A stretch of DNA of 49,671 nucleotides from an uncultured Methylococcaceae bacterium (lineage in GTDB: Bacteria > Pseudomonadota > Gammaproteobacteria > Methylococcales > Methylococcaceae), in NCBI GenBank assembly GCA_903859815.1, contig CAIOOA010000227.1, positions 1 to 49,671 on the forward strand, read 5' to 3'. Positions 1-49,671 of the stretch are shown here, piece by piece (within the stretch, counting starts at the first letter, position 1; each line of letters begins with the position of its first letter). Both the position numbers and the translations under genes were made by a program. The notes beneath the pieces are model-generated. The model searched no databases. It saw only the letters and a list, made by a program, of their open reading frames with translations, and was not told the origin of the DNA.

Positions 1-138
1 AAAGCTTGCTTTGACATTCGGGTTGGAGCGTCAAAGCTTGCTTTGACATTCGGGTTGGAGCGTCAAAGCTTGCTTTGACATTAGGGCTGGAGTGGCAAAG
101 CTCGCTTTGCCTGTCAAAGCAAGCTTTGACGCTCCAGT
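1..138. repeat. Tandem array of a 32-bp palindrome-containing repeat
   Basis: Three head-to-tail copies of a 32-bp unit begin at 1, 33 and 65, followed by a decayed fourth copy. Each contains the near-palindrome caaagcttgctttgac plus a spacer ending in ggagcg. An inverted copy of the core and spacer lies at 113-135, so the array can fold on itself. The same core recurs at about 5155 and 12392-12492 in this window, so it is a dispersed family. The array may continue left of the window. Function is unknown; a REP-like element is the simplest reading. Confidence 0.85.
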
Positions 139-243
139 TAAGGATGATAAATCTGAATAGGCGATAATCCGGCATACCGCCCCCTATGCAATGTATTCTA
201 TCCGGTGCAAGCCATTGCGCCGGACTTGGGCTATAAAACCAAG

Positions 244-489
244 CTAAATCATCACCGCAACGCTATTACTGACGACACTATGACCTGCTTTGTTGGAAGC
301 GATGACACCGAATTCCAAGGTCTGGACTCGGGGTTGGTCGGTTAAGATGATCTCGGGTTCAAATGAAGTCTTCACCAACATCCATGGACCATCGGGCATG
401 ATGGGCCGTGTGGTCAATGGCTACTTTGCCACTCTCTTTAAGGCGCTTTTCAATCCAGTTGAATAGGATTGTCGCCTTGGCGCAGTCAT
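244..489 (-). pseudogene. Decayed 3' end of a fibronectin-III-like domain gene
   Basis: Read on the minus strand, one frame runs from an ATG at 489 to a stop at 244-246, interrupted only by an in-frame TAG at 421-423. The last ~55 residues (…EPEIILTDQP…VQTLEFGVIASNKAG…) resemble the final strands of a fibronectin type III domain: a 'xxFGVxAxNxAGxS' strand followed by a hydrophobic terminal strand. No upstream domain is present; beyond 489 there are only repeats. I infer a truncated remnant. The opposite strand also has open frames here (for example 302-466, 54 codons), so the coding strand is not certain. Confidence 0.4.
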
Positions 490-583
490 TCAAACATCGA
501 ATGTGGTGGTTGAAATATAAAAAACACTAAACAGCCTATTCTTTTACATTCCAGATGGAATGAAAAGCATGTCTTCAACATTC

Positions 584-730
584 ATTGTCCTGTCTGACGC
601 TTGCATAGTCCTGTCTGACGCTTGCATTGTCCCGGCTGACGCTTGCATTGTCCCGGCTGACGCTTGCATAGTCCCGGCTGACGCTTGCATAGTCCTGACT
701 GGCGCTTACATTGTCCTAACTGACGCTTGT
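584..730. repeat. Seven tandem copies of a 21-bp repeat
   Basis: Seven contiguous 21-bp units start at 584, 605, 626, 647, 668, 689 and 710, with consensus at(t/a)gtccyggctgacgcttgc. The middle copies are nearly identical and the outer ones more diverged, as expected for a slippage-grown array. Units are directly abutting with no spacers, so this is a minisatellite, not a CRISPR. 21 bp is about two helical turns, which would place each copy on the same helix face. No convincing ORF spans it. Confidence 0.9.
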
Positions 731-786
731 GCAGGGTAAGATTAAGCCACTTGCATCACAATTGATGCTCACATTACTTGGTTACG

Positions 787-1005
787 AGCTTATTTTGTGG
801 CAATGCTAATTTTTGTTGCATCAAATCAAGCGTTATTTTCGGCAAAGCAAGTTCCATTTGCCATAAATCAAGTTCATTTTGTGGCAAAGCAAAAGATATT
901 TACTTCAAATCAAGCGTTATTTGTGGCAAACCAAATTTTGGTTGCCTTAAATCAAGCATAATCTATGGTATCAGCAGCCACTTTTACCATAAATCGAGCT
1001 TTTAA
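787..1005. repeat. Degenerate 42-bp tandem repeat region
   Basis: About five diverged units of 42 bp share the elements 'aaatcaagc' and 'tttgtggcaaagcaa'. Because 42 is a multiple of three, a 75-codon frame at 778-1005 stays open and encodes a repeating 'KSSxIxGK' pattern, but it has low-complexity composition, many cysteines and no ribosome binding site. I read it as a repeat artefact, not a gene. From 1006 to 1217 the sequence holds a few more scattered 'caagc/gcaa' fragments and nothing else recognisable. Confidence 0.6.
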
Positions 1006-1217
1006 AATCAAAAAATTAATTTGAGTTTGAATCAATCAAGCGAAATGGCTGGCAATTCAAGCATGAGCCGCACAAAATGCGCTTGATTTTGGATGAATGA
1101 AACTTTAATCGAGGCAATTCATGCATAACTTGCCTTGCATAAACTAGCATTGAGGCAAATTAGGCTAGTATCAAACCAATGGGGTTCTGGCTTGGGTTAT
1201 TCACCTTCAATTGCAAG

Positions 1218-1243
1218 GGTTCCCAAACTGGAGTTTGGGAACC
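1218..1243. repeat. Perfect 12-bp-stem hairpin (dispersed palindrome), 3' of glgP
   Basis: ggttcccaaact and its exact reverse complement are separated by two bases. The hairpin lies 19 bp beyond the glgP stop, so it could protect or end that transcript, although no T-run follows on the minus strand. A second member of the same family with core ttcccaaa…tttgggaa lies at 11094-11125, and a half-site (tttgggaaccc) occurs near 10254. Two members show this is a dispersed repeat rather than a gene-specific terminator. Confidence 0.7.
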
Positions 1244-1262
1244 AGCAATACATGATAGGCAG

Positions 1263-3833
1263 CTATTGCACCTGCACTGGCTTGGTGGTCAATCGATGTT
1301 GTTGCAGTAGGTCAATATCGACGGGATCGATTTTCCAAATATCATCCGCGTACTCTTGAATCGCCCGGTCGGACGAAAACAAGCCGGAGCGGGCGGTGTT
1401 GAGGATGGACATGCGGGTCCAGTGATCCGGGTTCATATAAGCAATTTCCACCGAATTTTGGCAATCGATGTAGGATTGAAAATCTGCCAAAACTAAGAAC
1501 GGGTCGTGATAAAGCAGATTGTCCACCAACGGGCGGAAAATGTCGCCATCGCCACGGGAGAAAAAGCCACACAAGATCAAATCCATGACTTCCCGCAAAG
1601 CATCATTGGTTTCATACAAGTCGATTGGGCGGTAGCCTTGCCGCACGGTATCGGCGACTTCCACATCGGTCATGCCAAACAGAAAAAAGTTTTCCGGGCC
1701 GACGGCCTCGCGCATTTCAACGTTTGCCCCGTCCAGGGTGCCGATAGTCAGTGCGCCATTCATTTGGAATTTCATGTTGCCCGTGCCAGAGGCTTCTTTG
1801 CCGGCTGTCGAAATCTGTTCGGAAAGCTCGGCTGCCGGATAAACCCGTTGACCGTTGCTGACATTATAATTGGGCAAAAAAACGACCTTGAGTTGGTCGT
1901 TCAGCGATTTGTCGCGGTTAATCACCGCACCCACCGAATTGATCAGCTTGATAATCAGCTTCGCCATGTGATAACCCGGCGCGGCCTTGCCTCCAAAGAT
2001 GACGGTGCGGGGAACACTCGGACCATTGGGATTCGCTTTCAGCTTGAGGTAAAGGTTGATCACGCTGAGGATGTTCAAGTGTTGGCGTTTGTATTCGTGA
2101 ATACGCTTGACCTGGACATCCAGCAGGGCATCAGGGTCGATGCCAACACCGGTCGTTTCCCTGACAAAACTGGCAAACTGATGTTTATTGATGCGCTTCA
2201 CATCGCGCCATTGTTTGCGGAAATGGGCATCTTCCACCAAAGGTTCCAATTCCTTTAAACGAGTCAGGTCGGTGATCCATTCGGGTCCAATCGTGCTAGT
2301 GATGAAGCTGGACAAGCGCGGGTTGCTCAATGCCACCCAACGGCGGGGGGTGACACCGTTGGTCTTGTTCTGGAACTTTTCCGGCCACAATTCGTAAAAG
2401 TCCTTCAATACATCGCTTTTCAGCAATTCCGAGTGTAAGCGGGCAACTCCATTGATGGCGAAACTGCCTACACAAGCCAGATGGGCCATGCGTACATAGC
2501 GTTCGCCACATTCGTCAATTAATGAAAGCCTAGCCACCCGTTCCTCGTCGCCGATGAAGCGCATACGGACTTCTTCCAAAAAGCTGGCATTGATTTCATA
2601 AATGATTTCCATGTGCCTAGGCAGCAAACTGGCAAACATGCCCAATGGCCAACGTTCCAGGGCTTCCGGCATCAAGGTGTGGTTGGTGTAAGCGAAGGTT
2701 CGGCGGGTGATGGACCAGGCTTGATCCCAATCCAACTGGTTTTCATCCACCAAGATGCGCATCAACTCGGCGACGGCAATGGCTGGATGAGTGTCGTTGA
2801 GTTGGATGGAAAATTTTTCATGAAATTTCTCCAATGGGATTTGTTGCACCCTAATGATGCGCATCATGTCCTGTAATGAACACGACACAAAGAAATATTG
2901 CTGTTCCAAGCGAAGTCGCTTGCCCTCAATTTGCTCATCATTCGGATACAGCACTTTGGTCAGGTTTTCGGAGTTGACCTTGCGTTCCACAGCACCATAA
3001 TAGTCACCCCGGTTGAACATATTGACATCGAAGGATTCAGGCGCATCGGCCTGCCACAAGCGCAAAGTATTGGCGGTATTGTTCCGGTATCCGCAAATGG
3101 GGGTGTCGTAAGGAATGCCCATGACCGTCCGAATGGGTATCCAACGCACCCGCGACCGGCCTTGTGGGTCTTTGAAATGTTCGAGATGCCCCCCGAACTT
3201 CACTTCCACCGCCCATTCCGGCCTAGCAATATCCCATGGGTTGCCAAATCTCAGCCATTTGTCTGTGCGTTCCACCTGCCAGCCATCGACGATGGCTTGT
3301 TCGAAAATTCCAAATTCGTAACGGATGCCATAGCCTAGCGTGGGAATGCGCAAAGTGGCTAGAGATTCGAGATAACAGGCCGCCAGTCGACCCAAGCCCC
3401 CGTTACCTAAGCCAGGTTCGCTTTCCTCGCGCAGTAGCTCATCCAAGTTCATCCCAAGTTCAGCGATGGCTTGCTTCACTGAATCCATGATGCCTAAGTT
3501 GATGAGATTGTTGCCTAGGTGCGGACCTAACAGGAACTCGGCGGAAAGATAACAGACTGTCCTGGATTTGTTGGCGGTGTAAATGGAGGCGGTGCTGACC
3601 CAACGATGCAAGATATGGTCGCGGATGGTGAAGGCCAGAGCCATGTAATAATCATGCTTAGTCGCCAAAGCCGGAAATTTGCCCTGCACATAAAACAAAT
3701 TGTCTAAAAATTCCCGCTTCAACTCTTCTTTATCTATCACGAGTCTAGGTTTATCGAGTTTGAATTCCACAGGTAGGGAAGTGGATGACTCGGCTGTATG
3801 ATCAGAAGGTAAGTTTCCGGTTTTAGGGTTCAT
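1263..3833 (-). CDS. glgP: Glycogen/alpha-glucan phosphorylase
   Basis: Cytosolic GT35 enzyme that removes glucose-1-phosphate from alpha-1,4-glucan ends. The protein is 856 aa with the ATG start at 3833, slightly longer than E. coli GlgP (about 815) because of an N-terminal extension. The pyridoxal-phosphate lysine lies in the family motif EASGTGNMKFQMNG (Lys about 688), and the phosphate/substrate motif GLGNGGLGRLAACYLES is intact. A TTG 33 bp further upstream extends the frame but has no ribosome site, whereas AAGG sits about 9 bp before the ATG at 3833, so I prefer the ATG. The gene stands alone, with repeats downstream and sulfur-transport genes upstream. No other glycogen genes are in the window, so its operon context is missing. 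Confidence 0.95.
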   Translation of the reverse strand: MNPKTGNLPSDHTAESSTSLPVEFKLDKPRLVIDKEELKREFLDNLFYVQGKFPALATKHDYYMALAFTIRDHILHRWVSTASIYTANKSRTVCYLSAEFLLGPHLGNNLINLGIMDSVKQAIAELGMNLDELLREESEPGLGNGGLGRLAACYLESLATLRIPTLGYGIRYEFGIFEQAIVDGWQVERTDKWLRFGNPWDIARPEWAVEVKFGGHLEHFKDPQGRSRVRWIPIRTVMGIPYDTPICGYRNNTANTLRLWQADAPESFDVNMFNRGDYYGAVERKVNSENLTKVLYPNDEQIEGKRLRLEQQYFFVSCSLQDMMRIIRVQQIPLEKFHEKFSIQLNDTHPAIAVAELMRILVDENQLDWDQAWSITRRTFAYTNHTLMPEALERWPLGMFASLLPRHMEIIYEINASFLEEVRMRFIGDEERVARLSLIDECGERYVRMAHLACVGSFAINGVARLHSELLKSDVLKDFYELWPEKFQNKTNGVTPRRWVALSNPRLSSFITSTIGPEWITDLTRLKELEPLVEDAHFRKQWRDVKRINKHQFASFVRETTGVGIDPDALLDVQVKRIHEYKRQHLNILSVINLYLKLKANPNGPSVPRTVIFGGKAAPGYHMAKLIIKLINSVGAVINRDKSLNDQLKVVFLPNYNVSNGQRVYPAAELSEQISTAGKEASGTGNMKFQMNGALTIGTLDGANVEMREAVGPENFFLFGMTDVEVADTVRQGYRPIDLYETNDALREVMDLILCGFFSRGDGDIFRPLVDNLLYHDPFLVLADFQSYIDCQNSVEIAYMNPDHWTRMSILNTARSGLFSSDRAIQEYADDIWKIDPVDIDLLQQHRLTTKPVQVQ

Positions 3834-3911
3834 TCGCTGGACCTTGAAATTAAAATGAGTTTTCAACTGACTAGCAATATTTGTGCTAAGGCTTGGGGAA
3901 ATCAGATAGGG

Positions 3912-4325
3912 TTATTTTCGGGTCAATAACCATTGTCCGATGCCAAGCCCGGCGATCATCGCCATGACAAAAACAATCACCGCCAAATTGCCGGTGACGA
4001 TAGACACCAAGGCGGGTCCCGGGCAGTAACCCGACATCCCCCAGCCCAAGCCAAACAAGGCAGCCCCGCCTAGTAATTTGGCATCCAAACCGGCTTTTTC
4101 CGGCAGAATGAATTTTTCTCCCAAAATAGGCATCTTACGCCTTAGCACTAAGGGGAAACTAATCAATCCAAGCAAAACCGCACCTCCCATGACGAACATT
4201 AGGCTGGGGTCCCAATGGCCAGTCACATCAAGAAAGCCTATCACCTTGCTGGGTTTGGTCATGCCGGAAACGCCTAGCCCGATGGCAAAAACCCAACCAC
4301 ACACAAATGCACTGAACTGATTCAT
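3912..4325 (-). CDS. YeeE/YedE-family transporter, C-terminal half (DUF6691/PmpB-like)
   Basis: A 137-aa membrane protein with about four hydrophobic helices and the family motif GxGWGMSGYCPGPALVS, whose cysteine corresponds to the conserved sulfur-handling position of YeeE/TsuA. Characterised relatives import thiosulfate; the substrate here is inferred. The ATG at 4325 is chosen because GAGGAG lies 7 bp upstream; the frame is open 105 bp further but that stretch overlaps the previous gene. It starts 12 bp after the stop of the companion half at 4337, so the two are surely co-translated and probably form a split heterodimer of what is one polypeptide in E. coli YeeE. Confidence 0.85.
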   Translation of the reverse strand: MNQFSAFVCGWVFAIGLGVSGMTKPSKVIGFLDVTGHWDPSLMFVMGGAVLLGLISFPLVLRRKMPILGEKFILPEKAGLDAKLLGGAALFGLGWGMSGYCPGPALVSIVTGNLAVIVFVMAMIAGLGIGQWLLTRK

Positions 4326-4336
4326 TGCCACACTCC

Positions 4337-4741
4337 TCATTGTTTGCCGAGATAGACTGTAATCATGGCGGTCATCATGAATACTAAAGTCGCCACGAGG
4401 GAACGAAATGATCGGCGCGACAATCCGCACACGCCATGCCCGCTGGTGCAGCCATTGCCAATACGAGTGCCCAAGCCAACCAGTAAACCCGCTGCGCCCA
4501 ATTTGACCAAGGAAAAGTCAGATTGGCCGAACGCATCAGGCTTGAAAAACAACAGCGTCAAGCCTCCTGCCCATAATCCTGACAGGAAGAACCAGCGCCA
4601 AGACACATCGCCAACCGAAGGTGACCAAAGCCCGCCGATAATATTGCTGATGCCGGCAATTCTGCCGTTGAACAATAGGAAGAAAGTGGCTGCGCAGCCG
4701 ATTATAAGTCCGCCTACTAGCGGCATAAGCCAATTTGTCAT
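4337..4741 (-). CDS. YeeE/YedE-family transporter, N-terminal half (PmpA-like)
   Basis: A 134-aa inner-membrane protein with about four transmembrane helices. The signature GNGCTSGHGVCGLSRRS carries the two cysteines typical of the first half of YeeE/YedE sulfur transporters. It is the first gene of a two-gene unit with the C-terminal half (3912-4325). Such split pairs are common in proteobacteria, often near sulfur-metabolism genes, but no persulfide dioxygenase or ArsR-type regulator is visible here. The role is probably import of a reduced sulfur compound. Confidence 0.85.
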   Translation of the reverse strand: MTNWLMPLVGGLIIGCAATFFLLFNGRIAGISNIIGGLWSPSVGDVSWRWFFLSGLWAGGLTLLFFKPDAFGQSDFSLVKLGAAGLLVGLGTRIGNGCTSGHGVCGLSRRSFRSLVATLVFMMTAMITVYLGKQ

Positions 4742-4861
4742 ATTTCAGTCGCCGATGATGTTGAACTGGTATAAGCGTTAGATTTCTATAAAATTCATCA
4801 CATAATACCATTTGATCAGCGCTTAAAAAAAAGTGCAAGCTACCGAAAGGATAAATTGCTT

Positions 4862-5151
4862 ATGTTCACCACAGCCATATTCGACATGGACGGCTTACTG
4901 CTCGATTCCGAACGCCCCACTCGGGAGGTATGGAAAAAGATCATAACGGATCAGGAGTTAGTATTCGATCATGCATTCTATCTGACCGCCGTTTGATTGA
5001 ATATGACTGATACCCGAACCCTGTTCCGCGAGCATTTCGGGGTAGGTTTTGACTTTGACGAAGCCTTATCGAACGTCGGGCATTGCGGGTGTTGGATTCA
5101 CTGACCGATTCATTGGAGTTTTTGGATCAGTGGTTTTGCATAAGCGCTTAG
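4862..5151 (+). pseudogene. Decayed HAD-family phosphatase (phosphoglucomutase-like) gene
   Basis: ATG at 4862 opens with FDMDGLLLDSERP, the HAD motif I with nucleophile Asp and the 'LLDSE' cap-domain lead of beta-phosphoglucomutase-like phosphatases. After 44 codons an in-frame TGA (4994-4996) interrupts it. The same frame resumes with a cap-like segment (MTDTRTLFREHFGVGFDFDEA) until a TGA at 5102, then a different frame gives VLDSLTDSLEFLDQ, ending at 5151. The family is about 220 aa; motifs II-IV are gone. Stop, frameshift and internal deletion together mean it is dead. Confidence 0.75.
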
Positions 5152-5154
5152 GGA

Positions 5155-5175
5155 GTGGCAAAGCTTGCTCAAGCC
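5155..5175. repeat. Solitary degenerate copy of the aagcttgct repeat
   Basis: The sequence ggcaaagcttgctcaagcc matches the core of the array at 1-138 for about 14 bp. It lies between the dead HAD gene and the 3' end of the ABC permease gene. Confidence 0.4.
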
Positions 5176-5189
5176 TAGAAGCTATAAAT

Positions 5190-6005
5190 TCACTCCCCCA
5201 TCTGCAATAATAATCCGCGTTTTCTGGCAATTTTGAAGGTATATAAATAAACCACCAGTCCGATTGCCAGATAGGCGAGGTTTAGCCAGACGGCGGCGAA
5301 AAAATGATCGGTTAAAAATACATGGTCGTTTACAATTGCCCTCATGCCTTCGAACACATGGCTAGACGGCAAGGCCAAGGAGATTGGCCTGATCCATTCG
5401 GGCAACACGGACACCGGGTAATAAATGCCACTTAGCGGTGCAAAGGCGAAAATGATCGCCCACGCCAAGCCTTCCATCCCCAAGCCAAAGCGCAACACCA
5501 GCGCGACCACCAACAAACCGATAGCCCAACCCATGACCAGCAGATTGGTGAAGAAGGCCAGCAAGGGCAAGCCCATGTCAAAGATGGAGTATTGATAGAA
5601 TAAAATCGCCAAGCCCGAGGCAACGCCTACGCCAAAGGCTGTGCGCAGAAAGCTGACCGTGAGCAAAGCCAGTGCGTATTCGTAAGGTCGCAACGGACTG
5701 ACGAACAAATTGCCCAAATTGCGCGAATACATTTCCTCAAAGAACACTAAAGTCACGCCGAGTTGGGCGCGGAACAGCACATCCCACAACAAGGCGGCGG
5801 CAATCAGCAAGCCCATGGCCTGTGCCATGCCGTTAGTCTGCACCGATAAATAGCGGTTGATTAGCCCCCACAAGACCATCTGCACCGTCGGCCAATAAGC
5901 CAACTCAATGAAACGTGGCCATGAAGACATCATCAAATAGAAATAACGCACCAATATTGCCATGACGCGATTCCAACTGTCAGCGATATGTAAGCCTTTC
6001 CTCAT
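5190..6005 (-). CDS. ABC-2 type transporter permease
   Basis: A 271-aa integral membrane protein with six predicted helices in the ABC-2/NodJ arrangement: an amphipathic N-terminus, two helices, the cytoplasmic FFEEMYSRNLGNLFVSPLRPYEY coupling segment, then helices around the FAPLSGIYYPVSVLPEWIRP motif typical of exporters. Its start overlaps the end of the ATPase gene by 4 bp (ATGA), so the two are translationally coupled and form one exporter. The substrate cannot be told from the sequence; NodJ/DrrB relatives export polysaccharide, lipid or drugs. Confidence 0.88.
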   Translation of the reverse strand: MRKGLHIADSWNRVMAILVRYFYLMMSSWPRFIELAYWPTVQMVLWGLINRYLSVQTNGMAQAMGLLIAAALLWDVLFRAQLGVTLVFFEEMYSRNLGNLFVSPLRPYEYALALLTVSFLRTAFGVGVASGLAILFYQYSIFDMGLPLLAFFTNLLVMGWAIGLLVVALVLRFGLGMEGLAWAIIFAFAPLSGIYYPVSVLPEWIRPISLALPSSHVFEGMRAIVNDHVFLTDHFFAAVWLNLAYLAIGLVVYLYTFKIARKRGLLLQMGE

Positions 6006-6736
6006 AGCCCTGTGTCCCGTGCGATGTCAATGAACACTTCTTCCAAAGTTTCCCTGCCATATTTCTTAACCAACAGGTCAGGCGAACCCCGGTCAACAAT
6101 TTTCCCTTGCTTCATCATCAGCACTTCACTGCATAACCGTTCAACTTCCTGCATATTGTGCGAGGCCAATAAGACCGTGGCCCCGGTGCGTTGCTGGTAT
6201 TCCTTTAGATAACTGCGAACTTGGTCTGCCGTGGAAGGGTCCAGAGAAGCGGTGGGTTCGTCCATCAACAACACTTCAGGTTCATTTAACAGAGATTTGG
6301 CTAGGGAAACCCGAGTCCGCTGTCCGGCGGACAAGGTGCCATAGTGGCGCTTCAATAGGCTGGTCAGGTCGAAATGTTCGGCTAGATGTTCGATGCGCTC
6401 GTTGCGTCGAGGGATGCCGTAAAGACGGGCATAGACATCAAGGTTTTGCCGCACAGTCAGGCGATGAGGCAAGTCTACATAAGGCGAGGTGAAATTCATC
6501 CGGGGCAGGGCTTGGAAACGGTCCTTCACCATGTCGATACCTAACACATGGATATTGCCAGCGGTCGGAAGCAACAACCCCAGCAGCATGGACAAGGTAG
6601 TGGTTTTGCCTGCGCCATTGCCACCCAGTAGGGCATAGGTTTCCCCGGTCGGCACTTCAAACGAAATATGATCGACAGCCAACACTTGTTTGTAGCGTTT
6701 GCAGAGTTGGTGGACTTTAATCGCGGGAGGGTTCAT
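6002..6736 (-). CDS. ABC transporter ATP-binding protein (ABC-2 exporter)
   Basis: A 244-aa ATPase with all nucleotide-binding motifs: Walker A GGNGAGKTTT (about residues 38-47), signature LSAGQRTRVSLAKSL, Walker B VLLMDEPTASLD, and the switch histidine in ASHNMQEVERL. The C-terminus (YGRETLEEVFIDIAR) is typical of DrrA/NodI-like ATPases. It overlaps the upstream O-methyltransferase gene by 20 bp and the downstream permease gene by 4 bp, so the three form one operon. It powers the permease at 5190-6005. Confidence 0.92.
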   Translation of the reverse strand: MNPPAIKVHQLCKRYKQVLAVDHISFEVPTGETYALLGGNGAGKTTTLSMLLGLLLPTAGNIHVLGIDMVKDRFQALPRMNFTSPYVDLPHRLTVRQNLDVYARLYGIPRRNERIEHLAEHFDLTSLLKRHYGTLSAGQRTRVSLAKSLLNEPEVLLMDEPTASLDPSTADQVRSYLKEYQQRTGATVLLASHNMQEVERLCSEVLMMKQGKIVDRGSPDLLVKKYGRETLEEVFIDIARDTGL

Positions 6737-7400
6737 GCAATTTCAAAGCTAGGGTGATTCCGTCCGCAACGGGCAATAGGCTTACAAACACACGCTGGTC
6801 AGCAAGGGTTTTTCGGTTCAAAGCACGAATGGCAGTTGTGTCTGCATCAACGATGGTTTCATCCGCGACACTTCCGCCCCAAAGCACATTGTCAATCAGC
6901 AATAAACCGCCGGGCCTTAGCAATTGTAAAGCCCGCTCGTAGTAATGGTCGTAGTTTTCTTTATCTGCGTCGATAAAAGCGAAATCGTAGGTTCCAACTG
7001 CATGACCCTCTGCAATCAAATCATCTAGGCTATTGATGGCTGGGCCTATCCGCAAGTCTATTTTGTTTGCGACCCCTGCCGATTTCCAGTAGCGCTTGGC
7101 GATGGCGGTCCATTCCTCGCTAATATCCAAAGCCGTAATCATGCCTTGCTTAGGCAGGGCTAGAGCAACGGCGAGGGAACTATATCCGGTGAACACGCCA
7201 ATTTCCAATACCTTACATGCGCCAGTCAATCGGACAAGTAAGGCCATGAACTGGCCCTGTTCAGGGGAAATCTGCATCCCCGCTTGCGGTATGACAGCGG
7301 TTTCTTCGCGCAATTGCTTCAAAATATCGGCTTCGCGTAGCGAAACGGATAGAAGATAGTGATAAAGCCTGTCATCAAGGCCAATGCTGCGGTTTGACAT
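6717..7400 (-). CDS. SAM-dependent O-methyltransferase (caffeoyl-CoA OMT family)
   Basis: A 227-aa class I methyltransferase of the CCoAOMT/Methyltransf_3 family. The SAM-binding motif LEIGVFTGYSSLAVALALP is followed by ALDISEEW, the metal-binding FIDADKENYDHYYERALQLL, and LLIDNVLWGGSVAD. Family members methylate catechol-like hydroxyls in a divalent-metal-dependent way; the substrate here is unknown. It is the first gene of a three-gene operon with an ABC-2 exporter, and its 3' end overlaps the ATPase gene by 20 bp. Methylation before export of a small molecule is an inference from that layout. Confidence 0.9.
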   Translation of the reverse strand: MSNRSIGLDDRLYHYLLSVSLREADILKQLREETAVIPQAGMQISPEQGQFMALLVRLTGACKVLEIGVFTGYSSLAVALALPKQGMITALDISEEWTAIAKRYWKSAGVANKIDLRIGPAINSLDDLIAEGHAVGTYDFAFIDADKENYDHYYERALQLLRPGGLLLIDNVLWGGSVADETIVDADTTAIRALNRKTLADQRVFVSLLPVADGITLALKLHEPSRD

Positions 7401-7474
7401 TAATTTCCCGTCATTGAGTGTATAGTCTGTTCAGATTCTAAAAGTACAGCATAAGTTTCATCAGTTTAGTTCAC

Positions 7475-7502
7475 TTGACGGAATATCATGAAATAATATG
7501 CA
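7475..7502 (+). promoter_or_regulatory. Possible sigma-70 promoter for the cytochrome/sensor operon
   Basis: TTGACG at 7475-7480 and TATGCA at 7497-7502, 16 bp apart, lie 23 bp before the start codon at 7526. The -35 box is good and the -10 box weak. It is the best match in the 125-bp gap between the divergent methyltransferase and cytochrome genes. Confidence 0.3.
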
Positions 7503-7525
7503 CTTTGCACCTTTGACCATGCATT

Positions 7526-8287
7526 ATGATGATTGAATTTTTGAAGGATATGGGCAATTTAATCTACCACTTTTTGGAGAGCTTCGGCTACAAGCACCCT
7601 TTGCACCCTGTTCTAGTCCATTTGCCAATCGGCATGAATCTAGGCGCTTTGGTGTTGTGTTTGTTAGCCATCTTGCTTCACAAGCCAGAATTAAGACGAA
7701 GCGCCTACCATGCCCTCGTGCTGGCCGGCTTGTTTTCGTTGGTGGCGCTGACCATGGGTTTGCTGGATTGGCAACATTATTTTAATGGAAGCCTGCTCAA
7801 GCCGATCAAAATGAAGTTATTGATCGCTTTTCCCTATACGTTGTTGATGTGGGCAGGGATTTTTATCGGCTATCGCAAAGGCCCGGAGGCTAAGGCGCTG
7901 TTGCCCATTTATTTCATCGGCGTGATTTGTGTGATGTCCTTGGGTTTCTTCGGTGGCGAATTGACTTTCACCGGACGCTCCCCGGCTGCGGACAATCCGC
8001 GAGACGAGGGGCAAAGCCTGTTCGAGGCAAATTGCAGTAGCTGCCACCCGTCGGGGGGCAATCGCATCGTACCGGAAAAGCCCATTCGTGCGTCCCGCCA
8101 ATTGGAAAGTCTGGCAAGCTTCATGCGTCATGTACGCAATCCTGCGGTCAACGCTGAAGGAGGTCAATCGATCATGCCGGCCTTCCCGCCAGAAGCGATT
8201 TCGGATGCCGATATGGCTAAACTTTACAATTACATTCAACATTATCTGTCTTTGCAAGACTGCATACCCAGTAAAAAAGATGAATAA
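7526..8287 (+). CDS. DUF2231 membrane protein fused to a cytochrome c domain
   Basis: A 253-aa protein. Residues about 20-150 form four transmembrane helices with the DUF2231 lead HPLHPVLVHLPIGMN. The C-terminus is a periplasmic mono-heme cytochrome c: CSSCH at residues 170-174 covalently binds heme, and MPAFP about 40 residues later supplies a candidate axial Met. Two ATGs lie in tandem at 7526 and 7529 with no clear Shine-Dalgarno, so the start is uncertain by one codon. It overlaps the following PAS-phosphatase gene by 8 bp, implying translational coupling and a shared redox-sensing role (inference). DUF2231-cytochrome c fusions are known but uncharacterised. Confidence 0.9.
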   Translation: MMIEFLKDMGNLIYHFLESFGYKHPLHPVLVHLPIGMNLGALVLCLLAILLHKPELRRSAYHALVLAGLFSLVALTMGLLDWQHYFNGSLLKPIKMKLLIAFPYTLLMWAGIFIGYRKGPEAKALLPIYFIGVICVMSLGFFGGELTFTGRSPAADNPRDEGQSLFEANCSSCHPSGGNRIVPEKPIRASRQLESLASFMRHVRNPAVNAEGGQSIMPAFPPEAISDADMAKLYNYIQHYLSLQDCIPSKKDE

Positions 8288-10220
8288 CGACGCAAGCGCA
8301 CCATCTGCTGAATCAGGGATCGATCCTCCGCCCATCTGTAATCTGGCTTTGCGTGATAGCGAAGCCAAACTCAGGACAGTATTGGACACTATCACAGACG
8401 GGGTCATTGCCATTGATGAACAGGGAATCATCCAGCTTTTCAACCCTGCTGCTGAAAAGTTGTTCGGCTATCAATTTGAGGAGGTGTTAGGTCAGAATGT
8501 CAAACTTCTGATGCCTAACCCGGATCATGATGCGCATGACGGCTATATTGCAAACTACTTGAGAACGGGCGTCAAAGCCATCATCGGCATTGGCCGGGAA
8601 GTGACGGGCAAACGCAATAACGGAAGCCTTTTCCCCCTGCATTTATCCATAGGCGAAGCTTTATTGGGGGATGAGCGTTTTTTTGTCGCCGTCATTCACG
8701 ATTTAACCTCCAGAAAAAGGGCAGAGGAGCAACTCCACACGCTTTCAAGGGCGGTAGAGCAAAGCCCTAGTGCAGTGATGATTACTGACATTCACGGCAT
8801 GATCGAATATATCAACACCAGTTTCTCCCATCTGACCGGTTATAGCAGTAGCGAAGTCATCGGCAGAAACCCTTCGTTCTTGAGGTCATCCAAAACCTCG
8901 GTCGAACAATACGAACAAATTAGGGAAACCCTGCGTTTCGAGGGCGAGTGGAAGGGGGAAATACAAGACAGGAAACAAAACGGGGAATTATACTGGGCAT
9001 TGGAAACAATCTCGCCAGTGCGCAACAGTGCCGGCAAAGTCACCCATTTTTTGTCCATCCAGCAAGACATCACCGAACAGAAGCGCGACAAGGAAGCCCT
9101 GCAAGCCAGTGAGGAGCGCTTTCGCGAAGTCGCCGAGATGGCGGGTGAGTGGCTCTGGGAGCAAGACCCGGAAGGCTGCTATATCTACAGCAGCAATGCG
9201 GTTGAACAGATATTGGGCTACCAACCGGATGAAATCCTTGGCATGTCTTATTTGAATTTATTGACCGAAAAAGACAAGCTGCATTGGACCACCGAATTGC
9301 CCGCCACCAACCAAGTGCGGGAACCCTTTCACCGACTGGTCAATCGCTACCGCCATAAGGATGGTCGTGAAGTGTTCACGGAATCCACCGGAAAGCCATT
9401 ACTAGGGGAAGACGGGCGACTCATCAAATGGCGGGGTGTTGACCACGACATCACCGCCCGCAAACAGTATGAGGAAGAGCGCCATGAATTGGAACTTGCC
9501 AAGCAAATTCAAATTTCACTATTACCCAAGACTGCACTGAATATTGCGGGTTTGAGGGTGGCTGGCTATTGCTTGCCCGCCACCCATGTCGGTGGCGATT
9601 ATTATGATTATTTTAATTCCGACAATATCTTAAATATTGTCATTGCCGATGTGTCCGGGCATAGCATGGGTGCGGCCTTGCTGATGGCGGGGGTGCGCAA
9701 CACGCTCAAAGCCGAAGCACGCAAATCCGACCCGATGAAGCCCAACCAAGGGGCCGCAGAAATTTTGCATTCCCTCAACGAACTGCTGTACGATGACCTC
9801 AACGGCTCGGATCTATTCATCAGCATGTTTTTCATGCGCTACAACCCAAGCCTCAGGCAGCTTTGCTTTTCCAGCGCAGGGCATAATTGCCCGTTATGGT
9901 TGCCGGTCAATGAAGACACTTGCCGTGAATTGGATACTGAAGGCATGGTCATCGGGGTAAGGACAAATGTCACCTTCGAGGAAAAATGCCTGACTTTCCA
10001 AGCCGGGGACAAGATAATTCTTTACACGGATGGCATCACCGAAGCGCAAAACAGGGCAGGGGAGTTCTTTGGCGTTGCTAGGTTGAGCGATCTGTTCACG
10101 GCTAATCGTTTGGAATCGCCGGAAGTGAGTATCAGCAATATATTGAAGGGTTTAAGCGAATTTTGCGGCAAACAAACATTTGAAGATGATGTCAGCTTGG
10201 TGGTATTGAATATTGAATAG
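8280..10220 (+). CDS. Triple-PAS sensor with PP2C (SpoIIE/RsbU) phosphatase; PAS1 FixL-like heme type
   Basis: A 646-aa soluble protein. PAS1 spans about 15-150, PAS2 150-275, PAS3 275-405 with PAC motifs (HDLTSRKRAEEQL, QQDITEQKRD, DHDITARKQYEEE), then a short coiled linker and a PP2C-type serine phosphatase domain to the end, with metal-binding Asp residues in VGGDYYDYF, IADVSGHSMGAALLM, LYTDGITEAQN and FEDDVSLVVL. PAS1 has HDGYI…IIGIGREVTGKR: His86 and Arg106 are 20 residues apart, exactly as the heme-ligating His and O2-sensing Arg of rhizobial FixL. The ATG at 8280 overlaps the cytochrome gene stop; the frame is open back to 8088 but inside that gene. No partner anti-sigma or anti-anti-sigma gene is adjacent. 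Confidence 0.92.
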   Translation: MNNDASAPSAESGIDPPPICNLALRDSEAKLRTVLDTITDGVIAIDEQGIIQLFNPAAEKLFGYQFEEVLGQNVKLLMPNPDHDAHDGYIANYLRTGVKAIIGIGREVTGKRNNGSLFPLHLSIGEALLGDERFFVAVIHDLTSRKRAEEQLHTLSRAVEQSPSAVMITDIHGMIEYINTSFSHLTGYSSSEVIGRNPSFLRSSKTSVEQYEQIRETLRFEGEWKGEIQDRKQNGELYWALETISPVRNSAGKVTHFLSIQQDITEQKRDKEALQASEERFREVAEMAGEWLWEQDPEGCYIYSSNAVEQILGYQPDEILGMSYLNLLTEKDKLHWTTELPATNQVREPFHRLVNRYRHKDGREVFTESTGKPLLGEDGRLIKWRGVDHDITARKQYEEERHELELAKQIQISLLPKTALNIAGLRVAGYCLPATHVGGDYYDYFNSDNILNIVIADVSGHSMGAALLMAGVRNTLKAEARKSDPMKPNQGAAEILHSLNELLYDDLNGSDLFISMFFMRYNPSLRQLCFSSAGHNCPLWLPVNEDTCRELDTEGMVIGVRTNVTFEEKCLTFQAGDKIILYTDGITEAQNRAGEFFGVARLSDLFTANRLESPEVSISNILKGLSEFCGKQTFEDDVSLVVLNIE

Positions 10221-10338
10221 ATGAGAATAATTCTCAGGTTTTCATGGCTTAGTTTGGGAACCCGAATACTGGGTGCAATAAAATTTGTACCTTTGCAAGT
10301 AAACCTTCCGTAAAAAAATTATAGGCGTAAAATACATG

Positions 10339-10354
10339 TGGTCCAAAAGGACCA
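10339..10354 (+). promoter_or_regulatory. 5'-leader palindrome before the PEP-CTERM gene
   Basis: TGGTCC-aaaa-GGACCA is a perfect 6-bp inverted repeat with a 4-base loop, 33 bp before the start of the PEP-CTERM gene. It could be an operator or an mRNA hairpin; it lacks a T-run, so it is not a standard terminator. Confidence 0.4.
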
Positions 10355-10387
10355 TTAACCCCTAAATTTTATATAGAAGGTTTAGTT

Positions 10388-10984
10388 ATGAATATTTTTC
10401 GTCTAATCGTGAGTATAGTTCTCTTCAATGCTTCGGTATCGATGTGTGAAGCAAGTTTGATCTTTAATGTGTACCAGAACGGTGCGAATGTTGTTGCAAC
10501 GGGAAGCGGCACAGTCAATCTTAATGGGTTGACCCCTGACGGTAGTGGCGGTGGTAATGGAGCTGTATTCGCAAGTCTTGGCTCTTTTGTGAATGGTCCA
10601 GATACGTGGATGCCTATTAATTATTATAGCGGTATAGCTGGACCTTTAACTTTCGGAAGTGGGGGGGCGTTTTATTCATCGTCCGGCACTGGTGATAGAT
10701 TTGGTATTAATCGTGGTGCGAATGATGTCATCGTGCCTCAAGGCTATGTGTCTGGTTCTGCTCTTTCTGGGACAGGAATTTGGAATAACAGTACACTCAA
10801 TAGTTTGGGTCTAATCGCTGGAACCTATACATGGACTTGGGGCAGTGGTTCTAATGCGGACTTCGCAACACTGACGATTGGAAATAACAGTGTTCCTGAG
10901 CCCGATACTAGCCTGTTATTACTATCAGGCTTCGCCGTGAGCTTCGGTTCCACTCGCCTTTTTGGACGAAAAAAGAGCGTTTAG
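10388..10984 (+). CDS. PEP-CTERM sorting domain secreted protein
   Basis: A 198-aa exported protein. Residues 1-22 are a signal peptide. The middle is Gly/Ser/Asn/Thr-rich with beta-strand character and no recognised domain. The C-terminus carries VPEPDTSLLLLSGF, a hydrophobic stretch and the basic tail GRKK, the tripartite PEP-CTERM signal cleaved by an exosortase in the inner membrane of exopolysaccharide-producing Gram-negatives. AAGG about 9 bp before the ATG supports the start. No exosortase gene is in this window, so one must lie elsewhere. It is monocistronic, bounded by hairpins on both sides. Confidence 0.85.
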   Translation: MNIFRLIVSIVLFNASVSMCEASLIFNVYQNGANVVATGSGTVNLNGLTPDGSGGGNGAVFASLGSFVNGPDTWMPINYYSGIAGPLTFGSGGAFYSSSGTGDRFGINRGANDVIVPQGYVSGSALSGTGIWNNSTLNSLGLIAGTYTWTWGSGSNADFATLTIGNNSVPEPDTSLLLLSGFAVSFGSTRLFGRKKSV

Positions 10985-11341
10985 CGCAGTCCTGAAAACC
11001 GTAGGAGATTAGTAACCTCCGTTAATCTAAACAATTGGTTGTGTGGCTTGGCTGCTTTACAGATGATGCCATCAAGTAAGCCAAAGCACGTTCGCAGATT
11101 CCCAAAACGGAGTTTGGGAATCTGCTAAAATTTGATTTACCCGATGGGCGGCAAGTCTATTCATCCCACTTCAAGCACCTATCTCGCATAAACCTCAATC
11201 TTCTCAGTGCCAATCGCTTGGAAATGCAACTGTCATTCAACGGTTTGCTTTGCAATTCCATGTGCCTTGCAACTCCACCTTGGACGAATCGTCTAAACAT
11301 GTAAGAATAAGACAACTTGTACTTGTAGGATCGACCATCGC
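10985..11341. other. 357-bp gap without a gene (PEP-CTERM to moaA)
   Basis: The stretch holds the palindrome at 11094-11125 and an imperfect ggag…cctcc pairing near 11002-11020 just after the PEP-CTERM stop, which could end that transcript. Short frames here have no ribosome sites or family resemblance. The moaA promoter is presumably in the last 200 bp, but no box pair stands out. Confidence 0.5.
11094..11125. repeat. 13-bp-stem hairpin, same family as 1218-1243
   Basis: gcagattcccaaa pairs perfectly with tttgggaatctgc across the loop acggag. The inner ttcccaaa/tttgggaa matches the palindrome beside glgP. It lies 109 bp after the PEP-CTERM stop and 216 bp before moaA, so it may help end PEP-CTERM transcription, but its recurrence marks it as a dispersed element. 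Confidence 0.7.
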
Positions 11342-12346
11342 ATGACCACCAACCCACCTACCCTGCTTATCGACCGCTTTGGACGGATTGTGAACTATCT
11401 GCGCGTGTCCATCACGGATCGTTGTGATTTTCGTTGCATTTATTGCATGAGCGAGACCATGGAGTTTCTGCCTAGGTCGCAAATATTGAGCTTGGAGGAG
11501 ATCGAGACCGTCTGCCGTGCGTTTGTGGAATTGGGCGTTGACAAAATTCGCATCACCGGCGGCGAGCCGATGGTGCGCAAGGGGGCGATGGATTTGCTGC
11601 GTAAGATCGGCCGCTTGGAGGGTTTGCGCGAATTAGTGTTGACCACCAATGGTTCACAATTGGAAACCATGGCCGGAGATTTAAAATCCGCTGGCGTGAA
11701 GCGCATCAATATTAGTTTGGACACTCTTGAAGAAGCCCTATTCAAGCAGATGACGCGGGTGGGCGACTTGAATACCGTGTTAAGAGGAATCGACGCGGCG
11801 ATTGCCACCGGCTTTAAGCGCATCAAGCTCAATGCGGTGATTTTAAAAAACCGCAACCATCAAGAAGTCTGCAAGCTAGTTCGTTTTGCCATTGCCAAAG
11901 GAATAGACATCAGCTTCATTGAAGAAATGCCATTGGGGGTGATTCAATCTCATGACCGTGGCGAAGAATATTATTCCAGTGACCGGATCAGGGCAGACTT
12001 GGAGAATCAGTTCAGCCTTTTGCCCGATACGACCAACACCGGCGGACCCTCACGCTATTTCCGGGTGTCAGGTTCTAATACTAAAGTGGGATTCATATCG
12101 CCTCACAGTCATAATTTTTGCGGCGACTGCAACCGGGTCCGTTTGACCGCCGAAGGCCGCTTGCTGTTATGCCTAGGCAATGAGCATTCGGTCGATTTGA
12201 AGCAGGTGTTGCGCTCAAATCTTGGGGATTTTGCCGCGTTGAAAAAAGCTATCGTCGAGTCCATGCAAATCAAGCCTGAAAAACATGAATTTGATTTGAC
12301 CGAACAGCCCATCATTTTCCGTCACATGAGTGCGACTGGTGGATAA
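11342..12346 (+). CDS. moaA: GTP 3',8-cyclase MoaA
   Basis: A 334-aa radical SAM enzyme that converts GTP to 3',8-cyclo-GTP, the first step of molybdenum-cofactor synthesis. The N-terminal radical-SAM cluster cysteines are C28, C32 and C35 (CDFRCIYC); the second 4Fe-4S cluster that binds GTP uses CGDCNRVRLTAEGRLLLC near residues 260-277; the essential C-terminal Gly-Gly tail (SATGG) is present. Length matches the family. It is monocistronic with no moaB-E nearby. A Mo-cofactor user, the molybdenum hydroxylase fragment at 49066, is in the same window. Confidence 0.96.
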   Translation: MTTNPPTLLIDRFGRIVNYLRVSITDRCDFRCIYCMSETMEFLPRSQILSLEEIETVCRAFVELGVDKIRITGGEPMVRKGAMDLLRKIGRLEGLRELVLTTNGSQLETMAGDLKSAGVKRINISLDTLEEALFKQMTRVGDLNTVLRGIDAAIATGFKRIKLNAVILKNRNHQEVCKLVRFAIAKGIDISFIEEMPLGVIQSHDRGEEYYSSDRIRADLENQFSLLPDTTNTGGPSRYFRVSGSNTKVGFISPHSHNFCGDCNRVRLTAEGRLLLCLGNEHSVDLKQVLRSNLGDFAALKKAIVESMQIKPEKHEFDLTEQPIIFRHMSATGG

Positions 12347-12391
12347 TGCAGCTAGGTATGATTAACTGATGTTACGCAGTAGCCTAGCCTT

Positions 12392-12492
12392 GGAGCGTCA
12401 AAGCTTGTCCTGAGCGAAGCCGAAGAGCTTGCTTTGACAGGCGAGGCAGGCTTTGCATTTCCAATTCCTCTCGTCAAAGCAAGCTTTGAAGC
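12392..12492. repeat. Dispersed aagcttgct palindrome cluster with a nested 24-bp insert
   Basis: A ggagcgtcaaagctt half and a gcttgctttgaca half of the array unit seen at 1-138 are split by gtcctgagcgaagccgaag, and 'agctt' appears on both sides of that insert like a target duplication. Two further cores follow (aggcaggctttgc and gtcaaagcaagctttgaagc, inverted). The cluster fills the space between moaA and the convergent TraB/GumN gene. Confidence 0.7.
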
Positions 12493-12534
12493 AACCGGCA
12501 ATCATCATCCTTTGCTGAACATCACTCCCACTCA

Positions 12535-13542
12535 TCAAGGTTGAGTGACGGTAAAGCCCTTTTGCCCAAGCAATTTCAAGATGCCCTTTTCTCCGCCTAA
12601 ATGGTCTGCTCCTATAACGACGAAATAAGTCCTTCCATCATTGGCCAGATCCACCAACCGGTTAGCCATCCGTTCATTGCGGTCGATCAGGAACGTCTTG
12701 TATAACTTTGAACCAATTTGCCCAGGGTCGAAGCTTTGCCGGACAATCAAATCCATGGCTTCCGCGTCGCCCTCCTCCCAAGCATTAGTATTGTTTCTAT
12801 AATACTCATTGCCTTTGGAAAGCTGCTTCAAAGTGTGCAGCAACATTTGTTCTTGCTCTGGTTCGGGAAATTGGTCTATCAAATCAATTTCTGCTTCAAG
12901 ATTCTCCATTTCGATGATCGTTTTTTTCCCCTGCGCCTGCTGGATCAATAAGGTATCGACGCTAAATTCCGATTTATATCCCTGCTGACTCAAGTATTGG
13001 GCATTCAACATTAGGGCGGCAAGCCATGGTTTGACCAGTTGCAAGGATTCTTCGTCCACACCTAGCTGCTTGGCTAATTCAGTCGTTTTTTTCCATGTCC
13101 CCGGCTTGATATGATCTTCCAATTTACTTTTATCCGCATAGCGACCTTTGCCTTGCATGACATCGAACATTTCTTTGGCACTGACTTTTTGAATATCAGC
13201 CTCCACTACCAATACCTCGGCGCGATTAAACGCATCGGCAACGATTTGTGGCAGGGAATAAGCCGTCTTTTCCCCGTATTGCAAAGAACCCAGTAAATAA
13301 AGCATCCCCTTGCCGGCCGTCGCTTTCCAAAAAAATGTTCGATTCTCTTGTTTGGCACCCATTTTTGACAAACTGCTAGGCAACCTTGCCACTGTCATGT
13401 CTGTGCAGGGTTTGTCTTGATAAATAGTCCGATTTTGCTTGTCCAAGCATTTATACAAGGCAGCCATGGCAGGGCTGGTAATAGCAAACATTAATATGCC
13501 TATTACGACTACCTTGACTCCATCCTTTAAAAGTAAGGCCAT
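12535..13542 (-). CDS. TraB/GumN family protein with DUF4124 N-terminus
   Basis: A 335-aa exported protein. A signal peptide (cleavage near residue 28, SPAMA|ALY) is followed by a short DUF4124 segment (YKCLDKQNRTIYQDKPC, about 30-46), then a TraB/GumN (TIKI-like) domain from about 70. The N-terminal GxxH motif that supplies a metal-binding His in TIKI proteases reads GSLQ (residues 85-88), so the His is Gln; the C-terminal GADH (311-314) is kept. Catalytic metal binding is therefore doubtful. It is convergent with moaA and monocistronic. Confidence 0.82.
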   Translation of the reverse strand: MALLLKDGVKVVVIGILMFAITSPAMAALYKCLDKQNRTIYQDKPCTDMTVARLPSSLSKMGAKQENRTFFWKATAGKGMLYLLGSLQYGEKTAYSLPQIVADAFNRAEVLVVEADIQKVSAKEMFDVMQGKGRYADKSKLEDHIKPGTWKKTTELAKQLGVDEESLQLVKPWLAALMLNAQYLSQQGYKSEFSVDTLLIQQAQGKKTIIEMENLEAEIDLIDQFPEPEQEQMLLHTLKQLSKGNEYYRNNTNAWEEGDAEAMDLIVRQSFDPGQIGSKLYKTFLIDRNERMANRLVDLANDGRTYFVVIGADHLGGEKGILKLLGQKGFTVTQP

Positions 13543-13704
13543 TGATTGCTTCTCCTAAGGGGTAAACGGAACACTGAGCCAAATCACATCTACTGTTACG
13601 ATAGAAAACGAAGTTGCAAAGTGAAATCAAAAAAATATCTATAAGATCGTTTTTTATGGACATCACAATAAGCCAATTTTAGGCTTTTCCGCAATAGACC
13701 ATGC

Positions 13705-14808
13705 TTAGTTTTTTGCTTTCAGTTCTTGGCAGGCCATCTCGATATACCGCGCATTGTCCAACCGAACCATCAAAGACATGACAAAGTAGCCATGTGGAAG
13801 CTTGGGGCATTCTTCTTGATGACGTAGACGATAAAAGGGTTTGCCGGCATGGATATGGTGGTCGGCATGACGAGATAGCCCAATGAAGGTATGCAAGGTG
13901 AACCAAGAGTCAGTGGCCCAAGCACAGTTGGAAGACAATTTGGAACCGTCGCGGGTAAGTCCCCAATGTTGGATATAATTGACAGCCTCCAACATGCGCA
14001 ACGCAACGAAGGACTGATAAATAAACATCAACAAGGCAATGAAGCCATATTGATGGATTATCAACCCTAGCAAAGCCAGTTCAATCGCCATTCCATGCAT
14101 CATCCTATGGTGCAACAGCCATTGCAAACCCTTGTGATGCTGAAGTCTTTGCCCCTCCAAGCGCCATGCATTGTTCCACTGTCCGACAACCGAGCGTCTG
14201 AAAAAGTTGGGAAAGTTTTCACCAAGGCGAGCCGTTGCAGGATCGGCTGAACTACCCACCCTGCGATGATGCCCATGGGCATGTTCCAAGGCAAAATGGT
14301 CGTAACAAACCGTCCAAAGCAGTATCCTAGCCATCATACGCATGTGCCTAGAACGTCGGTGGAGCAGTTCATGGGCGACAGCAATGCCAGAACAACAGGA
14401 GGTTGTGCCCATTAGAATGCGAAAGGCTATGATGTTGACCACACTCGTGCCTACATCGAACGGTGTGGCCCAAGCGAGTCGACTGGTGGCTGACAACAAC
14501 AACATGATGTTGACGATCTGCAAGGCGAACAAACCATAAAGGCGCATATCCAATAACCATTCTTTGCCATCCAGTTTTGGAAGGCTTTGATCGGACGGGC
14601 TAAAATAATCGGCAACAATACACAACCAAACCGGAACCGTCCAAATCAATGCGGCATACCAAACATGGGGGGCGGCGGACAAACAAAAGAACGTGGAAAG
14701 TGGCAAAATGAAACACAATAAACCCTCAGCCCACTGTCTAATGTTGTGGACACAGCCTAGAGTTTTGAAGGCAGAAACTTTTCCAATATTCAGCAAGGAA
14801 ATGGACAT
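13705..14808 (-). CDS. AlkB-like membrane diiron hydroxylase
   Basis: A 367-aa integral membrane protein of the fatty-acid desaturase/alkane 1-monooxygenase superfamily, with about six helices and all four AlkB histidine boxes: HELLH (146-150), EHAHGHH (175-181), NYIQHWGL (277-284; AlkB consensus NYxEHYGL, so Glu is Gln here) and SRHADHH (312-318). AlkB enzymes hydroxylate terminal carbons of alkyl chains using O2 and rubredoxin; no rubredoxin gene is adjacent. Its start is only 45 bp from the divergent carbamoyltransferase gene, which suggests a shared promoter region and a tailoring role. The exact substrate is unknown. Confidence 0.85.
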   Translation of the reverse strand: MSISLLNIGKVSAFKTLGCVHNIRQWAEGLLCFILPLSTFFCLSAAPHVWYAALIWTVPVWLCIVADYFSPSDQSLPKLDGKEWLLDMRLYGLFALQIVNIMLLLSATSRLAWATPFDVGTSVVNIIAFRILMGTTSCCSGIAVAHELLHRRSRHMRMMARILLWTVCYDHFALEHAHGHHRRVGSSADPATARLGENFPNFFRRSVVGQWNNAWRLEGQRLQHHKGLQWLLHHRMMHGMAIELALLGLIIHQYGFIALLMFIYQSFVALRMLEAVNYIQHWGLTRDGSKLSSNCAWATDSWFTLHTFIGLSRHADHHIHAGKPFYRLRHQEECPKLPHGYFVMSLMVRLDNARYIEMACQELKAKN

Positions 14809-14853
14809 GGCATTAAACGATTATTCATTCCACTAATTAGACACAAGATCCCA

Positions 14854-16605
14854 ATGGCCACGAAAACCTATTACATCGGCTTGGGGGTGACTTACCACGA
14901 CCCGGCCTTGGCCATCGTCGATGATACCGGTAAGCCACTCTTTGCCGAAGCCAGTGAACGCCACTTGCAATCCAAACGTGCCATCAACGGGGAAGCAGAC
15001 ATTGTTTTCCGAATTCCTAAGTTGCTACGTGAATTCTGCCCGGATGCCGGACGTTTCGTAATCGCCACCAACTGGCGCAGAAAACGGCCCTGGTATGAGA
15101 ACCTTGTGTCCCAATTGGGATTGTTGGACGCAAGAGGACTTCATCGGCAAGGCATCAAGACATTGCGCTCCCCATTGCACAATCGCCATATTCACCACAT
15201 GATGGCGTGCAACCGCCACAGCATTGCCCGTTCTGGTTTAAACCTCGCCCGACTGCTGGCTGAGGAATACCGTTCTTCCACCATTGCCTTTTACGACTTT
15301 GACCATCACGACACTCATGCCGCTTTAGCCTGTCACGCCAGCCCATTCCAAGAAGCCGCCTGTGCCGTCATCGATTCCTATGGCGAAAACGGTTCCCTAG
15401 GTTTCTACCATTACCGCAATGGGACTTTGGAACGAATCCACGAATCGCATGGCTTAGGAAGCCTGGGCTTATATTACATGCACATCACTGCCTTGTGTGG
15501 CTTTGACTGGATGCAAGGGGAAGAATGGAAAGTCATGGGGCTTGCCCCTTATGGTTGTCTGGATGAAGAAGTCTATCGCTTATTGCAGGATATACTGACG
15601 GTAAAAGGTCTCAATTTGGAGCATCCGCGTGGAAGAATGTTCCCGGCTTTGTTGAACTTGGAGAAAAAGCGGAGGACTTTGGGCGAACCCGGCGAACGGG
15701 CTGCCGACCTAGCCTACACTGGGCAGTTTTTTTTCGCCCAAATCATGACGAAAATCCTATCGAACTTTCACCAATCATTGCCTAGCGATAATTTGGCGCT
15801 GGCAGGGGGTTGCGCACTCAACTCTTCATTCAATGGGCAAATCACCCGCAACACGCCGTTTTGCAATCTGTATGTCCCCTCGGCCCCGGCTGACGATGGC
15901 ACGGCCTTGGGCGCGGCCTGGATGGCCTTTGCCAAAGAACAGGGTTCCGTTCCCATTGCTTCATTCCCCTTGCCAGCCTATCTGGGTTCGGAGATTTCCC
16001 CTGAAGCCTTGGCAAGATTGGTGCGATTTTCCACTGGATTGACCATTCGCCACTTACCGGAAACCATCTTTCAAGAAACAGCCAGTCAGCTTGCCAATGG
16101 CAAACTAGTCGCTTGGGTTCAGGGACGGGCCGAATTTGGCCCACGCGCTTTGGGAAACCGTTCCATCCTCGCCGACCCCCGCGACCCCGGCATGAAGGCG
16201 AGAATCAACGACCGGGTTAAATTTCGTGAGGAATTCCGTCCCTTTGCCCCCTCCATTTTGCATGAACATGGCCCCGATTATTTTGTCGATTATCGGGAGA
16301 CGCCTTATATGGAACAAGCCCTGCGTTTCCACCCTGAAGCGGCTAGGCGGGTGCCGGCGGTGGTGCATGTGGACGGCAGTGGGCGCTTGCAAACGGTCAA
16401 ACAGGAGTGGAACCCCGCATTTCATCGCCTACTGACTGCCTTTCACAAGGAAACGGGCATTCCCTTATTGTTGAACACTAGTTTCAATGTCATGGGCAAG
16501 CCGATGGTTCATACGGTGGAAGATGCAATCGCAGTGTTCATGACCAGTGGGCTTGACCTTCTGGTCATCGGCGATTGGCTTATCGCCAAACCGGAGGCCG
16601 CATGA
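14854..16605 (+). CDS. Carbamoyltransferase, NodU/CmcH/TobZ family
   Basis: A 583-aa two-domain enzyme that uses carbamoyl phosphate and ATP to O-carbamoylate a hydroxyl. The N-terminal Kae1-like domain has the metal-binding DHHDTHAA (150-157), IDSYGENGS and the nucleotide loop ALAGGCALNSSFNG. The C-terminal domain carries GRAEFGPRALGNRSILADPR (about 423-442) and LLNTSFNVMGKPMVHT. The family modifies Nod factors, antibiotics and other natural products. The next gene starts inside its stop codon (ATGA overlap), so the HDO-like protein is its obligate neighbour. The acceptor is unknown. Confidence 0.93.
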   Translation: MATKTYYIGLGVTYHDPALAIVDDTGKPLFAEASERHLQSKRAINGEADIVFRIPKLLREFCPDAGRFVIATNWRRKRPWYENLVSQLGLLDARGLHRQGIKTLRSPLHNRHIHHMMACNRHSIARSGLNLARLLAEEYRSSTIAFYDFDHHDTHAALACHASPFQEAACAVIDSYGENGSLGFYHYRNGTLERIHESHGLGSLGLYYMHITALCGFDWMQGEEWKVMGLAPYGCLDEEVYRLLQDILTVKGLNLEHPRGRMFPALLNLEKKRRTLGEPGERAADLAYTGQFFFAQIMTKILSNFHQSLPSDNLALAGGCALNSSFNGQITRNTPFCNLYVPSAPADDGTALGAAWMAFAKEQGSVPIASFPLPAYLGSEISPEALARLVRFSTGLTIRHLPETIFQETASQLANGKLVAWVQGRAEFGPRALGNRSILADPRDPGMKARINDRVKFREEFRPFAPSILHEHGPDYFVDYRETPYMEQALRFHPEAARRVPAVVHVDGSGRLQTVKQEWNPAFHRLLTAFHKETGIPLLLNTSFNVMGKPMVHTVEDAIAVFMTSGLDLLVIGDWLIAKPEAA

Positions 16606-18770
16606 ACGGACGATTTTTGCCTATTGAAGGAGAAGAAGCGTTATTACGCGACCAGTTCCATCGGTTTGCCAATGCCCGTGAAAATCCTCACATCTTGGCG
16701 GAAGCCAAAGAATGGTTAGTGGGTTTATTGGCATCCACTCCCGCCATTTCGTCTGAAGAATGGTGCATTGAGCCATCGCCGATCATTGGAAAATCCGAAT
16801 GGGACTTTCTGCCCAACCCCGAAACAGCCGATGCGGACTTGCTTGCATTCCATGCGCCTTTGGGTCTGTTGGAAGGGGCATGGCTGCAATCTGTGGCTGT
16901 GGCCGGCAACACTGACTCGGAACCCGTCAATAGTCTTTTCGCCTGTTATCTAGCCTTACTTGGCAAAGATGAATCATGTTCGCCAGCCTTTGCCTATCGC
17001 GGATTATTGAACCAAAATCGAATGAGTTTGCCCGTAGTAACCGCTTGGCAATTTGCACACAACCCTCGCCTAGGCCAAGCTGCACTGGCTTTTGCCAATC
17101 TGCAACTGGCGTTGGGCTTACATTCGGCTACCTTATTGCCAGAAACATTGGGGTTCACCCTAGCCTATGTCCAAAGCCCATCGCCTTGGAGACTACCAGC
17201 CTTGAATTCTGACCAGAGGGAGGCAGTCCTGGCCAATATGGACGCCCAAGTCAATCATGCACTCCTGGCATTTTCGGAACATGCCGAGAGTCACAACAGG
17301 GTGAGTAAAGGGTTCGCGCTCCATAGAACATTTGAAGCTCACTATCTAAACAAGCTAAGGGCGTTTGACCAAAGGTTTAGGCCAAAGGCAGAAGAGGTAG
17401 CCCAGATGATTCGCCGAAAACTGCCCTTTGCAAAAGGCTATCATGCCAACGTGAAGCTTGGGGGGCGGGGTTTGGAGGAATGGTTCGCTGACACTCCCTT
17501 TGACATGCTTGGTTTTCTCAAAGCGTTCTCTGTTTCCAGTTTTGCCCAAGGCAACCGGGTTAGTCGACCGTTTGATCGATTAACCCGCTTCGGCGGCCCT
17601 ATGTTTGGGGTATTTGATAATGAAGAGATGGAGCTAATCCATGCATGGTTGGACGAAACCCTTGCAAACCGTGGCACTCCTCAATTGAATGCATACGGTA
17701 CGGGCGAACCAAACCATCAGGACACAGCCACACCAAAAAACTCTGCAACGCGGGTGTTTACCCATTCGCGACAGACCGATCAAGATTTTGACGAAGAGGA
17801 TTGCCGTGGCCTGAAGTTAACAACGGCTTTTCTAGGACGCATAGACAATCGAAAGCTGTTTCACTTGCTGGTCAACCAAGACCTCCAACCGACTACTTTA
17901 AATTTGGCACGACAACGGGTGGAAAGAGTGTTGGCCCAAACCCGGTTGAGTCGGTTTGGTGGCAATCCCAATCAACGATTCTTCAGCTATGATCCAAATG
18001 TTTTCACTCAGCGCATTGTACAAATTCATCACATGGAAATCTCCAAGTATAAGCCCGTGCAAGCTTCGCCCACTTTGCGTAGGGAAGAGTTAATTTGGGT
18101 CATACGCCAATTCGCGCCGGCCATACTCGTCGATGGATGTTGGTTGCAACATATAGGCAATCCTGCGACGCAAGACCAGCGCAAATCTCGTCTTCTACAG
18201 CGCATTTATGCGGAGGAACTGGGGGATGGCAGGGCTGACTGGAACCACCCAAAAATATATCGTGATTTGCTAAATGACTTGGCAATAGACTTGCCGACCA
18301 TTGCAAGAAGGGCTTTCGCCGAAGAGCCAAGCCTGCTGAATTCATCCTTCGACCTCCCTAGCTATCTGCTTGCCATTTCCCAGTTCCCACGAACCTTCCT
18401 TCCAGAGTTGCTGGGACTTAATTTAGCCATCGAACTGAGCGGACTGGGAGCTGGTTACCTGAGGCTGGCAGAGGAATTGGGTTATTGGAAAATCAATCCA
18501 TTAATTGTGAATCTGCATTTATCCATTGACAATCTCGCTGGCGGTCACGCCGCCATGGCCTGCGAAGCCATTCAATTACATATGGACGAGGTATTGTCTT
18601 TAGCCGGTGCTGACATGGGCAATAAAACATGGCGTAGGATTTGGACTGGCTATCGTTCGCTAAACTGTGCCACACGCTGGTTTAAATTGGCATTGATAAC
18701 AGGCTTCTTACGGCATTTTATGCCGCAAAGATTGCTTAGCTTTACAAAAAACGATTATAATTCAATATGA
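16602..18770 (+). CDS. Large iron-containing redox enzyme, heme-oxygenase-like diiron (HDO) fold
   Basis: A 722-aa protein with the ATG overlapping the carbamoyltransferase stop; a frame extending 27 bp upstream lacks a better start. Residues 1-300 match no family I recognise. The C-terminal third looks like Haem_oxygenas_2 'iron-containing redox enzyme': YAEELGDGRADWNHPKIYRDL (Glu538/539, His549), IELSG (Glu611) and HLSIDNLAGGH (His639, Asp643, His649) give the Glu/His/Glu/His/Asp/His ligand set of HDO oxidases such as SznF, UndA and CADD. The last His is at D+6 instead of the usual D+3, so it may be a distinct subgroup. Likely an O2-dependent tailoring enzyme acting with the carbamoyltransferase. 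Confidence 0.75.
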   Translation: MNGRFLPIEGEEALLRDQFHRFANARENPHILAEAKEWLVGLLASTPAISSEEWCIEPSPIIGKSEWDFLPNPETADADLLAFHAPLGLLEGAWLQSVAVAGNTDSEPVNSLFACYLALLGKDESCSPAFAYRGLLNQNRMSLPVVTAWQFAHNPRLGQAALAFANLQLALGLHSATLLPETLGFTLAYVQSPSPWRLPALNSDQREAVLANMDAQVNHALLAFSEHAESHNRVSKGFALHRTFEAHYLNKLRAFDQRFRPKAEEVAQMIRRKLPFAKGYHANVKLGGRGLEEWFADTPFDMLGFLKAFSVSSFAQGNRVSRPFDRLTRFGGPMFGVFDNEEMELIHAWLDETLANRGTPQLNAYGTGEPNHQDTATPKNSATRVFTHSRQTDQDFDEEDCRGLKLTTAFLGRIDNRKLFHLLVNQDLQPTTLNLARQRVERVLAQTRLSRFGGNPNQRFFSYDPNVFTQRIVQIHHMEISKYKPVQASPTLRREELIWVIRQFAPAILVDGCWLQHIGNPATQDQRKSRLLQRIYAEELGDGRADWNHPKIYRDLLNDLAIDLPTIARRAFAEEPSLLNSSFDLPSYLLAISQFPRTFLPELLGLNLAIELSGLGAGYLRLAEELGYWKINPLIVNLHLSIDNLAGGHAAMACEAIQLHMDEVLSLAGADMGNKTWRRIWTGYRSLNCATRWFKLALITGFLRHFMPQRLLSFTKNDYNSI

Positions 18771-18812
18771 TTGAGTTATGATGAACCCATTTGAATGTTA
18801 AGGCAGAATAAA

Positions 18813-19283
18813 ATGAATAGTCCATTCGCAGAACGCGCCATGAGTTGGCTAAATGGCATGAAAACTGATTTATTCAAGCAAAAAAGCCTAGGCTACGTCC
18901 TCTTTTTTGCCGTAGTAGTCACCATATCGTTTGGGTTCGTGGTTTTTATCATTGATCCAAACATTCATTCATTTTCTGATGGAGTTTGGTACGCTTGGGT
19001 AACCATGACGCATGTTGGTTACGGTGATGTAGTGCCAACATCATTCCTTGGACGTGTGTTGGCGTGTCTGTTGATTTTGTTTGGGTTAGCCGTGCTTGCG
19101 CTATTGACGGCGATTTTTTCAACCATATTGATTGGGCGAGACATGGGTGGCATGGCAAGGGATGAGGGCCAAATACTTGAAGAGATCAGGCGGCTTCATG
19201 ATAAGATTGACAGGTTAGAATCTAACTATCTTCATGAAACCAAAAAAATAGTAAATGATGGTAATAGCCCACAATTGGAATGA
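18813..19283 (+). CDS. Two-TM potassium-channel-like protein
   Basis: A 156-aa protein with the Ion_trans_2 layout: helix at 26-47, pore helix, selectivity filter THVGYGD (66-72), second helix at 80-104 and a coiled cytoplasmic tail (EGQILEEIRRLHDKIDRLES). Two-TM subunits assemble as tetramers in the inner membrane. The residue equivalent to KcsA Thr75 is His67, unusual for a K+ filter. The ATG at 18813 has AAGG 9 bp upstream; an ATG 18 bp earlier lacks one. Its place 43 bp after the HDO gene and 43 bp before the polymerase-like gene suggests co-transcription. Confidence 0.85.
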   Translation: MNSPFAERAMSWLNGMKTDLFKQKSLGYVLFFAVVVTISFGFVVFIIDPNIHSFSDGVWYAWVTMTHVGYGDVVPTSFLGRVLACLLILFGLAVLALLTAIFSTILIGRDMGGMARDEGQILEEIRRLHDKIDRLESNYLHETKKIVNDGNSPQLE

Positions 19284-19325
19284 TGGCTCACTGTGGGAAA
19301 CAGCTACAGCATTAATTAAGTAGGC

Positions 19326-21710
19326 ATGGTTAAGCAATCGGCAACATTCATTATTGCAGGCTTGCAACGCCTATTGGCAATCATGGTGATCGCAATCACC
19401 ACCTATTGCGTTGCTAATTATCCTTATGCAAGCATTTGGTTAAGTTTGATCCTTATAGCCTATGCCTTATGCTTGTTGATTGCGCCCTCGATTTGGTTGC
19501 TGGCAATTCCAACCATCTTGCCACTGCTGAACTTGGCCCCGTGGAGTGGGCGGTTTTTTCTCGAAGAATTTGATTTCTTCATTTGGGTGACCTTAGCCTC
19601 TTCGCTTTGGCAGGGTGACTTCATCGCATCACACCGCCCACGATTTTCCTTTACCCCTAGCCTGTTGATCGGTCTTTTTCTGACCACTCATAGTATTGCC
19701 ATGCTGCGAGGTTTATTTCCATTGGCTGCAATTGATGCTAACGCATTCAGCAGTTACTATAGTCAATATAATGGGCTCAGGGTTGGCAAATCATTATTCT
19801 GGGCCGCATTACTCATACCTGCCATGCTACGAGCATTTTCTACAAACCAAGTGCGAGCGCGTCATTACTTGACCCTTGGAATTTCGATTGGACTTATTGG
19901 CACTGGGATTGCCGTGCTTTGGGAGCGTGGTGTTTTTATCGACTTGGTTTATGGCGATACCATATACCAGAAACTAAGAAACTTGACTGACTTTAGCACT
20001 GATTATCGAATTACTGCACTTTTTTCAGAAATGCATACTGGGGGAGAAGCAGTGGATGGTTATATTGCTTTGACTTGGCCTTTTGCTTTGGCTGGCTTAG
20101 TGACAGCAGTATCGAAAATAGAAATGGGTATTGAAGCGATGGCATTATCTGCCGGACTTTATTCTGCACTAGTCACATTTTCTAGGGGAACTTATGCCGC
20201 CATAGGGGTTTCCCTTGTGGCATTCGCAGTATTGTATGCCGTAGGCAAAACACGGCGTGAAGTCTCAAGCAAGCAATCTTGGCATGTTCCTATCATATTG
20301 TTGGCTACCGTTGCGATTTGCTCAATACTTTATGTAAAAGGAGGTTATTATTCATTGATAGCCGCCATGGCGATATTTGGCTGTACCATTCTACTAGGAT
20401 TTATTAACGGGCTGCGACACGGGGTACGAATATTATTGATGGCTCTGGTTTGCTTGGGAGGGTTTGCTCTGATGATGCGCGGTTTGCTGACATCAAAGTG
20501 GGTGGATAATGGATTCGTCGAATCGTTGGCGATTAGCCTCCCCATGTCTGTTGGTTTACTGGCATCAGGGATATTCATCGGTATTCAAACGCGCAAGTTT
20601 TTCAGTTTACGTGAAGTGGGCATCAGCTTGACTTTTATCATCACAGTGATTGTTTTGTGCGTACCCGCTTTGTCCGGTAGTTACATGAAAAGCCGATTCA
20701 CCACAACCCATGATGACTTTGGCAGTCGAATCAATCATTGGCAACATGCCATGGCATTAATGGATTCGAGTTGGGATACTTTATTTTTTGGCATGGGATT
20801 AGGCGTATTCCCACGCACTTACCTATGGGGGAAGGAATCTGAAAAATCCAGCATGGCAACCCTCAATGAAGAGGGGGGCAACACATCGCTGAGGCTCAGC
20901 AATAGCATGGATTTAGCCATAGGGCAGAGAGTCCACTTGGAAGCCGAACAAGTTTATAGACTATCTCTCGATTATAAATCCAATGCCAGCATTGGAACGT
21001 TGGATATCAGCATTTGCAGACGCAATATTATTGTCCCTTGGGATTCTGATTGCATTTCGACTTCTCAGGCAATCAAACCGGGAAAATGGCAACATTTTGA
21101 ATGGGAATTAAACATGGGCCAAATCGGCGATGGGGTTCAGATTGGTAGACGCCCTTTGGCTCTTCGTTTCACCCACTTCTATTATCAACCACAAGGGGAT
21201 TATAATTTACCACTGAATTTTATCGAAATCGACAACATCCAGTTAATGGATCGTTATGGATGGAATCATGTGACTAACGGACAGTTCGAACACGGCTTGG
21301 ATAATTGGTTTCCTACTTCAGATCATTCCCACTTGCCTTTACACATTAAAAACCTTTGGGTCAATATATTTTTTGAACAAGGTTTGTTTGGTTTATTTGC
21401 ATTCCTTGCATTAACTCTCTATGCACTCATTATAGGAATACGCATAGCCCGTCGAGGTGATATATTTGCCATGACCTTGGTGTCTTCTGCAATGGGTTTC
21501 TTTTCTGTTGGACTGATAGGCACTTTATATGATGTTCCAAGGGTGATTTTTTTATTTTTCTTATTATTGTTCACTTTGTTGGCACAAGACCCTGCGCTAA
21601 TGAATCAGATTTCCAAGCGAAAGCCAGTCAATATCAGCCCTGATGAATTGCCTAAAATGAGAAATTCATTTATTCAGCCCCCTGCTAATCTAAAGCAGAT
21701 AATGTTTTAA
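19326..21710 (+). CDS. O-antigen ligase/polymerase-like membrane protein with inserted beta-sandwich
   Basis: A 794-aa polytopic protein with about a dozen helices. The segment RINHWQHAMALMDSSWDTLFFGMGLGVFP (about 465-495) matches the Wzy_C/WaaL periplasmic loop that binds lipid-linked sugar. Residues about 505-650 form a beta-rich insert resembling a carbohydrate-binding module (VTNGQFEHGLDNWFP), before two last helices. Such proteins ligate or polymerise lipid-linked glycans at the periplasmic face. The insert is not part of classic WaaL. The C-terminal ~45 residues are polar and cytoplasmic. It lies between the channel-like gene and a degenerate GGDEF gene, all on the same strand. I assign the family with confidence but not the substrate. 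Confidence 0.75.
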   Translation: MVKQSATFIIAGLQRLLAIMVIAITTYCVANYPYASIWLSLILIAYALCLLIAPSIWLLAIPTILPLLNLAPWSGRFFLEEFDFFIWVTLASSLWQGDFIASHRPRFSFTPSLLIGLFLTTHSIAMLRGLFPLAAIDANAFSSYYSQYNGLRVGKSLFWAALLIPAMLRAFSTNQVRARHYLTLGISIGLIGTGIAVLWERGVFIDLVYGDTIYQKLRNLTDFSTDYRITALFSEMHTGGEAVDGYIALTWPFALAGLVTAVSKIEMGIEAMALSAGLYSALVTFSRGTYAAIGVSLVAFAVLYAVGKTRREVSSKQSWHVPIILLATVAICSILYVKGGYYSLIAAMAIFGCTILLGFINGLRHGVRILLMALVCLGGFALMMRGLLTSKWVDNGFVESLAISLPMSVGLLASGIFIGIQTRKFFSLREVGISLTFIITVIVLCVPALSGSYMKSRFTTTHDDFGSRINHWQHAMALMDSSWDTLFFGMGLGVFPRTYLWGKESEKSSMATLNEEGGNTSLRLSNSMDLAIGQRVHLEAEQVYRLSLDYKSNASIGTLDISICRRNIIVPWDSDCISTSQAIKPGKWQHFEWELNMGQIGDGVQIGRRPLALRFTHFYYQPQGDYNLPLNFIEIDNIQLMDRYGWNHVTNGQFEHGLDNWFPTSDHSHLPLHIKNLWVNIFFEQGLFGLFAFLALTLYALIIGIRIARRGDIFAMTLVSSAMGFFSVGLIGTLYDVPRVIFLFFLLLFTLLAQDPALMNQISKRKPVNISPDELPKMRNSFIQPPANLKQIMF

Positions 21711-21766
21711 TATGTAACCAACCCAATGTTATTTTGTATCACCTGTATCATGTTAGGAGGATAAAA

Positions 21767-22879
21767 GTGAGTATAGGCATTTCCGAAATGTTTGCCAATT
21801 CGAATAAACAAGCCAGACAAAGCACAAGATCTAAGATATTCTCTGAAAATCATACAGCTTCAGTTCTGTATACAATCATATTTGCTATTTTGGGTTCTTT
21901 CTTTTTGGCAGGGGATTTAGCATTAGATCAAGACTACACATTCAAATCCATCATCTATCGAAGTGCAATATTGGCTGTCTTGCTAGTCTCAGCTCTTTTA
22001 AAGAAGCTTTCAAAATCGGTATATTTCAATTATGCCGTAGCCTATCTATCACTTGTCTTCTGTGAAATTTTGTTAACAATTTTATTGAATGGACTTGATG
22101 GGGGACTTAAGGCAGGTGTCAGCCAATTCATTTATTTTTATCTCGGTACCTTGCTATGCTGTGCATTATTTCCGTTTAATTATAATATTTTTGGTTGTAT
22201 AGTTTTAACAATCATACCGTTTGCCATTGGCATCCCCTTCGCATTCAATTTTCCAATAACTCTTTATGCCAGTGTGTTGATACCTGCTTTAATAGTGACC
22301 ATTTTAATTCTCTATAAAATCCGCTTCCTCTCCGTCGAAACTCAAAATTCCCGACTTGAAATGGAAGTCTCTGCATTGTTCGACCCAGTCAGTGGATTAT
22401 TGAACTTTCGTGGGTTTGAACGCATGTATCAAAGGATGGTCAGACTCGGTCTGTTTAAAACGTCCCAACAATTTCTGTTGTTGATTGAATTGCACAGCTT
22501 GGAAAATTTAAAAGCCTTAATCGGGGAAAAACAAGTCCAACAGTTCCAAGTTAAGATAGCTGAAATTATTGAATCCTCCTTGGATGTCCGCAACATTACT
22601 GCCCGCTTTGGCGAAAATGAATATGCCTGCCTGCTCCAGCATGTCACGCAAGAAAAAGCCTCAGCCTATGCCGAAGCCATCAGAAAGGCTGTCGCGGACA
22701 AGGATTTTGATTGTCCGTCAATAGAGACAGGCAAGGTAAATTATAGAGCCAGCATTGGCATTGTTTCGGCAGACCCTAAGGATGAAATAAAAACCCTAAT
22801 CAACCGTGGACGCATTAGCTTAAACCAAGCTGTGCAATTAGGGGGTAATCAGTGCGTACTGATCGCCCGTGCCAATTAA
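21767..22879 (+). CDS. Membrane GGDEF-like protein with degenerate active site
   Basis: A 370-aa protein. The GTG start at 21767 is fixed by AGGAGG at 21755-21760; an in-frame TTG 33 bp earlier lacks such a site. Six hydrophobic segments fill residues 35-185, followed by a GGDEF fold from about 205 (FDPVSGLLNFRGFERM in place of DxLTGLxNRRxF). The signature reads RFGENEYACLL, so GG(D/E)EF is GENEY (282-286), and the last motif is RISLNQAVQLGGNQ, not ADxALYxAKxxGRN. It is unlikely to make c-di-GMP; a GTP- or effector-binding regulatory role is possible. It closes the plus-strand run that starts at 14854. Confidence 0.85.
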   Translation: MSIGISEMFANSNKQARQSTRSKIFSENHTASVLYTIIFAILGSFFLAGDLALDQDYTFKSIIYRSAILAVLLVSALLKKLSKSVYFNYAVAYLSLVFCEILLTILLNGLDGGLKAGVSQFIYFYLGTLLCCALFPFNYNIFGCIVLTIIPFAIGIPFAFNFPITLYASVLIPALIVTILILYKIRFLSVETQNSRLEMEVSALFDPVSGLLNFRGFERMYQRMVRLGLFKTSQQFLLLIELHSLENLKALIGEKQVQQFQVKIAEIIESSLDVRNITARFGENEYACLLQHVTQEKASAYAEAIRKAVADKDFDCPSIETGKVNYRASIGIVSADPKDEIKTLINRGRISLNQAVQLGGNQCVLIARAN

Positions 22880-22939
22880 AAAAACCGGAACCTATGGAGT
22901 AAAACCCCAATTCTATTCCAGTTTGTCAGTTGTCTTAAG

Positions 22940-23305
22940 CTAATCCTGCCGCTCAGCAATGACATACTCTTCGACAGGTCGACCTCCCACTAGGTGTTCC
23001 AATATTATCCGTTCAAGGACTTCCGGTGTGCATGAACGATACCAAACCCCTTCAGGGTAAACTACCGCAACAGGTCCAGCCGAACAAACCTGGAGACAGT
23101 TGGCCTTGGTGCGGTAAATACCAGTAACATCCTCAAGCTTAAGTTCCTTGATGCGTCGCTTAAGATACTCCCAAGAAACAAGCCCGGCTTCCTTATCGCA
23201 ACATTTTGGCTTGGTCTGGTCACAGCAAAGAAAAATATGCCGATTTATATTAGCCAACCCTAAATTATTTACCACTAATGCCAATTCTTCGTTGCTTGTT
23301 ACCAT
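22940..23305 (-). CDS. Thioredoxin-like 2Fe-2S ferredoxin domain protein
   Basis: A 121-aa cytosolic protein of the (2Fe-2S) ferredoxin/NuoE-like thioredoxin fold. Cysteines C27/C28, C35/C36, C70 and C74 include the typical late pair in [20 protein letters not shown], which with one early Cys each binds a 2Fe-2S cluster. It is probably an electron carrier or a cluster-sensing protein; partners are unknown. It lies 31 bp after the FKBP gene on the same strand, so the two may be co-transcribed. Confidence 0.85.
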
Positions 23306-23336
23306 AATCTAAATTTCCCTTAAAAGCACCACAGGA

Positions 23337-23798
23337 TTACCGATTGACTTTGACTAAATCCACTTCAAAAATAAGTGCAGAGTTGGGGGGTATTACACGC
23401 GCCGCACCAGTTTCGCCGTAAGCAAGAGGTGAAGGAATGAAGAATCGATATTTAGCCCCTTCCTTCATGAGTTGCAAGCCCTCGGTCCATCCTTGAATGA
23501 CACCATTTAAAGGGAATGTAATATTTTCACCGCTATCAAATTCCTTTCCAGTAATCAGTGAGCCTTTATAATTGACGGTGACACTATCCGTAGCAGATGG
23601 ATTTTTTCCGTTGCCTTCTTTTATCACCTGATATTGCAAGCCACTTGGCGTTGTGGTCACACCTTCCTTAACCCGATTTTCAGCGAGAAATGCCTCACCT
23701 GCTTTTAGGTTTTGATCTGGATCAATTTTTGAGCAGGCACCCAACAAGCTTACTAAAATCACGAAAAAAACTGATTTAACCGATACTTTGTTAAACAT
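23337..23798 (-). CDS. FKBP-type peptidyl-prolyl isomerase lipoprotein
   Basis: A 153-aa lipoprotein: signal peptide with lipobox LLGAC (Cys22), then a short linker and a complete FKBP domain (about 45-153) with VTVNYKGSLITGKEFDSG, FPLNGVIQGWTEGLQLM and YGETGAARVIPPNSALIFEVDL. It isomerises X-Pro bonds in periplasmic or envelope proteins. The ATG at 23798 is chosen because it places the lipobox correctly; an upstream GTG adds 21 residues before the signal. The dimerisation domain of FkpA/Mip is absent. Confidence 0.9.
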   Translation of the reverse strand: MFNKVSVKSVFFVILVSLLGACSKIDPDQNLKAGEAFLAENRVKEGVTTTPSGLQYQVIKEGNGKNPSATDSVTVNYKGSLITGKEFDSGENITFPLNGVIQGWTEGLQLMKEGAKYRFFIPSPLAYGETGAARVIPPNSALIFEVDLVKVNR

Positions 23799-23933
23799 GA
23801 CATCGTCAACTCTTAGAAAATAGAAATTAAGACCACTCACTTCAATAGGATTGTGCAGCACACTTCAATGCATGAGATGGAAGAAAGTTTGAATTATATA
23901 CACTTAAGCCAATGAAAACAATACTATAGCTTA

Positions 23934-24209
23934 CTAAATCGACGAAGGACGCCATCCTTCAAATTTTGCCAATAGTTGCGCTTTTTGTGATCGCCAAGGT
24001 ATTTTAACAATTCCCCTTTTCATTGACTCGCTTGCATATATCCATACACAGTAGAAACAAACTAGCAAAAGTCCAGTCAATTTAGCTATAATGCTCTGTT
24101 GCACAAAATTGTCTGGTCGATAAATGTTTTCAAATACACAAAAATAGCCAACAAAAGGCCCTATTAAGATTAATCCTATGCTGATTGCAAGTATCAACCC
24201 AAAAAACAT
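23934..24209 (-). CDS. Small two-helix membrane protein, unknown
   Basis: A 91-aa frame with two hydrophobic helices (about 3-25 and 40-60) and a basic cytoplasmic tail rich in Lys, Arg and Trp. I recognise no family. Its first 32 bp overlap head-to-head with the start of the AAA ATPase gene at 24178, which is unusual, so either start could be later than drawn. Composition and hydrophobic patterning look protein-like, but no Shine-Dalgarno is obvious. Confidence 0.5.
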   Translation of the reverse strand: MFFGLILAISIGLILIGPFVGYFCVFENIYRPDNFVQQSIIAKLTGLLLVCFYCVWIYASESMKRGIVKIPWRSQKAQLLAKFEGWRPSSI

Positions 24210-25299
24210 CCTCTCTTTCGGCGAGGCTCACTCCGCTATCGAGTTGTCCCCCCTCACCATCCTTGTTGGTCCTAACGGGAGTGGAAAGTCTAACTTAATT
24301 CAATGTGTCAAGTTGCTACAGAAGGCAACTAACAGCCAACCTAGCCCTTCCTTGGGTTGGTTATGGCAAGGGCAGAAAAGCCAACCCATCGCCCGACTGG
24401 AGGCCGTGATCGATTGCCCTATTGGTTCCAGAAATTTGCGCTATTGGTTGGAATTCACCCCTGACAACGAAAGCTTCAAGCTAACGGATGAAAGGATAGA
24501 GAACGAACACCCTGATGTGGGTCACGGCAAGTCTTATTTTTATTTTGCTTACCAGAAGGGTTGGCCCGTGGTCAACGTAAAAAGTGTTCGCCGACAATTG
24601 AAACGGGAGGAAATCGATACGAATTTGTCCATATTGGCACAACGTAAAGACCCAGAGGCTTACCCAGAAATTACTTGGTTGGGTGAGGCATTCAGTGCCT
24701 TGCGCATTTATGGCAATTGGACGTTTGGCCCTGATTGCCCCGTCAGGCTCGGCAATAAGCAAGCTTCCTCCGATAATTTTCTCTCCGAAAATTTCGAAAA
24801 CCTCGAAGCAATCCTCTCCACACTTTGCAGCGAACCCGCAACCAAGACGAAAATTATTAATCAACTTCGCGTTTTAATTCCAGAATTGCGGGATATAAAC
24901 TTCAACATGATTGAAGGTAGCCCAAAATGCTCAATCAGTGAAGGAGATTTTGTAATACCCATTTCGAACCTGTCAGACGGCACTTTGCGATTCCTATGCT
25001 TGCAAGCCATTCTTTGCCACCCGCTGCCGCCGCCCTTGATTTGCATAGAGGAACCTGAGCTAGGGCTGCATCCTGAGATGATGCCGGTCATTGCCGACGC
25101 CTTACGCGAAGCCTCGCAACGCACTCAGATAATCGTCTCAACGCATTCAGATTTGTTGGTTGAAGAATTCATCGCCACACCAGAAAGCATCATCGTTTTC
25201 GAAAAACACGAAGGGCAGACCATGGCCCATCGGTTAGAAGGCGAAGCGCTGGATAATTGGCTGGACAAATTCACCTTGGGACACATGCCACCCATTTGA
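24178..25299 (+). CDS. AAA-family ATPase (AAA_21, RecF/OLD-like)
   Basis: A 373-aa SMC/RecF-like ATPase without long coiled coils: Walker A GPNGSGKSNL (about 32-41), signature ISNLSDGTLRFLCLQAIL, Walker B LICIEEPELGLHP and the D-loop/switch STHSDLLVEEF. The N-terminus (INPKNILSFGE) is the usual first strand of this class. No TOPRIM or nuclease domain is attached or adjacent. Such solitary ATPases are often found in phage-defence or repair contexts. It sits 117 bp before ssb on the same strand. Confidence 0.88.
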   Translation: MLIASINPKNILSFGEAHSAIELSPLTILVGPNGSGKSNLIQCVKLLQKATNSQPSPSLGWLWQGQKSQPIARLEAVIDCPIGSRNLRYWLEFTPDNESFKLTDERIENEHPDVGHGKSYFYFAYQKGWPVVNVKSVRRQLKREEIDTNLSILAQRKDPEAYPEITWLGEAFSALRIYGNWTFGPDCPVRLGNKQASSDNFLSENFENLEAILSTLCSEPATKTKIINQLRVLIPELRDINFNMIEGSPKCSISEGDFVIPISNLSDGTLRFLCLQAILCHPLPPPLICIEEPELGLHPEMMPVIADALREASQRTQIIVSTHSDLLVEEFIATPESIIVFEKHEGQTMAHRLEGEALDNWLDKFTLGHMPPI

Positions 25300-25416
25300 A
25301 CATGATTTGAAATGCAAGCTGCAAAACTGGCGATCCTTCCCTTTTGCACTGATGATTCGCTATCATGTACCCATCAACCCGCTCCTATCAACTCGGCAAC
25401 GGAGAAAAAATAAACC

Positions 25417-25935
25417 ATGGCAAGTCGCGGTGTTAATAAAGTAATATTGATCGGCAACCTCGGGGCAGACCCGGAAGTTCGTTACATGACCAATGGTGAG
25501 GCTTGGGCAACGATCAGAGTTGCCACGAGCGAAACCTGGAAGGATAAGAACACGGGGCAGGCACAAGAGCGCACCGAATGGCATAACGTCGTTTTTTATC
25601 GACGCTTGGCGGAAATTGTCGGCGAATATCTCAAGAAAGGCTCGAAGGTTTACATCGAAGGCAGTCTGCGTTATCGGCAATATGAGCGGGACGGGGTGAA
25701 ACAGTACGCCACCGACATTATCGCCAATGAAATGCAAATGCTGGATCGCGCCAGCGATGCTTCCCCCAACGCCCGTCCGGCAGGTGGCTACCCGGCATCG
25801 TCCAAACCTGCTCCTAGCCCCGGTTATGGTTCGCAGGAACCGCATCGCCAGCCATCGCCCGAGTACTCGCGCCCGCCCGAACCTTCTTACGGCAGGGGTT
25901 CGGATGATGGGTTTGATGACGACATACCGTTTTAG
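25417..25935 (+). CDS. ssb: Single-stranded DNA-binding protein
   Basis: A 172-aa protein. The OB fold (residues 4-110) has the signatures [18 protein letters not shown] and [21 protein letters not shown] Pro/Gly/Ser-rich linker leads to the acidic partner-binding tip DDDIPF. It coats ssDNA in replication, repair and recombination. Length and layout match gammaproteobacterial Ssb, so it is likely the chromosomal copy and marks the core-genome edge of the accessory island that follows. Confidence 0.96.
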
Positions 25936-25961
25936 GACTTACCTTCTTTATATTTGTTAAC

Positions 25962-26182
25962 ATGAAAAACATCACCCTGAGCGCCGATGGCAACCTGATC
26001 GAAGCCGTCCGCGAACACACCCGTGCCGAGAACACCACCCTCAACGGACAATTTCGCCGCTGGCGGACTATGTGCGGCAGCAAAACCGTGTCGATGCGGC
26101 GATGGCTCTGATAGAATATCTGCAAGGTGAAGTACGCACGGGTGGCCGCACCTTCACCCGGGATCATATGGATGAGCGGTGA
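25962..26182 (+). pseudogene. Frameshifted antitoxin gene (ribbon-helix-helix type)
   Basis: ATG at 25962 starts MKNITLSADGNLIEAVREHT, the opening of antitoxins that pair with PIN toxins, and continues to FRRW. At about 26060 the frame breaks: the tail LADYVRQQNRVDAAMALIEYL…RDHMDER is in another frame, ending at 26182. The offset equals a 4-bp loss, and the sequence around it (cgctggcgg) fits deletion of one of two tandem ctgg units. Without repair the product stops after about 50 residues. It overlaps the toxin start as in intact modules. Confidence 0.75.
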
Positions 26183-26298
26183 ATTCATCGACACCAAGGT
26201 CTTCGTTTAGCGAGGATATGCAAGACGGTCAGCAAATCGAAGGGCTAACCATTGAAAACCCGTTCAAGAAATTGGCCGATAGACAATTGGCAGGATGA
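26172..26298 (+). pseudogene. PIN-domain toxin gene with internal deletion
   Basis: ATG at 26172, overlapping the antitoxin end, encodes MSGEFIDTKVFV then TAG. This is the first strand of a PIN toxin with its motif (FIDTNVFV, here Asn changed to Lys). Directly after it, another frame from 26209 encodes SEDMQDGQQIEGLTIENPF, the usual C-terminus of the same family, ending at 26298. About 100 codons between them are missing. The toxin is dead, which removes selection on the antitoxin and fits its frameshift. Confidence 0.75.
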
Positions 26299-26374
26299 AC
26301 AGGATTTACAGGATGAAAACAAAGAGGGAAAAAATTTCTCTTCAAATCCTGTTAATCCTGTCAAACAAAATCCT
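26291..26374. repeat. Inverted 'acaggatt' REP-like element
   Basis: acaggatttacaggat (26299-26314) is matched by its inverted copy at 26346-26361 with 15 of 16 bases, separated by 31 bp, with extra aggat/atcct units outside. The pattern yields the frequent translated string NPVNPV and is a known kind of dispersed bacterial repeat. It lies at the junction between the dead toxin and the methyltransferase remnant. Confidence 0.7.
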
Positions 26375-26380
26375 AAAAAG

Positions 26381-27153
26381 AGAGCGGCGATTTTTTTCAG
26401 CCCGGAATTCGGCACTGTCTCCCGCCCCAATCTCGCCGCCGCCCGCGAAGCCGGGGATGCCGGTTTCGATGTCCTCATCGCCTACGCCTTCAACAATGAC
26501 GCCCATCCCTGCGAATTCGACAAGCTAGGCCGCATCCCAGTGCTTAAAGCCCGCATGAATGCCGACCTGCACATGGCCGACGATCTCAAGAACACTGGCA
26601 AAGGCAACCTGTTCGTCATCTTCGGCGAACCGGACATAACTGTGTTTAGTGGGCAGTGGTTAGTGACTAGAAGCGGAAAGGCTTCGCATGGTGACCAAAG
26701 AACACATCCTCCCGATACAAGCCCAAGCCGGGGACGTTGGGCGGATGCTCAACGGACTCAAGCGCTCGTTGCGCTCAAGAACCTGAGCGATAGAGATTTT
26801 CCGCTTTCGCTGACCACAAGCCACATGGCACAAGTCACTGTCCATGGCGTGGACGTGTTCCACCCCAACACCGGCGAAGTCAGCAGCGACGGAGCCGAAG
26901 GCATCGCCTGCTGGTTCATCGACACCGACTACAACGAAGAAAGCTTCTTCGTCAGACATGCCTATTTCCATGGTGCCAACGGTCCCTACAAAGCGCTGAA
27001 AACCACCCTGAAAGCCGAAATCAACGAAGAAGCCTGGGCCACGTTAAACAGCGATACCTCACGACCATTTGATAAACCGAAATCGGGGCGGATTGCAGTC
27101 AATATCATTAACCATTTGGGGATGAGGTTATGAAGGTTTTTAGGGTGAACTGA
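26381..27153 (+). pseudogene. C-terminal remnant of a DNA methyltransferase (type III Mod-like)
   Basis: The frame from 26381 gives FFSPEFGTVSRPNL, the LGRIPVLKARMNADLHMADD segment and LFVIFGEPDI, then, after an unrelated stretch of about 180 bp, GVDVFHPNTGEV, GIACWFIDTDYNEESFFV, KTTLKAEINEEAWATL and DTSRPFDKPKSGRIAV. I recognise this as the tail of a site-specific DNA methyltransferase of the type III/COG2189 kind; the N-terminal catalytic motifs (DPPY, FxGxG) are absent. A single missing G near 27120 shifts the end out of frame (expected LGDEVMKVFRVN, ending at 27153). Truncated, interrupted and frameshifted, it cannot be active. The frame stays open from 26252 through the repeat. Confidence 0.65.
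26671..26806. mobile_element. 136-bp putative miniature insertion inside the methyltransferase remnant
   Basis: Inverted 9-bp ends AAGCGGAAA (26671-26679) and TTTCCGCTT (26798-26806) bracket DNA that does not belong to the methyltransferase tail. It contains a short ATG frame (26688-26786, 32 codons) of no recognised family. Size and ends fit a MITE or REP doublet; no clear target duplication is seen. Confidence 0.35.
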
Positions 27154-27208
27154 TGTACTCTCTAACCGATTTAGATTCCCTCAATCACAACAATCCTAGA
27201 GCCATTTC

Positions 27209-28396
27209 ATGACTGAACTATCTCTCTCCAAAGTTGGCATTGATGGATTTCGAGGCCTGCGCTCCCTCGAACTCGACGGGCTAGGCCGTATCAACATTCT
27301 TGTAGGCAGCAATAATTCTGGCAAGACCAGCGTTCTTGAGGCTTTGTCCATACTTTGCCAGCCATTCAATCCTGAAGAATGGTTGGCAGTGGTTCGTCGC
27401 CGGGACTTTGGTCAGCTCGATGAAACACGACTTCAGTCGTTGCGCTGGTGTTTTACTCAGGCTATGGGATTAACAGACCCCGATCAACTTATCGAAGCAT
27501 CTTGCAATTTCACTTGCCAAGGAAACTTCCCGCTAAGGAATTTGCGTATTGAGTATACTGAATTTACCGGGGAACCTAGCCCCGGTGAGGTAAGTCGCGA
27601 TTTACGTCAAATTGAATTTAGAGCACGTTTGCGCTTGGGTGAAAAAGAATTGCCTCAAATAGAAATAATGCGCGGAGCGGAGCTTATTCATTATCCTGAC
27701 TGGTATGAATCTATTGAAAACGATAGATTTACGGGTCAACCTTCTGTAAATAGGAAATCGCCAAGGTTGAGACTTTGGGAGGAATTTATCCCCGCCAGGC
27801 TTGGTAAGTTTAGATCTGCCCAAAAGCTGGAAGCTTCAACCCTGACACCATACTCCTACCAAATAAACCGGGATCAAGTACGCGCTCAATCGAAGCATAC
27901 TTTCCATCATGATTCACCAAGCGTACTGGAGCTGCTCCGCGACTTCGATACCGACGTGGAAGGCATCGACTTGGCTTCGTTTCGAGGTGACCGCCCGGCG
28001 ATTTACATCAAGCACAGCAAACTCGGTGTGGCACCTCTGTCAGTATTCGGCGATGCCATGCGTCGCGCTGTGCTGCTAGCTTCCACGCTACTTTCTCTCA
28101 AAGGAGGTGGTATTTTATTGGTAGACGAAGTCGAAGCCGGAATCCATGTCAGTGCACTAGGCCGAGTCTTCGAGTGGTTAGTAAGGGCGGCGAGAACACT
28201 CCAAGTCCAAGTCTTTGTCACTACACATAGCTTGGAGGCATTGGATGCGTTGGTTTCTGCTCGTTCTGTCTTGGCGAACGATGATGATGTCATTACTTAT
28301 CATCTTTCCCAAACTGAAGAAAAGACACTAGGCAAACGGCTTTACGGTGATTTAGTAAGACGCTTGCGGTTTGAGCGTGGATTGGATGTGAGATAA
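27209..28396 (+). CDS. AAA-family ATPase of a two-gene OLD/PARIS-like module
   Basis: A 395-aa ABC-type ATPase: N-terminal strand ISFR-like GIDGFRGLRSLELDGL, Walker A GSNNSGKTSV (about 33-42), signature-region FGDAMRRAVLLASTLLSL, Walker B GGILLVDEVEAGIHV and switch VTTHSLEALDALV. No nuclease is fused; instead the next gene, 6 bp downstream, is a TOPRIM-type protein. This split of ATPase and TOPRIM resembles PARIS (AriA/AriB) and class-2 OLD/Gabija-like anti-phage systems. It follows a graveyard of toxin-antitoxin and methyltransferase remnants. Confidence 0.85.
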   Translation: MTELSLSKVGIDGFRGLRSLELDGLGRINILVGSNNSGKTSVLEALSILCQPFNPEEWLAVVRRRDFGQLDETRLQSLRWCFTQAMGLTDPDQLIEASCNFTCQGNFPLRNLRIEYTEFTGEPSPGEVSRDLRQIEFRARLRLGEKELPQIEIMRGAELIHYPDWYESIENDRFTGQPSVNRKSPRLRLWEEFIPARLGKFRSAQKLEASTLTPYSYQINRDQVRAQSKHTFHHDSPSVLELLRDFDTDVEGIDLASFRGDRPAIYIKHSKLGVAPLSVFGDAMRRAVLLASTLLSLKGGGILLVDEVEAGIHVSALGRVFEWLVRAARTLQVQVFVTTHSLEALDALVSARSVLANDDDVITYHLSQTEEKTLGKRLYGDLVRRLRFERGLDVR

Positions 28397-28402
28397 GCAC
28401 CT

Positions 28403-29176
28403 ATGCGCAAGTACGGATATTTGGTTGTTGAGGGGCCGCATGATGTTGAATTTGCTTATCGGCTATTGAGTCCATTTGGATTGAAACGTATCCGATTAGA
28501 ACAAGAATTAGATGATTTTTTCGCTCCATTGATTCCCCGAAAGTATCCGCCAGATGGTGATCTTCAGAAGCGAATGCCGATTCCTCTTTTTCTGCAAAGC
28601 GATACCCACGCTATTGCCATCCATAGCGCGATTGGAGATAGCCGGTTAGTCGAAACAGTTGATGAGAATGCATCGATTCTCGGTTTAACTTCTATAACTG
28701 GAATTGGGGTTCTGCTTGATTCCGATAATAAAATTCCCGCAGAAAGCCGCTATGCAACCATCAAGGAAGACTTAGCTAAAAAACAATTTATATTGAATGA
28801 CCAGCCGGGCCAACTCACCCAAGGTTCGCCAAAATTAGGGGCTTTTGTTTTGCCGGATAATTTTGCGGATGGAACTTTAGAGGATTTGCTATTGGATAGC
28901 GCAAATTCGGTTTACCCTGATTTATTAACATCGGCAATTGCTTATGTGGACAAGGCCAGCAACGGAAATGACCTCACCAACAAAGATCTGGAAGATTTCA
29001 AGAAACCAGCCGGGCGCAATAAAGCCGTTATTGGTGCAATGGCAAATGTCCTTAGACCAGGAAAAGCCGTTCAAACATCGATTCAAGATAATCGATGGCT
29101 TCGTGATAAAGCCCTTTCACTTCCCCGAATCCAAGCGGTTCAGACTTTCTTGAAAGCCCTTTTCGACATTCCTTAA
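28403..29176 (+). CDS. TOPRIM-type protein (DUF3226-like), partner of the AAA ATPase
   Basis: A 257-aa protein. VVEGPHDVEFAYRLL (about 7-21) holds the TOPRIM Glu and the following Asp; GIGVLLDSDN (about 105-114) supplies the DxD metal site; GAFVLPDNFADGTLEDLLL is the third conserved block of DUF3226/OLD TOPRIM proteins. It should be a Mg-dependent nuclease or nuclease-like effector. Its position 6 bp after the AAA gene indicates an operon. AriB of PARIS is DUF4435, not DUF3226, so this would be a related but different pairing. Confidence 0.75.
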   Translation: MRKYGYLVVEGPHDVEFAYRLLSPFGLKRIRLEQELDDFFAPLIPRKYPPDGDLQKRMPIPLFLQSDTHAIAIHSAIGDSRLVETVDENASILGLTSITGIGVLLDSDNKIPAESRYATIKEDLAKKQFILNDQPGQLTQGSPKLGAFVLPDNFADGTLEDLLLDSANSVYPDLLTSAIAYVDKASNGNDLTNKDLEDFKKPAGRNKAVIGAMANVLRPGKAVQTSIQDNRWLRDKALSLPRIQAVQTFLKALFDIP

Positions 29177-29281
29177 TAAAGCGTATTCATGGACTTCCGC
29201 ATCTTCAACACCTAAACCGCGACAACCTAGCCATGCTCTATTGATGATTATGCAACCTAGTTTCAGGAATCCAAGAACCCG

Positions 29282-30508
29282 ATGCTAAAATCCGAATTAC
29301 TAGAAATACTTGCCAATGGAGAAAGCTCAGGCGTGGAATTCAAACGCGATGATATTCGCCCCGAGCAACTGGCGCGGGAAATTGTTGCGCTTGCCAATTT
29401 TCAGGGAGGCCAGATTATCTTGGGCGTTGAGGATGATGGAACCGTGACGGGCATTCAGCGCACCGACTTGGAAGAATGGGTGATGAATGTCATCGACCAT
29501 AATGTCCATCCGCAGATTTTGCCATTTTATGAAGAAATCAAACTTGAGGTTGGCAAGCTTGTTGCCGTGCTGACCTTGCCGCAAGGGATTTCCAAGCCTT
29601 ATGTGGTGCGTAATAAGGGAGAGGAAAGAATCTATATCCGCATTGGTTCCACCTCTCGCCTAGCGACTCGTGAACAACAAATGCGTTTGTTTGAGTTGGG
29701 CGGTATGTTGCATACCGAATTGATGCCGGTAGCCAGAACCGATAGAAATAGCCTAGATACCGCGCGGCTAGATAATTATTTTCGGGATATTATTAAAGAC
29801 CCCGAAGTGCCACAAACCACAGAGGAATGGGAGAACCGCCTGTTGGGAATGGGATTCCTCGCCGAATCCGGTGGCAAGGTTTATTGTTCCATTGCTGGCT
29901 TGCTGTTATTCGGCAAGCATCCACGCCGGTATTTGAAACAAGCTGGTCTGCGGTTATTCGCCTTTACAGGCAAGGATAAGGAATATCAAGCCTTATTGGA
30001 TACCTCGCTGGATGCCCCGTTGGTGGGCCGTTGGGATGTCACCGACGCTGGGAAAAGCCTGATAGACCAAGGCTTGATTGAGCGCTTTGTCGAACAGGCT
30101 ACCCCATTTATCTCGCAAGAAGCCGCCACGATTGACCAGGGTTTTCGACGGGAAAAATCTTGGCTTTATCCTCCCGCCGCCGTTCGAGAAGTGGTGGTCA
30201 ATGCCTTGGCCCACCGCGACTGGACTCGCTCCGTAGATATAGAGATAGGTATATACTCGGATCGGCTGGAAGTCATTAGTCCCGGTGCCTTGCAAAATTC
30301 GATGACCATCCAAAAAATGATTGCGGGTCAGCGCTCACCTCGCAATACCATTATCATGGAGGTGCTGAGAGACTATGGTTATGTGGATTTCCGAGGCATG
30401 GGTATTCGCACCAAGGTGATTCCCCTCATGAGAAACCTCAACCACGCCGAGCCGATTTTCGAGGCGACCGAGGATTATTTGAAAACTACGCTACCCAGAA
30501 AAGTCTAG
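29282..30508 (+). CDS. AlbA_2 (Schlafen-like) + HATPase_c_4 protein
   Basis: A 408-aa protein. An AlbA_2/SLFN-type DNA-binding or nuclease domain (residues 1-120: ESSGVEFKRDD, REIVALANFQGGQIILGVEDDG) is followed by a winged-helix-like middle and a GHKL-type ATPase region with PPAAVREVVVNALAHRDW (N-box) and YSDRLEVISPG (G1-like), then a helix-turn-helix-like tail. COG2865 members are called transcriptional regulators or defence components. It lies 105 bp after the TOPRIM gene in the same direction and may be a third module of that system or an independent cassette. Confidence 0.88.
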   Translation: MLKSELLEILANGESSGVEFKRDDIRPEQLAREIVALANFQGGQIILGVEDDGTVTGIQRTDLEEWVMNVIDHNVHPQILPFYEEIKLEVGKLVAVLTLPQGISKPYVVRNKGEERIYIRIGSTSRLATREQQMRLFELGGMLHTELMPVARTDRNSLDTARLDNYFRDIIKDPEVPQTTEEWENRLLGMGFLAESGGKVYCSIAGLLLFGKHPRRYLKQAGLRLFAFTGKDKEYQALLDTSLDAPLVGRWDVTDAGKSLIDQGLIERFVEQATPFISQEAATIDQGFRREKSWLYPPAAVREVVVNALAHRDWTRSVDIEIGIYSDRLEVISPGALQNSMTIQKMIAGQRSPRNTIIMEVLRDYGYVDFRGMGIRTKVIPLMRNLNHAEPIFEATEDYLKTTLPRKV

Positions 30509-30604
30509 GAATCAAAATTGTGGACTTCCACATTGGAAACTCACTGAGTGATTCTGCCCTTACTGCATAGCGGGAGGTTTCCGATAAAGTCTCTTTGCAG
30601 CAGT

Positions 30605-31303
30605 TTAATCGTACCCAGTATAGCTTGATTCTACCACCCGGCCTGCTTCCAGTTTGATGCTGCGTCCGCAGCGTTTGGCAAGGGCCGGGTCGTGAGTCAC
30701 CAGCACCAGCGTGGTGTTCAGTTCCCGATTCAACTCGAATAACAAGTCGATGATATGTGCGCCAGTTCGGCTGTCCAGATTGCCGGTTGGTTCGTCAGCA
30801 AATAAGATGCTGGGTTTGGTGACAAATGCACGGGCCAACGCGACCCGTTGCTGCTCGCCGCCGGATAATTGGTTGGGATAATGTTTGAGGCGATGACCCA
30901 ATTCCACCCGTTCCAGCATTGTTTGCGCGGCATTTTTGGCATTGCGATTTCCTAGCAATTCCAATGGGAGCATGACATTTTCCAAGCTGGTGAGATTGCC
31001 CAGCAATTGAAACGATTGAAAGACGAATCCTACATGTTTGGCCCGGATCAAGGCACGTCCGTCTTCGTCAAGTTCGGTTATGGCAGAGCCTACCAGTATA
31101 ATTTTTCCTTCAGTGGGCACATCCAAGCCCGCCAAGAGTCCAAGCAGTGTGGATTTACCCGAACCTGAACTGCCGACCACGGCCAGCGTTTCACCGGGTT
31201 TGATTGATAGCTCCACAGATGTCAATATATCCAGACTTCCGTCCACTGTTTCAACCCGTTTACCGAGATTCTTAGCCGTTATGATAGGTTCTTCTTCGTA
31301 CAT
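30605..31303 (-). CDS. ybbA: ABC ATPase of the LolD/YbbA type
   Basis: A 232-aa ATPase with Walker A GSSGSGKSTLLGLLAGLD, signature LSGGEQQRVALARAF, Walker B ILFADEPTGNLD and switch VTHDPAL, in the MacB/LolD/YbbA class. It diverges from a tesA-type gene exactly as in E. coli ybbA/tesA, which supports the symbol. In E. coli the membrane partner ybbP follows ybbA; here the downstream space is only 96 bp and then an opposite-strand accessory gene, so the permease is missing from the locus. Confidence 0.85.
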   Translation of the reverse strand: MYEEEPIITAKNLGKRVETVDGSLDILTSVELSIKPGETLAVVGSSGSGKSTLLGLLAGLDVPTEGKIILVGSAITELDEDGRALIRAKHVGFVFQSFQLLGNLTSLENVMLPLELLGNRNAKNAAQTMLERVELGHRLKHYPNQLSGGEQQRVALARAFVTKPSILFADEPTGNLDSRTGAHIIDLLFELNRELNTTLVLVTHDPALAKRCGRSIKLEAGRVVESSYTGYD

Positions 31304-31904
31304 TCTTCGTTTCCTGTTGTGTGTCCTGTTGTTTTCAGCCCCGGTATTCAGCCATGCCGCAACGATACTGGTGCTTGGGGACAGTATCAGTGCCGGTTAT
31401 GGTTTGGACAATCCGGCACAGGGCTGGGTGACTTTGCTGGCTGAAAAGATAAAAGCAACTGGCAAAGCAACTGAGATCGTCAATGCCAGTATATCCGGTG
31501 AAGTCACCGCCGGGGGGCTGTCCCGCATTGATGGATTGTTAGCCCAACACAAGCCTGGCATCGTCATCCTCGAACTGGGAGCCAATGACGGCCTGCGAGG
31601 GTTGCAACCTTCGCTGATGCAAGCCAACTTGAATGAGATCATCATGAAGGCAAAAAAATCCGGGGCCAAGATTGTATTGCTTGGGATGCGCATTCCGCCC
31701 AATTATGGCAAGCGATTCAACGACATGTTTGAAGCGGTTTTCCCAACTCTCGCCAAACAGCATGAAGCTGCCTATGTGCCATTTTTATTGGAAGGGGTAG
31801 GCGGCAATGCGAAATTGATGCAGCCTGACGGACTACACCCCAATGCCGATGCCCAACCCATATTGATGCAATTGGTATGGGAAAAGTTGCAGAGTTTGCT
31901 TTGA
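31281..31904 (+). CDS. tesA: Periplasmic arylesterase/lysophospholipase TesA
   Basis: A 207-aa SGNH hydrolase. The signal peptide ends at HA|ATI near residue 26; block I GDSISAGYG has the nucleophile Ser, block III GANDGLRG, and DGLHP near the end gives the catalytic Asp and His. It hydrolyses acyl-thioesters and esters in the periplasm. The ATG at 31281 overlaps the divergent ybbA start by 23 bp and has a weak ribosome site; a later non-ATG start is possible because the signal peptide core begins about 8 residues in. It is convergent and abutting with the next gene. Confidence 0.9.
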   Translation: MIGSSSYILRFLLCVLLFSAPVFSHAATILVLGDSISAGYGLDNPAQGWVTLLAEKIKATGKATEIVNASISGEVTAGGLSRIDGLLAQHKPGIVILELGANDGLRGLQPSLMQANLNEIIMKAKKSGAKIVLLGMRIPPNYGKRFNDMFEAVFPTLAKQHEAAYVPFLLEGVGGNAKLMQPDGLHPNADAQPILMQLVWEKLQSLL

Positions 31905-33155
31905 TCAAACATTACGATTTAAAGGTTTCATCAATAACATGTGAACATCCCCCAGCACACGCTCGATAAAACCGCCTTCGCAATAGGTTAAATAGAACTC
32001 CCACATACGGATAAACGAGTCGGGATAACCTAGCTTGCGGACTTCATCAATATGGTTGAAAAAATTATGCCGCCAACGGTTTAGTGTGGTGGCATAATGT
32101 GGGCCAATGTCTTCGAGATGGACGAGTTTAAGGTCTGAAGAGCGGGTGGCGGCTTGCAACAATGGCGTGATCGCGGGTATGCATGAGCCCGGAAAAATGT
32201 AACGTTTGATAAAATCCACCTCGTCTCTAGCACTGGCAAATTGCTGGTCGGCTATGGTGATGGCCTGTAACAGCATCAATCCGTCTGGTTTTAGCAGGGA
32301 CGCACATTGCTGAAAAAACTGTTTGTAATAATGATGGCCTACCGCTTCTATCATTTCGATGGAGACCAATTTGTCGTATTGCCCCTTCAGTTCCCGGTAA
32401 TCCTCCAATAATAGGGTGATTTGGCCTTCCAAACCGGCTTGGCGTATGCGTTCTTGGGCCAAGTCAAACTGATTTTGAGATATAGTGGTCGTGGTGATCT
32501 TACAACCATAATGGGTTGCTGCATGAATGGCAAAACCGCCCCAACCCGTCCCAATTTCAAGCACATGGTCATGCGCTTGAAGTTGCAGCTTTCGGCAAAT
32601 TAGATCCAGTTTGGCAATCGAGGCATCCTTCAAGCTAGTTTCCGGGGTTTCAAAGATGGCGGCGGAATACATCATGGTTTCGTCGAGAAACAAGCGGAAA
32701 AACTCATTGCCTAGGTCATAATGGGCCGCAATATTGCGACGACTGCCTGTTTTGGTGTTGCGGTTCAGGGCATGGATCAGATTGCGCAAAGGAGTGGCAA
32801 TCCAAGAAAAGCCACTATCCATACCATCCAAAACATGACGGTTACGGAGTAAAATGCGGACTAGCGCGGTCAAGTCGGAGCATGTCCATAGCCCCGCCAT
32901 GTAAGCCTCTCCTGCACCCACACTGCCGCCAAATACCACATCACTATAAAAACCTTGATCACATACCTGAATGGTGACCGATAGTGGGAAATCAGAAGTC
33001 ACCGAGCCGAATCCTTGGGTTTCACCATCCACTAATATCAACTCACCACAGTTTAGTTGAGCAAGTTGTTTATGCAGCAATCTACGGGCAATGCCATCGA
33101 TGCGGCGAGTCTGATTTGCCTGACTTGGGGCTGAATCTGCAATTGAACTCTTCAC
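31905..33155 (-). CDS. Cyclopropane-fatty-acyl-phospholipid synthase family methyltransferase
   Basis: A 416-aa SAM-dependent enzyme acting on unsaturated acyl chains at the membrane. The CFA hallmarks are present: NIAAHYDLGNEFFRLFLDETMMYS, SAM motif LEIGTGWGGFAIHAA, VSIEMIEAVGHHYY and FIKRYIFPGSCIP, plus the C-terminal WRHNFFNHIDEVRKLGYPD. GTG start at 33155 with GAGGAA about 6 bp upstream. It is the last gene of a nine-gene operon; the DUF1365 gene ends 9 bp before it. A second related methyltransferase opens the operon. Confidence 0.92.
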   Translation of the reverse strand: MKSSIADSAPSQANQTRRIDGIARRLLHKQLAQLNCGELILVDGETQGFGSVTSDFPLSVTIQVCDQGFYSDVVFGGSVGAGEAYMAGLWTCSDLTALVRILLRNRHVLDGMDSGFSWIATPLRNLIHALNRNTKTGSRRNIAAHYDLGNEFFRLFLDETMMYSAAIFETPETSLKDASIAKLDLICRKLQLQAHDHVLEIGTGWGGFAIHAATHYGCKITTTTISQNQFDLAQERIRQAGLEGQITLLLEDYRELKGQYDKLVSIEMIEAVGHHYYKQFFQQCASLLKPDGLMLLQAITIADQQFASARDEVDFIKRYIFPGSCIPAITPLLQAATRSSDLKLVHLEDIGPHYATTLNRWRHNFFNHIDEVRKLGYPDSFIRMWEFYLTYCEGGFIERVLGDVHMLLMKPLNRNV

Positions 33156-33164
33156 GGAACTTCC

Positions 33165-33923
33165 TCAAGGTTGGGATGCTTTGGGGTGGTCATAAAATGG
33201 AATGCCTTTCAATTTAAGCAATCCGGCATGGATATAAATGGCGGCCGACACTTGGGCAGTCAAAAAAGGAAACCTTAACAACGCCCAAGCCATGCTTTTG
33301 GCATTCATTGGGCTGCGCTCAAGGTTTAGGGTCGCATCAAACACTTTATCCCCGTCTTTTAACAGTTCCATATGGATATTCAGTCTTTCTTCGGGTTCCC
33401 CAAAGCGCCAGTCATAGCTCAAATCCATGGGGAAAAAGGGCGAAACATGAAAAGCTTTATCAAAGCGGAAACGGTGATGGCTTGGACTGCCGATGTCTGC
33501 CGTTGGGGTGAGTACATAGCTATGGCGTTCTTGCCAAGGGGTATTGGTGATTTCCGCCACGATGGTTTCAACATGTTCACCTGCGGAATCGTAACAGTAA
33601 TAAAAACTGACGGGATTGAAACAAAACCCAAAATATCGCAGATGAGTCAATAAACGGATCGGTCCTTTGGGTTTCGTGCCAGATTTTTCAGCAACAAAAT
33701 CTCGAATGGCCTGATCGATAGGAATATTGGGGTCGCCAAAATAGTCTGATCGCTTAAACATGGCGAGATTGGGTTTATAGGCTGACCAGAACCATCGGTC
33801 ATTGAACACCGAGTCCAACTCAGCGAGGTCCAGAAACACCATAAACAGGGAATGGTTCAACTGGTGGGGCTTTGGTGCAAATCGGCGATGCCTGATTTTG
33901 CCCAGATAAAGGCAGCTATGCAT
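33165..33923 (-). CDS. DUF1365 family protein
   Basis: A 252-aa protein with the family blocks LYLGKIRHRRFAPKPHQLNH, LRYFGFCFNPVSFYYCYD, EITNTPWQERHSYVL and FHVSPFFPMDLSYDWRF. DUF1365 genes almost always sit between an FAD oxidoreductase and a CFA-type methyltransferase, as here, and are implicated in fatty-acid modification, but the activity is not settled. It overlaps the upstream FAD gene by 8 bp and is followed 9 bp later by the CFA gene, so all three should be made together. Confidence 0.92.
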   Translation of the reverse strand: MHSCLYLGKIRHRRFAPKPHQLNHSLFMVFLDLAELDSVFNDRWFWSAYKPNLAMFKRSDYFGDPNIPIDQAIRDFVAEKSGTKPKGPIRLLTHLRYFGFCFNPVSFYYCYDSAGEHVETIVAEITNTPWQERHSYVLTPTADIGSPSHHRFRFDKAFHVSPFFPMDLSYDWRFGEPEERLNIHMELLKDGDKVFDATLNLERSPMNAKSMAWALLRFPFLTAQVSAAIYIHAGLLKLKGIPFYDHPKASQP

Positions 33924-35169
33924 GGGAAATGCCGCCTTCTATTTGCTTCACGACCCGCAAACCACTGTTGACACCATCTTCGTGAAAACCAAAACCCCAG
34001 TAAGCCCCACAATAATAGGTATTGTTGACCCCACTGATTTCTCCATGTCGAAGTTGGGCAGCAATGCCGGCTGGAGTATAGAGGGGGTGGTGATAGGTAA
34101 TCCGTTTGATGATGAGATTTTCATCAATGTTACCGGTTTGGTTCAGGCTCACGCACACGGTTTCCGGTGCGTCTAGGCTTTGCAGTATATTCATATTATA
34201 GGTCAATGCCACACTGTCCTTTTTCGCTTGTGGAATAAGATAATTCCAAGCCGCCCAAGCCAATCGTTTACGGGGTAATAAGCTAGAATCAGTATGCAGT
34301 ATTGCTTCGTTTTCCTGATAAGGAATGACACCCAAAATGTCTCTTTCGGCTGAACTGGCATCGGTCAGCATACTTAGGGCTTGGTCACTATGACAGGCAA
34401 ATATGACGGCATCAAACATCAAGTTTTCATCATTGAACGGTTTAACGCATACCCCTCCGGGTAGACGGGTGACCTGCTGAATCGGCATGTTATTATGTAT
34501 TTGGCCGATGAAACGATTCGTCAAAGCTTCAACGTAGCGTTTTGATCCGCCCTTGACAACTCTCCATACGGGTCGGTTATCAATATTTAAAAAACCATGA
34601 TTATAAAAGAAGCGTACAAAATAACGAGCGGGGAAATTCAGCATTTGCTCAGGGTTCGTTGACCAGATCGCCGCGCCCATTGGCAAAATATAATAGTCGA
34701 TGAAAGCACTGGAATAGCGATTAATGGACAGGTATTCACCGAGTGTGATTTGATCATTTTCAGTGGCAATTAGAGCGGGGGCTTGCTTGTTAAATCGCAT
34801 GATGTCAAGAATCATGCGAATAAATGACGGCTTGAATATATTGCGTCGTTGGGCAAACAAGCTGTTTAAAGTGGTTCCATTATATTCCAAACCAGTACGT
34901 TGACATTTGACGCTAAAACTCATGGCACTGGGTTGAGATTCGACTCCTAGTTCATTTAGCAGGGCTATGAAATTAGGGTAGGTCCAGTCGTTGAATACGA
35001 TAAATCCACTGTCAACCGAATAATCTTTTTGACCCAGTGTTATATCATGGGTGTGAGTATGACCACCAAGGTGGCTATTGGCTTCAAAAATAGTGATTTC
35101 ATGGCTTTTGCACAAATAATAGGCGGATACAAGCCCGGAAATTCCACTGCCGATGATGGCAATTTTCAT
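33916..35169 (-). CDS. FAD-dependent oxidoreductase (amine-oxidase fold)
   Basis: A 417-aa flavoprotein. The Rossmann motif IAIIGSGISGLVSAYYL is followed by the ribose-binding Glu in FEANSHLGGHTHT; the second block is DSGFIVFNDWTYPNF. The C-terminus has YYCGAYWGFGFHEDGVNSGLRV, the conserved FAD-closing motif of this COG2907 group. These enzymes accompany DUF1365 and CFA-like enzymes and have been implicated in fatty-acid desaturation or furan-fatty-acid formation in alphaproteobacteria. The reaction here is inferred from context only. Confidence 0.9.
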   Translation of the reverse strand: MKIAIIGSGISGLVSAYYLCKSHEITIFEANSHLGGHTHTHDITLGQKDYSVDSGFIVFNDWTYPNFIALLNELGVESQPSAMSFSVKCQRTGLEYNGTTLNSLFAQRRNIFKPSFIRMILDIMRFNKQAPALIATENDQITLGEYLSINRYSSAFIDYYILPMGAAIWSTNPEQMLNFPARYFVRFFYNHGFLNIDNRPVWRVVKGGSKRYVEALTNRFIGQIHNNMPIQQVTRLPGGVCVKPFNDENLMFDAVIFACHSDQALSMLTDASSAERDILGVIPYQENEAILHTDSSLLPRKRLAWAAWNYLIPQAKKDSVALTYNMNILQSLDAPETVCVSLNQTGNIDENLIIKRITYHHPLYTPAGIAAQLRHGEISGVNNTYYCGAYWGFGFHEDGVNSGLRVVKQIEGGISHA

Positions 35170-35195
35170 AATATAAAATCTCTTAATGGAAAGCG

Positions 35196-36155
35196 TTAAG
35201 CAGCTTCATCCAAACGACGCAAATCTTTGATCTTTGCCGGAATCGGCTGCAATTCCCAAATAATGCCTAACCAAGAGAATAATTGAAGCACGTAATAGGT
35301 TAAATCGATTTCCCACCAATAAAATCCCTGACGAGCCGTGCGTGGGTAATGATGATGGTTATTATGCCAACCTTCACCAAAAGTCAATAATGCCAGCCAA
35401 AAATTGTTTCGGCTTTCGTCACGAGTATTATAACGACGCCAACCCCAAACATGGCACAAGGAATTAATTGTGAATGTGGCATGATATAAAACAATGGTTG
35501 AGATGACGAAGCCCCAAACTAGCAGTTGGGAACCATTAGTACCAAGTTCTGGGGCAATTTGTTCAAGGATATAGCCAAAGGAATAAAGTAATCCGGCCAA
35601 TGATAAGGGGACTACAATATCAAAACGGTCTAAAAACCTCAGTTCTGGAAATTTCATCCAATCCTTGACTAAGCCTGTACGGGTTGCAAAATTGGCTTGG
35701 GACAGAAACCAACCCATATGACTCCATAGAAAGCCATGCCTGACGGGAGAATGCACATCATCATCCTTTTCAGAATGGGCATGATGATGGCGATGATGGG
35801 CTGACCACCAAATGGGTCCACGCTGTACTGCCGATGCCCCGATCAGGGCGAACACAAACTGCACTACCCGGGATGTTTTAAACGTGCGATGGGAAAAATA
35901 GCGGTGATAAAAACCTGTGATGGCAAACATGCGCAATACATAGAGAACGACTGCAACCGTCACTGCGGTTGCGCTCCAGCCAACCCAGATCACACCAAGA
36001 CAGCCTAAATGCATGAGGACGAAGGGAAGGGTGCGCAAGGTATCGATTTTTCTGGCGGAATCACCAGTCGCTAGATGTTCGGTGGCAGCCTCCGCATCAA
36101 ACCAGCGGATTAGGGCTATTAGCCAGCGTTTATACAGGGGTAGTTGTTCGTTCAT
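35196..36155 (-). CDS. Delta-9 acyl-CoA/acyl-lipid desaturase
   Basis: A 319-aa membrane diiron desaturase. The three histidine boxes are HRYFSHR, HHRHHHAHSEKDDDVHS and WHNNHHHYPRTARQGFYWWE, in the order and spacing of stearoyl-CoA-desaturase-like enzymes, with about four helices between them. It inserts a cis double bond, making the unsaturated chains that the CFA-like enzymes of the same operon use. No attached cytochrome b5 domain. The spacing to the FAD gene is 26 bp and to the lipocalin gene 43 bp. Confidence 0.93.
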   Translation of the reverse strand: MNEQLPLYKRWLIALIRWFDAEAATEHLATGDSARKIDTLRTLPFVLMHLGCLGVIWVGWSATAVTVAVVLYVLRMFAITGFYHRYFSHRTFKTSRVVQFVFALIGASAVQRGPIWWSAHHRHHHAHSEKDDDVHSPVRHGFLWSHMGWFLSQANFATRTGLVKDWMKFPELRFLDRFDIVVPLSLAGLLYSFGYILEQIAPELGTNGSQLLVWGFVISTIVLYHATFTINSLCHVWGWRRYNTRDESRNNFWLALLTFGEGWHNNHHHYPRTARQGFYWWEIDLTYYVLQLFSWLGIIWELQPIPAKIKDLRRLDEAA

Positions 36156-36198
36156 TGTGCTTTACTTTATCAGTAATAGAGGAAGTACAGTTTAGCAG

Positions 36199-36732
36199 TC
36201 ACCAACGCTGAGGGACTTTGACAATTTGTTGCACATCATAGCCTTGGCGGTCAAGCAATTCCAGTATTTTTCGGTAATTCTCGTCAGATATTTCTGGTTT
36301 TCGTGCCATGATCCATACATAATCCCGCTGGTTTCGTCCTATGACAGTTTCAGAATAATCAGCATTGAGAAAAACAATGCGATAATCCGATTTGAACGGC
36401 CAGATAAATTGCATTTTCCATACTGCGTTGGATAAATTGTCCACCACCTGCCCAGTGGGATGAAAGCTTTTTTCAGGGCCATTAAAGCTATCTTGGCGGA
36501 AAGTAAAGGTTGTTGCAATCGAACCGTCTGGTGCTAGTTGGTAAGATTCAACCGCATTATGTGCGCCCTTTTCGATAAAGGTTGGAATACTGGCGATGAC
36601 ATACCATGAACCCATGAAGCGTTCCAAGTTTACCTGAGGTACGATGTCTATCGGGGGTTTGACCGTATTTTTGCAACCAAATAACGAAAATAACATCGCA
36701 ATTACCATTATCAGAAGTCTGTTGCTGGGTTT
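36199..36732 (-). CDS. Lipocalin-family outer-membrane lipoprotein (Blc-like)
   Basis: A 177-aa lipoprotein with lipobox LFSLFGC (Cys20 from the GTG start) and the lipocalin blocks FMGSWYVIASIPTFIEKGAHN, WPFKSDYRIVFLNADYSETVIG and YVWIMARKPEISDENYRKILELL. Bacterial lipocalins bind lysophospholipids or fatty acids in the outer membrane. GTG at 36732 is preferred because it gives a normal signal peptide and lies 10 bp after the previous stop; an ATG at 36774 is also in frame but overlaps that gene by 32 bp. It belongs to the fatty-acid operon. Confidence 0.88.
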   Translation of the reverse strand, partial: KPSNRLLIMVIAMLFSLFGCKNTVKPPIDIVPQVNLERFMGSWYVIASIPTFIEKGAHNAVESYQLAPDGSIATTFTFRQDSFNGPEKSFHPTGQVVDNLSNAVWKMQFIWPFKSDYRIVFLNADYSETVIGRNQRDYVWIMARKPEISDENYRKILELLDRQGYDVQQIVKVPQRW

Positions 36733-36742
36733 CACGATTTTA

Positions 36743-37378
36743 TCATTCCATACGATAGTGGAGTATGCGACCATTTTCCAAAGTCGAGTCCAACGCCAAC
36801 CAACGGTTGTCGGGAGAATACCAAAGGTCTATTAGAAACTTATCAGACTTTAAACGGTAATGCGAGGCAGGTTGGCTTTTGCCGTTAACTTTGACTGTCT
36901 CCTGTCCAATCGGCTTGATTTCAACGTCCACATATTCACCATTTTGCGGATTTAGTAAGCGCTTCTGAGTCAACATATTGGGATTCCAATAGGCAAATGT
37001 CATCACGCAACTGGGTAGCCCAGATTGGCCTTTAGGCTTTACCAAATCGAAATTGCTTTGGGTTGTCTTCCCCTGTACAGAGAGTTTTTCACCATTATCA
37101 TTAGTCGAAGCATTTATTTCGGTGAGGCAATCTCCTTGCCATCGCTCGTTGGATTCATGCTGGTAGGAATACGCATTGAAAATAAATACATCCACGTCGA
37201 ATTGTGCCACACTTTTCAATTTCTTTTCGTTCGAATCCCCGTCCACTACCGTAAAGTTGTGGAACCCAACAGGCTTGTCGTCAAGATATACTTTGAAGTT
37301 CCAATTGTCCGTGTTGCCTGGATAAACTTTCCACGGCATTGCAGCCAAGGCAATAAAAAACAAGAAGTAGCGAATCAT
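36743..37378 (-). CDS. Exported DUF6134-like protein
   Basis: A 211-aa protein with a signal peptide (residues 1-20, MIRYFLFFIALAAMPWKVYPG) and a beta-rich body: NFKVYLDDKPVGFHNFTVVD, then alternating strands, two cysteines (in GDCL and PSCV) that could pair, and a terminal block RLKSDKFLIDLWYSPDNRW. This matches the DUF6134 family, periplasmic proteins of unknown function that travel with lipocalin and DUF1295 genes. Lipid binding or chaperoning is a guess from the fold type and context. Confidence 0.8.
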   Translation of the reverse strand: MIRYFLFFIALAAMPWKVYPGNTDNWNFKVYLDDKPVGFHNFTVVDGDSNEKKLKSVAQFDVDVFIFNAYSYQHESNERWQGDCLTEINASTNDNGEKLSVQGKTTQSNFDLVKPKGQSGLPSCVMTFAYWNPNMLTQKRLLNPQNGEYVDVEIKPIGQETVKVNGKSQPASHYRLKSDKFLIDLWYSPDNRWLALDSTLENGRILHYRME

Positions 37379-37402
37379 TGGAAACCTCTGTGAGTGTTTA
37401 AA

Positions 37403-38170
37403 TTAATGTTTTGGTAGCCAAGGGAAAAAGGCATTGGTGCGAGTGATGTAATCTCTATAGTTAGGTCTGCGATCCATAATATCTTTTTCCAGTATGGGTA
37501 CACCTGAAACTTTAAGCAGAAGGAAACTCATTAATAAGGGTGAAATTAGAGTCAACCATGCCCCTGAAGCCATTACCATCAGGAAGAAACCCCACCACAC
37601 GCAAAATTCACCGAAGTAATTAGGATGACGTGAGTAGTGCCATAAGCCTGAGTCCATGACTTTACCACTATTTTCAGGCTTAGACTTGAATCGCATCAAC
37701 TGCCAATCTGCAATGCTCTCGTAAACTATTCCAAACACCACTAATCCAATGCCAAGGTAGTCACTTAAACCTACAGGCAAGGGACTCGCCAAAATCACTA
37801 ATAGGGGGGCTGAAATAATCCAGGCCAAAAATGCTTGTAGAATGAATACAATATATAGGCTCTTCCAATTGAAATTTGGTTCATTGTTTCGGCGGATAGC
37901 TTGATAGCGACTATCCTCTGGATGGCCCCAACTGCGCAGGGTGATATGTGCGCTCAATCGAATGGCCCATATACTAATAAGAACGAGCAGTACAAAGCCT
38001 CGTGGACCCAAAAATGGTAATTGAATTGAATAATAAACCGCTATCGCTAGGAAGAACAGCGACCAAACACTATCGACAATACTGACATCCCGTTTCCATA
38101 GACTGACCAGCCAAGTCGCTATGGCTATAGCAACAATAGGTATCAAGCCAATCAGATATATTTTAAACAT
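37403..38170 (-). CDS. DUF1295 membrane protein (steroid 5-alpha-reductase-like)
   Basis: A 255-aa protein with about six helices. The C-terminal block SGLWHYSRHPNYFGEFCVWWGFFL is the signature of DUF1295/ICMT-like reductase-fold proteins. Related enzymes reduce double bonds or methylate membrane-embedded substrates using NADPH or SAM; this family has no firm activity. It starts 8 bp after the DUF2878 gene ends, so translation is probably coupled. Confidence 0.9.
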   Translation of the reverse strand: MFKIYLIGLIPIVAIAIATWLVSLWKRDVSIVDSVWSLFFLAIAVYYSIQLPFLGPRGFVLLVLISIWAIRLSAHITLRSWGHPEDSRYQAIRRNNEPNFNWKSLYIVFILQAFLAWIISAPLLVILASPLPVGLSDYLGIGLVVFGIVYESIADWQLMRFKSKPENSGKVMDSGLWHYSRHPNYFGEFCVWWGFFLMVMASGAWLTLISPLLMSFLLLKVSGVPILEKDIMDRRPNYRDYITRTNAFFPWLPKH

Positions 38171-38178
38171 AATAATGA

Positions 38179-38757
38179 TTATTTGGAGTCAATGATTGTT
38201 GGATTGTTGTCGCCCAAATCGTAACCATCCAGTTGACGGGCGATGAGCATCAAAATCGGCATCAAAACGGCCCAGCCAATCGCGATTGCCGTCAACCCAA
38301 TTGTCGGCATGAGTGTCAATGCACCTAGCGCACTGCCAGCATAAAAGGCTATAGGCCCACCGAGAAAGCCAAAAACCGCTACAATAGTCAAATGGCTTTT
38401 AAACCACCTTAGCGATACATTGAAGGTGGTTGCAAATACTAACCATAATGCCACTATCCAATGCGGTGCGAAACCGGGGATGATATTACCAGAAGGGTAA
38501 GCCACCCATCCCGCCTGTACAATGGCAGTTTCCCATAATAAACCAATGACACCAGAAACGACGATCAAGCCTAGCTCGGTTTTGGGAGTATTGGCATTGC
38601 TGACATGCCAGGCGACAACTAGCAAGGCAATGAAACTTCCTATCCAAGGTTCACCTTTGGCTGCGCTGAATAGGCAGGCAAACCATGCAAATTGATAAGC
38701 GAGGATATTGGCTAACGGGTTTCGGGCCAATGCATGGGTCGAGACGTTTATAGACAT
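38179..38757 (-). CDS. DUF2878 membrane protein
   Basis: A 192-aa polytopic protein with about six helices. Family marks are NILAYQFAWFACLFSAAKGEPW near the N-terminus, LLWETAIVQAGWVAYPSG and APHWIVALWLVFATTFN. DUF2878 proteins recur beside DUF1295 and CFA-like genes but have no assigned activity. It lies 19 bp after the first methyltransferase gene and 8 bp before the DUF1295 gene. Confidence 0.88.
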   Translation of the reverse strand: MSINVSTHALARNPLANILAYQFAWFACLFSAAKGEPWIGSFIALLVVAWHVSNANTPKTELGLIVVSGVIGLLWETAIVQAGWVAYPSGNIIPGFAPHWIVALWLVFATTFNVSLRWFKSHLTIVAVFGFLGGPIAFYAGSALGALTLMPTIGLTAIAIGWAVLMPILMLIARQLDGYDLGDNNPTIIDSK

Positions 38758-38776
38758 CTTTGGATTCGGATAAATA

Positions 38777-39844
38777 TTAATTTAGTGGATCATTGTGGGC
38801 AATCGGTCGCTCAAACAAATAATGGCTGACCCACCATTCTTGACCCCTGTTGTAGCCCCAAAGTTCGGCGCAAGCCATAAAAAATAAGCGCCAGCGTACC
38901 CACCAGGTGAGGGTGTTTTCCGAGCCATAGGTTTCTGCCAAAATAGGCCAGACCTTGTCTTTATGTTGGTCCATGTTGCTTAACCAAGCATTGGCAGTTT
39001 TTTCATAATGCCGTCCGTCCCAACGCCACTTTCTCACCAGATTTAGAGAACCTTGGAAGTTGGCAGGCAATTCGTCGCTAGGCATCATACCGCCTGAGAA
39101 AAAGTGCTGGCTCATCCAGTCACTGTCATCTTCAATAGTAAACAAATAGGGCAGGGATCGGTGTACAAAAATATGCATGAAAAACAATCCACCGGGATTG
39201 AGCCATCCACTAATTTTGTCAAGCAACGCCCGCCAGTTGCGCATATGTTCAAACATTTCGACCGACACCACCCGGTCGAATCGTCTGTCAATGGTGAATT
39301 GGTTCATGTCACAAGTGATGATTTCCAAGTTCTGCAAACCGCGTTGTTTCGCTTGCTCTTGTATATAGGCACGTTGAGAGTGGGAGTTTGAAACTGCGGT
39401 AATTTGGCTTTCAGGGTAATGCGCCGCCATCCATAAGCTCAACGAACCCCAGCCACAGCCCAGTTCCAGAATTTCCAAACCGTTTTCCAGTTTAGCCCGT
39501 GCGCAAGTGGCTTTAAGCGCAGCCGCCTCGGCCTCATCAAGATTGCCAATTTCCTCCGCCCAATGACAACCGCTATATTTGCGGTGTTTGCCTAAGACCC
39601 ATCCAAAAAAAGATTCAGGAACTTCATAATGTTGTTCATTAGCTAGTTCAGGGACTAAAGCCAAAGGGCTTAAGTCCATTTCTTTAATGTAATTATCGGT
39701 GTAGTCTGCCGCAGCCTCACAGTTGTCCAATGGCAAAGAGGCAAGCCTCTGCTGCAACAATCTACGGATGCCAAGCCGAAGTAGCGGGTCGGGTATCAGT
39801 CCCTTTTCCGTCAAACCAATTAGTGTAGTTGGGTTCAAAAACAT
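38777..39844 (-). CDS. CFA-like SAM-dependent methyltransferase, first gene of the fatty-acid operon
   Basis: A 355-aa class I methyltransferase. The SAM site is LEILELGCGWGSLSLWMAAHYPE, followed by ITAVSNSHSQRAYI, VVSVEMFEHMRNW and FMHIFVHRSLPYLF. It resembles the CFA/coclaurine-N-methyltransferase branch and lacks the typical CFA entry motif (HYDxGN), so it differs from the second copy at 31905. The ATG has GAGG 8 bp upstream. It leads the nine-gene operon ending at 31905; no RpoE/ChrR regulators, which often accompany such operons, are next to it. Confidence 0.88.
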   Translation of the reverse strand: MFLNPTTLIGLTEKGLIPDPLLRLGIRRLLQQRLASLPLDNCEAAADYTDNYIKEMDLSPLALVPELANEQHYEVPESFFGWVLGKHRKYSGCHWAEEIGNLDEAEAAALKATCARAKLENGLEILELGCGWGSLSLWMAAHYPESQITAVSNSHSQRAYIQEQAKQRGLQNLEIITCDMNQFTIDRRFDRVVSVEMFEHMRNWRALLDKISGWLNPGGLFFMHIFVHRSLPYLFTIEDDSDWMSQHFFSGGMMPSDELPANFQGSLNLVRKWRWDGRHYEKTANAWLSNMDQHKDKVWPILAETYGSENTLTWWVRWRLFFMACAELWGYNRGQEWWVSHYLFERPIAHNDPLN

Positions 39845-40125
39845 ACAGTAGCCTCACAATTTATAGAGTAGACCATTTGAGTGGGTTAAGGTTCAGCCTG
39901 ATGCCTAGTTGCTGCGAAGAGTTACCCGGCGTAAGGGTAGATCGGAGACTTTCGGCTTGGTGTCCTTGGATTGTCTGGATTTCGTTGCCGAAAGTTTGAA
40001 ATCAATCAACGAACCACGTGAACATGCCACGCCATTTGTCCCACGTTCACGTTTACTATGACTTACCAAGTTCTTCAGACTAGGCGTTTCGCAAGGCAAT
40101 TAAAGTTTGAATCATGGATTTTCTC
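39845..40125. other. Gap between the fatty-acid operon and rplU
   Basis: About 350 bp separate the divergent operons. The minus strand has a 64-codon frame (39905-40099) rich in Lys, Ser and Arg; I recognise no family and see no ribosome site, so I do not call it a gene. Promoters for the divergent operons should lie here; only the rplU-side boxes are visible (40126-40154). Confidence 0.5.
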
Positions 40126-40154
40126 TTGACTAAGAACTCCTAACCTGTAAAAAT
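40126..40154 (+). promoter_or_regulatory. Candidate sigma-70 promoter of rplU-rpmA
   Basis: TTGACT at 40126-40131 and AAAAAT at 40149-40154 are 17 bp apart, 45 bp before the rplU start. The -35 is strong and the -10 is approximate. Position and orientation fit. Confidence 0.5.
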
Positions 40155-40198
40155 GCATCGTTTTATTCAAAAGATTTCCTGCACGGGGCTTTCAAATC

Positions 40199-40510
40199 AT
40201 GTATGCGGTTATTTTAACAGGCGGCAAGCAGTATCGAGTCAAAGAAGGTGAGTATCTCAAGGTTGAGACACTGCCTGTCGAGGCTGGCGAGCAAATCGAA
40301 TTCGACAAGGTGTTGCTGATCAACTCCGACGCGGGCATCACTGTCGGCAAGCCCTATATTGAGGGTGGCAAAGTGACGGCGACGGTCAGGGAACACGGTC
40401 GGCACAAAAAAGTACACATCATTAAATTTAGACGGCGCAAGCACTATATGAAAAGACAGGGCCACCGTCAGAATTACACTGAAATCGTCATCACCGGCAT
40501 TTCCGGTTAA
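40199..40510 (+). CDS. rplU: 50S ribosomal protein L21
   Basis: A 103-aa protein with the L21 signatures [20 protein letters not shown] near the start and the basic RNA-binding [20 protein letters not shown] near the end. It binds 23S rRNA in the large subunit. Length equals E. coli L21. It is the first gene of the conserved rplU-rpmA-obgE block, 15 bp before rpmA. Confidence 0.98.
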
Positions 40511-40525
40511 GCACGGGAGAAACTC

Positions 40526-40783
40526 ATGGCTCATAAGAAAGCAGGCGGCAGTTCCAGAAACGGTCGCGACTCAGAATCCAAACGTCTCGGCGTCAAGCGT
40601 TTTGGCGGCGAATTGGTTTCCGCAGGTAGCATCATCGTGCGCCAGCGCGGCACCCAGTTCCATCCGGGCCAAAACGTCGGCATGGGTAGGGATCACACCT
40701 TGTTTGCCAAGGCAGAAGGCAAGGTGTTATTTAAAGTCGGTGGACCGCTGAATCGCAGGACTGTCAGCATCGTTGCGGCGTAA
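40526..40783 (+). CDS. rpmA: 50S ribosomal protein L27
   Basis: An 85-aa protein with the conserved N-terminal tail [20 protein letters not shown], which reaches the peptidyl-transferase centre, and [20 protein letters not shown]. No cleaved N-terminal extension is present, unlike in Firmicutes. It is co-transcribed with rplU and followed after 47 bp by a terminator-like hairpin. Confidence 0.98.
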
Positions 40784-40830
40784 GCTTACGCCCTGATTCG
40801 AGGCGCACAGCCTTGCAGATGGAACACTAG

Positions 40831-43123
<2,293 letters not shown>

Positions 43124-43207
43124 GTGAGTTCGATATTCTACTCGCTCCCCGGTTAGCACTAGCCATTTGCAAAATTGTTAACGGATGTTTGGGGTTGAGC
43201 TAATCAT

Positions 43208-43642
43208 CTATCGACCGGGTATTTTTGTGGGTTCGCATAGGTGTTTCTGCGGGATATAAGCTCCACTTTTCTGTAGAATCTCGATCTGCTTAGCAGGGTC
43301 TTGGATGGTGATGCTGGCAGCTCTGGCATTATTATCCGACGCATCCACGACCAAGCCAGTCGCGCAGGCAACACTACCGTACAGTGTAGCAACGTCAGTT
43401 TGAGGGGTAGCGTAAACGCGCAGACTGTTTCCGATCACGAAGGTGTGGTCTTTGAGGTTGAAAAAACCCACTCTTCCACAGGCGGAGACGGTTCTCCCAA
43501 TGTGATTCAGTATCTGGCTGGAATCAATTTTACCGCATCCGTAGTTGATGCCATTTGGGGGAACGGCCGAAGTGAATCCGAATGACACCGGACAATTCAT
43601 GAGAAGCGCAAGTGCAAGGAACGGGCGAGACAGTAAATCCAT
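43208..43642 (-). CDS. Exported small OB-fold-like protein
   Basis: A 144-aa protein. The signal peptide spans residues 1-22 (MDLLSRPFLALALLMNCPVSFG). The body contains HIGRTVSACGRVGFF…DHTFVIG, like the first strands of exported OB-fold proteins that otherwise have HxGxxxTVCGxV, and four cysteines that could form disulfides. The ATG at 43642 has GGAGG 5 bp upstream; another ATG 12 bp earlier lacks it. No neighbour suggests a function. It is convergent with proB. Confidence 0.7.
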   Translation of the reverse strand: MDLLSRPFLALALLMNCPVSFGFTSAVPPNGINYGCGKIDSSQILNHIGRTVSACGRVGFFNLKDHTFVIGNSLRVYATPQTDVATLYGSVACATGLVVDASDNNARAASITIQDPAKQIEILQKSGAYIPQKHLCEPTKIPGR

Positions 43643-43767
43643 GATAGCCTCCACAGCAGCGAATAAATTATTTTTGCGTTGAACCGAAATACGATTTAGG
43701 GTATTTCCATTTTAACTAATTTTTTATGACAACACGAATTTTCGAGTTCAGAGAACTGATGATCACG

Positions 43768-43911
43768 TCAGTGCGTACCCCGAAAATTCTCATTCGCTCC
43801 TTCATCGTCATAAGTTTCAATTGAAACGGTTTCCCCCGGCGGGAAGATTTCTGCCCCAAACGCATTGAAGATTTCGCGGGCAAGCTCCGTGTTCATCTTG
43901 CGGGCTAACAT
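43768..43911 (-). CDS. Possible 47-aa protein directly after tolC
   Basis: Starting 3 bp after the TolC stop codon and in the same frame, ATG at 43911 encodes MLARKMNTELAREIFNAFGA… and ends at 43768. The acidic C-terminus (ETYDDEGANENF) and helix-friendly start look protein-like. No Shine-Dalgarno is present, so translation would rely on coupling to tolC or on stop-codon read-through. I recognise no family. Confidence 0.4.
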   Translation of the reverse strand: MLARKMNTELAREIFNAFGAEIFPPGETVSIETYDDEGANENFRGTH

Positions 43912-43914
43912 CAA

Positions 43915-45246
43915 TTAGTTATTTGAAAGCCACCGATTCACCATTTCCAAGTCATCCCGTGAAAGATTGCCTGTCGATTGCTTCAGGGTAAGGCTATTCA
44001 TGATGTAATCGTAGCGGGTTTTGGCATAATCCCGCTTGACTTGGTAAAGGTTTCTCTGCTGAATCAACACATCCAACATGGTGCGCGTACCCACGTCGAA
44101 CCCTGCCGAGGTGGCATCCAATGCACTTTGCGCCGAGACGACGGCAGATTTTAATGCCGCCACTTGGCTGATGCTGGTGAGGATTCCACGATAAGATGTC
44201 TTGACCAGATTGGTCGTGTTGCGTCGTTGCACATCCAGATTCTCCAGGGCGGCCTTTGCGAGTTCGCGAGCTTGGCGCACTTGGGAATTGACCAACCCGC
44301 CTTGAAAGATGGGTACATTCAATTGCAAACCGATGACTTGTGATTCGGTGCGGGTTCCCCTAGGTCGGTTGTTCTCATTGAAACCGGCTGATGCCACCAA
44401 GTCCAGGGTGGGCAGGTGACCGGAGAACTGCACATCAATCGCCTTATTAGCCAATTCGGCTTGATTGGTTGCTGCAATGATTAAGAGATTGTCTTCCTGA
44501 CCCCGCTGATTCCATGTGTCAATGTTGGAAGGTTCTGGTGCTTTCAAGGGTACATCGGCTTGCAATGCAGCGACTACCCCGTCGAACTGCCCAAGGATGA
44601 CCCGCATGGCTTCGCGGGTGTTTTCCAGATCATTTTCGGCCTTGATTACCCCTGCTCTGGCTTGGTCAAAACCGGCTTGTGCCGAATCCACATCGGTGAT
44701 CGCAATCAACCCCACTTCAAACCGTGCCTTGGCCTGTTCCAATTGGCGTTCGATAGACTGGAGCTCCATACGCGCAAATTCAAGATTGTCTTGGGCATAG
44801 AGGATATCAAAATAAGCTTTCGAGGTTCGCAACATCAAGTTTTGGAAAGCGGCCTCGTATTCGGCCTCTGCTTGAGCCACTTGGTTGTCGGCTTGGCTTA
44901 ATCTCACCCATAGGTCGTGACGATAAAGCGGTTGCGTCAAGTTAAAGGAGGGGAGGCTATTCCAAAATTTGATGTCAGTGCCGCCGGCGATATTCTGCTG
45001 AATGACATCGCTAGTCTTCGTCGTCACCCAGTTTTGGTTCACACCCGCCGTAATGGACACCGTGGGCAATAATCGGGCAATGCTTTGCGGTTTGTTTTCC
45101 AGCGAGGCATTGCGATTGGCTTCGGCTTGATGAATGAGCGGGTCTCGTTGAACGGCCTGTTCATAGGTGGTTATAAGGTCTTGTCCATGGACTATCGGCA
45201 TAGCCGCCGTTATGGCAAGGATGGTAGATAAGGCAACTCTTTTCAT
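43915..45246 (-). CDS. tolC: TolC-family outer membrane channel protein
   Basis: A 443-aa outer-membrane efflux protein with a signal peptide (1-21, cleavage VHG|QDL). Two OEP repeats contain the typical helices (SFNLTQPLYRHD, QAEAEYEAAFQNLMLRTSKAYFDIL, GLQLNVPIFQGGLVNSQVRQA, SAGFDVGTRTMLDVLIQQRNLYQVKRDYAKTRYDYI shared in segments with E. coli TolC). It forms the exit duct for type I secretion and RND pumps. It stands without an inner-membrane pump; the upstream neighbour is dnaE, 126 bp away. Confidence 0.93.
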   Translation of the reverse strand: MKRVALSTILAITAAMPIVHGQDLITTYEQAVQRDPLIHQAEANRNASLENKPQSIARLLPTVSITAGVNQNWVTTKTSDVIQQNIAGGTDIKFWNSLPSFNLTQPLYRHDLWVRLSQADNQVAQAEAEYEAAFQNLMLRTSKAYFDILYAQDNLEFARMELQSIERQLEQAKARFEVGLIAITDVDSAQAGFDQARAGVIKAENDLENTREAMRVILGQFDGVVAALQADVPLKAPEPSNIDTWNQRGQEDNLLIIAATNQAELANKAIDVQFSGHLPTLDLVASAGFNENNRPRGTRTESQVIGLQLNVPIFQGGLVNSQVRQARELAKAALENLDVQRRNTTNLVKTSYRGILTSISQVAALKSAVVSAQSALDATSAGFDVGTRTMLDVLIQQRNLYQVKRDYAKTRYDYIMNSLTLKQSTGNLSRDDLEMVNRWLSNN

Positions 45247-45372
45247 TAAGCGATTTCGTCACGGTACTGTTCGTCTATGGGCGAAGGGCGACCTCGATTG
45301 GTTTCCTTAGGTTCACTTTACCCCTTCGCCGTGTGCTATTTTGTTCTCTTTGTATGATTGTAACCTATTCCT

Positions 45373-48300
45373 TCACTGGTTTAGCATCACATTCTGATAT
45401 TGGATACTGACCCGTTCAGGGCCGACATGTTTCCGCAATCGATTCAGTAACTCTTCTCCTGGATGGACGCGCCAATTTTCACCCAGTTGCAATAAAGATT
45501 TCGCAGTCTGCCCCCTATAATCAATCATGATGGGGCAGTTTCCACCCTGAAAGGGCTTGATTAATTCCGCCAATTCATCCGCTATCGTGGAATGGGTTTG
45601 GATTTCATTCGCCGGAATCGGTGACCATTCCACCAACAGATGCTTGGCAAAGCGGGCGCGGGCTTGTTCTATCGTCAGCAGCTTTTCTGCGGTTAGCCGC
45701 ATTTGGCCGGCAAAATCGTCCATGCCCAAGCCACCCTCCACCACGAGCAGGGTGTCTTTGGCAATGCAATCGCGATATTGTTCATAGACTTCCGAGAATA
45801 CCGCCACTTCCAAGCGCCCGGTACGATCATCCAAGGTGACAAACCCCATGCGCTTACCATTTTTGTTTTGTTTGGTGCGCATTTCCACCACCAGCCCTGC
45901 CACCGTGGCGCGTTGTTCATTGCCCCGTCGATAACCGCCATTGTTATAACTATCGTTTTCTACGCTCAGATTGCCCAAGCGTGCCGTAATGAAATTCACC
46001 AATTCATGTTCATACTGGGCGATGGGGTGGCCCGTCAAATAAAGGCCCAAGGTGGCTTTTTCATTGACCAACCTTTGGCTTTCGGGCCAAGCTTCAACGG
46101 GTTCGCGGGTGAATGATGCTTCGTTTCGGGCGATGGGTTCTTCTGGCAAGCCAAACAAATCATCTTGGCCTACCGCCGTCATCGCGTTATGCTGTTCAGC
46201 CGCTTTCAAGGCATCCGCCAAATCCGCCATGTGTTGGGCTCGATTGGGGTTGAAGGCATCCAATGCCCCGGCATAAACCAATGCCTCCAACACCCGGCGG
46301 TTGGCTTTGCGCAAATCAATGCGTTTGCAGAGGTCAAATAAGTCTTTGAACGGGCCATTACTTCGGCGTTCGGTAATCAAGTCCTCAATGGCGTTTTCAC
46401 CCACGCCTTTGATCGCGCCCAAACCATACACAACGACACCCCCTGCGCGCACGGTGAAACGGAACTCAGATTGGTTGATGTCAGGTGGGGTGATCGCCAG
46501 TTTCATATCCCGGCATTCCTCAATCAGCACCACCACTTTGTCGGTGTTGTCCATGTCGGCGGATAGCACCGCTGCCATGAATTCTGAAGGATAATGCGTT
46601 TTCAACCATGCCGTTTGGTAGGACACCAAGGCATAGGCGGCAGAGTGGGACTTGTTAAAGCCATACTCGGCAAATTTTTCCATCAAGTCAAAGATATGGG
46701 TGGCGACGCTTTCGTCTACGCCCAATCCAGTTGCCCCTGTGACAAAGATTTCCCGTTGTTTTGCCATTTCAGCCGGTTTTTTCTTGCCCATGGCCCGTCG
46801 CAGCAAGTCGGCTCCGCCTAGGGTGTAACCCGCCAACACTTGGGCAATCTGCATGACTTGCTCTTGGTAGACGATAACACCGTAGGTAGGCTTCAATATG
46901 CCCTCAAGGCTAGCATGTGGATAATCCACCCTGGCTTTACCATGTTTGCGATTGACAAAGTCATCGACCATCCCCGATTGCAAGGGTCCGGGGCGGAACA
47001 AGGCAACGAGCGCGATGATGTCTTCGAAACAATCGGGCAACAAACGCCCAATCAATTCTTTCATGCCTCGCGATTCAAGCTGGAACACTGCCGTCGTGGC
47101 TTTACGTTTAAGCAGCTTGTAGGTTTCCGGGTCATTGCGAGGAATGAGTTCAATGTTGAGGGCGCTTTGACCTTGAGTTTCACGAGTTTTATTGATCGTT
47201 TCCAAAGCCCAGTCGATGATCGTCAAGGTTCGTAAACCCAGAAAATCGAACTTGACCAATCCTACAGCCTCTACATCGTCTTTATCGAACTGGGTGACTA
47301 AATTGTCACCGCCTTGTTCACAGTAAAGCGGGGCAAAGTCAATCAGTCTGGAAGGTGCGATGACTACGCCGCCGGCATGTTTACCGGCATTTCGGGTAAT
47401 GCCTTCCAATAAACGGCCCAAATCAATAAGCGCTTTGACTTCTTCGTCGTTGTTGTAAAGGTTCCCCAACTCTTCGCTATCGTTGAGTGCCTTTTCCAGA
47501 GTAATGCCCAATTCAAACGGGATCAGCTTGGCAATGCGATCCACAAAGCCGTAAGGGTGGCCCAAAACCCTGCCAACGTCGCGCACCACTGCCTTAGCCG
47601 CCATGCTGCCATAGGTGATGATCTGCGATACGCGATCCCGACCATAATGTTCAGCCACGTAATCAATCACTTCGTCCCGGCGTTCCATGCAAAAGTCCAC
47701 GTCGAAGTCGGGCATGGACACCCGCTCCGGGTTGAGGAAGCGCTCAAACAGCAATTCAAATTCCATCGGGTCGAGATCGGTGATCCGCAGCGCGTAAGCG
47801 ACCAATGAACCTGCACCGGAACCACGGCCAGGCCCTACGGGGATGCCATTATTCTTAGCCCATTGGATAAAGTCGGCCACGATCAAAAAGTAGCCGGGGA
47901 ACTGCATTTGGTTGATGACCCCGATTTCGACTTCCAAGCGTTCCCAATAGGGCTGGCATTGTTCGGTGCTGCCATTGGGCAGAAGCACAGCAAGACGCTG
48001 TTGCAAACCCTTGCGTGACTCCTCGGCAAAGAATTCTTCAACGCTCATGCCAGATGGCACGGGGAAATTAGGTAGGAAATTTTCTCCCAAGGTCAATTCT
48101 AGGGAACAGCGCTTGGCGATTTCAACGGTGTTTTCCAAGGCTTCGGGTATATCCTTGAATAGTTGCGCCATTTCCTCGGGGCTACGCAAGTATTGCCGGT
48201 CAGTGTAATCTTTGGGACGGCGAGGATCATCTAGCACACGACCTTGATTAATGCAGACGCGAGCCTCATGAGCATAGAATTCGTCTGGCTTTAGAAAGCG

Positions 48301-48903
48301 CACATCGTTGGTGGCGACCGGGGGTGCATTGAATTCAACTGCCAAGTCCAAAGCGGCCTCTATATAATCTTCTTCCTGAGGACGATCTGTCCTTTGCAAT
48401 TCCAAATAAAAGCGGTTGGCAAAGACTTTCAACCAACGTTCCAATTCACGACGGGCATCATCGGCATTGCCAGCCAGCAATGCGCGACCAATACGGCCTT
48501 CACGAGCGCCGGAAAGGGCTATTAAACCGGCATTGGAAGTCTCCAACCAATCTGCCATTAACATGGGAATGCCTTGCCGTTGATTTTCCTGGTAAGCGCG
48601 GGAAATCAACTCGGTCAGGGTTCGATAGCCTTCCAAATTTTGGGCTAACAAAGTCAAACGATGCGGAGAAACCGGTTCAGCCTCATTGTAAAGCCACACA
48701 TCCGAGCCGACGATGGGTTTGATTCCCTCGGCCATGGCGGCCTTATAAAACTTCACCAAGGAAAATAAATTAGACTGGTCAGTAACCGCCACGGCGGGCA
48801 TTCCCATCTTGGCAACTTGTTTTGCCAAGGGTTTAATGCGGACTAGGCCATCGACCAGGGAATATTCAGTGTGTAAACGCAGATGGATAAATTGGGCAGA
48901 CAT
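45373..48903 (-). CDS. dnaE: DNA polymerase III alpha subunit
   Basis: A 1176-aa replicative polymerase (E. coli 1160). The PHP domain opens with HLRLHTEYSLVDG (residues 7-19). The palm carries PDFDVDFCMERRDEVIDYV with Asp401 and Asp403 at the same numbers as the E. coli catalytic aspartates. GPGRGSGAGSLVAYAL and NKSHSAAYALVSYQTAWLKTHYP lie in the palm and fingers regions; the C-terminal OB fold starts near KNGKRMGFVTLDDRTGRLEV. It is the chromosomal replicase core with epsilon and theta elsewhere. Only repeats lie upstream. Confidence 0.98.
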   Translation of the reverse strand: MSAQFIHLRLHTEYSLVDGLVRIKPLAKQVAKMGMPAVAVTDQSNLFSLVKFYKAAMAEGIKPIVGSDVWLYNEAEPVSPHRLTLLAQNLEGYRTLTELISRAYQENQRQGIPMLMADWLETSNAGLIALSGAREGRIGRALLAGNADDARRELERWLKVFANRFYLELQRTDRPQEEDYIEAALDLAVEFNAPPVATNDVRFLKPDEFYAHEARVCINQGRVLDDPRRPKDYTDRQYLRSPEEMAQLFKDIPEALENTVEIAKRCSLELTLGENFLPNFPVPSGMSVEEFFAEESRKGLQQRLAVLLPNGSTEQCQPYWERLEVEIGVINQMQFPGYFLIVADFIQWAKNNGIPVGPGRGSGAGSLVAYALRITDLDPMEFELLFERFLNPERVSMPDFDVDFCMERRDEVIDYVAEHYGRDRVSQIITYGSMAAKAVVRDVGRVLGHPYGFVDRIAKLIPFELGITLEKALNDSEELGNLYNNDEEVKALIDLGRLLEGITRNAGKHAGGVVIAPSRLIDFAPLYCEQGGDNLVTQFDKDDVEAVGLVKFDFLGLRTLTIIDWALETINKTRETQGQSALNIELIPRNDPETYKLLKRKATTAVFQLESRGMKELIGRLLPDCFEDIIALVALFRPGPLQSGMVDDFVNRKHGKARVDYPHASLEGILKPTYGVIVYQEQVMQIAQVLAGYTLGGADLLRRAMGKKKPAEMAKQREIFVTGATGLGVDESVATHIFDLMEKFAEYGFNKSHSAAYALVSYQTAWLKTHYPSEFMAAVLSADMDNTDKVVVLIEECRDMKLAITPPDINQSEFRFTVRAGGVVVYGLGAIKGVGENAIEDLITERRSNGPFKDLFDLCKRIDLRKANRRVLEALVYAGALDAFNPNRAQHMADLADALKAAEQHNAMTAVGQDDLFGLPEEPIARNEASFTREPVEAWPESQRLVNEKATLGLYLTGHPIAQYEHELVNFITARLGNLSVENDSYNNGGYRRGNEQRATVAGLVVEMRTKQNKNGKRMGFVTLDDRTGRLEVAVFSEVYEQYRDCIAKDTLLVVEGGLGMDDFAGQMRLTAEKLLTIEQARARFAKHLLVEWSPIPANEIQTHSTIADELAELIKPFQGGNCPIMIDYRGQTAKSLLQLGENWRVHPGEELLNRLRKHVGPERVSIQYQNVMLNQ

Positions 48904-48964
48904 GATGAATTAGGTAAACAAAAAATCAATTGATGGTGCGGATTAGGGCATCCATGCAATCTGG

Positions 48965-48987
48965 ATTCCGGCGATCCATGCCGGAAT
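48965..48987. repeat. REP-like hairpin attccggc/gccggaat
   Basis: An 8-bp perfect stem with loop gatccat lies in the 162-bp gap between the molybdenum hydroxylase and dnaE genes. The flanks (ggattccggc … gccggaatgag) match the wide-spread 'GGATTCC…GGAATGA' class of bacterial interspersed palindromes. A second small inverted pair, gggcc…ggccc, follows at about 49022-49037. Confidence 0.6.
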
Positions 48988-49065
48988 GAGGATTTATTTC
49001 AACAGAATTACGAGCCAGAGCGGGCCAGTTCCGGCCCCTGAATCCAAAGTTGTTGTCTGAATAGT

Positions 49066-49671
49066 TCAGGCGGTACTCAAATCAAAAGGCATTCTCCGTA
49101 GGCGTTTGCCAGTGGCTGCAAAAATGGCATTGGCAACCGCCGGGGCCAAGGGCGGCACACCCGGTTCACCCACGCCGCCGGGTGCTTCATGGCTGTCGAT
49201 GATATAAACCTCAATCTTGGGTGTTTCCACCAAGCTTAACAGAGGGTAATCATGAAAATTGCTTTGTTCCACTTGTCCATTTTTGATGGTGATTGGGCCT
49301 TTAAGCGCTGCGGTCAGTGCGAAGATCACCGCGCCTTCGACTTGGGCTTTAATCGTGTCAGGGTTGACGATAGACCCGCAATCGATAGCGCAGACGACCC
49401 GTTTGACATTGATTTCCCCATTTGCCGAGACTTCGACCTCGGCCACTTCAGCCGCATAGCTGGCGAATGAAAACACGGCTGCGATGCCGCGTCCCGTCCC
49501 CTTGGGCAAGGGTTCGCCCCAACCTGCTTTTGTTGCAGCCAATTCCAGCACACCACGAAACCGGGCTTGCTTTGCCAGTAATTGCAAACGGTATTTTAAC
49601 GGATCTTGACCGGCGGCATGGGCTAGTTCGTCAATGAAAGATTCGGTGAAAAAGCCATTTTGTGAATTGCC
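49066..49671 (-). CDS. Molybdenum hydroxylase large subunit (IorB/xanthine-dehydrogenase family), C-terminal part
   Basis: The gene runs off the right edge; the visible part is 201 codons to the stop. GNSQNGFFTESFIDELAHAAGQDPLKYRL at the edge, the RVVCAIDCGSIVNPDTIKAQVEGA segment, FHDYPLL and EAPGGVGEPGVPPLAPAVANAIFAATGKRLR near the end are typical of isoquinoline-1-oxidoreductase beta/aldehyde oxidase-type subunits; the Glu in GVGEPG is the catalytic base of the family. It oxidises aldehydes or N-heterocycles using a Mo-cytosine or Mo-pterin cofactor, usually with a small 2Fe-2S partner not visible here. The start is beyond the window. Confidence 0.93.
   Translation of the reverse strand, partial: GNSQNGFFTESFIDELAHAAGQDPLKYRLQLLAKQARFRGVLELAATKAGWGEPLPKGTGRGIAAVFSFASYAAEVAEVEVSANGEINVKRVVCAIDCGSIVNPDTIKAQVEGAVIFALTAALKGPITIKNGQVEQSNFHDYPLLSLVETPKIEVYIIDSHEAPGGVGEPGVPPLAPAVANAIFAATGKRLRRMPFDLSTA

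Follow-up and report, generated by a model that had tools for sequence, protein, structure and literature searches.

Three genes that stand side by side in the window, by which we mean the whole 49,671-nucleotide stretch of DNA analyzed here from an uncultured Methylococcaceae bacterium, raise the question of whether an AlkB-like hydroxylase, a carbamoyltransferase (CarbT) and a large HDO protein work together and, if so, on what. ORF calling was mechanical, and all three reading frames are open at the following coordinates:

13705..14808, minus strand: AlkB-like membrane hydroxylase, 367 aa; PF00487, E 3.8e-23
14809..14853, no strand: AlkB/CarbT divergent intergenic stretch, 45 bp between start codons
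14854..16605, plus strand: carbamoyltransferase (CarbT) of the NodU/CmcH/TobZ superfamily, 583 aa; PF02543 and PF16861
16602..18770, plus strand: HDO protein, 722 aa; degenerate HDO domain, middle domain, predicted catalytic HDO domain
16809..17381, plus strand: N-terminal degenerate HDO domain, approximately residues 70-260, by hhalign against the C-terminal domain
17385..17672, plus strand: HDO middle domain, approximately residues 262-357; invariant H281, M334 and W349
17838..18746, plus strand: C-terminal, predicted catalytic HDO domain, residues 413-715; D511, E539, H549, E602, H639, D643 and H649

The two close contacts between these genes that the initial annotation described are present: the HDO gene starts at 16602 with an ATG that shares bases with the stop codon of CarbT (ATGA), and positions 14809-14853 separate the start codons of AlkB and CarbT on opposite strands. 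By coordinates, the identical 45-bp spacing recurs in L042, L043 and L044, and a control region very probably lies within, or overlaps, this stretch. The window holds no tRNA and no Rfam family at the gathering score.

That annotation had also suggested a candidate undescribed CarbT/HDO/AlkB cluster. Co-occurrence and gene order bear this out, and the three genes are a strongly supported conserved unit of the Methylococcales. The gene pair is clearly not absent from relatives: HDO relatives occur in 34 of the 38 genomes of the window's family (its own included), and the complete trio stands in 26 of the 33 further family loci retrieved and, outside the family, in 54 of 68 loci of the order. 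Across 301 Methylococcales genomes each gene was counted in 100, at thresholds that we chose to exclude other families (E<=1e-100 for CarbT, 1e-30 for AlkB and, for the radical SAM gene discussed below, 1e-60); six distant AlkB matches in family f3 (31-34% identity), all in genomes without an HDO match, were removed before AlkB was counted. Statistically, the genes of the unit are paired: HDO and CarbT agree in 289 of these genomes (94 with both, 195 with neither, 6 + 6 discordant), and HDO and AlkB, whose co-occurrence the initial annotation had proposed checking, agree in 293 (96 with both, 197 with neither, 4 + 4 discordant). All three are found in 91 of the 107 genomes with any one of them. 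The Fisher values calculated take no account of common descent. Several of the six genomes with HDO and no CarbT above threshold, and of the six with the reverse, are incomplete assemblies. In three genomes (G483, G525 and G503) the radical SAM gene and CarbT are on one contig and HDO and AlkB on another, and in G023 CarbT and AlkB are on contig C37 and HDO is on C39.

Gene order is likewise conserved. CarbT-HDO-AlkB is the order in 42 of the 68 loci outside the window's family and a divergent AlkB is found in 12, the divergent arrangement being that of the 26 complete loci of the window's family. With starts selected by a rule set for this analysis, the CarbT-HDO overlap is exactly 4 bp in 21 of the 29 family loci with both genes. 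Pairwise distances of the three genes correlate as well (Pearson 0.93 per pair, 62 loci).

The unit is strongly biased to methanotrophs, a point missing from the initial annotation. Outside the window's family it is patchy across the order but mostly intact where present, and the trio is found in Methylococcus capsulatus (L098) and in a Methylohalobius MAG (L124). Two USC-gamma-like genomes that carry a methane/ammonia monooxygenase gene have both HDO and CarbT; AlkB was not found in these two, in a search run without a positive control. All six non-Methylococcales genomes tried gave CarbT relatives at E<=0.001, so only close CarbT relatives are informative. Gene content and co-occurrence, like gene order, are direct observations.

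Each protein resembles, and departs from, a known system. The AlkB protein shares with alkane 1-monooxygenase (8f6t, 8sbb) its histidine motifs, domain family and, by hydropathy, hydrophobic segments (8f6t, E 6.7e-40); it differs in having NYxQH where the alkane enzyme has NYxEH, and in being linked to CarbT and HDO. Every histidine of the HExxH, EHxxGHH, NYxQH and RHxDHH motifs is kept, H146, H150, H171, H176, H180, H181, H281, H314, H317 and H318 being present in all 24 sequences aligned (that of the window and those of 23 of the 26 AlkB-bearing family loci); nine of the motif histidines we take to be metal-binding. Hydropathy gives six hydrophobic segments, two of which overlap each other, as candidates for the six membrane helices of the alkane hydroxylases. 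A Burkholderia ubonensis desaturase was considered as a relative and was not supported (best E 0.005 over 79 columns).

CarbT carries both domains of its superfamily above cut-off (PF02543, E 1.3e-27, 97.6 bits; PF16861, E 4.2e-71, 238.4 bits) and falls far below the NCBIfam equivalog cut-off for the nodulation protein NodU (169.8 vs 1000 bits). Its PDB matches include decarbamoylnovobiocin carbamoyltransferase (9s2t, E 8.7e-71), GdmN and TobZ, which share both domains with it and whose alignments begin near residue 150 and run on to the C-terminus. These are natural-product enzymes with known scaffolds, whereas CarbT has no scaffold genes within the window. Saxitoxin-type and other clusters combine a carbamoyltransferase with oxygenases in an oxidize-then-carbamoylate logic, which is also what we propose for this unit; these clusters are not known to have an HDO protein, and they contain a full scaffold pathway.

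The HDO protein is the most unusual of the three. PF14518 matches residues 499-682 (E 1.3e-15, 58.1 bits against a gathering score of 28.9), and the best PDB fold matches of its AlphaFold2 model (pLDDT 85.3, pTM 0.80) are RohS, HrmI and SznF (Foldseek probability 1.00, best E 0.0042, none <=0.001). In an alignment of the window with 25 of the 39 loci L042-L080, D511, H549, E602, H639, D643 and H649 are present in 26 of 26 sequences and E539 in 25, and all seven predicted ligand residues are invariant in 34 C-terminal domains (33 of the 84 located, plus that of the window). The six-ligand diiron site expected in residues 500-722 thus finds partial support, in conserved candidate ligands and a predicted HDO fold. 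D511, E539 and H549 align with SznF E189, E215 and H225 in an alignment that is weak alone (E 0.42), and judged by its residues the C-terminal part is an HDO domain with a SznF-type 3-His/4-carboxylate set. Changing SznF E215, H225, E281, H311, D315 or H318 to Ala is reported to abolish activity (PMC11705231). SznF is termed a 3H/4C N-oxygenase, and the N-oxygenase HrmI carries a 3H/3C set (PMC13108848); published abstracts add nitrile formation, oxime carbon excision and an acetylenase to the chemistry of HDO enzymes. Given this diversity and the 3H/3C set of HrmI, ligand class is no proof of N-oxygenation.

SznF/StzF, the streptozotocin N-nitrosourea synthase, resembles the window's HDO protein in its fold, its 3-His/4-carboxylate set, its E-x9-H stretch and its extra fused domains; these differ, however, SznF having a C-terminal cupin and the window's protein a degenerate HDO domain and an H/M/W domain N-terminal to the predicted catalytic one. 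The SznF Glu189 position is Asp here, and the last ligand step is D-x5-H rather than D-x2-H. The 2-aminoimidazole N-oxygenase RohS comes closest in fold (9pfw; TM 0.67, normalized by target length) and shares the E-x9-H stretch, at 15% identity and with a matched chain of 278 residues.

The tandem architecture is also an observation. The N-terminal domain matches the C-terminal one by hhalign (probability 99.8, E 2.1e-28) and is degenerate: among the same 26 sequences E181 is kept in 24 and E or D stands at position 91 in 20, and no counterpart of H549, H639, D643 or H649 appears in the profile alignment. The middle domain (model pLDDT 90.7, pTM 0.82) has only His281, Met334 and Trp349 invariant among 34 sequences, L078 having been left out of the 35 because its fragment contains an X. 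Its 10 fragments gave no Pfam family over cut-off and, at E up to 10, two sub-cut-off matches to unrelated families; the best Foldseek probability was 0.04. A cytochrome c had been suggested by the invariant His and Met and by the replacement of the cysteines. Pfam, Foldseek and hhalign do not support that identity: A-x-x-[YHFQ]-H stands in place of the CxxCH haem attachment motif in the 26 sequences, and hhalign against a small set of 12 local cytochrome segments gave a probability of 0.6%.

Beyond the three genes, the most frequent neighbor family occurs in 16 of the clustered loci. Nine neighbor and radical SAM proteins were scanned for domains, and most neighbor families were left without annotation. 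A DUF4070 radical SAM gene joins the unit within part of the order's family f2; this partner, the tandem HDO architecture and the middle domain are all seen here and were absent from the initial annotation. Its statement that no NRPS, PKS or glycosyltransferase is adjacent holds in that none accompanies the unit throughout, but an adenylation protein flanks the unit in the Methylocaldum genus. MoaA, TraB-family, K channel, membrane protein and GGDEF genes were rejected as members, being common only to the window's genus and G037; a different Ion_trans_2 family adjoins the unit in six f2 loci.

The unit probably oxidizes and carbamoylates some molecule, and we give about an even chance to the reading that the three genes are one tailoring pathway of gammaproteobacterial methanotrophs in which the HDO protein N-oxygenates a nitrogen. 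What we infer of its reactions, order of steps, substrate and product is as follows. AlkB, as a membrane nonhaem diiron hydroxylase, would hydroxylate an aliphatic, membrane-associated substrate; CarbT, with carbamoyl phosphate and ATP, would convert the hydroxyl made by AlkB, or another one, to a carbamate; and the C-terminal diiron site of HDO would N-oxygenate a nitrogen of the product (amine or carbamate). The degenerate HDO domain and the middle domain may have a structural role, allow dimer-like pairing or supply electrons, and in part of f2 the radical SAM enzyme could add one further modification. In most lineages no scaffold-making gene is linked to the unit, so its enzymes probably act on an existing lipid or metabolite of the cell. 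The chemistry of the initial annotation (alkyl or amine oxidation with hydroxyl capping, on a lipid or glycan scaffold) would be a proposal of the same kind.

AlkB and radical SAM enzymes are carbon chemists, and within the same pathway the HDO protein could oxidize carbon (by desaturation, C-C cleavage, decarboxylation or hydroxylation) instead of nitrogen, a possible if somewhat doubtful reading. It would fit such carbon-acting partners and the very low sequence similarity of the window's HDO to characterized members; its best structural and sequence matches, on the other hand, are N-oxygenases, and where SznF has E215 this protein has E539, which completes the 3H/4C set. HDO enzymes are chemically diverse (PMC13108848 and published abstracts), which favors the carbon reading. 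That AlkB merely serves alkane catabolism and adjoins CarbT-HDO by chance is exceedingly improbable: every alkane 1-monooxygenase motif histidine is kept, yet AlkB tracks HDO across the order's genomes in two arrangements with the CarbT-HDO pair, and the six f3 matches in genomes without HDO are distant.

Two further readings concern the product. One study reports methylcarbamate-bearing amino-bacteriohopanepolyols (MC-BHPs), which contain a carbamate, from all type I methanotroph strains tested (PMC5100885), and the unit might make that group; MC-triol and MC-pentol, however, are reported from Methylomonas methanica and Methylobacter, and no MC-pentol from M. capsulatus, which has the trio. 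The names Methylomonas and Methylobacter appear on none of 48 named HDO loci (by a two-pattern scan of titles, many of which give only family or order), 201 of the 301 order genomes have no HDO match, and the MC structure is itself tentative, all of which makes this very unlikely. The unit could instead make a methanobactin-independent copper or iron ligand, the donor being an N-oxygenated carbamate or a similar group. Methanobactin operons are missing from M. capsulatus Bath and M. album BG8, and any chalkophore of these strains must be dissimilar (PMC3621798); the HDO enzyme FlcD helps to build copper-containing fluopsin C (PMC11363339). HDO is enriched in PF02461 carriers of the class (4 of 9 vs 4 of 326, few genomes and with phylogeny ignored, from joining sets of 369 and 335 genomes, the second assumed to lie within the first), and in L053-L055 (three of four Methylocaldum-genus loci) a TonB-dependent receptor (PF00593 in L055) is encoded no more than about 3 kb from the unit, alongside genes for a P450, a luciferase-like monooxygenase and an adenylation protein. 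Yet the neighbor families listed do not show the receptor accompanying the unit in other loci, only four loci have an MFS transporter beside the unit, AlkB points to a membrane substrate and the enrichment is based on few genomes; we consider the ligand unlikely. Decidedly unlikely, too, is a sequential scheme on one group, in which CarbT would place a carbamate on the AlkB hydroxyl and HDO would turn it into an N-hydroxycarbamate, giving copper-monooxygenase bacteria an amphiphilic ligand for metals or a lipid with reactive nitrogen, with the H/M/W domain as a new electron-transfer module, possibly with non-covalent haem.

A tailoring pathway with an N-oxygenating HDO protein is thus our preferred reading. 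The literature searched contained no description of an AlkB/CarbT/HDO unit, and this conserved methanotroph chemistry seems not to have been described before. Its HDO protein adds two HDO domains in tandem, one of them degenerate, and a conserved middle domain with no Pfam family over cut-off, and the unit points to a conserved O2-dependent pathway in well-studied organisms, including model methanotrophs such as Methylococcus capsulatus.

The AlkB-CarbT-HDO cluster is real and conserved. The window, an entire contig of a 5.8-Mb genome from the same genus as genome G025, carries the three genes at the positions given in the initial annotation, which our reading bore out:

13705-14808, minus strand, AlkB-like membrane hydroxylase (AlkB)
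14854-16605, plus strand, carbamoyltransferase (CarbT)
16602-18770, plus strand, 722-residue HDO protein (HDO)

CarbT and HDO meet in an ATGA overlap, and with start codons picked by a rule of our own this overlap is exactly 4 bp in 21 of the 29 family loci that carry both genes. Two other genes of the window may be mentioned: a small protein (10388-10984) whose PEP-CTERM signal falls below threshold, and a 794-residue protein (19326-21710), membrane-like by eye and without a Pfam match at E<=0.1, which clusters only with three loci of the window's genus.

HDO relatives occur in 34 of 38 genomes of the window's family, 100 of 301 of the order (Methylococcales) and 8 of 369 of the class, the window's own genome being counted throughout. 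All three genes are present in 26 of 33 fetched family loci (window not counted); locus L061 has the complete trio but with AlkB about 4 kb off, and among the seven loci without it, some stop at a contig border and two genomes (G023 and G017) have AlkB elsewhere. (In G023, CarbT and AlkB sit together on a different contig from HDO.) Of 68 loci drawn from another 66 genomes of the order, 42 have CarbT-HDO-AlkB on one strand and 12 have AlkB divergent, the remainder having no AlkB seen (6), no CarbT (6) or HDO only (2). Among the named genomes with the trio are Methylococcus capsulatus Texas, Methylocaldum sp. 14B and Methylomicrobium sp. RS1; it is also found in Methylicorpusculum and Methylohalobius MAGs. 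In Methylotetracoccus/Methylolobus (L057:8453-10627, L059:7961-10144), HDO adjoins a run that by eye is trp/truA/accD-like, away from CarbT and AlkB.

Across the 301 order genomes, CarbT (E<=1e-100) is found in 100 and AlkB (E<=1e-30) in 106, or 100 once six distant matches in family f3 are dropped. HDO and CarbT are both present in 94, HDO only in 6, CarbT only in 6 and neither in 195; HDO and AlkB are both present in 96, discordant in 4 and 4 and both absent in 197; the trio is complete in 91 of the 107 genomes having any of the three, and for every gene pair the pairwise protein distances have a Pearson correlation of 0.93 (62 loci), all of these figures being uncorrected for shared ancestry.

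In 16 loci CarbT is preceded on its own strand by a radical SAM gene, which overlaps CarbT or comes within 161 bp of it at 13 loci and stands 1.2-1.3 kb away at 3; all four members scanned contain PF13282 (DUF4070). Relatives of this radical SAM protein (E<=1e-60) are confined to 26 of the 301 order genomes, every one in family f2, and 24 of these have an HDO match. As to the other two, G540 carries radical SAM-CarbT plus the first part of an HDO gene truncated by the contig end, and G502 (locus L226) has the radical SAM gene only as fragments and no HDO match in the genome. In three genomes (G483, G525 and G503), radical SAM-CarbT and HDO-AlkB are on separate contigs. We argue that the linkage of AlkB, CarbT and HDO is functional, since the unit comes in two gene orders, is split between contigs in some genomes and is patchily distributed in family f2. 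An MFS transporter family (PF13347) adjoins the unit in four f2 loci; at L147 (11630-13018) it is divergent from CarbT.

The AlphaFold2 model of HDO (26-row alignment; pLDDT 85.3, pTM 0.80) has a low-confidence linker at residues 359-411, and our hydropathy test found no hydrophobic segment over threshold. The N-terminal domain and the C-terminal HDO domain are homologues (hhalign 99.8%, E 2.1e-28), and counterparts of the histidine ligands were not seen in the former by hhalign or column counts. In the C-terminal domain, D511, E539, H549, E602, H639, D643 and H649 are invariant in 34 of 34 aligned sequences, which take in Planctomycetota and actinomycetes; SznF E189, E215 and H225 align with D511, E539 and H549 (alignment E 0.42). 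The top PDB fold matches are RohS, HrmI and SznF (Foldseek probability 1.00, E 0.0042-0.067), none reaching E<=0.001. The middle domain (residues 262-357) has a confidently predicted fold (pLDDT 90.7) and no convincing match in Pfam, Foldseek or hhalign comparisons; only H281, M334 and W349 are invariant in it (34 sequences). Two loci (L079 and L080) encode a single HDO domain followed by a relative of this middle domain, so that HDO plus middle domain may be the older unit, to which another HDO was added.

Outside the order, two genomes of another family (matching the records Chromatiales bacterium USCg_Taylor and Gammaproteobacteria bacterium MGR_bin175) have HDO together with a methane/ammonia monooxygenase gene (PF02461) and a closely related CarbT. 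The CarbT shows 54% identity in the former, where it adjoins HDO, and 51% in the latter, on a contig other than HDO's; AlkB was not found in either by a search run without a positive control. USC-gamma bacteria are atmospheric methane oxidisers. In G359, a further PF02461-positive genome, HDO is present along with a CarbT of lower identity (36%), but distant CarbT matches say little, since all six non-Methylococcales genomes tried had some relative at E<=0.001. Within the class, HDO occurs in 4 of 9 PF02461-positive genomes vs 4 of 326 others (Fisher p 1.6e-5, from few genomes and with ancestry uncorrected). The window's own genome, whose kin are methanotrophs, has no PF02461 (pMMO/AMO subunit) match in an assembly 99% complete, perhaps through loss during assembly or binning.

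More distant HDO relatives occur in Burkholderia ubonensis, Nocardia, Pseudonocardiaceae and Halopolyspora. In B. ubonensis (L109:9848-21662), a distant HDO-CarbT pair is followed by GDSL-like (just below cut-off), amidohydrolase, desaturase, CMAS and P450 genes. The Halopolyspora relative has adenylation, acyl-CoA dehydrogenase-like and methyltransferase neighbours; among actinomycete loci, L127 has methyltransferase, acyl-CoA dehydrogenase-like, PEP-utiliser, adenylation and PIG-L genes, L123 has PPDK/PEP-utiliser, Rv2466c-like and PIG-L genes and an adenylation match, and L126 has CarbT and an adenylation match. In the genus of Methylocaldum sp. 14B, the trio is bordered at four loci by genes for a P450, a luciferase-like monooxygenase and an adenylation protein, with a TonB-dependent-receptor family following at three of them (L053-L055). 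These settings in B. ubonensis, the actinomycetes and the Methylocaldum genus look like secondary metabolism. Loci entered for the Methylocaldum setting were L058, L053-L055, L104 and L122, the last with a record titled Methyloversatilis universalis, yet matching that genus.

The initial annotation had proposed a candidate undescribed tailoring cluster; a literature search that covered only a minority of subscription papers and was judged by titles and abstract openings turned up no paper on the unit, and the cluster is apparently undescribed. The enzyme types are already known, and what is new is their combination and the HDO architecture, as variants. AlkB-family enzymes hydroxylate aliphatic carbon, O-carbamates are the products of TobZ-type enzymes acting via carbamoyl adenylate, and SznF and RohS carry out N-oxygenation. 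The overlap of their genes suggests that CarbT and HDO would catalyse consecutive steps, and, as the loci share no scaffold gene, we suggest that the substrate would be a lipid or metabolite already present in the cell. This proposed biosynthetic mechanism agrees with a published comment (PMC11507031) that the Methylohalobius crimeensis gene annotated as an alkane 1-monooxygenase probably has a role in biosynthesis.
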